Origin: an uncultured Rhodospirillales bacterium
GTDB lineage: Bacteria; Pseudomonadota; Alphaproteobacteria; Acetobacterales; Acetobacteraceae
NCBI GenBank assembly: GCA_945957135.1
Contig: CAMFLK010000002.1
Span: forward strand, 1-53,503
Direction of reading: 5' to 3'
Length of the DNA stretch: 53,503 nt
Shown here: in pieces, positions 1-53,503 of the stretch
How positions within the stretch are numbered: position 1 is the stretch's first letter
Layout of the letters: the number at the start of each line of letters is the position of its first letter
Notes under the pieces: generated by a model
What the model was told of the DNA's origin: nothing
Seen by the model: the letters and a program-made list of their open reading frames with translations, nothing else
Database searches by the model: none
Translations under genes and position numbers: made by a program

Positions 1-175
1 TGTCGAGCCGGGTGACCAGCCAGAGCATGTAGGCCCGCAGCAGGGCCTGGACGAGTTTCTGTAGCACCCCTTCGCCATCTGCGGAGGGAGTGTGGTGTGG
101 GTGTATGAGGTTCAGGGACTGCGCGAGGTTTTCGCAGAGTTGTGTCCTGAACGAAGGGGGTTGCGTTATATCCAT
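1..175 (-). CDS. N-terminal part of an unrecognised protein, cut by the window edge
   Basis: An open frame on the minus strand starts with ATG at 175-173 and runs 58 codons off the left edge without a stop. The first ~35 residues are polar (they begin MDITQPPSFRTQ). The segment that follows is amphipathic or hydrophobic and includes LQKLVQALLRAYMLWLVTRL, which looks like a real helix rather than a random frame. Codon third positions are GC-rich, as in neighbouring genes. I do not recognise the family. The gene is separated from phoR by an AT-rich spacer that would hold its promoter. Without the C-terminal part no function can be given. Confidence 0.5.
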   Translation of the reverse strand, partial: MDITQPPSFRTQLCENLAQSLNLIHPHHTPSADGEGVLQKLVQALLRAYMLWLVTRLD

Positions 176-397
176 GCGCATTATATAACTACCTAACTCC
201 CGAGGCTGAACTGTTAAATCCGCATATCACGTTAGATTTTCTGCATAGCTTGCGCAAGGCGGCGACATAATACGACCATGATAGAGGTCGATGTCGGCGT
301 GGAGGGCTACGATCAACAAGCAGTCATAAAAGAATTAAAATTATTTGATTGATTTTTATAAGATAATAAATTTTCTATTTTGAAATATTATTCTATT
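176..397. other. AT-rich spacer with one tiny ORF, no convincing gene
   Basis: About 220 bases are clearly richer in A/T than the flanks, most strongly from 325 to 400. A 24-codon plus-strand ORF (ATG 278, TGA 350-352; begins MIEVDVGVEG) lies here but lacks an obvious ribosome binding site. The 9-mer TTCTATTTT appears twice within 372-399, just past the phoR stop. The stretch probably carries the promoter of the partial gene to the left and the 3' end of the phoR transcript. I see no GC-rich hairpin. Confidence 0.4.
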
Positions 398-1753
398 TTA
401 TGCTTGCCCCTCTGGTAGCCAGACCGAAAACCGCGCACCTCTCCCTTCTTCACTGGTGATTTGTATTTGGCCTCGGTGTCGGTTGATGATGTGCTTGACG
501 ATGGCAAGGCCGAGGCCGGTGCCCCCAGCGGAGCGGCTGCGGCCAGCGTCCACCCGATAGAAGCGTTCAGTCAGGCGCGGCAGGTGGGCGCGGGGAATGC
601 CGGGACCATCGTCGGCAACGGTCAACACCAGGCCGGGACGGGTGGGCCAGCCTTCGCCCTGGGGTGGCGGCCCGAGGGCGATGCGAACTTCGCCGCCGTC
701 TCGGCCATATTTCACGGCGTTGTCCACCAGGTTGGTCAGTACCTGGGCGAGTTGGTCCGAATCCGCGGTGATGGTGGGCAGGCCGGGAGAGACGTTCAGG
801 GTCAGGGTGATGTGGCGGGCAGCAAGCCGGGGTTCGAAGCCTTCCAGAATGCGACGAGTCAAGTCTGCGAGGTCCACGGTGCCGGAGGGTGGCTGATGTT
901 CCAGGAGTTCGATGCGGGAAAGGCTGAGCAAATCGTCGATCAGTCGGTTCATGCGTTCGGCCTGTTCAGCCATGATGGCAAGAAAGCGGCGCTGCGCAGG
1001 CAGGTCGTCGGCCGCCGGGCCGCGCAGCGTGTCGATGAAGCCTTTCAAACTGGCGAGCGGAGTGCGCAGTTCGTGGCTGGCATTGGCGACGAAATCAGCC
1101 CGCGTGCGCTCCACAGCGCGTTCGCGCGTGCGGTCGGACAGAATCAGCAGGGCGAGCGGCTCGGGGCCTTCCAGCAAGGTGACAGTGGCATGCACCTCGC
1201 GCGGCACCGGGGCGGCGAGGCTGAGGTCGGCAGTCTGCGGAGAGTGGTCCCGCCAGGCACGGTCGATCGCCTCGCGCAGGCCAGGATGGCGCAGTACGGC
1301 GGCGATTTCCCCTCCGAACACAGCGTGCGCCGCTGCGTTGGCGCGCTGCACGCTACGATCGGGGCGCAGCAGCAGCAGTGGATCCGGCAGACCCTCGATG
1401 ATCTCCTCATTCCCGCGGACCAAGGCTGCGGTTTCCGCGGCATGGGCGGCCACGGCGCGGGACAGGCGCAGCACACCGCGGGTAATGCGCTCCACCGGCG
1501 GCAGCAGGGGGGCCGCGGCGGTTTGGGCCAGCGCCGCCTGCTCCTCTCGCGCGGCGTGGCGGAGGGTTTCGGCGAGCAGATCCAGGTCGCGCCCCCACAG
1601 CCAGGCCAGCCCCAGCGCCGCCACCACCACCGCCAGCGCAGCCAGCGCGATAGGGCCGGGGGCGGCCGCGCCGAAGGCAGCCAGCGCCGCCAGCGCCAAC
1701 AACGGTACCGCCGCCAGCACGCCGGCGGTACCGAGCAGGAGTGACGGGCGCAT
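398..1753 (-). CDS. phoR: PhoR-like sensor histidine kinase
   Basis: A 451-residue membrane sensor kinase. Two hydrophobic segments occupy residues ~4-30 and ~33-53. A PAS-like region follows (~115-210), then a HisKA dimerisation helix with the phospho-acceptor in FVANASHELRTPLASLKGF (His at ~227), then the ATPase domain with N-box LVDNAVKYG, G1 DDGPGIP and G2 GGTGLGLAIVK. The length and the FVANASHELRTPL signature match the PhoR family, which controls the phosphate regulon through PhoB. The start is ATG at 1753, nine bases downstream of the lipoprotein stop, so the two are probably co-transcribed. No phoB, pst or phoU gene is visible here, so the phosphate role is inferred from family resemblance. 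Confidence 0.82.
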   Translation of the reverse strand: MRPSLLLGTAGVLAAVPLLALAALAAFGAAAPGPIALAALAVVVAALGLAWLWGRDLDLLAETLRHAAREEQAALAQTAAAPLLPPVERITRGVLRLSRAVAAHAAETAALVRGNEEIIEGLPDPLLLLRPDRSVQRANAAAHAVFGGEIAAVLRHPGLREAIDRAWRDHSPQTADLSLAAPVPREVHATVTLLEGPEPLALLILSDRTRERAVERTRADFVANASHELRTPLASLKGFIDTLRGPAADDLPAQRRFLAIMAEQAERMNRLIDDLLSLSRIELLEHQPPSGTVDLADLTRRILEGFEPRLAARHITLTLNVSPGLPTITADSDQLAQVLTNLVDNAVKYGRDGGEVRIALGPPPQGEGWPTRPGLVLTVADDGPGIPRAHLPRLTERFYRVDAGRSRSAGGTGLGLAIVKHIINRHRGQIQITSEEGRGARFSVWLPEGQA

Positions 1754-1762
1754 CGCCTGTCG

Positions 1763-3016
1763 TCAGGTGCCCGGCGCGGCGGTGACGGGGGCAGGTTCGA
1801 TCATCACCGGACCTCCCCGGCGGATTTCGAACAGGGCGAGGCCGCGAGTGACCGTTCCGTCCGGCTGCAGAGCCAGCACGCCATCCACACCCGCGAACCC
1901 TTCCGGGCGGCATAGCGCGGCGGCCGAGAATCCGCCCTCGGCGGCCAGTACGCGCGCGATATTGGCCGCATCATAGGCGAAGTCGGCGAGGCCGGGGGCG
2001 GGGGTGCCGGCGGCGGCGGTGAAGGCGGCGTCGAAATTCTCTCGGCTTGACGGATCGGGTGCCGCGAACCAGGCCCCACCCAGCGGCGCACCGCCGCGCG
2101 CAGTGGGCGACGCCCACAATGCCGGGCCCATGATGCGGACATTGCCGGAATCGACATCGTAGTAGCTCAGCATGCTCGCCACCGCGTTGAGCTGCTCACC
2201 GGTATCGGCAAGCAACAGCACGTCGAAGGGAGGGGGAGCGATGCTGGCACGGGAAAGCTCGGTGGCGCGCTTGCGGCCTTCCACGCCTTGGCTGCGGGCG
2301 GCACGCATCTCGGCGTCCACCGGCCCACGCCGGCTTCCGTAGGCGGAAATATCGCGCACCGTGCTGCTGATGCTGGCCATGCCGCTGCCGTGGAAGCGGA
2401 TGTCCGGGCTGCCGGCATTGGCAGCTTGCGCCGCCTGGGTGAGGGCGGCGGCCATGGCCTGACCGAACTCGTTCTCTGGCAGTACCGCGGCGAATCGGTT
2501 CTTGCCCTGAGAGCTCGCGGCACCGACCAGCCGGCGCACCTGCTGGGCGGGCGTCAGGCCGAGTACCCATACGCCGGGTCGGGCTTGGGCCGGGTCGGAG
2601 GTGAAGGCCAGCACGGCCACACCTGCCTTCTGCGCCGGGCCGGCCGCGCCGGAGGTTTCGCTTGCGGTGAGCGGACCAATGATCAGCCCCGCGCCGGCAT
2701 TGATCGCGGTTGCGGCCGCCGCGGCGGCCCCGGATGCGGTACCGCCGGTGTCCTGTACGTCGAGCGCGGGCGAACCGGGTCCGGACAGGGCAAGTTGGGC
2801 AGCCTTCACCAGGGCGTTTCCTCGCTCGGCATTCGGGCCGGAGAGAGGCGCCAGGATGGCCACCCGCTTGCCGCTGGGCGCGGCGGTGGAGAGCGTCCCG
2901 CCTCCCAGCATTGTTGGCCGCCCACCGCCCTGGGCAAAGGGGCGCGGGCCGGGTGCCCCGACGCAGCCGGTCAGTGATACGATGGCTGCCAGGAGCACGA
3001 ATGTCCGACGAATCAT
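1763..3016 (-). CDS. Penicillin-binding protein activator (LpoA-like lipoprotein)
   Basis: A 417-residue protein with a lipoprotein signal: basic start MIRRTF, hydrophobic core and lipobox LTGC near residue 18. The rest resembles a type-1 periplasmic binding fold (VAILAPLSGPNAERGNALVKA; later GVWVLGLTPAQQVRRL and FAAVLPENEFGQ), as in the LpoA/YraM group that activates class A penicillin-binding proteins from the outer membrane. Divergent pairing with rsmI is the same arrangement as yraM and yraL in enteric bacteria, which supports the call. The ATG at 3016 lies inside the 5' end of rsmI. It could also be annotated as an ABC-type branched-chain amino acid binding protein; the lipobox and context favour the activator. 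Confidence 0.78.
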   Translation of the reverse strand: MIRRTFVLLAAIVSLTGCVGAPGPRPFAQGGGRPTMLGGGTLSTAAPSGKRVAILAPLSGPNAERGNALVKAAQLALSGPGSPALDVQDTGGTASGAAAAAATAINAGAGLIIGPLTASETSGAAGPAQKAGVAVLAFTSDPAQARPGVWVLGLTPAQQVRRLVGAASSQGKNRFAAVLPENEFGQAMAAALTQAAQAANAGSPDIRFHGSGMASISSTVRDISAYGSRRGPVDAEMRAARSQGVEGRKRATELSRASIAPPPFDVLLLADTGEQLNAVASMLSYYDVDSGNVRIMGPALWASPTARGGAPLGGAWFAAPDPSSRENFDAAFTAAAGTPAPGLADFAYDAANIARVLAAEGGFSAAALCRPEGFAGVDGVLALQPDGTVTRGLALFEIRRGGPVMIEPAPVTAAPGT

Positions 3017-3912
3017 GCGACCCCTCCTCCGATCTTTCCGCCGTCACGGCGCGGGACGACGCCGTTCGGGGCGTGCCTTCGAACGGACTTGTGCTGGTTT
3101 CAACGCCGATCGGCAACCTCGCCGACATGTCGCTGCGCGCGGTGGCCACGCTGCGGGCGGCCGATCTGGTGTTGTGCGAAGATACGCGCACCACCGCCCA
3201 CTTGTTGCGCGCCCACGGTATTTCCGCCCGCACCGCGCCTCTTCACGACCACAACGAGGCAGCACGAATTCCGGAATTGCTGGAGATACTGCGGGCGGGC
3301 CGGTTGGTCGCCCTGGTGTCGGATGCGGGCACGCCGCTGGTTTCCGACCCCGGCTACCGGCTGGTGCGCGCCGCCCTGGCCGAGGGACTGCCGGTGCACG
3401 GCATCCCCGGCGCCAATGCCGCCGTGCTGGCATTGACGCTCTCCGGCCTGCCGCCCCACCCGTTCCTTTTTCTCGGCTTTCCCCCGCCACGCGCCGGGGC
3501 GCGGCGCACTGCTTTCGCCACCCTGCGAGCTGCCGAACGCGGCGGCCTGACGGCCACGCTGATTTGGTACGAAGCCCCGCACCGCCTCGCCGAAACGCTC
3601 ACCGATATGGTCGAGCTGTTCGGCGACCGTCCGGCCGCCGTGGCGCGCGAACTGACCAAACGCTTCGAGGAAGTACGCCGCGGCAGCCTGGCCGAGTTGG
3701 CCACCCACTACGCTGGCCACCCACCGCGTGGCGAAATTACCCTCCTGCTCGGCCCACCTTCCAACGAGCGCCCCAGCGAAGACGAACTTGACGTGAGATT
3801 GCGTGCGGCGCTGGCGACGCACAGCCTGAAACAGGCGGTCGCGGACGTGGCGGCGCAAACGGGGCTGCCTCGCAGGCAGGTGTACGCGCGGGCGCTGGCG
3901 ATTGAGAAGTGA
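3001..3912 (+). CDS. rsmI: 16S rRNA (cytidine-1402-2'-O)-methyltransferase
   Basis: A SAM-dependent enzyme methylating the 2'-O of C1402 in 16S rRNA. The tetrapyrrole-methylase fold is clear from STPIGNLADMSLRA, EDTRTT, SDAGTPLVSDPG, PGANAAVLALTLSGLP, FLFLGFPP and ARELTKRFEEV. With the ATG at 3001 the product is 303 residues, close to the family norm. The first ~28 residues before LVLVSTPIG are poorly conserved in such proteins, so a GTG near 3072 is an alternative. The chosen start lies inside the divergent lipoprotein gene. The yraN-type nuclease often found next is absent. Confidence 0.92.
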   Translation: MSDESCDPSSDLSAVTARDDAVRGVPSNGLVLVSTPIGNLADMSLRAVATLRAADLVLCEDTRTTAHLLRAHGISARTAPLHDHNEAARIPELLEILRAGRLVALVSDAGTPLVSDPGYRLVRAALAEGLPVHGIPGANAAVLALTLSGLPPHPFLFLGFPPPRAGARRTAFATLRAAERGGLTATLIWYEAPHRLAETLTDMVELFGDRPAAVARELTKRFEEVRRGSLAELATHYAGHPPRGEITLLLGPPSNERPSEDELDVRLRAALATHSLKQAVADVAAQTGLPRRQVYARALAIEK

Positions 3913-3984
3913 GTGTGGTTCTATTTGAACGAACCAAGAAAATCCATCGCTTGGGTTGACCCTTCGCGCATCATCCTACCTCCG

Positions 3985-4013
3985 CGGCCGGCACGAATCT
4001 CATATGCCGGCCG
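3985..4013. terminator. Perfect 9-bp inverted repeat between convergent rsmI and ctrA
   Basis: CGGCCGGCA at 3985-3993 pairs exactly with TGCCGGCCG at 4005-4013 around an 11-base AT-rich loop. It sits in the 158-bp gap between the 3' ends of rsmI (plus) and ctrA (minus), where a bidirectional terminator is expected. No long T-tract follows on either strand, so termination strength is uncertain. Confidence 0.55.
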
Positions 4014-4070
4014 ACAGCAACGGGTGAATGCAGGTCGTTCGACGCCGAGTATAGAAAAGCGGCCTGCTTC

Positions 4071-4823
4071 TCACGCAGCGGTGCGAGCGTCGTTTTCCAC
4101 ACTCTGCGCCTCACTGTTGGGCATAGCCGGGGAGATGCCCGGTGCCGACGACGGCACTTCACGCATCGTGTAGCCACGTCCCCATACCGTGCTGATGAAA
4201 TTGCCCACTCCCGACGTAGCCAATTTTTTGCGCAGCTTGCAGATAAACACGTCAATGATTTTCATTTCCGGTTCATCTATACCACCATAAAGATGATTCA
4301 AGAACGCTTCCTTCGTTAAAATCATCCCTTTTCTCAATACCAACAACTCCAAAATGGCGTACTCTTTACCAGTCAGATGGATGGGCGTCGAATTTATGAA
4401 TACTTCGCGGCTATCGAGATTTATCTGCAACGGGCCAACGCGCAAAATCGGTTGACTAAACCCCTTGCTGCGGCGGACCACAGCTTGCATGCGCGCCAAG
4501 AGTTCGGCTTTGTCGAATGGTTTGGTGATAAAGTCATCCGCCCCCATTCCCAGGCCTTTCACTTTTGCTTGGGGCCGAGATAGGCCCGACAATATGAGGA
4601 CGGGAACGTCAATGCGGGCCGAGCGCATTCGGCGAACGACCTCATAGCCTTCCATGTCTGGCAACATGAGGTCCAATACGACGATATCGTAGTCGTAATG
4701 CCTTGCTAGTTCCAATGCCTCCTCTCCGTTGTCAGTTATATCGACAACCGATCCATTTGATTTCAGTGTCAGGGAGATGCCGCGCGCGGCAACAGCATCA
4801 TCTTCAACCAAAAGAACACGCAT
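4071..4823 (-). CDS. ctrA: Cell-cycle response regulator CtrA
   Basis: A 250-residue OmpR-family response regulator. The receiver domain has acidic pocket EDD (8-9), phospho-acceptor Asp51 in VVLDLMLPD, and Lys in ITKPF. The winged-helix DNA-binding domain carries the CtrA hallmarks [34 protein letters not shown] and VWGRGY. CtrA controls division, methylation and motility genes in alphaproteobacteria. A ~25-residue polar tail follows the conserved end. Base composition is noticeably more AT-rich than in genes outside this patch. It is divergent from fliI, and a CtrA-like half-site pair lies in the spacer, consistent with autoregulation and control of fliI. Confidence 0.93.
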
Positions 4824-4840
4824 TTCGTGTCTCCTCTATC

Positions 4841-4855
4841 TTAAGTTGTATTTTA
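4841..4855. promoter_or_regulatory. Near-match to the CtrA full site TTAA-N7-TTAA
   Basis: The spacer contains TTAA, seven bases, then TTTA: 7 of 8 fixed positions of the published CtrA motif. It ends 18 bases upstream of the ctrA ATG on the other strand and lies 76 bases upstream of the small ORF preceding fliI. In an AT-rich region such a match can arise by chance. Confidence 0.4.
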
Positions 4856-4930
4856 GCGCCAATTCACCCCGACATCCATAGTTTTTTCACGCATAGCGTG
4901 TAATTTCTTTATTAATTAAGGAGATTTTGT

Positions 4931-4996
4931 ATGAAAAATAAGACATTCCATAAGAATCAGCCTTCGACCCTAATTTTCTCGGGACGCTCTCAATGA
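4931..4996 (+). CDS. 21-codon upstream ORF coupled to fliI
   Basis: ATG at 4931 is preceded by a strong ribosome binding site (AAGGAG, 4918-4923, seven bases upstream). The frame encodes 21 residues beginning MKNKTFHKNQ and ends at TGA 4994-4996, which overlaps the fliI ATG (4993-4995) as ATGA. The sequence before the fliI ATG itself has no good binding site. I infer that ribosomes load at this ORF and reinitiate on fliI. The peptide is basic and resembles nothing I know. It is too short for composition-based gene finding; the evidence is the binding site plus the overlap. Confidence 0.55.
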   Translation: MKNKTFHKNQPSTLIFSGRSQ

Positions 4997-6357
4997 AGTT
5001 GACTTCGTTCATTCAGCGAATCGATGGCGCAATTGCTGCACTAGAATCCATTCGTTCTGCTGAAGCAAAAGGATACATAAATTCGGTTAATGGACTTTTA
5101 AGCAGAATATCCGGCCTATCTCGGGTTATCAAAATAGGCGATAGACTATGTATATATTTTCCAAACGGAAAAATGAATCTTTCAGAAATCGTCGGATTCG
5201 ACAAAAACGACTATGGCGAGATGATATGTTTTGAAATTGATCAGAATCTAGGTCCTGGCTGCTTGGTGTTTGCTGCTCTTCCGGCTCGCGCGGCGGGATT
5301 GGCGGTATCCGCGAACTGGATAGGCAGGGTGATAGACCCCCTTGGTCGGCCATTAGACAAGGCGGGCCCTCTCCTGCTCGCTCATGAACAAGCCAATCTG
5401 CACAGCCCCCCGCCGCCAGCCGCGGGTCGAGCTCGACTAGGACGACGTCTTGATTTGGGTGTCCGCGCGATGAACTTGTTCACGACTTGCCGCGAAGGAC
5501 AACGCTTGGGCCTTTTCGCAGCTGCGGGAGTTGGTAAGTCAACCCTTTTAGCCATGCTTGCACGCAACACACGCGCGGATGTTGTGGTGTTGGGGTTGGT
5601 GGGCGAACGAGGACGTGAGGTACGCGAGTTTCTGGAAGACGAGTTGGGAGCGGACGGCCTCGCCCGCAGCGTTGTCGTGGCAGCGACATCTGACACCTCC
5701 CCACTGATGCGTCGCGAGGCCGCCTACGCAGCAACGGCGATCGCTGAATATTTCCGGGCAAAAGGGCAACATGTGCTTTTGCTCGTGGACAGCGTGACTC
5801 GTTTTTGCCTGGCAGTGCGTGAGATTTGCCTTTCCGTCGGCCAAACGCCCGTCACACGAGGTTACCCACCGAATGTCTTTGCGGAGCTGGCCAACTTATT
5901 GGAGCGCTCCGGGCCGGGTGTGGAACACAATCTGGATGGGCATATTACTGCTTTATTCACCGTCCTTGTCGAAGGGGACGACATAAATGAGCCAATTTCG
6001 GACTCTGTAAGAGGAATTATGGATGGGCACATCATTCTCAATCGAAAAATCGCCGAACGTGGGCGGTTTCCGGCGATAGATATTCTCCGTTCAATTTCTC
6101 GAACCGTTCCTGGGTGTAATACCGACACAGAAAATGCCCTCGCTCGACGCGCCCGTTCTTTATTGTCAACCTATGAAGACATGGCAGATCTCGTAAGATT
6201 GGGAGCCTATCAGAAAGGCAGCAATAAAATTGTAGACGAAGCGATCGATTCGGCTCCCGCCATCGAATCCCTTATAAATCAACGGCGAACAGAAAAATCC
6301 GATATTCATGAAGATTTTAAGCAATTGGACATAATTTTAAATCATCACCCAAACTAA
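4993..6357 (+). CDS. fliI: Flagellum-specific ATPase FliI
   Basis: A 454-residue F1-beta-like ATPase that energises flagellar type III export with FliH and FliJ. Visible motifs are ANWIGRVIDPLGRPLD, P-loop GVGKST (~179-184), GLVGERGREVREF, Walker B LLLVDSVTRF, TRGYPPNVFAELANLLERSG, VLVEGDDINEPISDSVRGI and GCNT. These distinguish FliI from F1 beta. The P-loop prefix is AAAGVGKST where GSGVGKST is more usual. The length is normal and the frame intact. The 5' third and 3' third are AT-rich, while ~5270-5900 is GC-rich like the rest of the window. No fliJ or other flagellar gene follows. Confidence 0.92.
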   Translation: MKLTSFIQRIDGAIAALESIRSAEAKGYINSVNGLLSRISGLSRVIKIGDRLCIYFPNGKMNLSEIVGFDKNDYGEMICFEIDQNLGPGCLVFAALPARAAGLAVSANWIGRVIDPLGRPLDKAGPLLLAHEQANLHSPPPPAAGRARLGRRLDLGVRAMNLFTTCREGQRLGLFAAAGVGKSTLLAMLARNTRADVVVLGLVGERGREVREFLEDELGADGLARSVVVAATSDTSPLMRREAAYAATAIAEYFRAKGQHVLLLVDSVTRFCLAVREICLSVGQTPVTRGYPPNVFAELANLLERSGPGVEHNLDGHITALFTVLVEGDDINEPISDSVRGIMDGHIILNRKIAERGRFPAIDILRSISRTVPGCNTDTENALARRARSLLSTYEDMADLVRLGAYQKGSNKIVDEAIDSAPAIESLINQRRTEKSDIHEDFKQLDIILNHHPN

Positions 6358-6507
6358 ATGGACTGCATTGTGGATTGAGCCGAGCATTTCCTGCCCGCAG
6401 ATTGGGCCAACCGATGGTCGCCAATGCGCTCTGGTGGGCGGCCCCGTGGACGACAACACGTGGGGTTGGCATAAGACCGCCAGATCGACGAGGAATGAGG
6501 GAGCGCA
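6358..6507. other. Spacer after fliI with no gene seen
   Basis: Composition switches abruptly here from AT-rich to the GC-rich style of the rest of the window. I see no fliJ-like coiled-coil frame, tRNA or strong hairpin. The mipZ ribosome binding site (GAGG/GGGAG, ~6496-6503) is at the right end. This is a plausible junction of an old rearrangement. Confidence 0.4.
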
Positions 6508-7359
6508 TTGGCTACTGTCAGCCTTGAACAGCGGGCTCAGGTGATTGTCCTGGGCAACGAGAAGGGCGGTTCGGGCAAATCCACCGCGGCCATGCACCTC
6601 ATTGTCGGATTGTTGCGGGACGGATATCGCGTCGGCGCGATCGACCTCGATGCCCGACAGGCCACGCTCACCGCTTACCTCGCCGCCCGCGAGGCCTTCG
6701 CGAGATCCAAGGGCCTCGATCTGCCGCTTCCGATCCATGCCGCTGTCCACCGCAGCGACCTCGACAGCCGGACAGATGCCGAGGCCGAGGAGACCGCACG
6801 ATTCAACAAAGCACTGGGCGACCTGTCCAAGAGCTGCGATATCGTGGTCATCGACTGCCCGGGATCGGATACGTTCCTCAGCCGACTGGGCCATTCCCAA
6901 GCTGATACACTGGTAACGCCCATCAACGACAGCTTCGTAGATTTCGCGATGCTTGCGAAGGTGGACCCCGAGCGCCATGAGGTGGTGAACCCGAGCATCT
7001 ATAGCGAGATGGTGTGGGAGGCGCGAAAGCGCCGTTTCAGCCGCGATCGAGGCCGGATTGACTGGATCGTTATGCGCAACCGCCTCGGTGCCAGCGAGGC
7101 GCGGAACAAGCGCGATGTCGGCACTACGCTGGAAGCCCTGGCCAAGCGCATCGGATTCCGCACCGTAAAGGGCTTCGGTGAGCGCGTGATCTTCCGTGAG
7201 CTCTATCTTCAGGGTTTGACCCTGATGGATGTGAAGGAAGCGGGGCTGGGCATCCAACTCGGCATGAGTCATCTGGCCGCTCGCGCGGAGGTCCGAAGTT
7301 TGATTGGCGCCATCCGTAAACCGCCGCCAAGCCTGCATTTGACGCCGCCGGCCGCGTAG
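6508..7359 (+). CDS. mipZ: MipZ-like ParA-family ATPase (division-plane positioning)
   Basis: A 283-residue ParA/MinD-superfamily ATPase. The deviant Walker A is NEKGGSGKST (~17-26), followed by IDLDARQATLTAYLAAR, Walker B VVIDCPGSDTFLSRLGHSQA and DTLVTPINDSFVDFAMLA. The wording of these motifs matches MipZ rather than plasmid ParA: MipZ forms a bipolar gradient through ParB and inhibits FtsZ away from midcell. The start is TTG at 6508 with GGGAG just upstream. The gene is monocistronic and converges on the hydrolase gene at 7451. No parB is nearby, as expected for mipZ. Confidence 0.88.
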   Translation: MATVSLEQRAQVIVLGNEKGGSGKSTAAMHLIVGLLRDGYRVGAIDLDARQATLTAYLAAREAFARSKGLDLPLPIHAAVHRSDLDSRTDAEAEETARFNKALGDLSKSCDIVVIDCPGSDTFLSRLGHSQADTLVTPINDSFVDFAMLAKVDPERHEVVNPSIYSEMVWEARKRRFSRDRGRIDWIVMRNRLGASEARNKRDVGTTLEALAKRIGFRTVKGFGERVIFRELYLQGLTLMDVKEAGLGIQLGMSHLAARAEVRSLIGAIRKPPPSLHLTPPAA

Positions 7360-7380
7360 TTCTCGACTCGCATCGATATC

Positions 7381-7403
7381 AGCTGCTATCTGCGCGCGCA
7401 GCT
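7381..7403. terminator. Inverted repeat between convergent mipZ and hydrolase genes
   Basis: AGCTGC at 7381-7386 pairs with GCAGCT at 7398-7403 around an 11-base loop that itself is GC-rich and palindromic. The site lies in the 91-bp gap between two 3' ends, so a bidirectional terminator is plausible. No T-tract is present. Confidence 0.3.
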
Positions 7404-7450
7404 CTACGGTCGTTCCGAAGTCCGTTTTGTCCAGGCCTGATCCGATAAAT

Positions 7451-8131
7451 TCAAACGATCGAGAGTAGCAGCGCCGCCAACGCGTCCGGTGCGGTCGTAT
7501 TTGGACTATGGCTGGCGTCCATGCGCAGGAAGCGCCAGGCCGGGTCAGTCGCGAAGCGATCGGCGAACTGGCGAAAGCTGTCGTGCTCACCCTTCTTCGT
7601 ACAGTGGATGTAGGTGCGCGGGCAGGACGGCGCCGCATGGATCAGGTGCAGCTTCTGGATGAAGCAGCGCACCGGCTGGTGGTGGCGGCGCGTGCGGCCA
7701 AATTCCAGATCGGCCAACGCGGTGTCCGGCGCCGCGTCCATCGGCGCCAGCAGCCAGCCTGCCACCAGCTCCGGGCCGCCACCGCCGGTGAGATCGCTGA
7801 GCGATTGACCGTTCTGAGGCACGAAGGCATCGAGATAGACGAGCTGCGCCAGCCGTTCCGGCACCCGATCCGCCACGCCGGTGGCGACCATGCCACCGTA
7901 GGAATGGCCGACCAGCACGATATCGCGCAAATCCTCGCACTCGATCACGCCGAGGACGTCCTGGATGTGGGTTTCCAGATCGACGAGCGGGTGCGCGAGA
8001 TGGGCGCGCTCGCCTAAGCCCGTATAGGTAGGCGTGAAGATGTTATGGCCTGCCTGCGCGAGCAGCGGACGCACCTTGCGCCAGGCCCAGCCGCCGCCCC
8101 AGGCACCGTGGCAGATCAGGAATGTCGCCAT
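7451..8131 (-). CDS. Alpha/beta hydrolase (EstA / salicylate-esterase-like)
   Basis: A 226-residue alpha/beta hydrolase starting MATFLICHGAWGGGWAW, with oxyanion-hole motif HGAWGG, nucleophile Ser77 in GHSYGG and a C-terminal catalytic His in DASHSPN. The pattern (LICHGAWGGGWAW, then TPTYTGLGERAHL) fits small esterases acting on methyl esters or aromatic substrates; the substrate is unknown. The start at 8131 shares one base with the stop of the upstream dienelactone-hydrolase gene (TGATG), so the two are translationally coupled. The frame can be read 15 codons further upstream, but the family pattern begins at the chosen Met. Confidence 0.75.
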   Translation of the reverse strand: MATFLICHGAWGGGWAWRKVRPLLAQAGHNIFTPTYTGLGERAHLAHPLVDLETHIQDVLGVIECEDLRDIVLVGHSYGGMVATGVADRVPERLAQLVYLDAFVPQNGQSLSDLTGGGGPELVAGWLLAPMDAAPDTALADLEFGRTRRHHQPVRCFIQKLHLIHAAPSCPRTYIHCTKKGEHDSFRQFADRFATDPAWRFLRMDASHSPNTTAPDALAALLLSIV

Positions 8132-9021
8132 CACGCGGCCAGGTATTTGTGAAGCCAGTCCAGCGTGCGCTGCCACGCTTCCTTGGCCGCCGCGTCGTCG
8201 TAGCGCGGAGTGGTGTCGTTATGGAACCCGTGATTGGTGCCCTTGTAGATATGGCCCTCATGGGGCACGCCCGCGGCGGTCAGCGCCTGATCGAAGGCCG
8301 GCCAGCCACCTGTAATGCGAGTATCCAGTTCGGCATACTGGGCGTTGATGGGCGCCTTGATCTTCCCAGCGTCCGCGGCGCTCGGCTGCACGCCGTAGAA
8401 CGGCACGCCAGCGGCCATCGCCGGACCCAGCCGCACAGCCAAGCGGTTGACGACGCCGCCGCCATAGCAGAACCCGATCACCCCAAGCTTGCCGGTGCTG
8501 TCCGGCCGTGCCTTCAGCCAGTCGGCGGAGGCGACGAAATCCTCGAAGGTCTTGGTCTGATCGAGCTGGCCGAACAGGGCCGCCGCCTTCTCGTCATCGC
8601 CGGGATAGCCACCGAGCGGGGTAAGCGCGTCGGGCGCGAAGGCCATGAAGCCCGCAATGGCCAAGCGGCGGGCGACGTCCTCAATATAGGGGTTGAGGCC
8701 GCGATTCTCATGGATCACCAGGACCACGGGCACTTTCGCGGTGCCGATGGGACGGGCCAGCAACCCCTTGATATTGCCATAGCCGTTCGGCGAGGGGATG
8801 GTAACGCGCTCGGTTGCGATGCGTTTGTCGTCGGGCGGAATCTGCACTGCCCATGCATAGTTGGGCTTCAGCATGTCCAGCAGCCCCGCGGCGGTCAGCC
8901 CGCCCACGGCGAATTTCTGCGCACCCTCCAGGAACTGTCGGCGGTCCATGCGGCCATGGACATAGCCGTCGAACAGGTTGAGCAACTCTTGAGGAAAGTC
9001 TGAAGCCTTCCTGCGTTCCAT
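8131..9021 (-). CDS. Dienelactone hydrolase family protein, possibly exported
   Basis: A 296-residue dienelactone-hydrolase fold. The nucleophile Cys185 is in GFCYGGG, LVIHENRGLNPYIEDVARRLA is the conserved oxyanion region, and the catalytic His is in TNHGFHND. The N-terminus carries MDRRQFLEGAQKFAVGGLTAAGLL: a twin-arginine-like motif with a hydrophobic stretch at ~27-50, typical of the YghX-like subgroup. Related enzymes open lactone rings, but exported members are mostly uncharacterised. It is the first gene of a two-gene operon with the esterase. The 246 bases upstream contain a hairpin but no recognisable promoter. Confidence 0.8.
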   Translation of the reverse strand: MERRKASDFPQELLNLFDGYVHGRMDRRQFLEGAQKFAVGGLTAAGLLDMLKPNYAWAVQIPPDDKRIATERVTIPSPNGYGNIKGLLARPIGTAKVPVVLVIHENRGLNPYIEDVARRLAIAGFMAFAPDALTPLGGYPGDDEKAAALFGQLDQTKTFEDFVASADWLKARPDSTGKLGVIGFCYGGGVVNRLAVRLGPAMAAGVPFYGVQPSAADAGKIKAPINAQYAELDTRITGGWPAFDQALTAAGVPHEGHIYKGTNHGFHNDTTPRYDDAAAKEAWQRTLDWLHKYLAA

Positions 9022-9267
9022 CGTCTATGCCTCCCCGTCTATATGGCAAATCTGAAGAGGAGCTCTTACGGGCGCAAGGCGAAAAGGATGATATGCGGGC
9101 CTCGTGTTGGCTCGGCCTACGGCGCGTAGGCGCTGAAACTTGCATCGAGCTGCGTTCAGATCCGCTCCGAAACGCCCACCAAAAAGGAAGGACGGCAGTA
9201 GGCTAGAAGAGAGGGCCTAGGTGATACTGCCAGCTAGGCTACGCTTTCCATCGCCGCCGTCCTCGTC
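9022..9267. other. Spacer between msrQ and the hydrolase operon
   Basis: No gene is seen in 246 bases. It contains an inverted repeat GCCTACG-GCG-CGTAGGC at 9115-9131, which could end the msrQ transcript, although no T-tract follows on the minus strand. The remainder probably holds the promoter of the hydrolase pair. Confidence 0.35.
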
Positions 9268-10122
9268 TCACGAGACGGCGCGCCGGCTTTCCCGCAGCAT
9301 CGGCTTGCGCTGACGCTGGCGCATTATAGTGCCAAAGAAGATTGTAACTCCCAACAGCAGCACCCAATGTGCGGGGCGGAGGCCAACCGCGAGACTGGAA
9401 TTGGCCCAGAGAACGCGTAACGGCGGGATGCGGGTCGCCAGCGCATACCAAGCATATTCGACCGCCATGGTGAGAATAGCAGCGGCCGGGGCCAGCGCCA
9501 GAATCAGCCATGGTTTGGCTTGAAGGCGCTTCGGCGCAGCGCGCCAGAGCATCAGCCAAGCGAAGAAGCCGGCAAAGGTTACCGGCAGCGTCACATCCGC
9601 CTTGGACTGCAGGAAGTAGTGGAACAGCGCCATCGCCGCCAGCGGATAAACCAGCTTGTGCAGCCGTCCCCAGTTCCGCCGCAGCCGGCGTTGCCAACCA
9701 TCGGTCGAGGTGACGGCGAGCGCGATCAGCCCAAGTAGGGTCACAAAGCCGATAGTGAGGTAAAAGCGCAGCATAATCTCACTTGTCACGGTGCCGAGAT
9801 TCCACCCTTGGTCGGCGCAGTAGAGAAGCAGATGAGCGCTGGCATAGCAGGCGACAGACACGCCAAGCATGCGCCGTACCAACAGGACCGTAGGCCAATT
9901 GAACACCGCACGCGCCGGCGTCACGGCGAGTGTCAGCAGCAGCAGTCGCACCGCCCAATCGCCTGTGACGTGGATTACCTCGGTGATCGGTCGGCCACCA
10001 AGATCACCGAAGGCCCAACGCAGCGCGATCAGCGCTGCGGGGTACACGGTCACCACCAGCACAGCCGCCTTCACGGGCGTGAAGCGGCCGGCACGGTCGC
10101 GCCATAGAACGGAGAGGGGCAT
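9268..10122 (-). CDS. msrQ: MsrQ-like haem-binding membrane subunit
   Basis: A 284-residue integral membrane protein of the ferric-reductase-like domain family. It has ~6 hydrophobic segments, and histidines at conserved places: HVTGDWAVRLLLLTLAVTPAR, SAHLLLYC, RLHKLVYPLAAMALFHYF. MsrQ passes electrons from quinol or flavin to the periplasmic molybdenum enzyme MsrP, which repairs oxidised methionines. The C-terminal ~90 residues add further hydrophobic segments beyond the short E. coli version. msrP is not adjacent on either side, which is unusual for this pair; the partner must be elsewhere or the protein serves another acceptor. Confidence 0.8.
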   Translation of the reverse strand: MPLSVLWRDRAGRFTPVKAAVLVVTVYPAALIALRWAFGDLGGRPITEVIHVTGDWAVRLLLLTLAVTPARAVFNWPTVLLVRRMLGVSVACYASAHLLLYCADQGWNLGTVTSEIMLRFYLTIGFVTLLGLIALAVTSTDGWQRRLRRNWGRLHKLVYPLAAMALFHYFLQSKADVTLPVTFAGFFAWLMLWRAAPKRLQAKPWLILALAPAAAILTMAVEYAWYALATRIPPLRVLWANSSLAVGLRPAHWVLLLGVTIFFGTIMRQRQRKPMLRESRRAVS

Positions 10123-10172
10123 CGCTCGATCCTATACGGGTTCTCTCGCAAGACTCGTCAGACCTGCGATGA

Positions 10173-10829
10173 TTACGCCAGAGCGCGCAAGGCGGTGCGG
10201 AGGGCTTCCGGCTCCGGCGCGGCGACCCACTTCGCCTGCATGTCAACCGCGTCCATCAGCAAGGCCTTGTAGTCGCCGCGCGGGATTTCCACGGCGCCGA
10301 ACTGAGCGAGATGATCGGTGACAAACTGCGTGTCGAGCAGCCGGAATCCCCCGAGGCACAGGCGCGCCACGAGATGGGCCAGGGCCACCTTGGAGGCGTC
10401 CCGCGCGCGGCTGAACATGCTTTCGCCAAAGAAGGCAGCACCGATCGCTACACCATAAAGCCCGCCCACCAGCGCTCCGTTCAGTCGGCATTCGACCGAA
10501 TGGGCGTGGCCGGATGTGTGCAAGGCGGTGAAGAGTTGCTCAATATCTGGGTTGATCCAGGTCTGCTCACGTCCCGGCCCGGCCTCAGCGCAACCAGCGA
10601 TGATGGCGGGAAAGTCGCAGTCAACACTTACTTCATATAGGTCGGATAGCACCGTGCGCAGCAGCCGCCGCGGCAGATGAAACCGATCGAGCGGCATGAT
10701 GCCGCGCTGCTCGGGGTCCAGCCAGTACACATTGTTACTGCCACGGCTCTCGGCCATGGGGAACAGCCCCACCCGGTAGGCCCGCAACATGATTTCAGGT
10801 GTGACGTCGAACGAGCGGCGCCGGGACAT
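10173..10829 (-). CDS. aat: Leucyl/phenylalanyl-tRNA--protein transferase
   Basis: A 218-residue enzyme adding Leu or Phe to N-terminal Arg/Lys of proteins, feeding them to ClpS/ClpAP (N-degron pathway). Signatures are [66 protein letters not shown] and [11 protein letters not shown] start at [10 protein letters not shown] (10829). The frame extends 15 codons upstream, but that part does not resemble the family. The 73-bp gap to the GntR gene suggests a separate promoter. Confidence 0.93.
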
Positions 10830-10902
10830 GGGCGAAGTGTGCCTCAAATCGTTCCGCAAAGGAATTCCGGCCAACGTGGTATCGTCGGCGCTATCCTTAT
10901 CT

Positions 10903-11643
10903 CTATTTGGATAGCCTCTCGCCCAGGCGGGCTCGCGCGGCGAAGGCAGTGGGATTCTGGGTCAAAGCGTGGCTGATACAGCCCTCCACATGCTCCACGA
11001 GTATGTCATGCGCCCGACCGACATCACGCGCCAGGGCACAGTCTCGCAGCACTCTGTGCTCCTGCACGGCCGCGTTACCACGAAAAACCACAGCCACCAT
11101 CAGATAGCGCAGGTATTTGTCATAGATCGCCGCGCAGCTCTCCAGCAGCAGGCGGGAACCGCAAGCGGCGATTAACGCATGATGGAAGGCGCGATCGCTC
11201 TGCTTCCACTGCTGAGCGTCGCCCCTGCCTTCCAGCATCGCAGCTTCCATCACCGCGAGCTTGTGGTGGGCGGCGACCACTCCCGCCTCCCAGTCCAAGT
11301 CGCCGGCGCCAAAAGACTGGGTCATCGCGTGGGTTTCCAGCAACAGGCGCATCGCCCCTACCTCGCGGAAGCCGGCGGGGGAGACGGGCGCAACCTGGAA
11401 GCCGCGCTGGCCTTCCGCAACGATAAGGCCGTCCGCGGCAAGGCGGTTGAGCAACTCACGCAACGTACCAATGCTGGTGCCGTAGCTGCGGCTGACCGAA
11501 TCAAGCCGAAGACGTTGCGAAGGCGCAAGTCGGCCAAACAGGATGTCGGTGCGAATGCGGTCATAGGCCAGATCGGCCACAGTTGACCCAGGATGGGGCG
11601 CGGCGAGGTACGAAGCGGAGGGACTCACGGCAGGCGCGTCCAT
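10903..11643 (-). CDS. GntR-family transcriptional regulator (FCD subfamily)
   Basis: A 246-residue protein with an N-terminal winged helix ([20 protein letters not shown], then [18 protein letters not shown]) and an all-helical C-terminal ligand domain of FadR/FCD type. Such regulators respond to small carboxylates or amino acids and usually govern the adjacent operon. It is divergent from the ABC/AroQ block 114 bp away, so control of that block is likely. I use ATG 11643. A TTG at 11667 is also in frame but would put the GGAGG run inside the gene. The canonical PSRTPVREAL helix is replaced by [10 protein letters not shown], a mild divergence. Confidence 0.82.
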
Positions 11644-11708
11644 ACGCAGTTCATCGCACACCTCCAACGAAAAAGCAATCGATAGGGACTTGCCATATCA
11701 TCCGATAT

Positions 11709-11723
11709 CAAACAAAATGTTGG
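11709..11723. promoter_or_regulatory. Imperfect palindrome, candidate GntR operator
   Basis: CAAACA-AAA-TGTTGG is a 5-of-6 inverted repeat in the divergent spacer between the GntR gene and the first permease gene, flanked on both sides by ATATC repeats (11705-11709 and 11726-11730). The position fits an operator. The match is short and AT-rich, so chance is possible. Confidence 0.3.
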
Positions 11724-11757
11724 ACATATCGATACCGCACGGGAGGGCGGACGACGC

Positions 11758-12426
11758 GTGAACTACACGCTCGATTTCGCCCCGGTCATCGAGGGCATGC
11801 CAGACCTGCTGAAGGGCTGCCTCGGCACGTTCTTCCTCACTATGTCTGGCATGGTCATCGCGCTTGCGATTGGCATTGGCGGCGTTGCGCTGCGGGATTC
11901 CCGCATCGCACCGGCGCGCTGGCTGGTCCGCAGCTTCGTGGAACTGATCCGCAACACGCCTTTTCTGGTGCAAATCTACTTCGTCTTCTTCGCTTTACCG
12001 CTGATCGGTCTGAAGCTGACACCCACGCCCACCGCTATCCTTGCCCTGGGGCTGAATGGTGGCGCCTATGCCATCGAGATCATCCGTGGCGGCGTCCAGG
12101 CAATCCCGCGCGGACAGATCGAGGCAGGGCTGGCGCTCGGCCTGCACCGAGCCGCTGTATTCCGGCTGGTGGTGCTGAAGCCCGCGTTGCGGGCAGTCTA
12201 TCCCTCGCTTACCGCGCAGTTCGTCATGCTGCTGCTGACAACATCCATCGCATCCTCCATTGCGGCCTACGAACTCACCTCAGTGGCAAAGCTGATCGAG
12301 AACGCGAGTTTCCGTAGCTTCGAGGTCTACGGCACGATCACGCTGATGTACCTCGTCATGTCGTGGATGGTGATGCGGCTGTTCCGCGCCATCCAACTCC
12401 GCTGGCTTAGCTATCCGGTGAAGTGA
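11758..12426 (+). CDS. Polar amino-acid-type ABC transporter permease 1
   Basis: A 222-residue inner-membrane permease of the HisM/GlnP type. The EAA loop that docks the ATPase is RGGVQAIPRGQIEAGLALGL, and ELIRNTPFLVQIYFVFF is a family signature. It has five predicted membrane segments. The start is GTG 11758, with GGGAGGG about 10 bases upstream. Its TGA overlaps the next ATG by one base, so the two permeases are made together as a heterodimer. Confidence 0.88.
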   Translation: MNYTLDFAPVIEGMPDLLKGCLGTFFLTMSGMVIALAIGIGGVALRDSRIAPARWLVRSFVELIRNTPFLVQIYFVFFALPLIGLKLTPTPTAILALGLNGGAYAIEIIRGGVQAIPRGQIEAGLALGLHRAAVFRLVVLKPALRAVYPSLTAQFVMLLLTTSIASSIAAYELTSVAKLIENASFRSFEVYGTITLMYLVMSWMVMRLFRAIQLRWLSYPVK

Positions 12427-13067
12427 TGAACTCGCAGGAATTCGCCTTCCTTCTCGTCGGGCTGAAGTGGACAGTGGCGCTGTCCGCCGTCGGATTTCTG
12501 TGCGGGGGCGTGGCCGGGCTGGGGGTCGCGCTGCTGCGCACCTCAGGATGCAGCAGAATGGAGCGGGTGATCGCCGGCTATATCGGCCTGTTCCAGGGTA
12601 CTCCGCTCCTAATGCAGCTTTTCATGGTCTATTACGGCTTGGCGCTGCTGGGCATCGAGCTTGATGCCTGGGTGGCCGTAGCGATCGCGTTCACGCTGCA
12701 CGCCAGTGCCTTTCTTGGTGATATCTGGCGCGGCTCCATAGAGGCGGTGCCGCGCGGGCAGAGCGAGGCGGCGCGCGCGCTGGGCTTGCACTACGTACCA
12801 TTGATGGGGAAGGTGGTGCTCCCCCAGGCGCTGCGCATCTCGCTGCCCGCGACGGTCGGTTTCCTAGTGCAGTTGATCAAGGGGACCTCGCTTGCCTCCA
12901 TCGTCGGCTTCGCCGAGTTGACGCGAGCGGGCAACATCATTGCCAACCAGATCTTCAAGCCGCTGCTCGTCTTCGCCATCGTCGGCACGCTGTACTTCCT
13001 CATCTGCTGGCCGCTCTCACTTTACGGGAGTTGGCTGGAATCCCGTCTCACCGCGCCATCGCGCTGA
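12426..13067 (+). CDS. Polar amino-acid-type ABC transporter permease 2
   Basis: A 213-residue paralogue of the upstream permease, with the EAA loop RGSIEAVPRGQSEAARALGL and the signature YIGLFQGTPLLMQLFMVYYG. It is coupled to permease 1 through TGATG; a GTG at 12423 is an alternative start. The binding protein follows 27 bases later. No ATPase gene accompanies this system here, so it must borrow one. Confidence 0.88.
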   Translation: MNSQEFAFLLVGLKWTVALSAVGFLCGGVAGLGVALLRTSGCSRMERVIAGYIGLFQGTPLLMQLFMVYYGLALLGIELDAWVAVAIAFTLHASAFLGDIWRGSIEAVPRGQSEAARALGLHYVPLMGKVVLPQALRISLPATVGFLVQLIKGTSLASIVGFAELTRAGNIIANQIFKPLLVFAIVGTLYFLICWPLSLYGSWLESRLTAPSR

Positions 13068-13094
13068 GTATCAAACCAAATAAGGGAGGATTTC

Positions 13095-13919
13095 ATGACA
13101 TCGATCACCCGCCGCGCCGCGCTGGGCGCCGCTACGCTGCTGGCCGCGCCGACGCTGCTGCTGCGCCGCGCCCACGCCATCACTCCCGACGAGATCCGCA
13201 AGCGCGGCAAGGTGATCGTGGGTATCCAGGGCGACAACCCGCCCTGGGGCTATGTGGACAGCGCCGGCAAGCAGCAGGGTATTGACGCCGATATCAGCGA
13301 GTTGTTCGCCAAGGAACTCGGCGTTGCGCTGCAGTTCATGCCGCTGGAAGTGGCCAACCGTATCCCGGCACTGACCAGCGGGCGTGTGGACGTGCTGTTC
13401 GCCACGATGGCGATGTTTCCCGACCGGGCGAAGGCGGTGCAATTCAGCAAACCTTACGTCGCCAACCAGATCGTGCTGCTGGCGCCGAAGAATATCGAGA
13501 TCAAGACGAATGCCGACATGGGCAAGGTGTCCATCTCTGTCGCGCGCGGCGCCGCGCAGGACACGGAAGTGACGCGCAACGCGCCCCCGGGCACCAATAT
13601 CCTGCGGCTCGATGGCGACGCCGCCTCGATCCAAGCGGTGGTTTCCGGCCAGGCGCAGGCGGTGGGCGGCAACATCTTCTACATCCGCCGGCTGGACGAG
13701 GCGAAGCCGGGCGTGTTCGAGACGAAGCTGAAATTCATCAGCATCTATAACGGCGCCTGCACGCGGCTGGGCGAAAAGGAAATCAACGCGTTCATCAACG
13801 GCTTTATCGACAAGATCAAGGCGAACGGCGAATTGGAGAAGATCACCCGCAAATGGATGGGCACCGGCGTGCCGGAGTTGCCGACCCAGATGGAAGGCGT
13901 GCCGTTTTCCGCCTCGTGA
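13095..13919 (+). CDS. Family-3 extracellular solute-binding protein
   Basis: A 274-residue periplasmic binding protein with a Tat-like signal (TRRAALGAATLLAAPTLLL) ending near AHA. Mature protein motifs such as KVIVGIQGDNPPWGYVD, GIDADISELFAKELGV and RIPALTSGRVDVLFATM place it with polar amino acid receptors. It delivers substrate to the two permeases upstream. A preceding AGGGAGG gives good translation initiation. The ligand is unknown. AroQ downstream hints at a hydroaromatic or related acid, but this fold usually binds amino acids. Confidence 0.87.
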   Translation: MTSITRRAALGAATLLAAPTLLLRRAHAITPDEIRKRGKVIVGIQGDNPPWGYVDSAGKQQGIDADISELFAKELGVALQFMPLEVANRIPALTSGRVDVLFATMAMFPDRAKAVQFSKPYVANQIVLLAPKNIEIKTNADMGKVSISVARGAAQDTEVTRNAPPGTNILRLDGDAASIQAVVSGQAQAVGGNIFYIRRLDEAKPGVFETKLKFISIYNGACTRLGEKEINAFINGFIDKIKANGELEKITRKWMGTGVPELPTQMEGVPFSAS

Positions 13920-13927
13920 CCACTTCC

Positions 13928-13947
13928 GGGGCGGCTTCGGCCGCCCC
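13928..13947 (+). terminator. 8-bp UUCG-tetraloop hairpin after the binding-protein gene
   Basis: GGGGCGGC, loop TTCG, GCCGCCCC: a perfect and very stable stem eight bases after the binding-protein stop. It is followed by GTCTATTCC, a poor T-tract. Such hairpins often stabilise the upstream binding-protein mRNA or partly terminate, letting the receptor outnumber the products of the other genes. Confidence 0.65.
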
Positions 13948-13972
13948 GTCTATTCCTTGCCGGAGCTGATCC

Positions 13973-14416
13973 ATGCCGGACGTGCTTTTCATCCTCAATG
14001 GCCCCAACCTCAACCTGCTGGGCGAGCGGGAGCCGGAGATCTACGGCCACACCACACTGGCTGAAATCGAGGCCGCCTGCCGCAAGCGCGGCGAACAGGA
14101 AGGCTTCGCGATCGAATTCCGACAAACGAATTTCGAAGGCGAATTGATTGAGAGTGTACAAGAGGCGCGTCGCCACGCGGCAGGGATCATCATCAACCCC
14201 GCCGGCTACAGTTTCACCTCCATCGCCCTGCTGGATTCGCTGAAGATGTTCAATGGGCCTAAGATCGAGCTGCATATCAGTAACATCCATACGCGCGAGG
14301 AAATCTACCATCGCTCGCTGGTCTCTCGAACCGCCACCGCGGTGATCGCCGGGCTCGGTCCGCTTGGCTATGAGGTGGCAATCGGCGCGATGCGGGGGCT
14401 GCTGGGCAAGAGGTAA
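13973..14416 (+). CDS. aroQ: Type II 3-dehydroquinate dehydratase
   Basis: A 147-residue enzyme interconverting 3-dehydroquinate and 3-dehydroshikimate. The catalytic Arg and Tyr lie in NLLGEREPEIYG, NPAGYSFTSIALLD is the conserved active-site loop, and the catalytic His is in ELHISNIHTREE. Type II enzymes serve either aromatic biosynthesis or catabolism of quinate. Its place behind an ABC importer and a GntR regulator suggests a catabolic or scavenging role; this is inference, since no quinate dehydrogenase or dehydroshikimate dehydratase gene is seen nearby. Confidence 0.93.
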   Translation: MPDVLFILNGPNLNLLGEREPEIYGHTTLAEIEAACRKRGEQEGFAIEFRQTNFEGELIESVQEARRHAAGIIINPAGYSFTSIALLDSLKMFNGPKIELHISNIHTREEIYHRSLVSRTATAVIAGLGPLGYEVAIGAMRGLLGKR

Positions 14417-14526
14417 TGCCAACCTCCAACGGCACGCCGCGCACAGAAGCGGGATTCTGAAACGATGACACGGCGCGGCGGAGAGCGTTAGCCTCTCCCA
14501 AAACGCCGATCCGGAGGAATGTCACC

Positions 14527-16059
14527 GTGAGCCAGACCGTCAAGCGCCAGGCCAGCGGGACGCAGAAATTTCTCGACGTGGTAGAGCGGGTCGGCAATCA
14601 GGTGCCGCATCCGGTGATGATCTTCGTCATCCTGATCGGCATCGTGATCGTGCTGTCGCAAATACTCTACATGTTCGGCGCGCACGTAACCTATCAGGCA
14701 ATCGACCCAGAAACCGACAAGCTGCTGACCCTCAGCACCAGCGCACGCAGCCTGCTCACGGTGGACGGCATCCGATTCATGTATACCGGCGTGGTTCAAA
14801 ACTTCATGAACTTCAACGCCGTTGGCATCATCATCGTCGCGATGGTGGGTGTCGGCGTCGCGGAAGAGGCGGGTCTTGTCAATGCGCTGATCCGCAAGCT
14901 GGTAGTGGTGGCGCCTCCAGCGGCGCTGACCTACATCCTGGTCTTTGTCGGCATCCTTTCCAGCATCGCGGCGGATGCTGGTTATCTGGTGCTGATTCCA
15001 CTGGCCGCGGCCGCGTTCATCAGCGTGGGCCGGCATCCCCTTGCCGGCTTGGCGCTGGCCTTTGCGGCCGTAGCCTCGGCCTTCCTGGTCAATATCCTGA
15101 TCGTTCCCACGGACGGCATCCTGACGGAGATCACCAACGACGCGATCCATCTGGTCAACCCGAACTTGTCCATCGACCTGACCGCCAATGTGTGGTTCTC
15201 GATGGGCTCGGTGGTGTTGCTCACCTTTCTAATTGGAATCATTACCGATCGCGTGGTGGAACCCCGTCTCGGGGCCTATACAGGCGAGCATCCAGCGGAA
15301 GGCAGCGACCTTTCCGATGCGGAGCAGAAAGGCCTGCGTTTCGCGCTATGGGGCCTACTGGCTTCGATGGCATTCCTGTGCGCGATGGTGCTGCCCCCCG
15401 GTGCGCCACTGCGTCACCCGATCACCGGGGCGATCATCGGCAATTCGCCGTTCATGAACAGCCTGATCGTCACCATCGCCGTGATCTTCATGGTGTGCGG
15501 CATCGCCTACGGACGCGGCGCCGGGACGCTGAGAACTGCGAATGACGCCATCGGCGCCATGACCAAGGCCATCGCAAGCCTTGCCGGGCTGATCCTGCTG
15601 CTGCTGGTGATCGCGCAGTTCCTCGCCTATTTCAACTACACCAACATGGCGACCCTGGCCGCCGTCTCGCTCGCCGACCTGTTGCAGCGCGCCAATCTCG
15701 ACGCGCTCTGGCTGCTGGTAGGCTTCGTCGTCGTCACCTTCGTTCTCGATGTCCTTATCACCGGCGCCGTAGCGAAATGGGCGATCTTCGCGCCGATTTT
15801 CGTGCCACTGCTGATGCGGCTGAACGTATCGCCGGAGGCCGTGCTAGCCGCCTACCGAGTGGGAGATTCACCCATCAACTCGATCACGCCGCTGAACGCC
15901 TATTTCGCGATGATCGTGGTGTTCGCGCAGAAATATCAGAAGGACGCAGGGGTGGGCACAGTGATCGCGTTGATGCTGCCCTATGTGATCGTGCTGTGCG
16001 TTGTGTGGACGGCGTTCCTGGCTATCTGGCACCTGCTCGGCTTGCCCTGGGGGTTGTGA
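14527..16059 (+). CDS. AbgT-family transporter
   Basis: A 510-residue carrier of the AbgT family, which moves p-aminobenzoyl-glutamate or exports sulfonamide-like antimetabolites using the proton gradient. Signatures are FLDVVERVGNQVPHP at the N-terminus, FNAVGIIIVAMVGVGVAEEAGL, IAADAGYLVLIPLAAAAF, the PTDGILTEITNDAI loop and YRVGDSPINSITPLNAYF. It has about a dozen hydrophobic segments. The start is GTG 14527 with GGAGGA eight bases upstream. The next carrier starts 13 bases after the stop. Confidence 0.9.
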   Translation: MSQTVKRQASGTQKFLDVVERVGNQVPHPVMIFVILIGIVIVLSQILYMFGAHVTYQAIDPETDKLLTLSTSARSLLTVDGIRFMYTGVVQNFMNFNAVGIIIVAMVGVGVAEEAGLVNALIRKLVVVAPPAALTYILVFVGILSSIAADAGYLVLIPLAAAAFISVGRHPLAGLALAFAAVASAFLVNILIVPTDGILTEITNDAIHLVNPNLSIDLTANVWFSMGSVVLLTFLIGIITDRVVEPRLGAYTGEHPAEGSDLSDAEQKGLRFALWGLLASMAFLCAMVLPPGAPLRHPITGAIIGNSPFMNSLIVTIAVIFMVCGIAYGRGAGTLRTANDAIGAMTKAIASLAGLILLLLVIAQFLAYFNYTNMATLAAVSLADLLQRANLDALWLLVGFVVVTFVLDVLITGAVAKWAIFAPIFVPLLMRLNVSPEAVLAAYRVGDSPINSITPLNAYFAMIVVFAQKYQKDAGVGTVIALMLPYVIVLCVVWTAFLAIWHLLGLPWGL

Positions 16060-16072
16060 CCGCACAGGTGCC

Positions 16073-17899
16073 ATGAGCGGCATTTCCATCACCTTCGCCG
16101 TCATCGCGGCGATGGTGGTGTTGTTCATCACCGATCTAATCCCCGTGGCAGCGGTGGCGCTGGGAGCGGCGCTGATGCTGTATGCCACCGGCGTTCTGAC
16201 ATTGGATCGCGCGCTGGAAGGATTCGGCGATAGCACGGTGCTGTTCATCGGTTCGCTGTTCGTGGTCAGCGCCAGCTTGGAGGCGAGCGGGGTTACCACC
16301 TGGGTCGGCCAGGTTCTCACCCGGCGTGCCGGACGCAATCCCAAGCGTCTGCTGGTGCTGACCATGCTGCTGGGTTCCGGGCTGTCTGCACTGATCGGCG
16401 GCGGCGGTGCGGTGGCCGCGCTGATGCCGGTGGTGATCCTGGTGGCGGTACGGCTCGGCCAGCGGCCGGGCAAAGTGCTGATACCGCTCGCCTTCTCCGC
16501 CCACGCCGGATCCATGCTGGTGCTGACCGGCAGCCTGGTGAACGTGCTGATCTCCAATGCCAAAGTGGACATGGGAATGGCGCCTCTGCGCTATTTCGAT
16601 CTCACGCCGATCGGCTTGCTGCTGGTGGGCGGCACCATCCTCATCACCGTGTTGCTCGGTCCGGCCGTGCTGCCGACCCGCGTCGGTCGCACCGTGCCGG
16701 AGGATCTCAGCCGCCACGGCCGTCTGCTTGCAGAGCAGTACCAGCTGTTCGACTCGCTCGACCGCTACCAGATAAGCGAGAGATCGCCGCTGATCGGCAT
16801 GACCAGGGATGCGCTGGAGCGAGAGAACCGACCTGCGATGAGTATCATCGTGCCCCGGGATCACGAGTCCATGCGGCCGCTTCCCGTGCCTGGTATGGTC
16901 CGCCCTCGCCGTGAGCACGTCCTTCCCGGCGATGCTGTTTTGCTCGGCGGAGACCCCACGGAAGTTATGGTCTATGCCCAAGAAAAAGGGCTCGTGCGTG
17001 ACGAGGATAAGCATATCCGTGAGGACCTGTTTAACGCCGCCTATGGCTACGCCGAGGTCGTCATCCCGCCGCGTTCCGCCTTGATCGGGGAGGTGATGTT
17101 CCCCGGTATGATCACCCCTGGCGGTGCCCTGGTCGTACTGGCCATTCAGCGGCGGAGCGAGGCGATGAAGTCTGGCGAGGTGGTGCTGGCGGCTGGCGAC
17201 ACGTTGCTACTGCAAGGCAACTGGGCGGCGCTGGACGAGCATCTAAGCGGCCCTGACGTTCTGGTCGTTGATCAGCCAGACACGATTCGCCGCCAAGCGG
17301 TCAAATTCGGCCCGGCCGGCGTGATCGCGCTGGCCGTGCTCGCAGGTATGGTGCTGCTGCTGGCCACCGGGTTGGTCCCACGCGTGGCCGCTGGGTTGGC
17401 GGCCGCCTGGCTGCTCGTGGCGCTGCGCGTGATCAAGATCGATCAGGCCTACCGCGCCATCAATTGGACAGTACTGATCATGATCGCCGCCCTTATGTCG
17501 CTGTCCGCAGCGATGGAGGAGACCGGGGCGGCAAATCTGATGGCCAGCGCGCTGGTGCATCTGATGGGCGAGGCAAGTCCCTTCGCCCTGCTTGCCGGTC
17601 TGTTCGTCGTCACCGCTGTGCTCGGTCAATTGATCAGCAGCACGGCCACGGCGCTGATCGTGATCCCCGTCGCCATTTCGGCTGCGCACGAGATCGGCAT
17701 GGCACCCCGTACCGCCCTGATCACTGTCGCGGTGGCCGCCGCCGCCTCTTTCCTGACCCCGGTTGCCGCATCGGCCAATCTGATGGTGCAGAGCCCTGGC
17801 GCATATCGGTTCACCGATTACTGGAGGCTGGGCGTGCCGCTGACCGCATGGTTCTTCTTCGTGGCGACGTTCCTGGTGCCGCTGCTCTGGCGATTCTAA
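16073..17899 (+). CDS. SLC13-type permease with two TrkA-C domains (first copy)
   Basis: A 608-residue membrane protein: an N-terminal half-transporter (~1-215; VLFIGSLFVVSASLEASGVT), a cytoplasmic insert (~225-420) with two RCK_C/TrkA-C-like units (the first around RSPLIGMTRDALERENRPAM, the second around PRSALIGEVMFPGM), and a C-terminal half (~430-608; GQLISSTATALIVIPVAISAA). SLC13/DASS members import di- or tricarboxylates or sulfate; TrkA-C inserts are thought to sense a small ligand. I start at ATG 16073 (MSGISITFAV). A second protein of the same layout is at 42728. Confidence 0.87.
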   Translation: MSGISITFAVIAAMVVLFITDLIPVAAVALGAALMLYATGVLTLDRALEGFGDSTVLFIGSLFVVSASLEASGVTTWVGQVLTRRAGRNPKRLLVLTMLLGSGLSALIGGGGAVAALMPVVILVAVRLGQRPGKVLIPLAFSAHAGSMLVLTGSLVNVLISNAKVDMGMAPLRYFDLTPIGLLLVGGTILITVLLGPAVLPTRVGRTVPEDLSRHGRLLAEQYQLFDSLDRYQISERSPLIGMTRDALERENRPAMSIIVPRDHESMRPLPVPGMVRPRREHVLPGDAVLLGGDPTEVMVYAQEKGLVRDEDKHIREDLFNAAYGYAEVVIPPRSALIGEVMFPGMITPGGALVVLAIQRRSEAMKSGEVVLAAGDTLLLQGNWAALDEHLSGPDVLVVDQPDTIRRQAVKFGPAGVIALAVLAGMVLLLATGLVPRVAAGLAAAWLLVALRVIKIDQAYRAINWTVLIMIAALMSLSAAMEETGAANLMASALVHLMGEASPFALLAGLFVVTAVLGQLISSTATALIVIPVAISAAHEIGMAPRTALITVAVAAAASFLTPVAASANLMVQSPGAYRFTDYWRLGVPLTAWFFFVATFLVPLLWRF

Positions 17900-17996
17900 C
17901 AGTTGCCGCCTGCTCGACGGCTTGAGGTGCCGCGGACTGGCTGGCTAGGATCGGCCACAACCATCGCTCGGCGGGGTCATCATCGGTACACCGGAA

Positions 17997-19145
17997 CTGG
18001 GGGCAGCTATCCGGCGGGAATGGCGGCTCGATCCCGATTGGCTCACGGTCAATCACGGCTCCTACGGCGCCACGGCGTGCGCGGTGCTCGCGGCGCAGGC
18101 ACAATGGCGGACGCGCATGGAGGCGCAGCCGACGCGGTTCATGAACCGCGTCCTGCCCGAGGCCCTGCGTCAGGCAGCCGCAACACTCGGGAATTTCCTC
18201 GGGGCGGCGGGCCGGGATATCGGATTTCTCGACAACGCCACGTCCGGCTGCAATGCCGTCCTGCGCTCATTGCCATTGGCACCGGGCGATGAGGTGCTGG
18301 TTCTCAGCCATGTCTATGGCGCCGTGCGCAACACGGTGCGCCACGTTACCCAGCATGCCGGGGCGCGCATGGTGGAGGTGGAGCTGCCATTTCCGGGAAC
18401 GTCGGCGCAAGACGTGCTGGACGCGATCGCCGCCGGCCTCACTGCGCGCACGAAGCTTGCCGTGCTGGATCACATCACTTCGGCCAGCGCGCTGGTGCTT
18501 CCCATCGCCGCAATGGTGGCGCTGTGCCACGAGGCCGGCGTGAAGGTGCTGGTGGATGGCGCCCACGGGCCGGGCCAGGTGCCGCTCGACCTGACCGTCC
18601 TCGGGGCCGATTGGTATGTAGGCAATTGCCATAAATGGCTGATGGCCCCGAAAGGCGCGGCCTTCATCCACGCCATGCCGGCCCGCCAAGCCGGGCTGCA
18701 CCCCGTGATCATTTCGCATGGCTACGAAAAAGGCTTCCTGGCCGAGTTCGATTGGACCGGCACGCGCGACCCAACCGCCTTCCTTGCCGTTCCCGCTGCG
18801 ATCGATTTCCACGCCCATCTCGGTGGCGACGCGCTGATGGCGCGAAACCGGGCGTTGGCGGCCGACGGCGCGGCACTGGTCGCCCGGCGGCTCAACACGG
18901 AAATAGGCATTTCCGGGGATCTGGCCGGCGCCATGGCGATGGTCCGCTTGCCCGTGACCGGCCTGGCCAACACCGAACGCGCCGCTGGGTTGCGCGATGG
19001 CCTGCTCGACGCGCGCTGCGACGTGCCAGTGATGGCGCTGGCAGGCGGCATCTGGCTGCGCCTGTCCGCCCAGGCCTATAACGAGATGGCCGACTACGAA
19101 AAACTCGCGAAGGTCGTCGCGCAGGTCCTACGTCAAGCGGGATAG
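17997..19145 (+). CDS. Class-V PLP-dependent enzyme (aminotransferase/epimerase type), start codon uncertain
   Basis: Family-like sequence begins well upstream of the first ATG/GTG in frame. The conserved REWRLDPDWLTVNHGSYGA lies before GTG 18084, and the frame is open back to a TAG at 17964-17966. The only plausible starts are CTG 17997 or ATC 17979/17982; I use CTG (382 residues). The core has FLDNATSGCNAVLRSL, DHITSASALVLPI, DGAHGPGQVPLDL and the PLP lysine in GNCHKWLMAPKG. It resembles isopenicillin-N epimerase or cysteine-desulfhydrase-like class-V enzymes; the substrate is unknown. Its last 13 bases overlap the end of panE on the other strand. Confidence 0.75.
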   Translation: MGAAIRREWRLDPDWLTVNHGSYGATACAVLAAQAQWRTRMEAQPTRFMNRVLPEALRQAAATLGNFLGAAGRDIGFLDNATSGCNAVLRSLPLAPGDEVLVLSHVYGAVRNTVRHVTQHAGARMVEVELPFPGTSAQDVLDAIAAGLTARTKLAVLDHITSASALVLPIAAMVALCHEAGVKVLVDGAHGPGQVPLDLTVLGADWYVGNCHKWLMAPKGAAFIHAMPARQAGLHPVIISHGYEKGFLAEFDWTGTRDPTAFLAVPAAIDFHAHLGGDALMARNRALAADGAALVARRLNTEIGISGDLAGAMAMVRLPVTGLANTERAAGLRDGLLDARCDVPVMALAGGIWLRLSAQAYNEMADYEKLAKVVAQVLRQAG

Positions 19146-20113
19146 CACCCCGCCTGCCGCGCCCGCTCGCGCACCAGGGCCAATACGTGGCGGCAGGTGG
19201 GCATCGGTTGGCCGGTGATTCCGCCCAGCTCCACCACCGCGCCGAGCAGCGCGTCGATCTCCATCGGCCGGCCGCGTTCGAGGTCCTGGAGCATCGAGGT
19301 CTTGTGCTGGCCCACCTCGGCGGCACCGTCGATGCGCTTGTCCACGGAAACGGCGAAGCGCACGCCCAGCGCCTCGGCTACGCCCTGCGCCTCAACCATC
19401 ATCACCCGGCACAGGGCACGCAGCTCGGGCTCGCCGGTGATGCGGTCCAGCGTGGCGCCGGTCAGCGCGGAGACCGGGTTGAAGCAGAGATTGCCCCACA
19501 GCTTCACCCAGATCTCATCGCGGATGCGCGGGCGGATCGGTGCCTTAAACCCCGCCGATATCAACGCCTCCGCCAAGGCGGCGATGCGGGCCGACCGGCT
19601 GCCGTCCGGCTCGCCCAGGCTGAACCGGTCGCCATAGGTGTGTGTGATCTCGCCGGGTGCCGTCACCTCCGCCGCCGGATAGACCACGCAACCGATCGCC
19701 TGGGCCGGCGGCAGCTTGCGCCACACCACGCCGCCGGGGTCCACGCTTTCCACCCCGCGGTCCCGCCAGGGCGAGTCAAGCCCGTAAAAATACCAGTAGG
19801 GCACCCCGTTCACGCCGGTCACCAGCATGGTCTCCGGGCCCATCATCGCCGCGATGTCGTCGGCCGCACCGGTGAGGGAATGGGCTTTCAGCGTGACGAT
19901 CACCGCGTCCTGCACCCCGGCCTCGCGCGCGTCGGCGAGGCAGCGGGGATGAGTGACCGTGCGCGTCTCCCCCTCGATCAGCGTGACGCCATTTTCCCGC
20001 ATCGCCGCGAGGTGCGCGCCGCGGGCGATGAAGGTGACATCTGCGCCCGCCGCAGCGAGCCTGGCGCCCATCAGCCCGCCGATCGCGCCGGCCCCGAAGA
20101 TGGCGATCTTCAT
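19133..20113 (-). CDS. panE: Ketopantoate reductase family protein (2-dehydropantoate 2-reductase)
   Basis: A 326-residue NAD(P)-dependent reductase. The dinucleotide motif is MKIAIFGAGAIGGLMGARLA, and the family core is VTLKAHSL, KLWGNLCFNPVSALTGAT, then RPMEIDALLGAVVELG. PanE reduces ketopantoate for pantothenate and CoA synthesis, but this family has many paralogues in catabolic settings. It follows the acyl-CoA ligase gene by 8 bases, so they are one operon, which may point to a specialised substrate. The frame is open far upstream, yet the family clearly begins at the chosen Met. Confidence 0.8.
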   Translation of the reverse strand: MKIAIFGAGAIGGLMGARLAAAGADVTFIARGAHLAAMRENGVTLIEGETRTVTHPRCLADAREAGVQDAVIVTLKAHSLTGAADDIAAMMGPETMLVTGVNGVPYWYFYGLDSPWRDRGVESVDPGGVVWRKLPPAQAIGCVVYPAAEVTAPGEITHTYGDRFSLGEPDGSRSARIAALAEALISAGFKAPIRPRIRDEIWVKLWGNLCFNPVSALTGATLDRITGEPELRALCRVMMVEAQGVAEALGVRFAVSVDKRIDGAAEVGQHKTSMLQDLERGRPMEIDALLGAVVELGGITGQPMPTCRHVLALVRERARQAGCYPA

Positions 20114-20121
20114 CGACGCGT

Positions 20122-21657
20122 CTACCCTTCCGCCAATCCCAGCTTCTCTGCCAGCCCGATCCGCTGCAGCTTGCCCGTCGCCCCCTTGGGGATTTCCGCC
20201 AGGAACACCACGCGGCGCGGCACCTTGAAAGCGGCTAGGCGTTCGCCGGCGAAGCCGCGCAGCCCATGCTCGTCCAGGCTGTGCCCCTCGCGCAGCACCA
20301 CCGCCGCACCGACTTCCTCGCCCAGCTTCGGATGGGGAATCGCGAAGGTGACGCATTGCGCTACCGCCGGATGATCCATCAGCACGGTATCCACCTCCAG
20401 CGGCGAGACCTTCTCGCCGCCGCGGTTGATGATCTCCTTCAGCCGCCCGGTGAGGCGCAGATAGCCCGCCTCGTCGATCGTGCCCTGGTCGCCGGTGCGG
20501 AACCAGCCATCGATGAAGGCGGTGGCGTTGGCCGAAGGGTTGTTCTCATACCCGGCGGTGACGTTGCGGCCGCGGATGACGATCTCGCCCAGCCCGCCGG
20601 CCGCCAGGATGGCGCCGTCCTCGCCCATGATCGCCACGTCCGGTCCCGCAGCCAGCCCCACCGAGCCGGCGTGGCGCGCGGCGGGCGGCAGCGGATTGGA
20701 GGCCATCTGATGCGCTGCCTCGGTCATGCCATACGCCTCGATCACCGGCACGCCGAATGCCTCCTCCAGCGCCGTCATCACCTGTGGCGGCAGCGAGGCG
20801 GAGGAGGAGCGGATGAAACGCAACCGTCCCTTGCCGATCGTCTCCTTGTGGCGCGGGGCCAAGCCCAGCACCGCCTGGTGCATGGTGGGCACGGCGGTGA
20901 ACCAGCTCGGCCGTGCCTCCTCCAGCATGGCGAAGAAGCGGAAGGCGTTGAACCCCGGCGTGCAGAACACGGAAGCGCCCGCGGCCAGCGAGGCGGTCAC
21001 GGCGGCGATCAGCCCGTGGATATGGAACAGCGGCATGATATTCATGCAGCAATCCCCCTCCGTCAGCGCCAGACTCTGCCCGATATGGTACGCGGACGCC
21101 GTCACGTTGATCTGCCGCAGCGGCACGATCTTGGGCCGCGAGGTGGTGCCGGAGGTGTGCAGCACCAGCGCGACATCCTCCGCCTCCGCCATGCCGCCTT
21201 GGGCCGGTGTGCCGGAGAGCGGCGTTTCCGGCTTCAGCGTGAAGCTGCCCGCCGGCCCCTCGCCGGCGACCAGCGCGATCACCGGAATCCCCCGCGCCGC
21301 CGCCACCGCGCGCGCCGGGCTCTCCATGCCCTCGGCAATCACGAGCGCCTTGGCGTTGAGGTCGGAGAGATAGAAATCGAACTCATCCGCGCGATAGGCT
21401 GGGTTGAGCGGCGCCGTGGTGGCCCCGCAGGCGACGGTGACGAAGAGGCTCGCCATCTCCGGACCGTTCGGCAGCACCATCGCCACCCGGTCGTCGCGCC
21501 CGATGCCCATGGCGTTGAGGTCGGCCACCGTCCGTGCGGCCAGCGCCCGCAGCCCGCCATGGGTCAGCCAGTCTCGCCCCGGCGCCCCGATCGCCGGCGC
21601 TGCCTCCGCGCCGTGCGCCAGCAGCCCCGCCATGGTGTCCGCCGCATAGATGCTCAT
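20122..21657 (-). CDS. AMP-forming acyl-CoA ligase, oxalyl-CoA synthetase-like
   Basis: A 511-residue adenylate-forming enzyme. P-loop [64 protein letters not shown], then hinge and catalytic segment [20 protein letters not shown], and KGATGKLQR with the catalytic Lys. The pattern of [11 protein letters not shown] and MASNPLPP is close to the Pcs60/AAE3 oxalyl-CoA synthetase branch (family knowledge), but other short acids are possible. I start at [11 protein letters not shown]. The open frame continues upstream only because of high GC. It forms an operon with the reductase. Confidence 0.83.
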
Positions 21658-21771
21658 GGGGTAGGTTCTCCCTCTGCCGTCCACGGGATAGCGCGGTTGC
21701 GCCATGAAGGTGAAGGCCGTCAGGACGATGCCTGCTTCGCAGCGACTCGGCGACTCGCATATCCTGATGAG

Positions 21772-22389
21772 ATGCCTGATTTTGCGATCGAGTCGGCGTT
21801 CGACGGACTGGTGGCCGGAGTGGACGAGGTGGGGCGGGGGCCGCTGGCCGGACCGGTGGTCGCGGCTGCCGTTGTTCTGCCACGCGCGCTGCCCGTCAGC
21901 CTCGCCGGCCTGATCGACGATTCCAAGCAACTCACCGCGGAGGCGCGGGAGACTGCCTTCGCCGCGCTCCGCGCGTGCGGGGTGGACATGGCGGTGGGGG
22001 CGGCGAGTGTCACGGAGATCGCCCGGCTCAATATCCTGCATGCGAGCCTGCTGGCGATGTCCCGCGCCGTATCACGCCTGCCGACGCAGCCAGAGCTGGC
22101 GCTGATCGACGGCAACCGCGCGCCACGCCTCGCCTGCCCCGCCCGTTGTGTGGTGGGCGGCGACGCGCTCAGTCTTTCCATCGCCGCCGCCTCGATCGTC
22201 GCAAAGGTGGTGCGCGACCGCGCCATGGCTCGGCTCGCCCGCCGCCACCCCGCCTATGGCTGGGAGCAGAACGCCGGCTACGGCACCGCCCAGCATCGCG
22301 CGGCCTTGCACCGGCACGGCGCGACGGTGCATCACCGGGCCGGGTTCGGCACGGTGCGCCAGCTCGCATTGATGCTGGACGCCGACTGA
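21772..22389 (+). CDS. rnhB: Ribonuclease HII
   Basis: A 205-residue nuclease removing misincorporated ribonucleotides and RNA from RNA-DNA hybrids. The metal ligands are in [20 protein letters not shown] (Asp-Glu) and [21 protein letters not shown] and [13 protein letters not shown] complete the family pattern. The start is ATG 21772. It lies 19 bases upstream of ccrM, an adjacency common in alphaproteobacteria. Confidence 0.95.
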
Positions 22390-22408
22390 ACTCGCCGGGA
22401 CATCACAC

Positions 22409-23602
22409 TTGGACACCCCCCACGAACTGCCGCTCGACCAGGTGATCCTCGGCGATGCCGTGCGCATCATGGAGATGCTGCCGGCCGGCTCCATCCACTG
22501 CGTCTTCGCCGACCCGCCCTACAACCTGCAATTGCGCGGCGAGCTGCGCCGGCCGGACGACAGCGTGGTCGATGGCGTGGACGAGGATTGGGACCGCTTC
22601 ACCGATTTCGCGGCCTATGACGACTTCACCCGCGCCTGGCTGGCGGAATGCCGGCGCGTGCTGCGCAAGGACGGCACGCTGTGGGTGATCGGCAGCTACC
22701 ACAACATCTTCCGCATCGGCGCCATCCTGCAGGAACTGGGCTTCTGGATCCTCAACGACGTGATCTGGCGCAAATCCAACCCAATGCCGAATTTCCGCGG
22801 CCGCCGCTTCACCAACGCGCATGAGACGCTGATCTGGGCGGCGCGGGAAAAAAACTCGCGCTACCGCTTCAACTATCAGGCGATGAAGTCACTGAACGAC
22901 GATTTGCAGATGCGCAGCGACTGGACCATCCCGCTGTGCACCGGCGCCGAGCGGCTGCGCAACGCCCACGGGCTGAAGCTGCACCCCACCCAGAAACCGG
23001 AGGCGCTGCTGCACCGCATCCTGCTGTCCAGCACTGCGCCGGGCGACGTCGTGCTGGACCCGTTCCTGGGCACTGGCACCTCCGCCGCCGTCGCCCGCCG
23101 CCTGTCGCGCCACTATATCGGCATCGAACGCCACCCCGCCTATGTCGAGGCTGCCCTGGGCCGCGTCCGCCGCGTCAGGCCTGGCACTGCCAGCGAGGTC
23201 GCCGTCACCCCGAGCCGCGGCGAAACCCCGCGCGTTCCCTTCGGCGGCCTGGTGGAGAGCGGCAGCATCGCGCCCGGCACGGTGCTGCGCGACCGGTTGC
23301 GCCGGGTGCAGGCAGTGGTGGTGGCCGACGGCTCCATCCGCGCCGGCAGCCTGCAAGGCTCCATCCACAAGGTGGGCGCGGAGGTGCAGAACGCCCCCTC
23401 CTGCAACGGCTGGACCTTCTGGCATTTCGAACGCGACGGCGCCTGGATCGCGCTGGACGTGCTGAGAACCGAGGTACTTACCAACGAAGGAAACGGCCAT
23501 GAGCGTTCAAACCCGCCAGGAAACACGGCTGCTGAGCGAAGCGGAACGCGAACTGGTCGCCGCCAGCCACTACCCGTCCCTGATGGACATGACGCCGGAT
23601 GA
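22409..23602 (+). CDS. ccrM: CcrM-type adenine DNA methyltransferase (GANTC)
   Basis: A 397-residue beta-class N6-adenine methyltransferase. The catalytic motif DPPYNLQLRGEL lies at ~35 and the SAM motif DPFLGTGTSAAVARRLSRHYIGIE lies later, with HPTQKPEALLHRILL between. The C-terminal ~100 residues (VPFGGLVESGSIAPGTVLRD, then NGWTFWHFERDG) form the RAMA/DNA-strand-separating domain typical of CcrM. It methylates GANTC once per cell cycle. The start is TTG 22409 with GGGA upstream. The protein is ~40 residues longer than Caulobacter CcrM, and the extra tail overlaps the next gene by 104 bases; the conserved part ends near LDVLRTEVL, just before the overlap. Confidence 0.92.
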   Translation: MDTPHELPLDQVILGDAVRIMEMLPAGSIHCVFADPPYNLQLRGELRRPDDSVVDGVDEDWDRFTDFAAYDDFTRAWLAECRRVLRKDGTLWVIGSYHNIFRIGAILQELGFWILNDVIWRKSNPMPNFRGRRFTNAHETLIWAAREKNSRYRFNYQAMKSLNDDLQMRSDWTIPLCTGAERLRNAHGLKLHPTQKPEALLHRILLSSTAPGDVVLDPFLGTGTSAAVARRLSRHYIGIERHPAYVEAALGRVRRVRPGTASEVAVTPSRGETPRVPFGGLVESGSIAPGTVLRDRLRRVQAVVVADGSIRAGSLQGSIHKVGAEVQNAPSCNGWTFWHFERDGAWIALDVLRTEVLTNEGNGHERSNPPGNTAAERSGTRTGRRQPLPVPDGHDAG

Positions 23603-24008
23603 CCTGCGCGCCCTGGCACACCGCCTGCGCGCCGAACGCGACCGCGCCCAGGACATCGCCCGCCGCCAACGCCGGGAGATGCGCGGCAAGGTGGAGGCGC
23701 GCGGCGCCAGCCCGGCACGGGACAATACCGGCAGCGCGGGCAAGGCCCAGCTCCTCGCGCAGGCGGCCAAACGCGTGAACCGGGCCTTGGACCGCGCCCT
23801 GGCCCCGCCCACCCAGGCCGCCATCATGCGCGCGTTGCTGGAACAGAAACGCGCGGCCCGCCGCGCCCACCACCCCAGCGTCGGTCGCACGGCCGGCCAG
23901 GGCATGCATGCCATCCTGAGCCGCCAGGGCGCGCCCGGCGTCAATCCCGGCCGGATCGGCAGCGTGTCGCAGCAGACCAGGGAGGCCCAGGCCCGGCGGG
24001 ATGGCTGA
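23499..24008 (+). CDS. Basic, helical protein of unknown function overlapping ccrM
   Basis: A 169-residue, very Arg/Ala-rich protein. The N-terminal part SEAERELVAASHYPSLMDM followed by LRALAHRLRAERDRAQDIAR predicts long charged helices. A second helical, basic part contains AKRVNRALDRALAPPTQAAI, and the tail is Gly-rich (around HAILSRQGAPGVNPGRIGS). There are no membrane segments or catalytic motifs. ATG 23499 has AAGGA upstream. The overlap with ccrM means coupled expression; a nucleic-acid-binding role would fit the charge but is a guess. I recall similar conserved hypothetical proteins in alphaproteobacteria without assigned function. Confidence 0.75.
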   Translation: MSVQTRQETRLLSEAERELVAASHYPSLMDMTPDDLRALAHRLRAERDRAQDIARRQRREMRGKVEARGASPARDNTGSAGKAQLLAQAAKRVNRALDRALAPPTQAAIMRALLEQKRAARRAHHPSVGRTAGQGMHAILSRQGAPGVNPGRIGSVSQQTREAQARRDG

Positions 24009-24029
24009 CGCGCGCATGGACCAGCGGCC

Positions 24030-24052
24030 AAGCTTCAGAAAAAGAAGTGCTT
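24030..24052. terminator. Imperfect hairpin between convergent genes
   Basis: AAGCTTC at 24030-24036 pairs with GAAGTGCTT at 24044-24052 with a two-base bulge around an A-rich loop. It lies in the 57-bp gap between the end of the gene after ccrM and the end of uvrC, where a terminator is expected. Pyrimidine-rich sequence follows on the plus strand. Confidence 0.35.
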
Positions 24053-24065
24053 CCTTCCCTCCTCC

Positions 24066-25952
24066 CTACCGCGCCCCAGGATGAAAATGAGCATACACCC
24101 TGCGCGCGATTTCTCGGCTGATCCCCGGTGCCGCTTCCAGATCCACGAGGCCGGCCTGCTTCACGCCGCGGGCGGAGCCGAAATGGTTGAGCAGCGCGCG
24201 TTTGCGGCCCGGGCCGATGCCGACGATTTCGTCGAGTTCGCTGGTCACCAGCGCCTTGGCGCGGCCGGCGCGGTGGGTGGTGATCGCGAAGCGGTGGGCT
24301 TCGTCGCGCAGGCGTTGCAGGTAGAACAGCACGGGGTCGCGCGGCGGCAACTGGATGGGGGCGGCGCCCTCGCGGTGGAACCATTCGCGGCCGGCGGCGC
24401 GGTCGGGCCCCTTGGCGATGGCGACCAGTTTCACGTCGGTCACGCCAAGGTCGTCCAGCACTTGACGCACGGCGGAAAGCTGGCCGGCGCCGCCGTCGAT
24501 CAGCACCAGCTCGGGCCAGGAGGGGGAGCCGGGGCCGCCGCCCTCCTCGCGCAGGGCGCGGCCGAAGCGGCGTTCTAGCACCTCGCGCATCATGGCGAAG
24601 TCGTCGCCGGGGGTGATCGGGCCGCGGATGGAGAATTTGCGGTAGGCGGATTTCGTGAAGCCTTCGGGGCCGGCTACCACCATCACGCCATAGGCCGCAG
24701 CGCCCATGATGTGGCTGTTGTCGTAGATCTCGATGCGGCCGGGAGGGGCCGGCAGGTCGAACAGCGTGGCCACGCCTTCCAGCAGCTTGGCCTGGCCCGC
24801 GCTCTCGGCGAGCTTGCGTTCCATCGCCTCGCGCGCGTTCAGCTCGGCATGGGCGACGATGGCGTGCTTCTCGCCGCGCTGGGGCACGGCGATCTCCACC
24901 TTCTTGCCGGCGCCGAAGGCGTTGGCTTTGATGCTCAGCGCCTCGGCGATCAGGGCCTGTTCCGGCAGCTCGTGGTTCAGCAGGATCAGCGGCGGCGGCG
25001 GCTTGTCGTCGTAGAACTGCACGAGGAAGGCACCGAGTACCTCGGCGACCTCCTCGTTGCGGGTGTTGGTGGGGAAGAAGGCGCGGGTGCCGTTATTGCG
25101 GCCGCCGCGAAAGAAGAACACCTGCACGCAGGTCTGCCCGGCGATCTGCCAGGCGGCGATGACGTCGGCATCGGCCAAGGTGGCGGTGTTGATGACATCG
25201 GTGCCCTGCACATGGGTCAGCGCGCGGATCCGGTCACGCACCGCGGCGGCTTGTTCGAAAGCGAGGGCTTCCGCCGCCTGCTCCATCTCGGTGGCCAGAG
25301 CCTGCTGCACGCTGGCGCCCTTGCCGGACAGGAACGCCTTGGCTTGCTCGACCAGGGCGGCATAGTCCGGCACGGAAATGCGGCCGACGCAGGGGGCGGA
25401 GCACCGGCGGATCTGGAACAGCAGGCAAGGGCGCGTGCGGCTGGCGAACACCGTGTCGGCGCAGGAGCGCAGCAGGAACACGCGCTGCATCGCCGTCACC
25501 GTCTGGTTCACCGCCCAGGCGGAGGCGAAGGGGCCGAAATAGCTGCCCTTGCGGGTGCGCGCGCCGCGGTGCTTGGCGATCTGCGGGTAGGGGTGGTCTT
25601 CGGTAAGAACCAGCCAGGGATAGGATTTGTCATCGCGCAGGACGATGTTGAAGCGCGGCTTCAGCCGCTTGATGAGGTTGGCCTCCAGCAGCAGCGCCTC
25701 GGCCTCGGTATGGGTGGTGACGATCTCCATCGTCACCGTTTCCGCCACCATGCGGCGCAGCCGTTCGGGCAGGCGGGCAAGCTGAGTGTAGGACGTCACT
25801 CGCTTGCGCAGGGCGCGGGCTTTGCCGACGTACAGCGCGTCGCCATGGGCATCGAGCATGCGGTACACGCCCGGTGTGAGCGGCATTGTACGCAGCGCCG
25901 CCTCGATAGCGGCGACGCCCTTGGGCACGGAGTCCGGCGGCAGATCGGTCAT
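24066..25952 (-). CDS. uvrC: Excinuclease ABC subunit C
   Basis: A 628-residue UvrC making the two incisions of nucleotide excision repair. The GIY-YIG domain is at the N-terminus ([20 protein letters not shown]). [16 protein letters not shown] and DDKSYPW are family motifs, cysteines are in [15 protein letters not shown], a UVR helix pair surrounds [13 protein letters not shown], the RNase-H-like half has [11 protein letters not shown] and [13 protein letters not shown], and two helix-hairpin-helix motifs end the protein ([18 protein letters not shown]). Full length. It is transcribed from a 277-bp spacer that contains DnaA-box-like repeats. Confidence 0.96.
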
Positions 25953-26014
25953 GGCGTCAGAATAAGGCGTGCCGACGCCCCGGCCTCAACAGGGTGAGTA
26001 CGCAGGGCGGGAAT

Positions 26015-26060
26015 TCATCCACCGAATCTGTGGACAACATTGTGGGGAAGCTGTGGTGGA
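26015..26060. promoter_or_regulatory. Cluster of DnaA-box-like 9-mers upstream of uvrC
   Basis: Three plus-strand TGTGG-starting 9-mers lie at 26029 (TGTGGACAA), 26041 (TGTGGGGAA) and 26052 (TGTGGTGGA), spaced 12 and 11 bases, so they sit on one face of the helix. An opposite-orientation TCATCCACC lies at 26015. Against TGTGGATAA the three plus-strand boxes match 8, 7 and 6 of 9 positions, and the inverted one matches 7 of 9. An AT-rich stretch follows (~26100-26170). Confidence 0.35.
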
Positions 26061-26229
26061 GGCGGGCAAAGCCGCGAAATTCCTTGGGCCGGTCGGATTG
26101 CCCAAATTCAATGCATCAATGCTAAGCATCTGATTTTGTTGAACTGTTAAATGACCATTCCGTCATGCGGTGAAAGAAAAATGCCATATCGCTGTAACTT
26201 CAATGCGATCCGGCGCGGAGTGGATGAAA
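26061..26229. other. AT-rich spacer between folB and uvrC
   Basis: No gene is seen. The stretch from about 26100 to 26170 is AT-rich against the local background, and it lies just past the folB stop. No terminator-like hairpin with a T-tract is visible. Confidence 0.35.
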
Positions 26230-26640
26230 TCAGCGCCGCCGCCGTTCAATCTCCACGCCGGCACTGACGGCGTCGGGGAAAACGTCGAGCTTCTCGACGC
26301 GCACACGCACCGACCGCACGCGATCGTCTGCAAGACAGGATTCGGCGATTCGCTCGGCCAACGTCTCCACGAGACGAACATGGCCCGACCCCACGATTCC
26401 CCGCACCCCATTGGCCAAGCGTTCATAGTCCACTACTCGCGACAACTCGTCGCGCCCAACCGGGCTGGGACTCAGCGGGCGGGCGCCGTCATCGGCAACA
26501 GCGAGGTCGATATTGATGCGGATGCGCTGAGCGGCGCCGTGCTCATGGGCATGGACGCCGATACGAGCGGGCAGAACGAGGTCGCGCAGGAACACGTGGC
26601 GCCGGCCGAGAGCAGCATCGGCGATGCGATCGCTATCCAT
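26230..26640 (-). CDS. folB: Dihydroneopterin aldolase
   Basis: A 136-residue FolB making 6-hydroxymethyl-dihydropterin for folate. The family core is visible: FLRDLVLPARIGVHAHEHG, RINIDLAV, VVDYERLANGV, LVETLAERIAESCL, then VRVEKLDVFPDA with the catalytic Lys. It starts three bases after the stop of the SDR gene, so the two are co-translated, which strengthens a pterin role for that SDR. Confidence 0.9.
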   Translation of the reverse strand: MDSDRIADAALGRRHVFLRDLVLPARIGVHAHEHGAAQRIRINIDLAVADDGARPLSPSPVGRDELSRVVDYERLANGVRGIVGSGHVRLVETLAERIAESCLADDRVRSVRVRVEKLDVFPDAVSAGVEIERRRR

Positions 26641-26643
26641 GCC

Positions 26644-27417
26644 CTACTCCAGCGGTTGATTGTGGGCGGTGGCGGGAGCCCATTGGAGATGCTGGCCGCC
26701 GTCGAGCGCGATCATCTGGCCGGTCATCGCCGGCAGCGACAGCAGGGCGGTCACCGCCCGCGCCACTTCCTCAGGTGAGGTGCCGCGGCCCAGCGGGACG
26801 GAGGCGGTTTGACGGGTAAACTGTTCTGCACTTTGGCGAGAGCTGGGGGCGGCCGGTCCAGGACCGATGGCGTTCACCCGGATGCGCGGGGCGAGTGCCA
26901 AGGCGAGGCTCTGGGTCAGCGCCCACAGCGCGGCCTTGGAGACAGTGTAGGAGATGAAATGCGGGGTGAGCGACCAGACCCGCTGGTCCAGCAGATTGAT
27001 CACCGCCCCCTCCGATTCGGCCGGAAGCGCGCGGGCGAAATGTTGAGTCAGCACGAAGGGCGCACGCAGATTTGGCTCCATGTGCCGGTCCCAGCTCTCG
27101 CGGGTAGCGTCCAAAGCCTCGTCACGCTCAAACACGCTGGCATTGTTGACCAGCACGCCCACCGGACCGAGAGCCGCTTCCGCCGCCGGCAACAACGCCG
27201 CGACCTCGCTCTCACGCGCCAAGTCGGCCCGCAGCACGCAGCCTCGGCCGATCTCCGCCACCAGCGCCTCGGCCTCGGCGGTGCTGGCGTGGCAATGTAT
27301 GGCGACGGCGAACCCCTCCGCCGCCAGCGCCCGCACGATCGCCGCTCCCACCCGCTTCGCGCCGCCGGTGACCAGGGCAGTCCGCGGGATCGTGGCGGAA
27401 ATGGCGCCGGGGAGCAC
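26644..27417 (-). CDS. FolM/pteridine-reductase-like short-chain dehydrogenase
   Basis: A 257-residue SDR. The cofactor motif is ALVTGGAKRVGAAIVRALA, with an Arg after GGAK as in NADPH-dependent pteridine reductases. NNAS is followed by the active-site YTVSK (Tyr and Lys). The FolM/PTR1 group reduces dihydrobiopterin, dihydromonapterin or dihydrofolate. Its place directly before folB supports that role. The start is GTG 27417, three bases after the ppdK stop, so ppdK, this gene and folB may be one transcript. A generic SDR cannot be excluded. Confidence 0.77.
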   Translation of the reverse strand: MLPGAISATIPRTALVTGGAKRVGAAIVRALAAEGFAVAIHCHASTAEAEALVAEIGRGCVLRADLARESEVAALLPAAEAALGPVGVLVNNASVFERDEALDATRESWDRHMEPNLRAPFVLTQHFARALPAESEGAVINLLDQRVWSLTPHFISYTVSKAALWALTQSLALALAPRIRVNAIGPGPAAPSSRQSAEQFTRQTASVPLGRGTSPEEVARAVTALLSLPAMTGQMIALDGGQHLQWAPATAHNQPLE

Positions 27418-27420
27418 GCT

Positions 27421-30108
27421 TCAGGCCGTGCGATCGCCCGCCGTGCCGAGCGCCGCCTGCGCCGCAGCCAGCCGGGCGACCGGCACGCGATAGGGGCTGC
27501 ACGAGACGTAGTCCAGCCCCACCGTCTCGCAAAAGGCGATCGAGGCGGGGTCGCCGCCATGCTCACCGCAGATGCCGAGTTTGAGGTTCGGCTTGGTCGC
27601 CCGGCCGCGCTCGGCGGCGATGCGGACCATGGCGCCGACCCCCTCCACATCGAGCGAGACGAATGGGTCTTTGGCCACGATCCCGGCTTCCAGATAGGCT
27701 GGCAGGAACTTGCCGGCATCGTCGCGCGACAGGCCGAACACCGTCTGGGTGAGGTCGTTGGTGCCGAAGCTGAAGAAATCGGCGGTCTCGGCGATGCGGT
27801 CGGCGGTAATGCAGGCGCGGGGCAACTCGATCATCGTGCCGATGATGTACTCGATGGTGGTGCCGGTCTCGGCGAACACCGCGGCGGCGGTTTTCTCCAC
27901 CTGGGCGCGGGTGATCTCCAGTTCCTTCTTGATCCCGACCAGCGGGATCATGATTTCCGGCACCGGCGCGCTTCCCGCTTCCTTCGCCGCGGCGATCGCC
28001 CCCTCGAAGATGGCGCGGGCCTGCATTTCGTATATTTCTGGGAAGCTCACGCCCAGGCGGCAGCCACGATGGCCGAGCATCGGATTGGCCTCGGCGAGCT
28101 CGGCGGCGCGACGGCGGATGGTCTCGATATCCGTGTCCATCGCCGCCGCGACCTCGGCCAACTCAGCCTCGGCATGCGGCAGGAATTCATGCAGCGGCGG
28201 GTCGAGCAGGCGGATGGTGACGGGCAGGCCTGCCATGATGCGGAACAGGTCGTGGAAATCCTGGCGCTGGAACGGCAGCAGCTTGGCCAGCGCCTGGCGG
28301 CGGCCGGCTTCGTCACTGGCCATGATCATCTGGCGCACCGCGCCAATGCGGGCAGGATCGAAGAACATATGCTCAGTGCGACACAAGCCGATGCCCTCGG
28401 CGCCGAACCGTCGCGCGGTTTCAGCGTCCAATGGGGTTTCCGCGTTGGTGCGCACCTTCATGCGACGAATCTCGTCGGCCCAGCCCATCAGCGTGGCGAA
28501 CTCGCCGGACAGTTGCGGTTCCACCATCGGTACCTGGCCGACGAACACTTCGCCAGAGGCGCCATCGAGCGTGATGACCTCGCCGGCTCGAATAGTGCGC
28601 CCGCCGGCCGAGAGCGTCTGCGCGCCATAATCGACGGAGATGCCGCCGGCACCGGCCACGCAAGGCCGCCCCATGCCGCGCGCCACCACCGCGGCGTGGC
28701 TGGTCATGCCACCACGGGTGGTGAGAATGCCGCGGGCGGCATGCATGCCGTGAATATCTTCAGGGCTGGTCTCGATACGGACCAGCACCACCGCCTCGCC
28801 CTTGGCCGCACGCATCTCCGCTTCGTCGGCGCTGAACACCACGGCGCCGGCGGCCGCACCGGGGCTGGCAGGCAGGCCCTTGGACAGCAGCACGCGTGGC
28901 GCCTTGGGGTCGAGCGTGGGATGCAGCAGTTGGTCGAGCGAGGCGGGGCTGACCCGGCGGACCGCCTCGGTCCGGTCGATCAGGCCAGACTCGGCCATCT
29001 CGACCGCGATGCGGAGCGCGGCGGCGGTGGTACGCTTGCCGTTGCGCGTCTGTAGCATATAGAGCTTGTTGGCTTGGACAGTGAACTCGATGTCCTGCAT
29101 GTCCTTGTAGTGACGCTCCAGCGTCTCGCGGACCTGCATCAGCTCGCCATAGGCGGCGGGCATCGCCTCCTCCATGGGGGTCTCGCCGGACTTGGCGCGC
29201 ACCTTGGCCATGGGCTGCGGCGTGCGGATGCCGGCCACCACGTCCTCGCCTTGGGCGTTCACCAGATACTCGCCGTAGAATACGTTCTCGCCGGTGGAAG
29301 GATCGCGGGTAAAACACACGCCAGTGGCGCAGTCCTCGCCCATATTGCCGAACACCATGGCCTGCACGTTCACCGCCGTGCCCCATTCAGCGGGGATATC
29401 GTGCAGCTTGCGATAGGTGTTGGCACGCGGATTCTCCCAACTGCCAAACACGGCAGAGATCGCACCCCAGAGCTGCTCCTCCGGATCCATCGGGAAGGGC
29501 TTGCCAGTCTCCTGCTGCACCATCTCTTTGTAACCCGCCGCCACTTCCCGCCAATCCTCCGCGGTCAGACCGGTGTCCTCCACCACGCCACGCGCGTGCT
29601 TGGCGCTCTCGATGATATCCTCGAATCGGTGGTGATCGACGCCGAGCACCACAGAGCCGTACATCTGCATGAAGCGGCGATAAGAATCCCAAGCGAAGCG
29701 CGCATCGCCGGATGCTTCGGCCAAGCCTTCCACCGTCTCGTCGTTCAGGCCGAGATTAAGCACGGTGTCCATCATGCCAGGCATCGACACACGGGCGCCG
29801 GAGCGGACTGAGACCAACAGCGGCCGCTTGCGGTTGCCGAACGACAGCCCCACCGCCTGCTCAACTCGCCCCAGTGCCGCGCGCACCTGGGCAGAAAGTT
29901 CAGCAGGATAAGCGCGGCCGTTCTCGTAGTAGGCGGTGCAGACCTCGGTGGTGATGGTAAAGCCGGGCGGCACCGGCAGGCCGATGCTCGCCATTTCGGC
30001 GAGATTGGCGCCCTTGCCGCCCAGCAGGTTGCGCATCTCTGCGCGCCCTTCATTGTGGTCGGCGCCGAAGCTGTAGACCCATTTGGTGTCGGTCGCGGTC
30101 TGGCTCAT
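27421..30108 (-). CDS. ppdK: Pyruvate, phosphate dikinase
   Basis: An 895-residue enzyme interconverting pyruvate + ATP + Pi with PEP + AMP + PPi. The nucleotide-binding half starts KWVYSFGADHNEGRAEMRNL and contains LLGGKGANLAEMASIGLPVPPGF. The phosphohistidine domain has the His in TRGGMTSHAAVVARGMGRPC with the regulatory Thr beside it. The PEP/pyruvate barrel follows (ICGEHGGDP near the end). Full length. It begins 15 bases after glyS, so glyQ-glyS-ppdK-SDR-folB read as one minus-strand series. Confidence 0.96.
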   Translation of the reverse strand: MSQTATDTKWVYSFGADHNEGRAEMRNLLGGKGANLAEMASIGLPVPPGFTITTEVCTAYYENGRAYPAELSAQVRAALGRVEQAVGLSFGNRKRPLLVSVRSGARVSMPGMMDTVLNLGLNDETVEGLAEASGDARFAWDSYRRFMQMYGSVVLGVDHHRFEDIIESAKHARGVVEDTGLTAEDWREVAAGYKEMVQQETGKPFPMDPEEQLWGAISAVFGSWENPRANTYRKLHDIPAEWGTAVNVQAMVFGNMGEDCATGVCFTRDPSTGENVFYGEYLVNAQGEDVVAGIRTPQPMAKVRAKSGETPMEEAMPAAYGELMQVRETLERHYKDMQDIEFTVQANKLYMLQTRNGKRTTAAALRIAVEMAESGLIDRTEAVRRVSPASLDQLLHPTLDPKAPRVLLSKGLPASPGAAAGAVVFSADEAEMRAAKGEAVVLVRIETSPEDIHGMHAARGILTTRGGMTSHAAVVARGMGRPCVAGAGGISVDYGAQTLSAGGRTIRAGEVITLDGASGEVFVGQVPMVEPQLSGEFATLMGWADEIRRMKVRTNAETPLDAETARRFGAEGIGLCRTEHMFFDPARIGAVRQMIMASDEAGRRQALAKLLPFQRQDFHDLFRIMAGLPVTIRLLDPPLHEFLPHAEAELAEVAAAMDTDIETIRRRAAELAEANPMLGHRGCRLGVSFPEIYEMQARAIFEGAIAAAKEAGSAPVPEIMIPLVGIKKELEITRAQVEKTAAAVFAETGTTIEYIIGTMIELPRACITADRIAETADFFSFGTNDLTQTVFGLSRDDAGKFLPAYLEAGIVAKDPFVSLDVEGVGAMVRIAAERGRATKPNLKLGICGEHGGDPASIAFCETVGLDYVSCSPYRVPVARLAAAQAALGTAGDRTA

Positions 30109-30123
30109 TGCAGGGCCACTCCT

Positions 30124-32172
30124 TCAGCCTTCGATTTTGGAGAAGTCGGCGACGAGATTCATCACCGCCCGCGCCCGCGCGAGCAAGGCAAGACGGTTGC
30201 TGCGCAGCGCGGGATCGGCATCGTTCACCGTTACCTTTTCAAAGAACGCGTCGAGCGGCGGGCGCAGCGCGGCGAGGCGGGCCACGGCGGTGGGGAAATT
30301 TTGTGCCGCCAACGCGGCACGCACCGACGGGTCAGCTCTATCGAGTACTTCAGCCAAGGCGGATTCCTCGGCCAGGCGCAGCAGGGAGGCATCGACTGGC
30401 CGACCATGCGGCCCGTCGCGTTTCTCCTCAATGCGCAGGATGTTGGCCGCACGACGGTAGCCAGCGAGCAAGTTGGCGCCGTCTTCGGTGCCCAGCATCG
30501 CCGCCACGGCGTCGGTGCGGGCCAGCAAGCGGACGAGATCGTCGTCCAGTCCGGCGCCGAGCACGGCGGCCAGCACATCATGCCGTGCGCCTTCGGCACG
30601 CAGTTGCACGCGCAAGCGCTCGATCAGGAAGCCAAGCAGATCGTCAAGGTCCCGCCCCGGCGCGAGATGCCGCCCATCCGCCGCTTCTAGCAACGGGCGC
30701 AGCGCCAAGCGCAGCGCACTATCGCGGATGATGCGAATAACCCCCAGCGCAGCGCGGCGCAGCGCGTAGGGATCGCCAGACCCGGTGGGCTTCTCCCCCA
30801 CAGCAAAGAACCCGGCAAGCGTATCCAGCTTGTCGGCCAGCGCAACAGCCATCGCCACCTTGGCGGTGGGTATTGGGTCGGAGGGGCCGCGCGGCGCGTA
30901 GTGCTGGGCGATCGCGTCGGCCACGGCCGAGTCCAGCCCGTCATGGCGCGCGTAGTAGCTGCCCATCACTCCTTGCAATTCGGGGAATTCGCCCACCATG
31001 CCCGTGGTGAGATCGGCTTTGGCCAGACGCCCCGCCTGCTCCGCCAGACCAGGATCGGCACCAATCAGCCGCGCGATGTCGGCAGCCAGCGCCGCGATCC
31101 GCGCAGCGCGCTGACCCTGGGTGCCCAGCTTGGCATGGAAGGTGACACCATCCAGCGCCGGCAGCCGCGACTCCAGCCGCGCGGCGCGATCGAGGTCCCA
31201 GAAATGCCGCGCGTCGGCGAAGCGCGCCCTAAGCACCCGCTCATTGCCCGCAACGATCGCGACCCCGCCATCGCGCGCCACGATATTGGCGGCAAACGCG
31301 AAGTGCGCCGCGGCCTTGCCATCCTTGCGCAAAGCGAAATAACGCTGGTTCACCCGCATCGAGACCTGCATCACCTCGGCCGGCAGGTCCATGTAAGCGT
31401 CGTCGATCCGCCCGAGCAGCGGCACGGGCCATTCCACCAGCCCCGCCACCTCGTCGAGCAGGCCAGGATCGTCCACGACCGCGCAACCCGCCTCGGCCGC
31501 CTGCGCTGTCACGCCGTCGGCGATCAGCGTCCGCCGCTCGGCGGCATCGACGATCACATGGCGACGGCGCAACTCCTCCTGCCACTGCGCGCGGGAGGTA
31601 ACGGTGAATTCGCCCGGGGACAGGAACCTATGCCCCTCGCTGAGATTTGAACTCGTCAGCCCGTGCCCGTCATCCGTGCCGTCGCGCAGATCGAACGCCA
31701 CCACCGCGCCATCCAGCAGGCAGGTGATCCGCCGCAACGGCCGCACCCAGGTAAACCCGCTCGTGCCGCCCCAGCGCATCGATTTCGGCCAGGGAAACCG
31801 CCGCAACAGGCCAGGCATCACCGCCGCGATCACCCGCGCCGCCTCCGCCCCCGGCGTCACCTTGTCCAGAATCCAAAACTCCCCCTCCTCGCGCAAATCC
31901 TCCCGCGTGGCGCCGTGTTTCCTCAGAAACCCGTCCACCGCCTGCGCCGGCGCACTGCGCCGCGGCCCACGCTCGGCGCTCCGGCTCTCCGCCACTCCCG
32001 CCGCTACCGTCGCCACCATCGCGATCCGGCGTGGCCCGGCGAATGCGCGCGTGCCGGTCGGGTTCAACGCCGCCAGCGCATCCCCCACAAGCCGCACCAA
32101 ATCCTCCGCGCCCCGCGCCTGCATGCGGGCGGGGATTTCCTCGCTGAACAGTTCCAGGAAAAACTCGGGCAT
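30124..32172 (-). CDS. glyS: Glycyl-tRNA synthetase beta subunit
   Basis: A 682-residue beta chain of the alpha2beta2 enzyme. The start MPEFFLELFSEEIPARMQ and the motif FPWPKSMRWG are typical; the HD-like and anticodon-binding C-terminal part contains ADKLDTLAGFFAVGEKPTGS and ends near FFEKVTVNDAD. It loads glycine on tRNA-Gly with GlyQ. The start is ATG 32172 with no purine-rich binding site in front, 11 bases after a 22-codon ORF that itself overlaps glyQ. Confidence 0.95.
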   Translation of the reverse strand: MPEFFLELFSEEIPARMQARGAEDLVRLVGDALAALNPTGTRAFAGPRRIAMVATVAAGVAESRSAERGPRRSAPAQAVDGFLRKHGATREDLREEGEFWILDKVTPGAEAARVIAAVMPGLLRRFPWPKSMRWGGTSGFTWVRPLRRITCLLDGAVVAFDLRDGTDDGHGLTSSNLSEGHRFLSPGEFTVTSRAQWQEELRRRHVIVDAAERRTLIADGVTAQAAEAGCAVVDDPGLLDEVAGLVEWPVPLLGRIDDAYMDLPAEVMQVSMRVNQRYFALRKDGKAAAHFAFAANIVARDGGVAIVAGNERVLRARFADARHFWDLDRAARLESRLPALDGVTFHAKLGTQGQRAARIAALAADIARLIGADPGLAEQAGRLAKADLTTGMVGEFPELQGVMGSYYARHDGLDSAVADAIAQHYAPRGPSDPIPTAKVAMAVALADKLDTLAGFFAVGEKPTGSGDPYALRRAALGVIRIIRDSALRLALRPLLEAADGRHLAPGRDLDDLLGFLIERLRVQLRAEGARHDVLAAVLGAGLDDDLVRLLARTDAVAAMLGTEDGANLLAGYRRAANILRIEEKRDGPHGRPVDASLLRLAEESALAEVLDRADPSVRAALAAQNFPTAVARLAALRPPLDAFFEKVTVNDADPALRSNRLALLARARAVMNLVADFSKIEG

Positions 32173-32183
32173 CGGCGGGGCTT

Positions 32184-32252
32184 TCAGGAGATTTCAGGCA
32201 AGGACGGCAGCGGACCCTGCCCCTGGCCTTCCTTGCCTTCCGTGCTGCTCAT
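32184..32252 (-). CDS. 22-codon ORF linking glyQ and glyS
   Basis: ATG 32252 overlaps the glyQ TGA as ATGA. The frame encodes 22 residues rich in Gly, Glu and Pro (it begins [13 protein letters not shown]) and stops at 32184, 11 bases before the glyS ATG. It could carry ribosomes from glyQ to glyS, keeping the subunits balanced where glyS lacks a clear binding site. The peptide is low in complexity and resembles no family I know; a chance frame is possible. Confidence 0.4.
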
Positions 32253-33112
32253 CCCCCGCCCTCCAACCACGCTTCGCAGCATGATTTCGCCAGGGCGCGC
32301 ACGCGGCCAATATAGCTGGCGCGTTCGGTGACGCTGATCACACCGCGGGCGTCGAGCAGGTTGAACAGGTGGCTGGCTTTGATGCACTGGTCGTAAGCCG
32401 GCAGGGCGAGACGGCGGTTGCCGTCCAGCAACGCCGCGCATTCGCGTTCGGCGTCCTGGAAGTGGCGCTGGAGCAGGTCAGTGTCAGCGCGTTCGAAGTT
32501 GAAGGCGCTGTATTCCTGCTCAGCACGAAGGAACACGTCGCCGTAGCGCACGCCGCGGCCGTTGAAATCCAGGTCGTAAACATTCTCGACGTTTTGGACA
32601 TACATCGCCAGGCGTTCGAGCCCATAGGTCATTTCGAAGCTGGGCAGCACGGTGGGGATGCCGCCGACCTGCTGGAAGTAGGTGAACTGGCCGACTTCCA
32701 TGCCGTCGCACCACACTTCCCAGCCGAGCCCCCAGGCACCGAGGGTGGGGGATTCCCAGTCGTCCTCCACGAAACGGAAATCATGCAGCAGCGGATCGAG
32801 CCCGATTTCGGCGAAGCTGTCCAGCATCAGCGCCTGCGCGTCGGCCGGGCTGGGCTTCATGATGACCTGGTATTGGTAGTAGTGCTGGAGGCGGTTGGGA
32901 TTCTCGCCATAGCGCCCGTCCGAGGGCCGGCGGCTGGGCTGGACGTAGGCGGCCGCCCAGGGCTTGGCGCCCAGGGCGCGCAGCGTGGTGGCGGGGTGAA
33001 AGGTGCCGGCCCCCATCTCCACGTCGTAGGGTTGCAGGATGATGCAGCCCTGCCGCGACCAGAAGCCGTGCAGGCGGAGGATGAGGTCCTGGAAGCTCGG
33101 AACGGAGGCCAT
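32249..33112 (-). CDS. glyQ: Glycyl-tRNA synthetase alpha subunit
   Basis: A 287-residue class II synthetase catalytic chain. [60 protein letters not shown] and [20 protein letters not shown] are diagnostic. It activates glycine and pairs with GlyS. ATG 33112; divergent from the CoA-binding protein gene with 63 bp between starts. Confidence 0.97.
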
Positions 33113-33175
33113 GAGGCTGGGGTTCTACAGGCTGTTGGTGCGGCGCACCATACTGCAATGAAATGGAGCGGCATG

Positions 33176-33616
33176 ATGGCGATCGACGGGCTGGGCGATG
33201 CGGCGATCCGCGAGGTGCTAACCCGCATGCGGCGCATCGCGCTCGTTGGCGCCTCCGCCAATCCAGCCCGGCCGGCCTGGGAGATCCAGGCCTTTCTGAT
33301 GCGGCGCGGCTATACCCTCACCCCAGTCAATCCAGGCCTTGCTGGACAGAGCCTTCAGGGGGCCGAGGTGGTGGCGACCCTGGGGGCCGCGGCCCCGTTG
33401 GAGATGGTGGATGTGTTCCGTGCCAGCCGCTATGTCGCTGGCATCATGGACGAGGCGATCCGGTTGAACGCGCGGGTGGTGTGGATGCAGCTCGGCGTGA
33501 TAGACGAAGCAGCGGCAGCGAGGGGGCGCGCGGCAGGGCTTGTGGTGGTCATGGACCGCTGCCCGCTGATCGAGAGCCGCAGGCTAGGGGTAACGGGACC
33601 GCGCATCTCCGCTTGA
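33176..33616 (+). CDS. CoA-binding domain protein (YccU-like)
   Basis: A 146-residue single Rossmann domain. MRRIALVGASANPARPAWEI, then LMRRGYTLTPVNPGLAGQSL, EMVDVFRASRYVAGIMDEAI, VVWMQLGVIDEAAA and VMDRCPLIE match the CoA-binding domain alone, as in YccU, whose exact role is unknown. ATG 33176 has GGAG seven bases upstream; ATGs at 33173 and 33158 are also in frame. Confidence 0.85.
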   Translation: MAIDGLGDAAIREVLTRMRRIALVGASANPARPAWEIQAFLMRRGYTLTPVNPGLAGQSLQGAEVVATLGAAAPLEMVDVFRASRYVAGIMDEAIRLNARVVWMQLGVIDEAAAARGRAAGLVVVMDRCPLIESRRLGVTGPRISA

Positions 33617-33680
33617 ACGGAAATCCGTGACGCGCCACATGTTCGGTCCGCCGCCCCTCCACAGGACCAATGGGACCCAG

Positions 33681-34532
33681 ATGACCAACGAGGAACGCGA
33701 CCTGATCACCCGGTTCATCCAGCGCGTCGGCGGCGCGCCGGCTGCGGGCGGGTTTGCCGGCGGCTCCGTGCCGGCCACCACACAGGCGATGCCGCTGCCC
33801 CCGATCGACCGCGAGGCAGATACGCTTCTGGCCGACCTGTTCGCGCGTTATCCCGAGGCGCGCTACCGCATCACCCAGCTCGCCTTCGTGCAGGAGCACG
33901 CGCTGTCGGAGGCGCAGAACCGCATCAACGCACTGCAATTCCAGATCCAGCAGCTTCAGCAGGCCGAAGCCGCTCAGCCGGCCCCGACGTCCTCGCCCCC
34001 CGCTTCCTCGCCATGGGGCAATGCTGGCCAACCGGCGCCGCAGCCCGCCCCCTCCCGCGGCATGTTCGGCGGGCTATTCGGTAGCGGCCAGCCGCAGCAG
34101 CCGCAATATGCGCCCCCTCCGCCGCCCCAGCCGCAATACGCGCCCGGCTACCAGCCTGGCATGTTCCAGCAGCGCGGCTCGGGCTTCCTCGGCTCCGCGC
34201 TGACCACGGCGGCTGGCGTTGCCGGCGGCATGGTGGCGGGCAACGCGCTGATGCATCTGTTCTCCGGCGGCGGGCAGGCGGCGGCGAGCCAGGCCGCTTC
34301 CCTCTCGCCCTGGGGCGCGAGCCCTGCCGCCGATCCCTTCGCGCTGGGCGGTGCGCCGAAGGACGCCGGCTGGAGCAACGCCCCGGCGGATAGCGGTTGG
34401 GTCGATTCTTCCGTGCCCGCCCAGCCGGACCAGGGCTGGGTGGATTCCACGCCCTCAACCGACGCGGGCTGGACCGACGCGGCCAGCGATTCCTCGGGCG
34501 GTTGGTCGGATTCCGATCCGGACAACAGCTGA
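33681..34532 (+). CDS. DUF2076 family protein with Gly-Trp repeats
   Basis: A 283-residue protein. The N-terminal ~90 residues (TNEERDLITRFIQRVGGAPA, LLADLFARYPEARYRITQLA, AQNRINALQFQIQQLQQAE) are the DUF2076 helical domain. A Pro/Gln-rich linker follows, then a hydrophobic Gly-rich stretch (SALTTAAGVAGGMVAGNALM) and a C-terminal tail with five Gly-Trp units such as SGWVDS and QGWVDS. There is no classical signal peptide. Function is unknown; some relatives are annotated as periplasmic sensors without proof. It lies just upstream of a secreted hydrolase gene. Confidence 0.82.
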   Translation: MTNEERDLITRFIQRVGGAPAAGGFAGGSVPATTQAMPLPPIDREADTLLADLFARYPEARYRITQLAFVQEHALSEAQNRINALQFQIQQLQQAEAAQPAPTSSPPASSPWGNAGQPAPQPAPSRGMFGGLFGSGQPQQPQYAPPPPPQPQYAPGYQPGMFQQRGSGFLGSALTTAAGVAGGMVAGNALMHLFSGGGQAAASQAASLSPWGASPAADPFALGGAPKDAGWSNAPADSGWVDSSVPAQPDQGWVDSTPSTDAGWTDAASDSSGGWSDSDPDNS

Positions 34533-34536
34533 CCCG

Positions 34537-35532
34537 ATGCAGATGCGACCGCCCGCACTGTTGCTGGCGGCGCTCGCCCCTCTTGCTGGGCCAGCCGTTG
34601 CGGCCGGTCCGGTGAAAGCGGTTGTGGAGGGCCGGTTCACCCTCCCCGGCGGCGGCCAGTTGCCGATCGCCGCGAGCCGGGACTGGTCCGCGCCGCTGCC
34701 AGGCATCCATCGCACCGTGGTGGTGATCCACGGGCAGGAACGCGATGCCGACGTCTATTTCGCCTCAGCCCTGGCTGCCCAACGCGCGGCCGGCCCGGCG
34801 GGAGCCGATGCGCTGATACTTGCCCCGCAGTTCCTCGATGCTGCGGATGCCAGGGCTCACGCCCTGGCGCCTGACGTGCTGCGCTGGGCCGCCAACCGCT
34901 GGCCGAGCGGCAATCCGGCGCTGAGCCCTGCGTCTGCCAGTTCCTACACCGCTCTCGACGCCATCCTTGCCCGCCTCGCCGACCGCACCTTGTTTCCCGA
35001 TTTGCGCGAGGTGGTGATCGCCGGCCATTCCGCCGGTGGCCAGATGGTGCAGCGTTACGCCGTGGTGGGAGAGGGCGAGGCGGCGCTAACGCGGGCCGGC
35101 ATCCACCTGCGCTACGTGGCCGCCAACCCGTCCTCCTACCTCTATTTCAGCTCGGACCGCCCGGTTGCCGTGACCAATTGCCACGGGGAGAACGCTTGGC
35201 GATATGGTTTCGCCGCCGGCCTGCCCGCCTATGTGCGCGGCACGCCCGCCTCGCTCGAACAACGCTATGTTGCTCGCGACGTCACCTATCTGCTCGGCGA
35301 CCAGGACACCAATCCAAACCACCCCGCGCTTGACAAGAGCTGCGCCGGCGAGGCCCAAGGCCCCTACCGCCTGGCGCGTGGGCTGAACTACTTCGCCTAT
35401 CTCCAGGTCCGCGACGGCACGGCACTGCGTCACGCGCTGCACGAGGTGCCAGGCGTCGCCCATCAGGGCAGAGGAATGCTCACATCGGCCTGCGGCGTCG
35501 CCGCCCTGTTCGGCACCGACGGCTGCCAGTGA
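34537..35532 (+). CDS. Secreted alpha/beta hydrolase
   Basis: A 331-residue protein with a Sec signal (PPALLLAALAPLAGPAVA, cleavage near AVAAG). The alpha/beta hydrolase core has VVVIHGQERDADVYF, nucleophile Ser in IAGHSAGGQMVQRY, an Asp-rich LLGDQDTNPNHPALDKSC loop, and a C-terminal His in VPGVAHQGRGMLTS. Cysteines (TNCHG, KSCAGEA) suggest a disulfide in the periplasm. The substrate is unknown. Its TGA overlaps the GTG of the thioesterase, so they are coupled. ATG 34543 is an alternative start. Confidence 0.75.
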   Translation: MQMRPPALLLAALAPLAGPAVAAGPVKAVVEGRFTLPGGGQLPIAASRDWSAPLPGIHRTVVVIHGQERDADVYFASALAAQRAAGPAGADALILAPQFLDAADARAHALAPDVLRWAANRWPSGNPALSPASASSYTALDAILARLADRTLFPDLREVVIAGHSAGGQMVQRYAVVGEGEAALTRAGIHLRYVAANPSSYLYFSSDRPVAVTNCHGENAWRYGFAAGLPAYVRGTPASLEQRYVARDVTYLLGDQDTNPNHPALDKSCAGEAQGPYRLARGLNYFAYLQVRDGTALRHALHEVPGVAHQGRGMLTSACGVAALFGTDGCQ

Positions 35533-36020
35533 CGTTCCCGGCCCCGTTCGCCGAATACACGGGTGAGGTGCGGCCCGAGTGGATCGACAGCAACGACCAC
35601 ATGAACCTCGCCTACTACACGGTGATGTTCGACTTCGCGACGGATGCGCTCTACGCCGCTTGCGGCATGGGTCCTGGTTACCGAGACGCGACCGGCTGTG
35701 GCACCTTCGCCGCCGAGACTCACAACACTTATGTTCAGGAACTGCGGCTGGGTGAGCGGGTACTGGTCAAAACGTTGGTTCTGGCCGCCGACGCCAAGCG
35801 CCTGCACCTCGCCCACGAAATGTTCCGCCTCACCGACGGGGCCCGGGCGGCCACGCAGGAGTTGCTCTATCTCCATGTCGATCTGACCTGCCGGCGCGTC
35901 GCACCCTGGCCCGAGCCGGTCCGCATCTGCCTGGAAGCCGCCCTTGCGGCCCACGCCGCCCTGCCCAAGCCGGGCTGGGTGGGCCGGCGCATCGGCGACC
36001 CCCCGCTTTCCGGCCGCTGA
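35529..36020 (+). CDS. Hotdog-fold thioesterase
   Basis: A 163-residue 4HBT-like protein: EVRPEWIDSNDHMNLAYYTV carries the conserved Asp and HMN, followed by ETHNTYVQELRLGERVLV and LHLAHEMFRL. Closest in pattern are thioesterases linked to carnitine or betainyl-CoA catabolism, but the substrate cannot be read from sequence. It starts at GTG 35529 overlapping the hydrolase stop (GTGA). Confidence 0.75.
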   Translation: MTFPAPFAEYTGEVRPEWIDSNDHMNLAYYTVMFDFATDALYAACGMGPGYRDATGCGTFAAETHNTYVQELRLGERVLVKTLVLAADAKRLHLAHEMFRLTDGARAATQELLYLHVDLTCRRVAPWPEPVRICLEAALAAHAALPKPGWVGRRIGDPPLSGR

Positions 36021-36107
36021 AGCGGTTGCTACAGTGGAAGGCCGATTCGGCGGCGTGACGACGCGTGCGGCCGGCCCGTGAACGAGCTTGACCGACAGGA
36101 TGATGCC

Positions 36108-37232
36108 ATGAAGTTCAAGGTGGACCGCGCGACGTTGCTGAAGGCGCTGGCGCACGTCCAGAGCGTGGTGGAACGGCGCAACACCATCCCCATCCTCGCC
36201 AACGTCATGATCGCGGTGCGCGAGGGCAAGCTGACCCTCACCGCCACCGACATGGAAATCGCCATCGTCGAGGACATCGCCGCCACCTCCAGCCAGAACG
36301 GCGCCTGCACCGCACCGGCCGCCACGCTGTATGAAATCGTCCGCAAGCTGCCGGACGGGGCTGAGGTGGAGCTGGAATGCCCCGGCGGCGCCGCGCAGTT
36401 GGCGTTGCGCGCCGGCCGCTATGCCACCAGCTTGGTAGTGCTGCCCACCGACGACTTCCCCTCGATGACCGCAGGCACCCTGCCCCATAAATTCGCCCTG
36501 TCCGCCCAAACGCTGCGCGCGCTGATCGACCGCACCCGCTTCGCCATCAGCACCGAGGAAACCCGCTACTACCTCAATGGCATCTACATCCACGCCACCG
36601 AAGGTGAGGGCGCCAAAGTGCTGCGTGCCGTAGCGACCGATGGTCACCGCCTGGCCCGCGTGGAGGAGCCGCTGCCCGAGGGTGCCGCCTCCATGCCCGG
36701 CGTCATCGTGCCACGCAAGACCGTCGCCGAACTGCGCAAGTTGCTGGAGGATGTGAGCGGCGATATCGACATCGCCCTGTCCGACACCCGCATCCAGTTC
36801 CGTGTCGGCACGATCACCCTCACCAGCAAGCTGATCGACGGCACCTTCCCGGAATACGAGCGCGTCATCCCTCGCGATAACGACAAGGTGCTGCGGGTGG
36901 GCAAGCGCGACTTCTCCGACGCCGTCGGCCGCGTCGCCGCCATCTCGTCGGAGCGTTCGCGCCCGGTGAAGATGTCCCTGGCCCGCGACCTGCTGGTGCT
37001 GTCCGCCGCCAGCCCCGACCAGGGCACTGCCAGCGAGGAACTGGATGGCGAGCGCGTGGCCTATGATGCCGGCCCGCTGGAGATCGGCTTCCAGGCCCGC
37101 TACCTCAACGACATCACCGACCAGATCAGCGACCAGGTGGAGTTCCGCTTCGCTGATGGCGCTGCGCCCACCGTGGTGCGCGACGCCGCGGACCCCAGCG
37201 CGCTGTACGTGCTCATGCCCATGCGGGTGTAG
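36108..37232 (+). CDS. dnaN: DNA polymerase III beta sliding clamp
   Basis: A 374-residue clamp with three repeats; MKFKVDRATLLKALAHVQSV, VERRNTIPILANVMI, ATDMEIAIVE, FPEYERVIP and the C-terminal YVLMPMRV are diagnostic. It holds Pol III on DNA and recruits repair factors. The start is ATG 36108 with AGGA upstream; ten extra in-frame codons before it are not conserved. dnaA and recF are not adjacent, so the usual dnaA-dnaN-recF order is broken here. It converges on the Mrp operon with four bases between. Confidence 0.97.
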   Translation: MKFKVDRATLLKALAHVQSVVERRNTIPILANVMIAVREGKLTLTATDMEIAIVEDIAATSSQNGACTAPAATLYEIVRKLPDGAEVELECPGGAAQLALRAGRYATSLVVLPTDDFPSMTAGTLPHKFALSAQTLRALIDRTRFAISTEETRYYLNGIYIHATEGEGAKVLRAVATDGHRLARVEEPLPEGAASMPGVIVPRKTVAELRKLLEDVSGDIDIALSDTRIQFRVGTITLTSKLIDGTFPEYERVIPRDNDKVLRVGKRDFSDAVGRVAAISSERSRPVKMSLARDLLVLSAASPDQGTASEELDGERVAYDAGPLEIGFQARYLNDITDQISDQVEFRFADGAAPTVVRDAADPSALYVLMPMRV

Positions 37233-37236
37233 CCGG

Positions 37237-38829
37237 TCACGCCATCAGCAGCGCCGCCAACGCGAGGGCCACGACGACGAGGGCGAGGCCGGCGGCGGAC
37301 CAGCGCCGCAGGACATGGTCCAGCCGATCGAGCCAGTTCCAGACGCCGGGCCGGCCGATCGTCGCCTCCGCGAGGATGAGCTCGGTGTCTTCCGGCAGGT
37401 CGCGCAGGGGAGCCAGCCGGAACAGCAGGGCGGCGAGGACGCCGCCCAGCAGCACGGGCCAGAGCGAGGACCAGATCGCCTCAGCGGTGAGCAGCCCAGC
37501 GAAGGCGCCGGGGTAGAGCATCCAAGGCAGAACGAGAGCCGCCGCGGCGATGGTCCACCAGGCGAGACGCGTGGCCAGGGGAGCGATGCGGGAGTCGCCG
37601 CGCGGCAGCAGATGGGCCAGGCGGCGTAGGAAGTGCAGCATTAGCAGCGTGGTGCCGGCCGCCGACAGCGCGGACAGGGTGGCGGGCAGGCCGGTGCCGA
37701 ACAGGTCCTTGGTGGCGAGCTTGGCGACGGCGCCGCCGGTCAGCGGCAAGCCGCCCATGCCCAGCGCCACCAGACAAGCCGGCAGCAGCAGCGGGACCAT
37801 GCGCCCGTCACGCTGGGTCAGCGCGACGGCGACCGCGAGGAACAGCGCGCCCTTCGCCAGCAGATGGTGCATGGCGTAGAAGCCGATGGTGAACCCGTCC
37901 TGCCCCGCGCCATGCCCGGCCATCAGCGCCGTGCCGGCGAGGGCGGCGATCACCCCCATCTGGCTGATGCTGGAAAAGGCCAATACGGTCTTGGGATGGG
38001 AGCGGGTGATGCCCATGGCCACACCGAAAAAGGCACTCGCGAAGCCCAACGCGGCGAGGATTGTGCCGGCCTGGGGCCAGGGGGCGTCCAGCGGCAGGAA
38101 GCGGATCAGCCCGATCACCCCGGCCTTCACCGCCGCACCGCTGAGCACGGCGGCGGCCGGGGCGGGTGCGGCCCGGTAGGTGGGCGGCATCCAGACATGG
38201 CCGGGCACCAGGCCCATCTTGAGTCCGAAACCCCCGATCAGCGCGGCCAGCGTGGCCGCCCCGTAGCCGGTAGGCGGCAGCGCGGCGAGCGCGTCGCGGA
38301 TCAGCAGACGCTGCCCCGGCGCGGCGGCGGCGAGCATGACGAAGCCCAGCAGCACCAGCCCCTCGCCCAGCACGGCGAACACCGCGTAGATGCCGGCGGC
38401 CCGGGTGGCGCGCGGCGTCTGGTCGTGCAGCACCAGCCCGTAGGCAGCGAGGCTGACCACGGTATAGGCCACAAAAAAGCCCGCGAGGTCGGCGGCCATG
38501 AACACGGCGAGCGATCCGGCCTGGGTGAGCAGCCAGAACATGGTGAAGCGGACGGGATGCAGATCGCCGCGCAGCCGCACCGTGGCCGCCGCGCCTCCCG
38601 CGCACCACAGCAGGGCGGCAGCGCCGGTCAGCATCGCGCCGGTGCGATCGAATTCCAGCACGATGTGCACCAGCGGCTGATCGATCACCAGCGGCGGAGC
38701 CGACAGCAAAGCCGCGGCCAGGGCAGGCAGCGGGGCGAGGGCGAGCAGCCGGGGCATCACACGCTGCGCCCTGTCCCACAAACAGGCCAGCAGCATGACC
38801 AGCGGAGTGGCGAGCGCCAAGGCGATCAT
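37237..38829 (-). CDS. Mrp antiporter large subunit, NuoL/MnhD-like (last gene)
   Basis: A 530-residue proton-translocating membrane protein of the NuoL/M/N-MrpA/D superfamily with ~14 hydrophobic segments. AALIGGFGLKMGLVPGHVWM, MPPTYRAAPAPAAAVLSGAA and AVKAGVIGLIRFLPLD contain the conserved lysines, and HPKTVLAFSSISQMG is a further signature. Its role here probably replaces the N-terminal part of MrpA. The start is ATG 38829, overlapping the mnhD stop by four bases. Confidence 0.85.
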   Translation of the reverse strand: MIALALATPLVMLLACLWDRAQRVMPRLLALAPLPALAAALLSAPPLVIDQPLVHIVLEFDRTGAMLTGAAALLWCAGGAAATVRLRGDLHPVRFTMFWLLTQAGSLAVFMAADLAGFFVAYTVVSLAAYGLVLHDQTPRATRAAGIYAVFAVLGEGLVLLGFVMLAAAAPGQRLLIRDALAALPPTGYGAATLAALIGGFGLKMGLVPGHVWMPPTYRAAPAPAAAVLSGAAVKAGVIGLIRFLPLDAPWPQAGTILAALGFASAFFGVAMGITRSHPKTVLAFSSISQMGVIAALAGTALMAGHGAGQDGFTIGFYAMHHLLAKGALFLAVAVALTQRDGRMVPLLLPACLVALGMGGLPLTGGAVAKLATKDLFGTGLPATLSALSAAGTTLLMLHFLRRLAHLLPRGDSRIAPLATRLAWWTIAAAALVLPWMLYPGAFAGLLTAEAIWSSLWPVLLGGVLAALLFRLAPLRDLPEDTELILAEATIGRPGVWNWLDRLDHVLRRWSAAGLALVVVALALAALLMA

Positions 38830-40310
38830 GGGCCCACCCGCCCGATCTGCAGCAGCGCGGAGGGACCGGCCGGCAGCAGGCCGAGCGCCAGCGAACACAG
38901 CGCGAGCGCTAGCACCACATATTGCCGCCCACGCGGCGCCACGGGCAGGGGGGCCGGGCTGTCAGCCAAGGTGTTGGCCAATACACGGAAGATGTAGCCG
39001 CCGGCCATCGCGCCGCCGATCAGCATCACCACCGCCCACCACCACTGCCCCTCGGCGATCGAAGCGGTGAGAAGCAGCCATTTCGCCAGGAATCCGCCGC
39101 TGGGCGGCACACCGAGCAGGGACAGGCCGCCGAGGGCAAAACCGAGAGTGGCTACCGGCAGCGCCCGGCCGATACCAGCGAGGCCGGCGATACGGTCGTG
39201 TCCGGCCACCTCGGCCATCAGCCCGGCCGCGAGGAACATCGCCGCCTTGGCGAAACCGTGGGCGATCGCCTGGAACATTCCACCCGTCCAGGCCCCCGCG
39301 CTCCAGAACAGCCAATTGACGGGGCCGGTGGCGAGCGGGATCATCAGGAACAGGTAGCCGAGCTGGGCAAGGGTCGAATAGGCGATCAGCAGCTTCAGCC
39401 GCGCTTGGCGCAGGGCCAGCGCGCTGCCGAACAGGATCGCTCCAGCCCCCAGCGCGCCCAGCAGGTCCGCGCCCGGCCCCTCAGCCAGCGTCGGCATCAG
39501 CGCGAACCACAGGCGCAGGATCAGAAAAAACTTGGCCTTCACCACCAGGGCTGACAGCACCGCACTGGCCGCCGGCGGCGCGTCGGCATGGGCGGGCGGC
39601 AACCACAGATGCAGTGGGAACAGCGCGGTTTTCGCCAGCAATCCGGCCGTCATCAGCGCCACGGCGAGATAGGCAGCGGGCTCGCCGTGGATGCGCCCGC
39701 GCAGCAGCGTGATGTCGAGCGCGGCATAGGCGCCGTAGAACAGTGCGACGCCGAGCAAATAGAGGACCGAGCCGATCAGTGCGAACAGCAGGTAGCGCAG
39801 TGCCGCCTGCAGCGTCGCGGGCTTTCCATCAAGGCAGACCAGCGGCACGGCGACGAAGGTCAGCAATTCCAGCGCGACGTACAGGTTGAACAGGTCGTTG
39901 CCCAGGAACACCGCGTTCATCGCGCCGGACAGCGCGATGAGCAGGCACCAGAAGGTAAGGTCGGCCCGCCGCTCCGTCGCCGCACTGAAATTCGTCCGGG
40001 CGTAGAGCGCGACAGCCGCGAGCACGATGGCGGTCATCACCATCATCGCTGCGGAGATGCCGTCCGCGCGAAGCGCGATGCCCAGCGGTGGGCGCCATCC
40101 ACCGGCCAGGTAGATCAGCGCCGCTCCGCTGTCCCACACCGCCCGGGCGATGGCGATGCTGAGGCCAAGCTGGACAGCCACGACCGCGAAGGCGACGCGC
40201 ATGGCGGCGCGGCCGCCGGCCAGGAACGCCAGCATCAGCCCGGCAGCCGGAACCACCAGGGCGAAGACCAGTAGAGTTCCACCCGGCGTATTGGACAGCA
40301 ACTCGGTCAT
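38826..40310 (-). CDS. mnhD: Mrp antiporter subunit D
   Basis: A 494-residue MrpD/NuoN-like subunit. YVALELLTFVAVPLVCL contains the conserved Glu, LLAKTALFPLHLWLPPAHAD and SALVVKAKFFLILRLW hold the key lysines, and LLIAYSTLAQLGYLF and IAHGFAKAAMFLAAG continue the proton path. It sits in the inner membrane as part of the Na+(K+)/H+ antiporter. ATGA overlaps occur at both ends. Confidence 0.9.
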   Translation of the reverse strand: MTELLSNTPGGTLLVFALVVPAAGLMLAFLAGGRAAMRVAFAVVAVQLGLSIAIARAVWDSGAALIYLAGGWRPPLGIALRADGISAAMMVMTAIVLAAVALYARTNFSAATERRADLTFWCLLIALSGAMNAVFLGNDLFNLYVALELLTFVAVPLVCLDGKPATLQAALRYLLFALIGSVLYLLGVALFYGAYAALDITLLRGRIHGEPAAYLAVALMTAGLLAKTALFPLHLWLPPAHADAPPAASAVLSALVVKAKFFLILRLWFALMPTLAEGPGADLLGALGAGAILFGSALALRQARLKLLIAYSTLAQLGYLFLMIPLATGPVNWLFWSAGAWTGGMFQAIAHGFAKAAMFLAAGLMAEVAGHDRIAGLAGIGRALPVATLGFALGGLSLLGVPPSGGFLAKWLLLTASIAEGQWWWAVVMLIGGAMAGGYIFRVLANTLADSPAPLPVAPRGRQYVVLALALCSLALGLLPAGPSALLQIGRVGP

Positions 40311-40609
40311 TCGTCGTCGAGGCGCGCGCGCCCGGTTTCGGCCGCCAACCGCAGCAGCAGGGCAACGGCCAGGGCGGTGGCGGCGAAGGAGACCACCAGC
40401 CCGGTGATGAGCAGGGCCTGCGGCACGGGATCACCAGGCAGGGACAGGGCAGCACCGCGTCGGGCGAACACGCCGAACAGCAGGAATACGCCCCCGCCGA
40501 GGATGTTGAATGCGAGGATTTTGCGCAGCGGATGAGGCTGGACGATCAGCCCATAGAGGCCGATGCCCACCAGCGCCGCGCCGCACAGGCCGTACAGGTC
40601 GGCGCTCAT
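40307..40609 (-). CDS. mnhC: Mrp antiporter subunit C (NuoK-like)
   Basis: A 100-residue, three-segment NuoK-like protein: LYGLIVQPHPLRKILAFNIL, GGGVFLLFGVF and DPVPQALLITGLVVSFAATA are family hallmarks. It overlaps neighbours by ATGA on both sides. The frame is embedded in a much longer open frame, but the family starts at MSADLYGLCG. Confidence 0.9.
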   Translation of the reverse strand: MSADLYGLCGAALVGIGLYGLIVQPHPLRKILAFNILGGGVFLLFGVFARRGAALSLPGDPVPQALLITGLVVSFAATALAVALLLRLAAETGRARLDDE

Positions 40610-41535
40610 GCATCCCCCTTCGGGACGGGCGGCCCTGCGACCATCAGCGCCAGGGAGACGCCGATCGACAGGATCATCGGCGCCTCGATCAGCACGATCA
40701 AAGGCTTGGCGACGGCCTCCGGATAGGCGAGGAAATGCCCCGCCAGCACAAACCCTGCCAGCCCCACCGCCAGGAACACCGCCGGCCCTGCGACCAGGGC
40801 CAGGCGCAGCCAGCGGCTGGCCACCCGTGGCAGGTCGGCGAGCCCCGCGCGCACCGCCAGCAGCCACATCGCGGCCAGGATCGTGCCGCCCTGGAAAGCT
40901 CCACCCGGCGCGTCCGCGCTGGTCCACACCGTGTAGATGCCCACCACCACCCCGACCGGCGGTAGGAACTGGGCGAGGAAGGTGAGCGCACCATCGCGGT
41001 CCACGGATGCCGCGGGGCGCGCGCCCCAGGCAGCGTCCGGCGCCACCGACCAGATGCCCAACAGGGCCAGCAACAGCACCAGTTTCTCCAGAAGCGTGTC
41101 CAGCGCCCGCCAGGCCATCAGCGTGGCCGAGACCGGATTGCCGAGGCCGGTGGGAGCGAGGTTGGCCATGGCCTCCGGCACCAGCGTGGGGGCGGGTTGG
41201 GGCAGGTGCAGCACCACCGCCGCGAGCAGCACCGCCACCCCGAGGCTCGCCAGCGCCGCGAGCACCGCCAGCCCCGCGCCCGCCTTGCGTTCCACCATGG
41301 CGGTCGCGCGCAGCCGGGCCCAGGCCGCGATCAGCAGCCCGCCGGTCACGCCGCCGCCCACCGCCGCCTCGGTGAGAGCCACATCGAGGGCGCCCACCCT
41401 TACCCAGACGATGCCCAGCAACAGCCCGTAGGCGATGAAGGCGGCGATCGCGGCGAACATGTCGCGGCCCAGCACGGTCCAGCCGGCCAAGCCCAGCATC
41501 AGCGCGGCCAACAGCAGGTCGAGCCCCAAGCTCAC
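40606..41535 (-). CDS. mnhB: Mrp antiporter subunit B fused to the MbhD-like (DUF4040) domain
   Basis: A 309-residue membrane protein made of two parts. Residues ~1-75 (LDLLLAALMLGLAGWTVLGR, then VGALDVALTEAAVGGGVTGG) are the DUF4040 domain normally at the C-terminus of MrpA. After a linker, residues ~140-309 are MnhB (FLPPVGVVVGIYTVWTSADA, PGGAFQGGTILAAMWLLAVR). The start is GTG 41535, overlapping the mnhG stop. The fusion and the split MrpA are the distinctive features of this operon. Confidence 0.85.
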   Translation of the reverse strand: MSLGLDLLLAALMLGLAGWTVLGRDMFAAIAAFIAYGLLLGIVWVRVGALDVALTEAAVGGGVTGGLLIAAWARLRATAMVERKAGAGLAVLAALASLGVAVLLAAVVLHLPQPAPTLVPEAMANLAPTGLGNPVSATLMAWRALDTLLEKLVLLLALLGIWSVAPDAAWGARPAASVDRDGALTFLAQFLPPVGVVVGIYTVWTSADAPGGAFQGGTILAAMWLLAVRAGLADLPRVASRWLRLALVAGPAVFLAVGLAGFVLAGHFLAYPEAVAKPLIVLIEAPMILSIGVSLALMVAGPPVPKGDA

Positions 41536-41822
41536 GGCTCGTCCCGCAGCCGGCCCATGCGGGCGGCAACCTGGCTGACGCAGGCGGAGGCGAGCAGCGC
41601 CAGTGCCCACACCGCCACCAGCTTCACGCCGCCCAGCACAGAGCCAACGCGCGGCAGCAGCCCCAGCACGATCAGGCCCAGGCCGAGATTGTCGGCCTTG
41701 GTCAAGGCGTGCAGGCGGGTCAGCATGTCCGGGAAGCGCAGCAGCCCCACCGTTCCGGCCAGGAAGAAGAACCCCCCGGCACAGATCGCCACGATGGAGA
41801 AAAGGTCGCGCAGGAGCGTCAT
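41532..41822 (-). CDS. mnhG: Mrp antiporter subunit G
   Basis: A 96-residue small membrane subunit: CAGGFFFLAGTVGLLRFPDM, then LTRLHALTKADNLGLGLIVL match MnhG exactly in pattern. Overlaps are ATGA with mnhF and GTGA with the fused mnhB. Confidence 0.92.
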   Translation of the reverse strand: MTLLRDLFSIVAICAGGFFFLAGTVGLLRFPDMLTRLHALTKADNLGLGLIVLGLLPRVGSVLGGVKLVAVWALALLASACVSQVAARMGRLRDEP

Positions 41823-42073
41823 GAGCGGTCGGCCCCGGCCATCAGCGCCACCGCGGCGAAGGCGGCGAGCAGGGCGAGGAAGATGCCCATGTCGGCCATC
41901 GTCCATTCGCCGGTGGCCGCCGCGAGTAGAAGCAGCACGGCGATCCCGCCCGTGCCCAGCAGCTGCGCCGCCATCATCCGGTCAGCCGGGGTGGGACCGC
42001 GCAGGATGCGCAGCAGCCCCACCGCCACCATCAGCAGCACGAACAACGCAGCGGCGAACAGGAACTCAGGCAT
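41819..42073 (-). CDS. mnhF: Mrp antiporter subunit F
   Basis: An 84-residue small subunit with three hydrophobic segments: LRILRGPTPADRMMAAQLLG is the family signature. It overlaps mnhE by eight bases and mnhG by four, so stoichiometric translation is expected. Confidence 0.92.
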   Translation of the reverse strand: MPEFLFAAALFVLLMVAVGLLRILRGPTPADRMMAAQLLGTGGIAVLLLLAAATGEWTMADMGIFLALLAAFAAVALMAGADRS

Positions 42074-42557
42074 CGACGAACAGCGCCTTGGCCAGCAGCG
42101 CCTCCTCCCGCGCCATGTCCGCGGCCACGGGCTGATTGGTGTCCAGGCAATGCACCAGCAGCCGGCCCTGCGCGTCGAATCCCGTCGGCACCGTGCCGGG
42201 TAGCAGGCTGCTCATGGCGCAGAACAGATTGCGCGCAGTGCCCGGGGGGGTGCGTAGTGTGCAAGCGACGATGCCAGGCCGAAGCCTTGGGTTCGGTCCC
42301 ATCGCCCGCACCGCCACGTCGATGCCGGCCACCACGGATTGGTACAGAAAAGCGACGGCCAAACGCCCCAGCGCCGCCGGGCGCACCCGCCAATGGTCAG
42401 GCGGTCGCAAGCGCAGACTGGCGCGGGCGGCGAGCCCGGCGGCCAGCAATCCCACAGCCGCCCCCATCGGATCCACGCCGGCCAGCGCCAGCCACAGGAC
42501 GAACAGGAACGCCGTGCGAATCACCAAAGCGCGCCGCATCGCCCGGTCGTTGCTCAT
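42066..42557 (-). CDS. mnhE: Mrp antiporter subunit E
   Basis: A 163-residue first subunit of the operon: LWLALAGVDPMGAAVGLLAA, VAFLYQSVVAGIDVAVRAMG, NLFCAMSSLLPGTVPTGFD and LLVHCLDTNQPVAADM fit MnhE. I start at MSNDRAMRRA (42557); MRRALV six codons later is possible. The promoter should lie in the 170-bp spacer shared with the divergent SLC13 gene. Confidence 0.88.
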   Translation of the reverse strand: MSNDRAMRRALVIRTAFLFVLWLALAGVDPMGAAVGLLAAGLAARASLRLRPPDHWRVRPAALGRLAVAFLYQSVVAGIDVAVRAMGPNPRLRPGIVACTLRTPPGTARNLFCAMSSLLPGTVPTGFDAQGRLLVHCLDTNQPVAADMAREEALLAKALFVDA

Positions 42558-42686
42558 GGCGAAGCCATACAAACTGGCCGGCAGGGCTGCAAGCGCTCGG
42601 CGCAAGTTGGGACGCAGCGACAAGTCCGCGTGCTGGCAGCGGCGTTTTCGCTGATTTATCTTGCCCCGCCGCTGGAGGAGACACAT

Positions 42687-42731
42687 GTGAAACCCCACCC
42701 GCACCGGCCCAGGCGGAACCCGGCGCCATGA
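42687..42731 (+). CDS. 14-codon Pro/Arg/His-rich ORF coupled to the SLC13 gene
   Basis: GTG 42687 has a strong GGAGGAG seven bases upstream. The frame encodes 14 residues (KPHPHRPRRNPAP after the start) and ends in TGA overlapping the ATG of the permease (ATGA at 42728-42731). The best ribosome binding site in the region serves this ORF, not the permease ATG. The Pro/Arg-rich peptide could slow ribosomes; that is inference. Confidence 0.45.
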   Translation: MKPHPHRPRRNPAP

Positions 42732-44557
42732 CTGCGCAGCTCGCCATGGTGCTCGGCCTGCTGGTGGCGGCCGTCGTCATGTTCGCGCTGAACCGCCCGC
42801 GCATGGACGCGGTAGCCATCATCGTGATGGTGCTGCTGCCGTTCACGGGCGTGGTCAGCATGGGCGAGGCGCTGGCCGGATTCAGTGACAGCAACGTGGT
42901 GCTGATCGCCGCCCTGTTCGTGGTGGGCGAAGGGCTGGTGCGCACCGGCGTGGCTCAGGGTCTGGGCGACTGGCTGGTGGCGAAGGCCGGAAGCAGCGAG
43001 ACGCGGCTACTGGTGCTTCTGATGCTGGTGGTGGCCGGACTCGGCTCGGTGATGAGCTCCACCGGGGTGGTGGCGATCTTCATCCCCATCGTTCTGCGCA
43101 TCGCGCGCAACAGCGGGATTCCGCCGAGCCGGCTGATGATGCCGCTCAGCATGGCCGCGCTGATCAGTGGCATGCTCACTTTGGTGGCGACCGCGCCGAA
43201 CCTGGTGGTGAACGCGGAAATGGTGCGCCACGGCCTGTCGGGTTTCGCCTTCTTCAGCTTCACGCCCTTCGGCCTGCCGGTACTGGTGCTGGGTATTCTC
43301 TACATGTTGTTCGCCCGAAGTTGGCTGGCCGATCGCGAGGCGGTGGGGACCCAGCCGGCGGATCGGCCCAGCCTGACGCGGTGGATCGACCGTTACGGAC
43401 TCGCCCGGCGCGAGCGGCGAGTGCGGCTGCTGCCGAACTCGCCCCTGGCCGGGCGCCGGGTGGGCGAGTTGCGGCTGCGCAGCCAGGCCAAGGTGAACAT
43501 CCTGGCCATCGAGCGGCCCGGACGGCATTTCGGGCCGGAGATCATCCACCCGCTGCCACGCACCGAGCTGCGCGCCGGCGACGTGCTGCTGCTCGATCTG
43601 TTCGCGCCGGTGGACGAAGCAACGCTCATCACCCAGTATGGCGTGGAAATGGTGCGGCCGAGCGGCGCGTATTTCATCGACCGCTCCCAGGAAATCGGCA
43701 TGGCGGAGCTGATGGTGCCGCCTGCATCCGCGCTGGTCGGTCATACGGTGATCGAATCGCGCTTCCGCACCAACCACGGCATGACCGTGGTGGGGCTGAG
43801 ACGCGGCGGGCAGACGCTGGAAAGCGAACTTCAGGCCGAGAAGCTGGCGGTGGGCGACACGCTGCTGGTGGTGGGCACGTGGCGCGACATCCGCCGGCTA
43901 CAGGGCGAAAGCGACGATCTGCTGATTCTCAACCTGCCTGCCGAACTGGCCGACGTGCTGCCCGCCTCCGGCAAGGGGCCGCAGGCCATTGCCTGCCTGC
44001 TGCTGGTGGTGGTCCTGATGGTGACCGGCGTGGTCGCCAACGTGCACGCCGCCCTGATCGGCTGCCTGCTGATGGGGGCGCTTGGCTGCATCGACCTGCC
44101 CAACGCCTACCGCTCGATCTCCTGGCAGAGCCTCGTGTTGATCGTGGGCATGCTGCCCTTCTCCCTCGCGCTGGAGCGCACCGGGGGCATCGATTTGGCG
44201 GCGAACGGTCTGCTCGCGTTGACCAGCGGCGCCGGCGTGCGCGTGGTGCTGACCGCCCTGTTCGCGGTGACCGCGGGGCTGGGTCTGTTCATCTCCAACA
44301 CCGCCACGGCGGTGCTGATGGCGCCAGTGGCCCTGGCCATCGCCAAGGACCTCGGCCTGTCCCCCTACCCTTTCGCCATGACAGTGGCCCTGGCCGCCTC
44401 CACCGCCTTCATGACACCGGTCTCCTCGCCGGTGAACACGCTGGTGGTCGGGCCCGGCAATTACCGCTTCGGCGACTTCGTGCGCATCGGCGTGCCGTTC
44501 AGCCTCGTGGTGATGGTCGTCAGCGTGCTGCTGGTGCCGATCATCCTGCCGCCGTGA
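42728..44557 (+). CDS. SLC13-type permease with two TrkA-C domains (second copy)
   Basis: A 609-residue protein with the same layout as the one at 16073: membrane half (FSDSNVVLIAALFVVGEGLV), two TrkA-C units in the middle (around SPLAGRRVGELRLRSQAKVN and SALVGHTVIESRFR), then the second half (TAGLGLFISNTATAVLMAPV). It probably imports an anion such as a dicarboxylate or sulfate. It is divergent from the Mrp operon, so ion-gradient coupling is conceivable. It converges on the aminotransferase with six bases between. Confidence 0.88.
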   Translation: MTAQLAMVLGLLVAAVVMFALNRPRMDAVAIIVMVLLPFTGVVSMGEALAGFSDSNVVLIAALFVVGEGLVRTGVAQGLGDWLVAKAGSSETRLLVLLMLVVAGLGSVMSSTGVVAIFIPIVLRIARNSGIPPSRLMMPLSMAALISGMLTLVATAPNLVVNAEMVRHGLSGFAFFSFTPFGLPVLVLGILYMLFARSWLADREAVGTQPADRPSLTRWIDRYGLARRERRVRLLPNSPLAGRRVGELRLRSQAKVNILAIERPGRHFGPEIIHPLPRTELRAGDVLLLDLFAPVDEATLITQYGVEMVRPSGAYFIDRSQEIGMAELMVPPASALVGHTVIESRFRTNHGMTVVGLRRGGQTLESELQAEKLAVGDTLLVVGTWRDIRRLQGESDDLLILNLPAELADVLPASGKGPQAIACLLLVVVLMVTGVVANVHAALIGCLLMGALGCIDLPNAYRSISWQSLVLIVGMLPFSLALERTGGIDLAANGLLALTSGAGVRVVLTALFAVTAGLGLFISNTATAVLMAPVALAIAKDLGLSPYPFAMTVALAASTAFMTPVSSPVNTLVVGPGNYRFGDFVRIGVPFSLVVMVVSVLLVPIILPP

Positions 44558-44563
44558 GCAGGG

Positions 44564-45901
44564 TCACGCTGCCTCCGCCCTGATTGCCTCGGCGATGGTG
44601 CCGAAGATGCGGTCCACATGATGCCGCTCGGCGATCAGCGGCGGGGACAGGGCGATGATGTCGGCGGTGGTGCGAATCAGCACGCCGGCATCGAAGCAGC
44701 GATGGAAGATGCGCATCGCGCGCTCGGTGGGCTTGCCCCGTCGCGGCTGCAGTTCGATGCCCGCGACCAGACCGAAATTGCGGATATCCACCACGTTGGG
44801 CGCCGATTTCAGGCTGTGGGCTGCATCGGCGAAGTAGTCCTCCAGCGCGCGGGCGCGGCCAGGCAGGTCCTCGCTGCGATGCAGATCGACGGAGGCGATG
44901 GCGGCGGCGGCGGCCAGCGGATGGCCGGAATAGGTGTAGCCGTGGAAGAACTCGATTCCGGCCGGCGCGCCTTCCACGATGGTGGTGAAGATGGCGTCGC
45001 TGACGGCCACGGCGCCCATGGGTACCGCAGCGTTGGTCAGGCCCTTGGCCATGGTGAGCATATCCGGGATCACCCCTAGCCGCTCGGCGCCGAACGGTGT
45101 GCCGAGCCGGCCAAAGCCGGTAATCACCTCATCGAAGATCAACAGGATGCCGTGCTTGTCGCATAGCTCGCGCAAGCGGGCGAGATAGCCCTTGGGTGGA
45201 ATCAGCACGCCGGTGGAGCCGGCGAGCGGTTCCACCATCACGGCGGCGATGGTGTCGCCGTGCAGAGCCACCAGATTCTCCAGCGCGTCGGCGAAATGCG
45301 CGCCGTGTTCCGGCAGGCCGCGGCTGAAGGCGTTGCGCTCCGGCGCATGGGTGTGCGGCAGATGGTCCACATGCGGCAGCAGCGTGCCGAACTGGCGGCG
45401 ATTGGCGCCAATGCCGCCCACCGACATGCCGCCGAAGCCAACGCCGTGATAGCCGCGCTCCCGCCCGATCAGCCGCACACGCTGCGTCTGGCCGCGCGCG
45501 CGCTGATAGGCCAGCGCGACCTTCAGCGCGGTGTCCGCGGCTTCGGAGCCGGAATTGGTGAAGAAGACATGGTCCAGCCCGTCCGGCGTCATGTCCGCCA
45601 CCTTGGCGGCGGCCTGGAAGGCGATGGGGTGGCCCATGTTGAAAGTCGGAGCGAAATCCATCACCGCGGCTTGGCGTTGGATCGCTTCGGTGATCTCGCG
45701 CCGCCCATGCCCGGCATTCACGCACCACAGCCCGGCGGTGCCGTCGATAACCTCACGCCCGTCCGGCGTGAAATAGGACATGCCCTCGGCGCGCGCGAGC
45801 ATGCGCGGGGCGGATTTGTAGGCGCGATTGGCCGAGAATGGCATCCAGAAGGCAGAGAGATCGTTGGGCGCCAAGGGGGGAGGCGGGGTGATTTCGTTCA
45901 T
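44564..45901 (-). CDS. Class-III omega-aminotransferase (beta-alanine:pyruvate type)
   Basis: A 445-residue PLP enzyme. DGTAGLWCVNAGHGRREITE, FFTNSGSEAADTALKVAL, GRERGYHGVGFGGMSVGG, LIFDEVITGFGRLGTPFGAE and the PLP Lys in TMAKGLTNAAVPMGAV match beta-alanine--pyruvate and related omega-transaminases. AGGAG lies seven bases before ATG 45901. The amine donor is not certain from sequence. Confidence 0.87.
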   Translation of the reverse strand: MNEITPPPPLAPNDLSAFWMPFSANRAYKSAPRMLARAEGMSYFTPDGREVIDGTAGLWCVNAGHGRREITEAIQRQAAVMDFAPTFNMGHPIAFQAAAKVADMTPDGLDHVFFTNSGSEAADTALKVALAYQRARGQTQRVRLIGRERGYHGVGFGGMSVGGIGANRRQFGTLLPHVDHLPHTHAPERNAFSRGLPEHGAHFADALENLVALHGDTIAAVMVEPLAGSTGVLIPPKGYLARLRELCDKHGILLIFDEVITGFGRLGTPFGAERLGVIPDMLTMAKGLTNAAVPMGAVAVSDAIFTTIVEGAPAGIEFFHGYTYSGHPLAAAAAIASVDLHRSEDLPGRARALEDYFADAAHSLKSAPNVVDIRNFGLVAGIELQPRRGKPTERAMRIFHRCFDAGVLIRTTADIIALSPPLIAERHHVDRIFGTIAEAIRAEAA

Positions 45902-45991
45902 GGGGCACTCCTGACGCGGCACCCTCGCGCCGCGGCCGCTTCCGGGCAAGGGCCGGGAGTGGAAAGATGGCGACGAAATAGGAGAACTCGC

Positions 45992-46663
45992 ATGGCCGAA
46001 GGCACGCTCTATATCGGCACCCGCCGCTACTCCTCGTGGTCGCTGCGCGGCTGGCTGCCGGTGCGCCTCGCTGGGTTGGATGTGGAGGAGGTGGTGATAC
46101 CGCTGGCCGGTGGCAGCACACCGGCGGTGAAGGCGGTGAGCCCCGGCGGCACGGTTCCCTATCTGGATCATGCCGGGGCACGCATCTGGGAGAGCCTCGC
46201 CATCTGCGAATACTGCGCGGAGTTCGCGCCCGGCCTGTGGCCGGCCGACCGGGCCGCGCGCGCCCATGCCAGGGCGATCGCCGCGGAGATGCATGCCGGA
46301 TTCCGTGAGCTGCGCATGGCCATGCCGATGAGCCTGTTCCGCGACGCTGCCGGCGCCGGCGCCACCGAGGGCGCGCTGGCCGATGTCGCACGGATCGATG
46401 CGCTGTGGCGGGAGACGCGCGCCCGTTTCGGCGCAGGCGGCCCCTTCCTGTTCGGCGCCAACTTCGGCAATGCGGATGCGATGTATGCGCCGGTGGTGGC
46501 TCGCCTGCTGACTTACCAACCGCCCCTGTCGCCGGAGGCGGCGGCCTATTGCGCCGCCGTGCGGGCCCATCCGCTCGTCACCGCGTGGTACGACGCAGCC
46601 GAACGTGAACCGGCCGCGTGGTATCTGGAGAAATATGAGGCCCGCGCCGCCGCTTCCGCCTGA
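45992..46663 (+). CDS. Glutathione S-transferase family protein
   Basis: A 223-residue GST: the thioredoxin-like domain starts LYIGTRRYSSWSLRGWLPV with the likely active Ser pair, then VSPGGTVPYLDHAGARIWES (cis-Pro and glutathione-contact Ser), and the helical domain contains FGNADAMYAPVVARLLTYQP. GGAG lies nine bases upstream of ATG 45992. Substrate unknown. It is divergent from the aminotransferase and converges on atpF. Confidence 0.85.
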   Translation: MAEGTLYIGTRRYSSWSLRGWLPVRLAGLDVEEVVIPLAGGSTPAVKAVSPGGTVPYLDHAGARIWESLAICEYCAEFAPGLWPADRAARAHARAIAAEMHAGFRELRMAMPMSLFRDAAGAGATEGALADVARIDALWRETRARFGAGGPFLFGANFGNADAMYAPVVARLLTYQPPLSPEAAAYCAAVRAHPLVTAWYDAAEREPAAWYLEKYEARAAASA

Positions 46664-46678
46664 GCGGCGCGCCGCGGC

Positions 46679-47194
46679 TCAGGCGGCGCGGCGGCTCTCG
46701 AGCGCGGCCGGCAGGCCGGAGATGGCGCGATCGACCAGCGCTCCATCAGCTTCCGGCGACAGCGTATCGCGGATCACCTGCTGGGCGGCGGTGGCAGCCA
46801 CCTCGGCGGCGGTGTTGCGCACATCGTCCACCGCGGCTTTCTCAGCAGCGGCGATGCGATCCAGCGCCATGCGCTCACGCCGTTTGGCGGACGCTTCGGC
46901 TTCCGCCGCCGCGGCGGCGGCCAGGCGCGACGCTTCCGCCTGCGCGCCTTCCAGCAACGCCTTGGCATCGGCAAGCGCCGCGGCACGGCGCACCGTGGCG
47001 TCGCGCAGCATGGCCTCGGCCTCGGTGCGCAGGCGCTGGGCGTCGGCCAGCGTGGCACGCACCGAGTCGGCCCGCTTGTCGAGCATCGCGGCCAGCGCCT
47101 TCCAGACCTTCGCGCCAAAGATCACGAAGAACAGGATGAAGGCGACGCCAACCCAGAAGCGCGGATCGGCGAGCAGGCTTTCCTCGTGGTGCAT
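46679..47194 (-). CDS. atpF: ATP synthase F0 subunit b
   Basis: A 171-residue peripheral-stalk subunit: one membrane segment (PRFWVGVAFILFFVIFGAKV) followed by a long Ala/Glu/Arg-rich helix. Last gene of the F0 operon; begins 11 bases after b'. It has no Sec-type signal, unlike b'. Confidence 0.92.
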   Translation of the reverse strand: MHHEESLLADPRFWVGVAFILFFVIFGAKVWKALAAMLDKRADSVRATLADAQRLRTEAEAMLRDATVRRAAALADAKALLEGAQAEASRLAAAAAAEAEASAKRRERMALDRIAAAEKAAVDDVRNTAAEVAATAAQQVIRDTLSPEADGALVDRAISGLPAALESRRAA

Positions 47195-47205
47195 GGCGCG
47201 CTCCT

Positions 47206-47829
47206 CTATGCGTGGCCGCGCGCGGCCAGCGCGGCGCCCACCGCGTTGTCCACGGTGAAGCTGTCCGGCTCGGACCCGGTCAGGCGGGTGACGACGGTCG
47301 CCGCCGTGTCCGTGGCCACCTGGCGCAGCGCGCCAAGCGCGGCGGACCGGGCGGCGGCGATGCGGCTGTCCGCCTCGGCGATCTGCGCGTCCAGCCTTGC
47401 GTTGAGCACTGCGGACTGGCTGGCCGCCTCGGCCTTGGCAGCGGATACGGCCGCGCCGATCTCGGCCTGGGCCGAGGCTTGCGCCTCACGCGTCGCCTGG
47501 GTCAGCTCGGCCACCGCGCCGTCAGCCTCGGTCTTGGCTTCGCGGGCGGCGTCGAGGTCCTCGGCGATGCGAGCAGCCCGCATTTCCAGCACCTCGCCCA
47601 CCTTCGGCAGTGCCCAGCTCGACAGCAGCCGGTAGAGCACCGCGAAGATGATCACCAGCCACACGATATGGCTGACGAACAGCGGGTGATGCACGTCGAG
47701 CTGCGGCATGCCCTCCTTCGCCTCGGCGGCGAAGGCGGCCGCCGGCATCAGGCTGCCGACCAGCGCGGTGGCCGACAGGAATGCCGGCCGCCGCAACCAC
47801 ATCCTCGGACGAGGGGCCATCGGACGCAT
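47206..47829 (-). CDS. atpG: ATP synthase F0 subunit b'
   Basis: A 207-residue second stalk subunit. After an N-terminal hydrophobic segment ending in a signal-peptidase-like site (LVGSLMPAAAFAAEA, ~24-37) comes MPQLDVHHPLFVSHIVWLVI, the membrane anchor of b', and a long coiled-coil helix. The pair b plus b' is typical of alphaproteobacteria and photosynthetic lineages. The N-terminal extension looks like a cleavable signal peptide. Confidence 0.88.
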   Translation of the reverse strand: MRPMAPRPRMWLRRPAFLSATALVGSLMPAAAFAAEAKEGMPQLDVHHPLFVSHIVWLVIIFAVLYRLLSSWALPKVGEVLEMRAARIAEDLDAAREAKTEADGAVAELTQATREAQASAQAEIGAAVSAAKAEAASQSAVLNARLDAQIAEADSRIAAARSAALGALRQVATDTAATVVTRLTGSEPDSFTVDNAVGAALAARGHA

Positions 47830-47846
47830 GCGCGCGCCCTTTCGTC

Positions 47847-48071
47847 TCAGGTGAACAGGATGAGGAACGCGATCAGCAGGGCGAACAGCGCCACCGCTTC
47901 CGTCAGGGCGAAGCCGAGAATGCCCAGGCCGAACACCTGGTCGCGTGCCGACGGGTTGCGGGCCACGCTGGAGACCAGCGAGGAGAAGATGTTGCCGATG
48001 CCGATGCCGACGCCGGCAAGAGCGATCACGGCAATGCCGGCTCCGAGAGCCTTCGCTGCGGCGACTTCCAT
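47847..48071 (-). CDS. atpE: ATP synthase F0 subunit c
   Basis: A 74-residue hairpin of two membrane helices. The proton-binding Glu58 is in [19 protein letters not shown], and the polar loop is ARNPSARD. Proton (not sodium) coupling is suggested by the lack of extra polar ligands near the Glu. AAGGA precedes ATG 48071. Confidence 0.96.
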
Positions 48072-48125
48072 GGGATCAGTCCTTCTGTGGGTTTCCGGGT
48101 GGGTTCTGCGGAGGCAGAGGGGGCG

Positions 48126-48881
48126 TCAGTGCAGATGCACCGCGTCGTGGAGATAGATGCAGGTGAGGATGGCGAACACATAAGCCTGCAGGAACGCCAC
48201 CAGCAGTTCGAACCCGACCAGCGCCACGTTCAGCGCCATCGGGAAGATTGCCGCCACCGTGCCGACGGCGCCGGCGGCGGCCATCATCACCACGAAGGAG
48301 GCGAACACTTCGAACATCACGTGCCCGGCCACCATGTTGGCGAACAGACGGATGCTGAGGCTGACCGGGCGGGAGAGGTAAGAGATGATCTCCACCGGAA
48401 TGATCAGCGGGGCCAGAAGCTTCGGCGCGCCGGCGGGGAAGAAGTAGCTGAAGAAATGCATGCCGTGGATGCGGAGCGCCACCACGGTGACCAGCACGAT
48501 CACCAGGGCCGCCAGCGCGAAAGTGACGGATATGTGGCTGGTGAAGGTGAAGCTGAACGGCAGCAGGCCGAGCAGGTTGCCCATCAACACGAAGAAGAAA
48601 AGGGTGAAGATGAACGGGAAGAAGCGCTTGCCCTCGTCCCCGATCGTCTCGATGCACATATTGTAGATGCCGTCGTAGCACAGCTCGGCCAGTGCCTGCA
48701 GTCGCCCCGGCACCACTGCGCGGGGACGGGCGCCATAATAGAGCAGCGCCAGCACCAGCAGGCCGGCAACCAGCATCATCAGGTTGGAATTGGTGAAGTT
48801 GACCGAGCCGCCGATGCCGCCCAGGGCGGGGGCAAGCTTGAACTGTCCCAGCGCGTCGATCGTATGTGCTTCGGCCGCCAC
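48126..48881 (-). CDS. atpB: ATP synthase F0 subunit a
   Basis: A 251-residue membrane subunit forming the proton half-channels. The essential Arg is in SLSIRLFANMVAGHVMFEVF, with LVAFLQAYVFAILTCIYLHD at the end. The start is GTG 48881 preceded by AAGGA. Confidence 0.95.
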   Translation of the reverse strand: MAAEAHTIDALGQFKLAPALGGIGGSVNFTNSNLMMLVAGLLVLALLYYGARPRAVVPGRLQALAELCYDGIYNMCIETIGDEGKRFFPFIFTLFFFVLMGNLLGLLPFSFTFTSHISVTFALAALVIVLVTVVALRIHGMHFFSYFFPAGAPKLLAPLIIPVEIISYLSRPVSLSIRLFANMVAGHVMFEVFASFVVMMAAAGAVGTVAAIFPMALNVALVGFELLVAFLQAYVFAILTCIYLHDAVHLH

Positions 48882-48940
48882 CGTCTCGTCCTTCAGGTCA
48901 GACCGCGGGGATCGCGGCGTTCCAAAGCGAACTCAGTCCG

Positions 48941-49258
48941 TCAGCGGCGTGTCGCGCGGGGGCCCATCAGCCGCCACAGATTCGCAACCCCTGCCGCACC
49001 CCCCAGGAACACGAAGACGACCAGCATCAGCGGGCTGGTGTGAAGCCATCGGTCCAACCACCAGCCGATGGCCACGGCCACCGCCAGCGCCGAGACGAGC
49101 TCCACGCCGACCCGCACCCCCACGCCGAGGGCATTGCCCTGCAGCGGTCCGGCACCGGGTTGCCCCGTGGTGTCCGGTCGGGTGTCGAGCCCCTGCTTCG
49201 CGCGGGCGGCGGCCAATCGTTGCTCGAACGAGCCGGCGCCGCCCTTGTCATCGTCCAT
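48941..49258 (-). CDS. atpI: ATP synthase assembly protein AtpI
   Basis: A 105-residue protein: a charged N-terminus (MDDDKGGAGSFEQRLAAARA), then two membrane segments (ALAVAVAIGWWLDRWLHTSP, LMLVVFVFLGGAAGVANLWR) as in AtpI. It helps assemble the c-ring. ATG 49258 has GGAGGG upstream, which favours it over an earlier in-frame start at 49276. First gene of the F0 operon; the F1 genes are elsewhere, as in related bacteria. Confidence 0.88.
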   Translation of the reverse strand: MDDDKGGAGSFEQRLAAARAKQGLDTRPDTTGQPGAGPLQGNALGVGVRVGVELVSALAVAVAIGWWLDRWLHTSPLMLVVFVFLGGAAGVANLWRLMGPRATRR

Positions 49259-49435
49259 GCGTTCCCTCCCCGGCAAGTCGCCCTGCCGGAAGGCGTGGGC
49301 TGGTTACCGTCGGGTTGCCCGGGTGTCAAGAACGGTTCGCCCGCAGCGCAACATGGCCGTGCGTTGCACGCGAACCACGACTCTGCGACGCTTTTGCCCC
49401 CGACTTTCTTTGCATCGTTCTCCAGGAGCACCGCC

Positions 49436-50770
49436 ATGAGCCGCCTGCTGCATCGCACGGTCTTCGCCGACCCGCCGCTGGCTGTGGGCGGGTCCGGCAT
49501 TTACCTGCGCGACGCGGCGGGGCGGCAGATCATCGACGGTTCTGGCGGCGCGGCGGTGGCCTGCCTCGGCCATGGCGACGCGCGGGTCAATGCGGCGATC
49601 GCCGACCAGCTCGCCCGCGTCGCCTATGTCCACACCGCCCTGTTCAGCAACGAGCCGGCGGAAGAGCTGGCCGACTTCCTGCTGGCCGACGCGCCGGGCG
49701 GGCTGACCCATGCCTATTTTGTCTCCTCCGGCTCCGAAGGCATGGAAGCGGCGGTGAAGCTGGCGCGCCAGTATTTCCTGGAAGCCGGGCAACCCCGGCG
49801 CAGCCGCTTCATCGCGCGGCGGCAGAGCTATCATGGCAATACGCTGGGGGCGCTTTCGGCCGGCGGCAACATGATGCGGCGCAAGCCCTACGCGCCCCTG
49901 CTGTCCGAGGCGTTCAGCCATGTCAGCCCGGCCTTCGCCTACCGCTTCCGCCGTGACGACGAGAGCGACGCGCAATATGTCGCCCGCCTGGCCGCCGAGC
50001 TGGAGGCCGAATTCCAGCGCCTGGGCCCGGACACCGTGGCGGCGTTCTGCGCCGAGCCGGTGGTCGGCGCCACCACCGGCTGTGTCGCGGCTCCTGCTGG
50101 CTATTTCCAGGAAGTGCGCCGCATCTGCGATCGCCATGGCGCGCTGCTGATCCTGGACGAGGTGATGTGCGGCATGGGCCGCACCGGCACGCTGCACGCC
50201 TGGGAGCAGGAAGGCGTGTCGCCGGACATCCAGATCATTGCCAAGGGGTTGGGCGGCGGTTACCAGCCGATCGGCGGCATCCTGATCCATGGCCGCATCA
50301 TCGACGCCTTCCGTGCCGGCAGCGGCAGCTTCATGCATGGCCATACCTACCAGGCCCATCCCGTGGCCTGCGCCGCCGCGCTTGCGGTGCAGAAGATCAT
50401 CCGGGCGGACGGGCTGGTGCCGCATGTCGCCGCGATGGGTGACGTGCTCGCCGCTGGGCTGACGGAGCGGCTGGGCAATCACCGCCATGTGGGCGACATC
50501 CGCGGCCGCGGCCTGTTCCAGGCGATCGAACTGGTGCAGGACCGTGCAAGCAAAGCGGTGTTCGACCCGTCGCTGAAGATGAACGAGCGGGTGAAGCAGG
50601 AAGCCTTCGCTCGTGGCCTCGCCATCTACCCGATGGGCGGCACCATCGACGGTGCGCAGGGCGACCATGTGATCGTCTCGCCCCCTTACATCGCCTCGCA
50701 AGCCGATCTCGACGCCATCGTCACCCGGCTGGGCGACGCGGTGGATGCGGCCACAGCTGGCGTTTCGTAA
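49436..50770 (+). CDS. Class-III aminotransferase
   Basis: A 444-residue PLP enzyme: DGSGGAAVACLGHGDARVNA, FVSSGSEGMEAAVKLARQYF, RRQSYHGNTLGALSAGGN, LILDEVMCGMGRTGTLHAWE and the PLP Lys in IIAKGLGGGYQPIGGIL. It differs from the enzyme at 44564 in the substrate-side motifs, so it probably uses another amine. ATG 49436 has AGGAG nine bases upstream. The ABC operon begins 146 bases later; a metabolic link is possible. Confidence 0.88.
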   Translation: MSRLLHRTVFADPPLAVGGSGIYLRDAAGRQIIDGSGGAAVACLGHGDARVNAAIADQLARVAYVHTALFSNEPAEELADFLLADAPGGLTHAYFVSSGSEGMEAAVKLARQYFLEAGQPRRSRFIARRQSYHGNTLGALSAGGNMMRRKPYAPLLSEAFSHVSPAFAYRFRRDDESDAQYVARLAAELEAEFQRLGPDTVAAFCAEPVVGATTGCVAAPAGYFQEVRRICDRHGALLILDEVMCGMGRTGTLHAWEQEGVSPDIQIIAKGLGGGYQPIGGILIHGRIIDAFRAGSGSFMHGHTYQAHPVACAAALAVQKIIRADGLVPHVAAMGDVLAAGLTERLGNHRHVGDIRGRGLFQAIELVQDRASKAVFDPSLKMNERVKQEAFARGLAIYPMGGTIDGAQGDHVIVSPPYIASQADLDAIVTRLGDAVDAATAGVS

Positions 50771-50916
50771 CGGATTGCCACGCCATAAATCCTTGGTGAG
50801 AAACGTCCCGGGTGCCGGATTGGCCGGTTGGCAAAACCCGCTGAGCCTGCCTATCCTGCACCCAACGATAAGCTGGGAGTACTGCCAGCGACAGATCAGG
50901 GAGGCAGCAAGGCGGC

Positions 50917-51969
<1,053 letters not shown>

Positions 51970-52034
51970 ACGCCGGTCGGGAATTCACGCGTTTCAACAT
52001 GGCGGGACAACCGCCGAATACAGGGAGAGACGGA

Positions 52035-53387
52035 ATGACGGATGTCACACGCCGCGGCACGTTCGGACTGGGCGCGGGCATGCTCGGCGCGGGCACCATG
52101 GGGGCCGCCGTGTTCGGTGGCGCCCAGCCGGCCCACGCCGCGGTGCCGGTGGTGGACGTGCCCAAGCCCAACCAGCCGATCGAGCAGGGCGCGACGCTGC
52201 GGGTGATCCGCCCCACCAAATTCGTCGATCCCGACGAGACCGTGTGGAACGAGAACACGGCCCGGTTCACGAAGGCGACCGGCGTGCCCGTGCGCGTCGA
52301 TTTCGTGAGCTGGGAGGATATCCGCGCCCAGGTGGCCGTGGCCGCACGTACCGGCGCGGGCCCTGACGTGGTGGTGGGCTGGGCGATCGATCCGCATCTC
52401 TATTCCGACAAGATCATCGATCTCACGGCACTCGCCGACTATCTCGGCAAACGCTATGGCGGCTGGGGCGCCCTCGGGCAGGTCTATGGCAAGAAGCACG
52501 GTACCAACCAGTGGATCGCCCTGCCGGTGGGCCATGGCGGCGGCGCGCTGGTCTATCGCAAGTCCTGGGTCAACGAGGTGGGCTATTCCGAACCGCCCGC
52601 CGATCTGGACAAGTTCCTCGATCTCGCACGCAAGCTGAAGGCGAAGAACCACCCGATCGGCTTCGCGCTCGGCAATTCCGTGGGCGACGGCAACGGCACC
52701 GCGACCTGGCTGCTGTGGGCGCATGGTGGCCGCGCGATCGACGATTCCGGCAAGGTCGCCATCAACAGCAAGGAGACGCTGGCGGCGTTGAAATACGGCG
52801 CCGAGCTCTACAAGACCTTCATTCCCGGCACGTTGTCCTGGCTCGATCCGTCGAACAACAAGGCGTATATCGCCGAGGAAATCTCGATGACGTCGAACGG
52901 CGTCTCGATCTACTTCGTGCTGAAGAACGATCCCAAGACCAAGGCGATCGCCGACGACACCTATCACGTGCGCATCCCGCAGGGCCTGGCGAAATCGCCG
53001 CCGGAAGCGCCGAACACGCTGAACTCGATGATCTTCAAGCACAGCAAGTATCCCAATGCCGGCAAGGAATACCTGCGCTTCATGATGGAGGTGGAGCAGT
53101 ACGATCCCTGGCTGACCCAGTGCCTGGGCTACTGGGCGCATCCGCTGCTGGCCTTCGACAAGAGCGATTGCTGGAATCTCGACCCGAAGATCCTGCCCTA
53201 TCGCGACGCGCAGAAGATGAAGTTCTACGAAGGCTATAGCGGCCCGATCAGCGCCGCGGCGGCGCAGGTCAACGCCGAATACATTCTGGTGCAGATGTTC
53301 GCCGCCGTCGCCTCCGGCCAGTCCACCCCGGAGGACGCGATGAAAGAGGCCGAGCGGCGCATGAAGCGCATCTACAACAAGGCCTGA
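52035..53387 (+). CDS. Family-1 extracellular sugar-binding protein
   Basis: A 450-residue periplasmic receptor with a twin-arginine-like signal (TRRGTFGLGAGMLGAGTMG) ending near AHAAV. Mature sequence TLRVIRPTKFVDPDETVWNE, then PDVVVGWAIDPHLYSDKIID and GGGALVYRKSWVNEVGY fit CUT1 binding proteins for sugars or sugar alcohols. I start at MTDVTRRG, with AGGGAGA upstream. The specific ligand is unknown. Confidence 0.88.
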   Translation: MTDVTRRGTFGLGAGMLGAGTMGAAVFGGAQPAHAAVPVVDVPKPNQPIEQGATLRVIRPTKFVDPDETVWNENTARFTKATGVPVRVDFVSWEDIRAQVAVAARTGAGPDVVVGWAIDPHLYSDKIIDLTALADYLGKRYGGWGALGQVYGKKHGTNQWIALPVGHGGGALVYRKSWVNEVGYSEPPADLDKFLDLARKLKAKNHPIGFALGNSVGDGNGTATWLLWAHGGRAIDDSGKVAINSKETLAALKYGAELYKTFIPGTLSWLDPSNNKAYIAEEISMTSNGVSIYFVLKNDPKTKAIADDTYHVRIPQGLAKSPPEAPNTLNSMIFKHSKYPNAGKEYLRFMMEVEQYDPWLTQCLGYWAHPLLAFDKSDCWNLDPKILPYRDAQKMKFYEGYSGPISAAAAQVNAEYILVQMFAAVASGQSTPEDAMKEAERRMKRIYNKA

Positions 53388-53408
53388 TCCGCCAGAGGGA
53401 AGTGAGGT

Positions 53409-53432
53409 GGGGGCGCCGGCGACGGCGCCCCC
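53409..53432 (+). terminator. 9-bp perfect hairpin after the binding-protein gene
   Basis: GGGGGCGCC at 53409-53417 pairs with GGCGCCCCC at 53424-53432 around GGCGAC. No T-tract follows, and the next gene starts 28 bases later, so it more likely protects the receptor mRNA or limits readthrough than fully terminates. It mirrors the hairpin after the other binding-protein gene at 13928. Confidence 0.6.
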
Positions 53433-53459
53433 ATCGGCGGATACCGCGAAGGGAAGAGC

Positions 53460-53503
53460 ATGGACGCAACGACCTGGGTTGCCACAAAGACGCAGCCCAA
53501 CTG
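53460..53503 (+). CDS. First codons of the next gene, likely an ABC permease, cut by the window edge
   Basis: ATG 53460 has GAAGGGAAGAG upstream and opens a frame of 14 codons (MDATTWVATKTQPN) to the edge. Its place after an ATPase and a binding protein suggests a membrane permease, but the visible residues are only the polar N-terminus. Confidence 0.45.
   Translation, partial: MDATTWVATKTQPN

Follow-up and report, generated by a model that had tools for sequence, protein, structure and literature searches.

A 21-codon upstream ORF ending in the fliI start codon of an Acetobacteraceae genome: possible ribosome loading in a ctrA-fliI spacer

Known coupled upstream ORFs and divergent fliI genes

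The mechanism of coupling, in which a gene is translated through an ORF that lies just before it, is already known, for example from uPPE2-PPE2 of Mycobacterium tuberculosis (PMC11260477). There, as at the fliI locus described here, a short, out-of-frame upstream ORF has its own Shine-Dalgarno site and overlaps the downstream gene by exactly AUGA, and the downstream gene has no Shine-Dalgarno site. The coupling of uPPE2 to PPE2 was shown by mutants and reporters, whereas here it is predicted from the sequence. The uPPE2-PPE2 pair is also located behind a B12 riboswitch, and no riboswitch was found at our locus.

The RTGA-coupled small proteins of mycobacteria (PMC4633059) are similar, being small ORFs without annotation in which the TGA overlaps an annotated gene at its start. 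The sequence of the peptide is said to be irrelevant to ribosome delivery in these cases (PMC4633059). Such pairs are over-represented genome-wide in mycobacteria and have ribosome-profiling support, whereas the ORFs in fliI spacers occurred at chance frequency unless a strong site was required. An ATGA stop-start overlap is also present in overlapping gene pairs that undergo termination-reinitiation (PMC6728339). It has been proposed that local structure at the downstream start blocks independent initiation in these pairs, as is predicted here; both partners are annotated genes there, while in our case a 21-codon ORF takes the upstream place.

As for fliI itself, the flgB2-fliI2 region of Rhodobacter sphaeroides (PMC6180460) also comes from an alphaproteobacterium, and fliI diverges there too from a short shared promoter region. 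The partner gene is flgB in that species and ctrA itself here; regulation was demonstrated there at the level of transcription, and the 5' leaders measure 12-33 nt. In other alphaproteobacteria CtrA is known to regulate flagellar genes (PMC6180460). Caulobacter crescentus often does without Shine-Dalgarno sites: 75.4% of its genes have none and are translated as well as those that have one (PMC4117421). Our literature search found no paper on a leader peptide of fliI.

The ctrA-fliI locus and its upstream ORF

The DNA analysed (the window, 53,503 nt) is contig C2, and the 4.4-Mb genome from which it comes belongs to the family Acetobacteraceae, as judged from its nearest named relatives. This genome was the only member of its genus among the genomes compared. 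The ctrA gene is on the minus strand at 4071-4823 (NF045991 CtrA, over its cut-off) and is divergent from fliI, which encodes a flagellar export ATPase of 454 aa at 4993-6357 on the plus strand. FliI passes the curated cut-off for FliI/YscN-family ATPases (TIGR01026, 470.8 bits against 379.5; subfamily fliI_yscN), and its top match is FliI_clade3 (E 2.7e-167), at 556.7 bits, which is below the equivalog cut-off of 587 for that model. FlhA is encoded in the same genome, which gives FliI an export apparatus to work with. Despite FlhA, FliJ (Pfam PF02050) had no match in the whole genome; it may be too divergent or may lie on a missing contig. The gene 3' of fliI encodes a mipZ-type ATPase (PF09140; 6358-7359), and no fliJ adjoins.

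The spacer is poor in GC, with 35.5% as compared to 51% for fliI and 66% for the window (positions 4824-5060 compared with the window average). Just upstream of ctrA, the sequence TTAA-N7-TTTA at 4842-4856 differs by one base from the CtrA-type consensus TTAA-N7-TTAA. Autoregulation of ctrA through this candidate site is possible.

We observed that the upstream ORF extends from the ATG at 4931 to the TGA at 4994-4996 on the plus strand (4931-4996) and has 21 sense codons (MKNKTFHKNQPSTLIFSGRSQ). It has an initiation signal of its own, the Shine-Dalgarno site AAGGAG at 4918-4923 (plus strand), followed by the 7-nt spacer ATTTTGT and the ATG. This is the sole AAGGAG-N5-9-ATG of the 53.5-kb window, against 1.1 expected by chance window-wide. 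As read from the sequence, the stop codon of the ORF overlaps the start codon of fliI in the ATGA at 4993-4996 on the plus strand, and the only site that fliI has of its own is a GGA at a spacing of 8. The earlier note had described AAGGAG seven bases before the ATG, a fliI gene with no good site and a small ORF that stops within the fliI start codon, and all of this anatomy was confirmed. The MKNKTFHKNQPSTLIFSGRSQ peptide had no Pfam match and belongs to no peptide family that we found there.

Chance expectation and the ORF in relatives

We gathered 80 divergent ctrA-fliI loci, and 79 of them (the source locus included) had a usable start. The fliI start was part of an xTGA in 47 of the 79 family loci, with or without an upstream ORF. 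This is frequent because residue 2 of FliI in relatives is usually R, K, S or T (it is lysine here), and with an xTGA in place any ORF in that frame must stop at the fliI start. ORFs that open with ATG, span 10 codons or more and end in xTGA were found in 8 of the 79 spacers, the expected number being 6.8 +/- 2.4. When a site of at least 5 nt was also required, three ORFs were left (those of the source locus, L007 and L156) against 0.23 expected; this excess should not be over-read, since the AGGTGA site of L007 is part of a conserved upstream element. In the whole set of spacers, 10 out-of-frame ATGs were preceded by a site of 5 nt or more, and three of these opened ORFs that end at the fliI start.

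Chance was also estimated from 20,000 dinucleotide shuffles of the source spacer in which the fliI start was kept fixed. Of these shuffles, 7.2% produced an ATG-started ORF that had 10 codons or more and ended in the ATGA; in 0.095% such an ORF also had a Shine-Dalgarno match of 5 nt or longer, and in 0.015% a match of 6 nt. The ORF and its overlap are unremarkable by themselves, but their combination with a strong site is rare. In a scan of the window for a site, a short ORF and xTGA together, we observed two further cases, both at start codons that lie inside ordinary genes: one of 24 codons before 21105, within an AMP-binding gene, and one of 9 codons before 11628, within a GntR-type gene.

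The peptides of the xTGA-ended ORFs were mutually dissimilar when compared by eye. The L007 ORF (1174-1237) has 20 codons, a partial site and an ATGA at fliI, and the L156 ORF has 15 codons, a partial site and the same ending. Both are unrelated in sequence to the source ORF, so they are either convergent or due to chance. Among the five species of the L007 genus, ATGA-ended ORFs were present in two, with unrelated sequences, and absent from three. We rejected the L007 ORF as evidence of conservation: of its four congeners just L117 has an ATGA-ended ORF (15 codons, unrelated), and the lack of one in L115, L116 and L118 counts against conservation of the L007 ORF. DNA similar to the source spacer was found in none of the 396 other genomes of the family and in no plasmids; the closest FliI proteins were about 60% identical. 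Weak fliI sites were common among the relatives, also in those without a leader ORF, and at the same start position. The comparison with relatives that had been proposed in the earlier note thus turned out negative, with ORFs at the chance rate and unrelated peptides in relatives that all lie outside the source genus.

Leader RNA, transcript start and a conserved spacer element

We further examined the fold of the leader. At 4982-5010 on the plus strand, the fliI AUG is predicted to be paired within a hairpin (-7.0 kcal/mol locally). The AUG had an unpaired probability of 0.01-0.03 in six of seven fold windows, in which it ranked second to fifth lowest of the 79 loci. The predicted occlusion mildly favours a need for coupling, and it would be relieved by a ribosome translating the ORF. 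Against coupling, the occlusion vanishes in the longest fold window (unpaired probability 0.47), and equal occlusion was reached by 11% of synonymous recodings of the first fliI codons. The leader as a whole (4905-5060) had no unusual structure (z -0.32) and matched no Rfam family.

The position of the transcript start decides whether AAGGAG is in the mRNA; if transcription starts downstream of 4923, the site is absent from it. No sigma-70-like promoter was found on the plus strand by a consensus scan. Going by spacing alone, a promoter that used the conserved element described below as its -35 would place the start near 4928, with the site left out, while one that used TGTAAT at 4899-4904 as its -10 would place it near 4911, with the site inside the mRNA. 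In R. sphaeroides the CtrA-dependent flagellar transcripts begin just 12-33 nt upstream of the start codon (PMC6180460), and a leader of this length, if applied here, would exclude the ORF from the mRNA.

An alignment of eight spacers revealed a conserved element, TTTTTTCAC-N5-GCGTGTA, at 4882-4902 on the plus strand, inside which TTTCAC is invariant. In the same alignment, conservation is gone downstream of the element, throughout the ORF region. The element lies 96-103 nt upstream of fliI in a dozen relatives, compared to 108 nt at the source locus, and its positions were matched in L003, L004, L006, L011, L015, L023, L138, L139, L144, L175 and L211. At the source locus it contains the inverted repeat CACGC-ATA-GCGTG. 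A second, similar element, TACCAC-N5-CGTGTA, is often present further upstream in relatives. Both elements are probably shared regulatory or promoter sites of ctrA and fliI. Judged by the alignment, the common feature of these spacers is TTTTTTCAC-N5-GCGTGTA and not the ORF.

Competing explanations and significance

The explanation that we favour, with moderate confidence, is a lineage-specific upstream ORF that lies in the fliI leader and loads ribosomes, provided that transcription begins upstream of 4918. On such an mRNA, ribosomes would load at AAGGAG, translate the 21 codons and unfold the weak structure at the start codon of fliI. They would terminate at the UGA of the AUGA, and part of them would reinitiate at the overlapping AUG to produce FliI. 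The ORF would then be a constitutive device for ribosome delivery in which the peptide sequence would not matter; we saw no sign of a sensor. We infer that the ORF may be transcribed and translated, and that translation of fliI may make use of it. Termination-reinitiation coupling in the source genome is plausible because the ORF has a strong site, the ATGA is exact, fliI has no good site and its AUG is predicted to be paired. The occurrence of site, ORF and exact ATGA together in just 0.015-0.095% of the spacer shuffles argues for coupling; that the ORF is unconserved, and that relatives manage with weak fliI sites and without a leader ORF, argues against it.

A close rival, and one we regard as quite possible, is that an AT-rich spacer happens to contain this open stretch and that fliI, like its relatives, initiates on its own at 4993 with no Shine-Dalgarno site. 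The count in relatives (8 of 79 spacers, 6.8 expected) is consistent with this, as are the two further occurrences of the pattern inside ordinary genes of the window. The ATGA comes from the lysine at residue 2 of FliI (xTGA in 47 of 79), and the lack of a site is shared by many relatives that start at the same position and is normal in Caulobacter (75.4% of genes, PMC4117421), so neither of them alone argues for coupling. The 12-33 nt leaders of R. sphaeroides (PMC6180460) would likewise leave the ORF out of the transcript. What this explanation does not easily account for is the six-base site, perfect and correctly spaced, which arose in 0.015% of the shuffles and which, if transcribed, would almost certainly be used.

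It is very unlikely that FliI is gated post-transcriptionally in the source genus by a leader ORF beside the gene for CtrA, its likely transcriptional regulator, with independent devices of this kind in L007 and L156. Also very unlikely is a regulatory leader peptide, in which translation of the ORF would answer a signal and thereby gate FliI production. The anatomy and the adjoining ctrA are what speaks for such a peptide. Against it, frame, length, peptide sequence and codon pattern were unconserved in the 79 spacers and one other genus, no codon run could act as a sensor, and the RNA structure was ordinary (z -0.32) with no Rfam family. The anatomy given in the earlier note stands, but its proposal of a control point is unsupported, in view of the chance-rate ORFs, the unrelated peptides and the weak sites common in relatives.

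The ORF could also be an N-terminus of FliI split off by sequencing error, mutation or frameshift, and Acetobacter-type loci with GGAG and ATG directly before fliI superficially resemble 4918-4933; we rejected this as extremely improbable, since FliI translated from 4993 lines up, from its first residue on, with relatives that start at the same residue (L004, L007, L117, L138, L151, L156, L175, L196, L199 and others), leaving no N-terminal sequence missing, and since the fliI frame has a TAA at 4951-4953 and thereafter no ATG, GTG or TTG until 4993.

If the ORF does load ribosomes for fliI, it would be another short upstream ORF that feeds ribosomes to a gene without a site, in this case an alphaproteobacterial flagellar gene. 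The caution matters more: it is mostly the residue at position 2 that brings about the ATGA at fliI. The conserved element is the more interesting feature of the ctrA-fliI spacer than the ORF.
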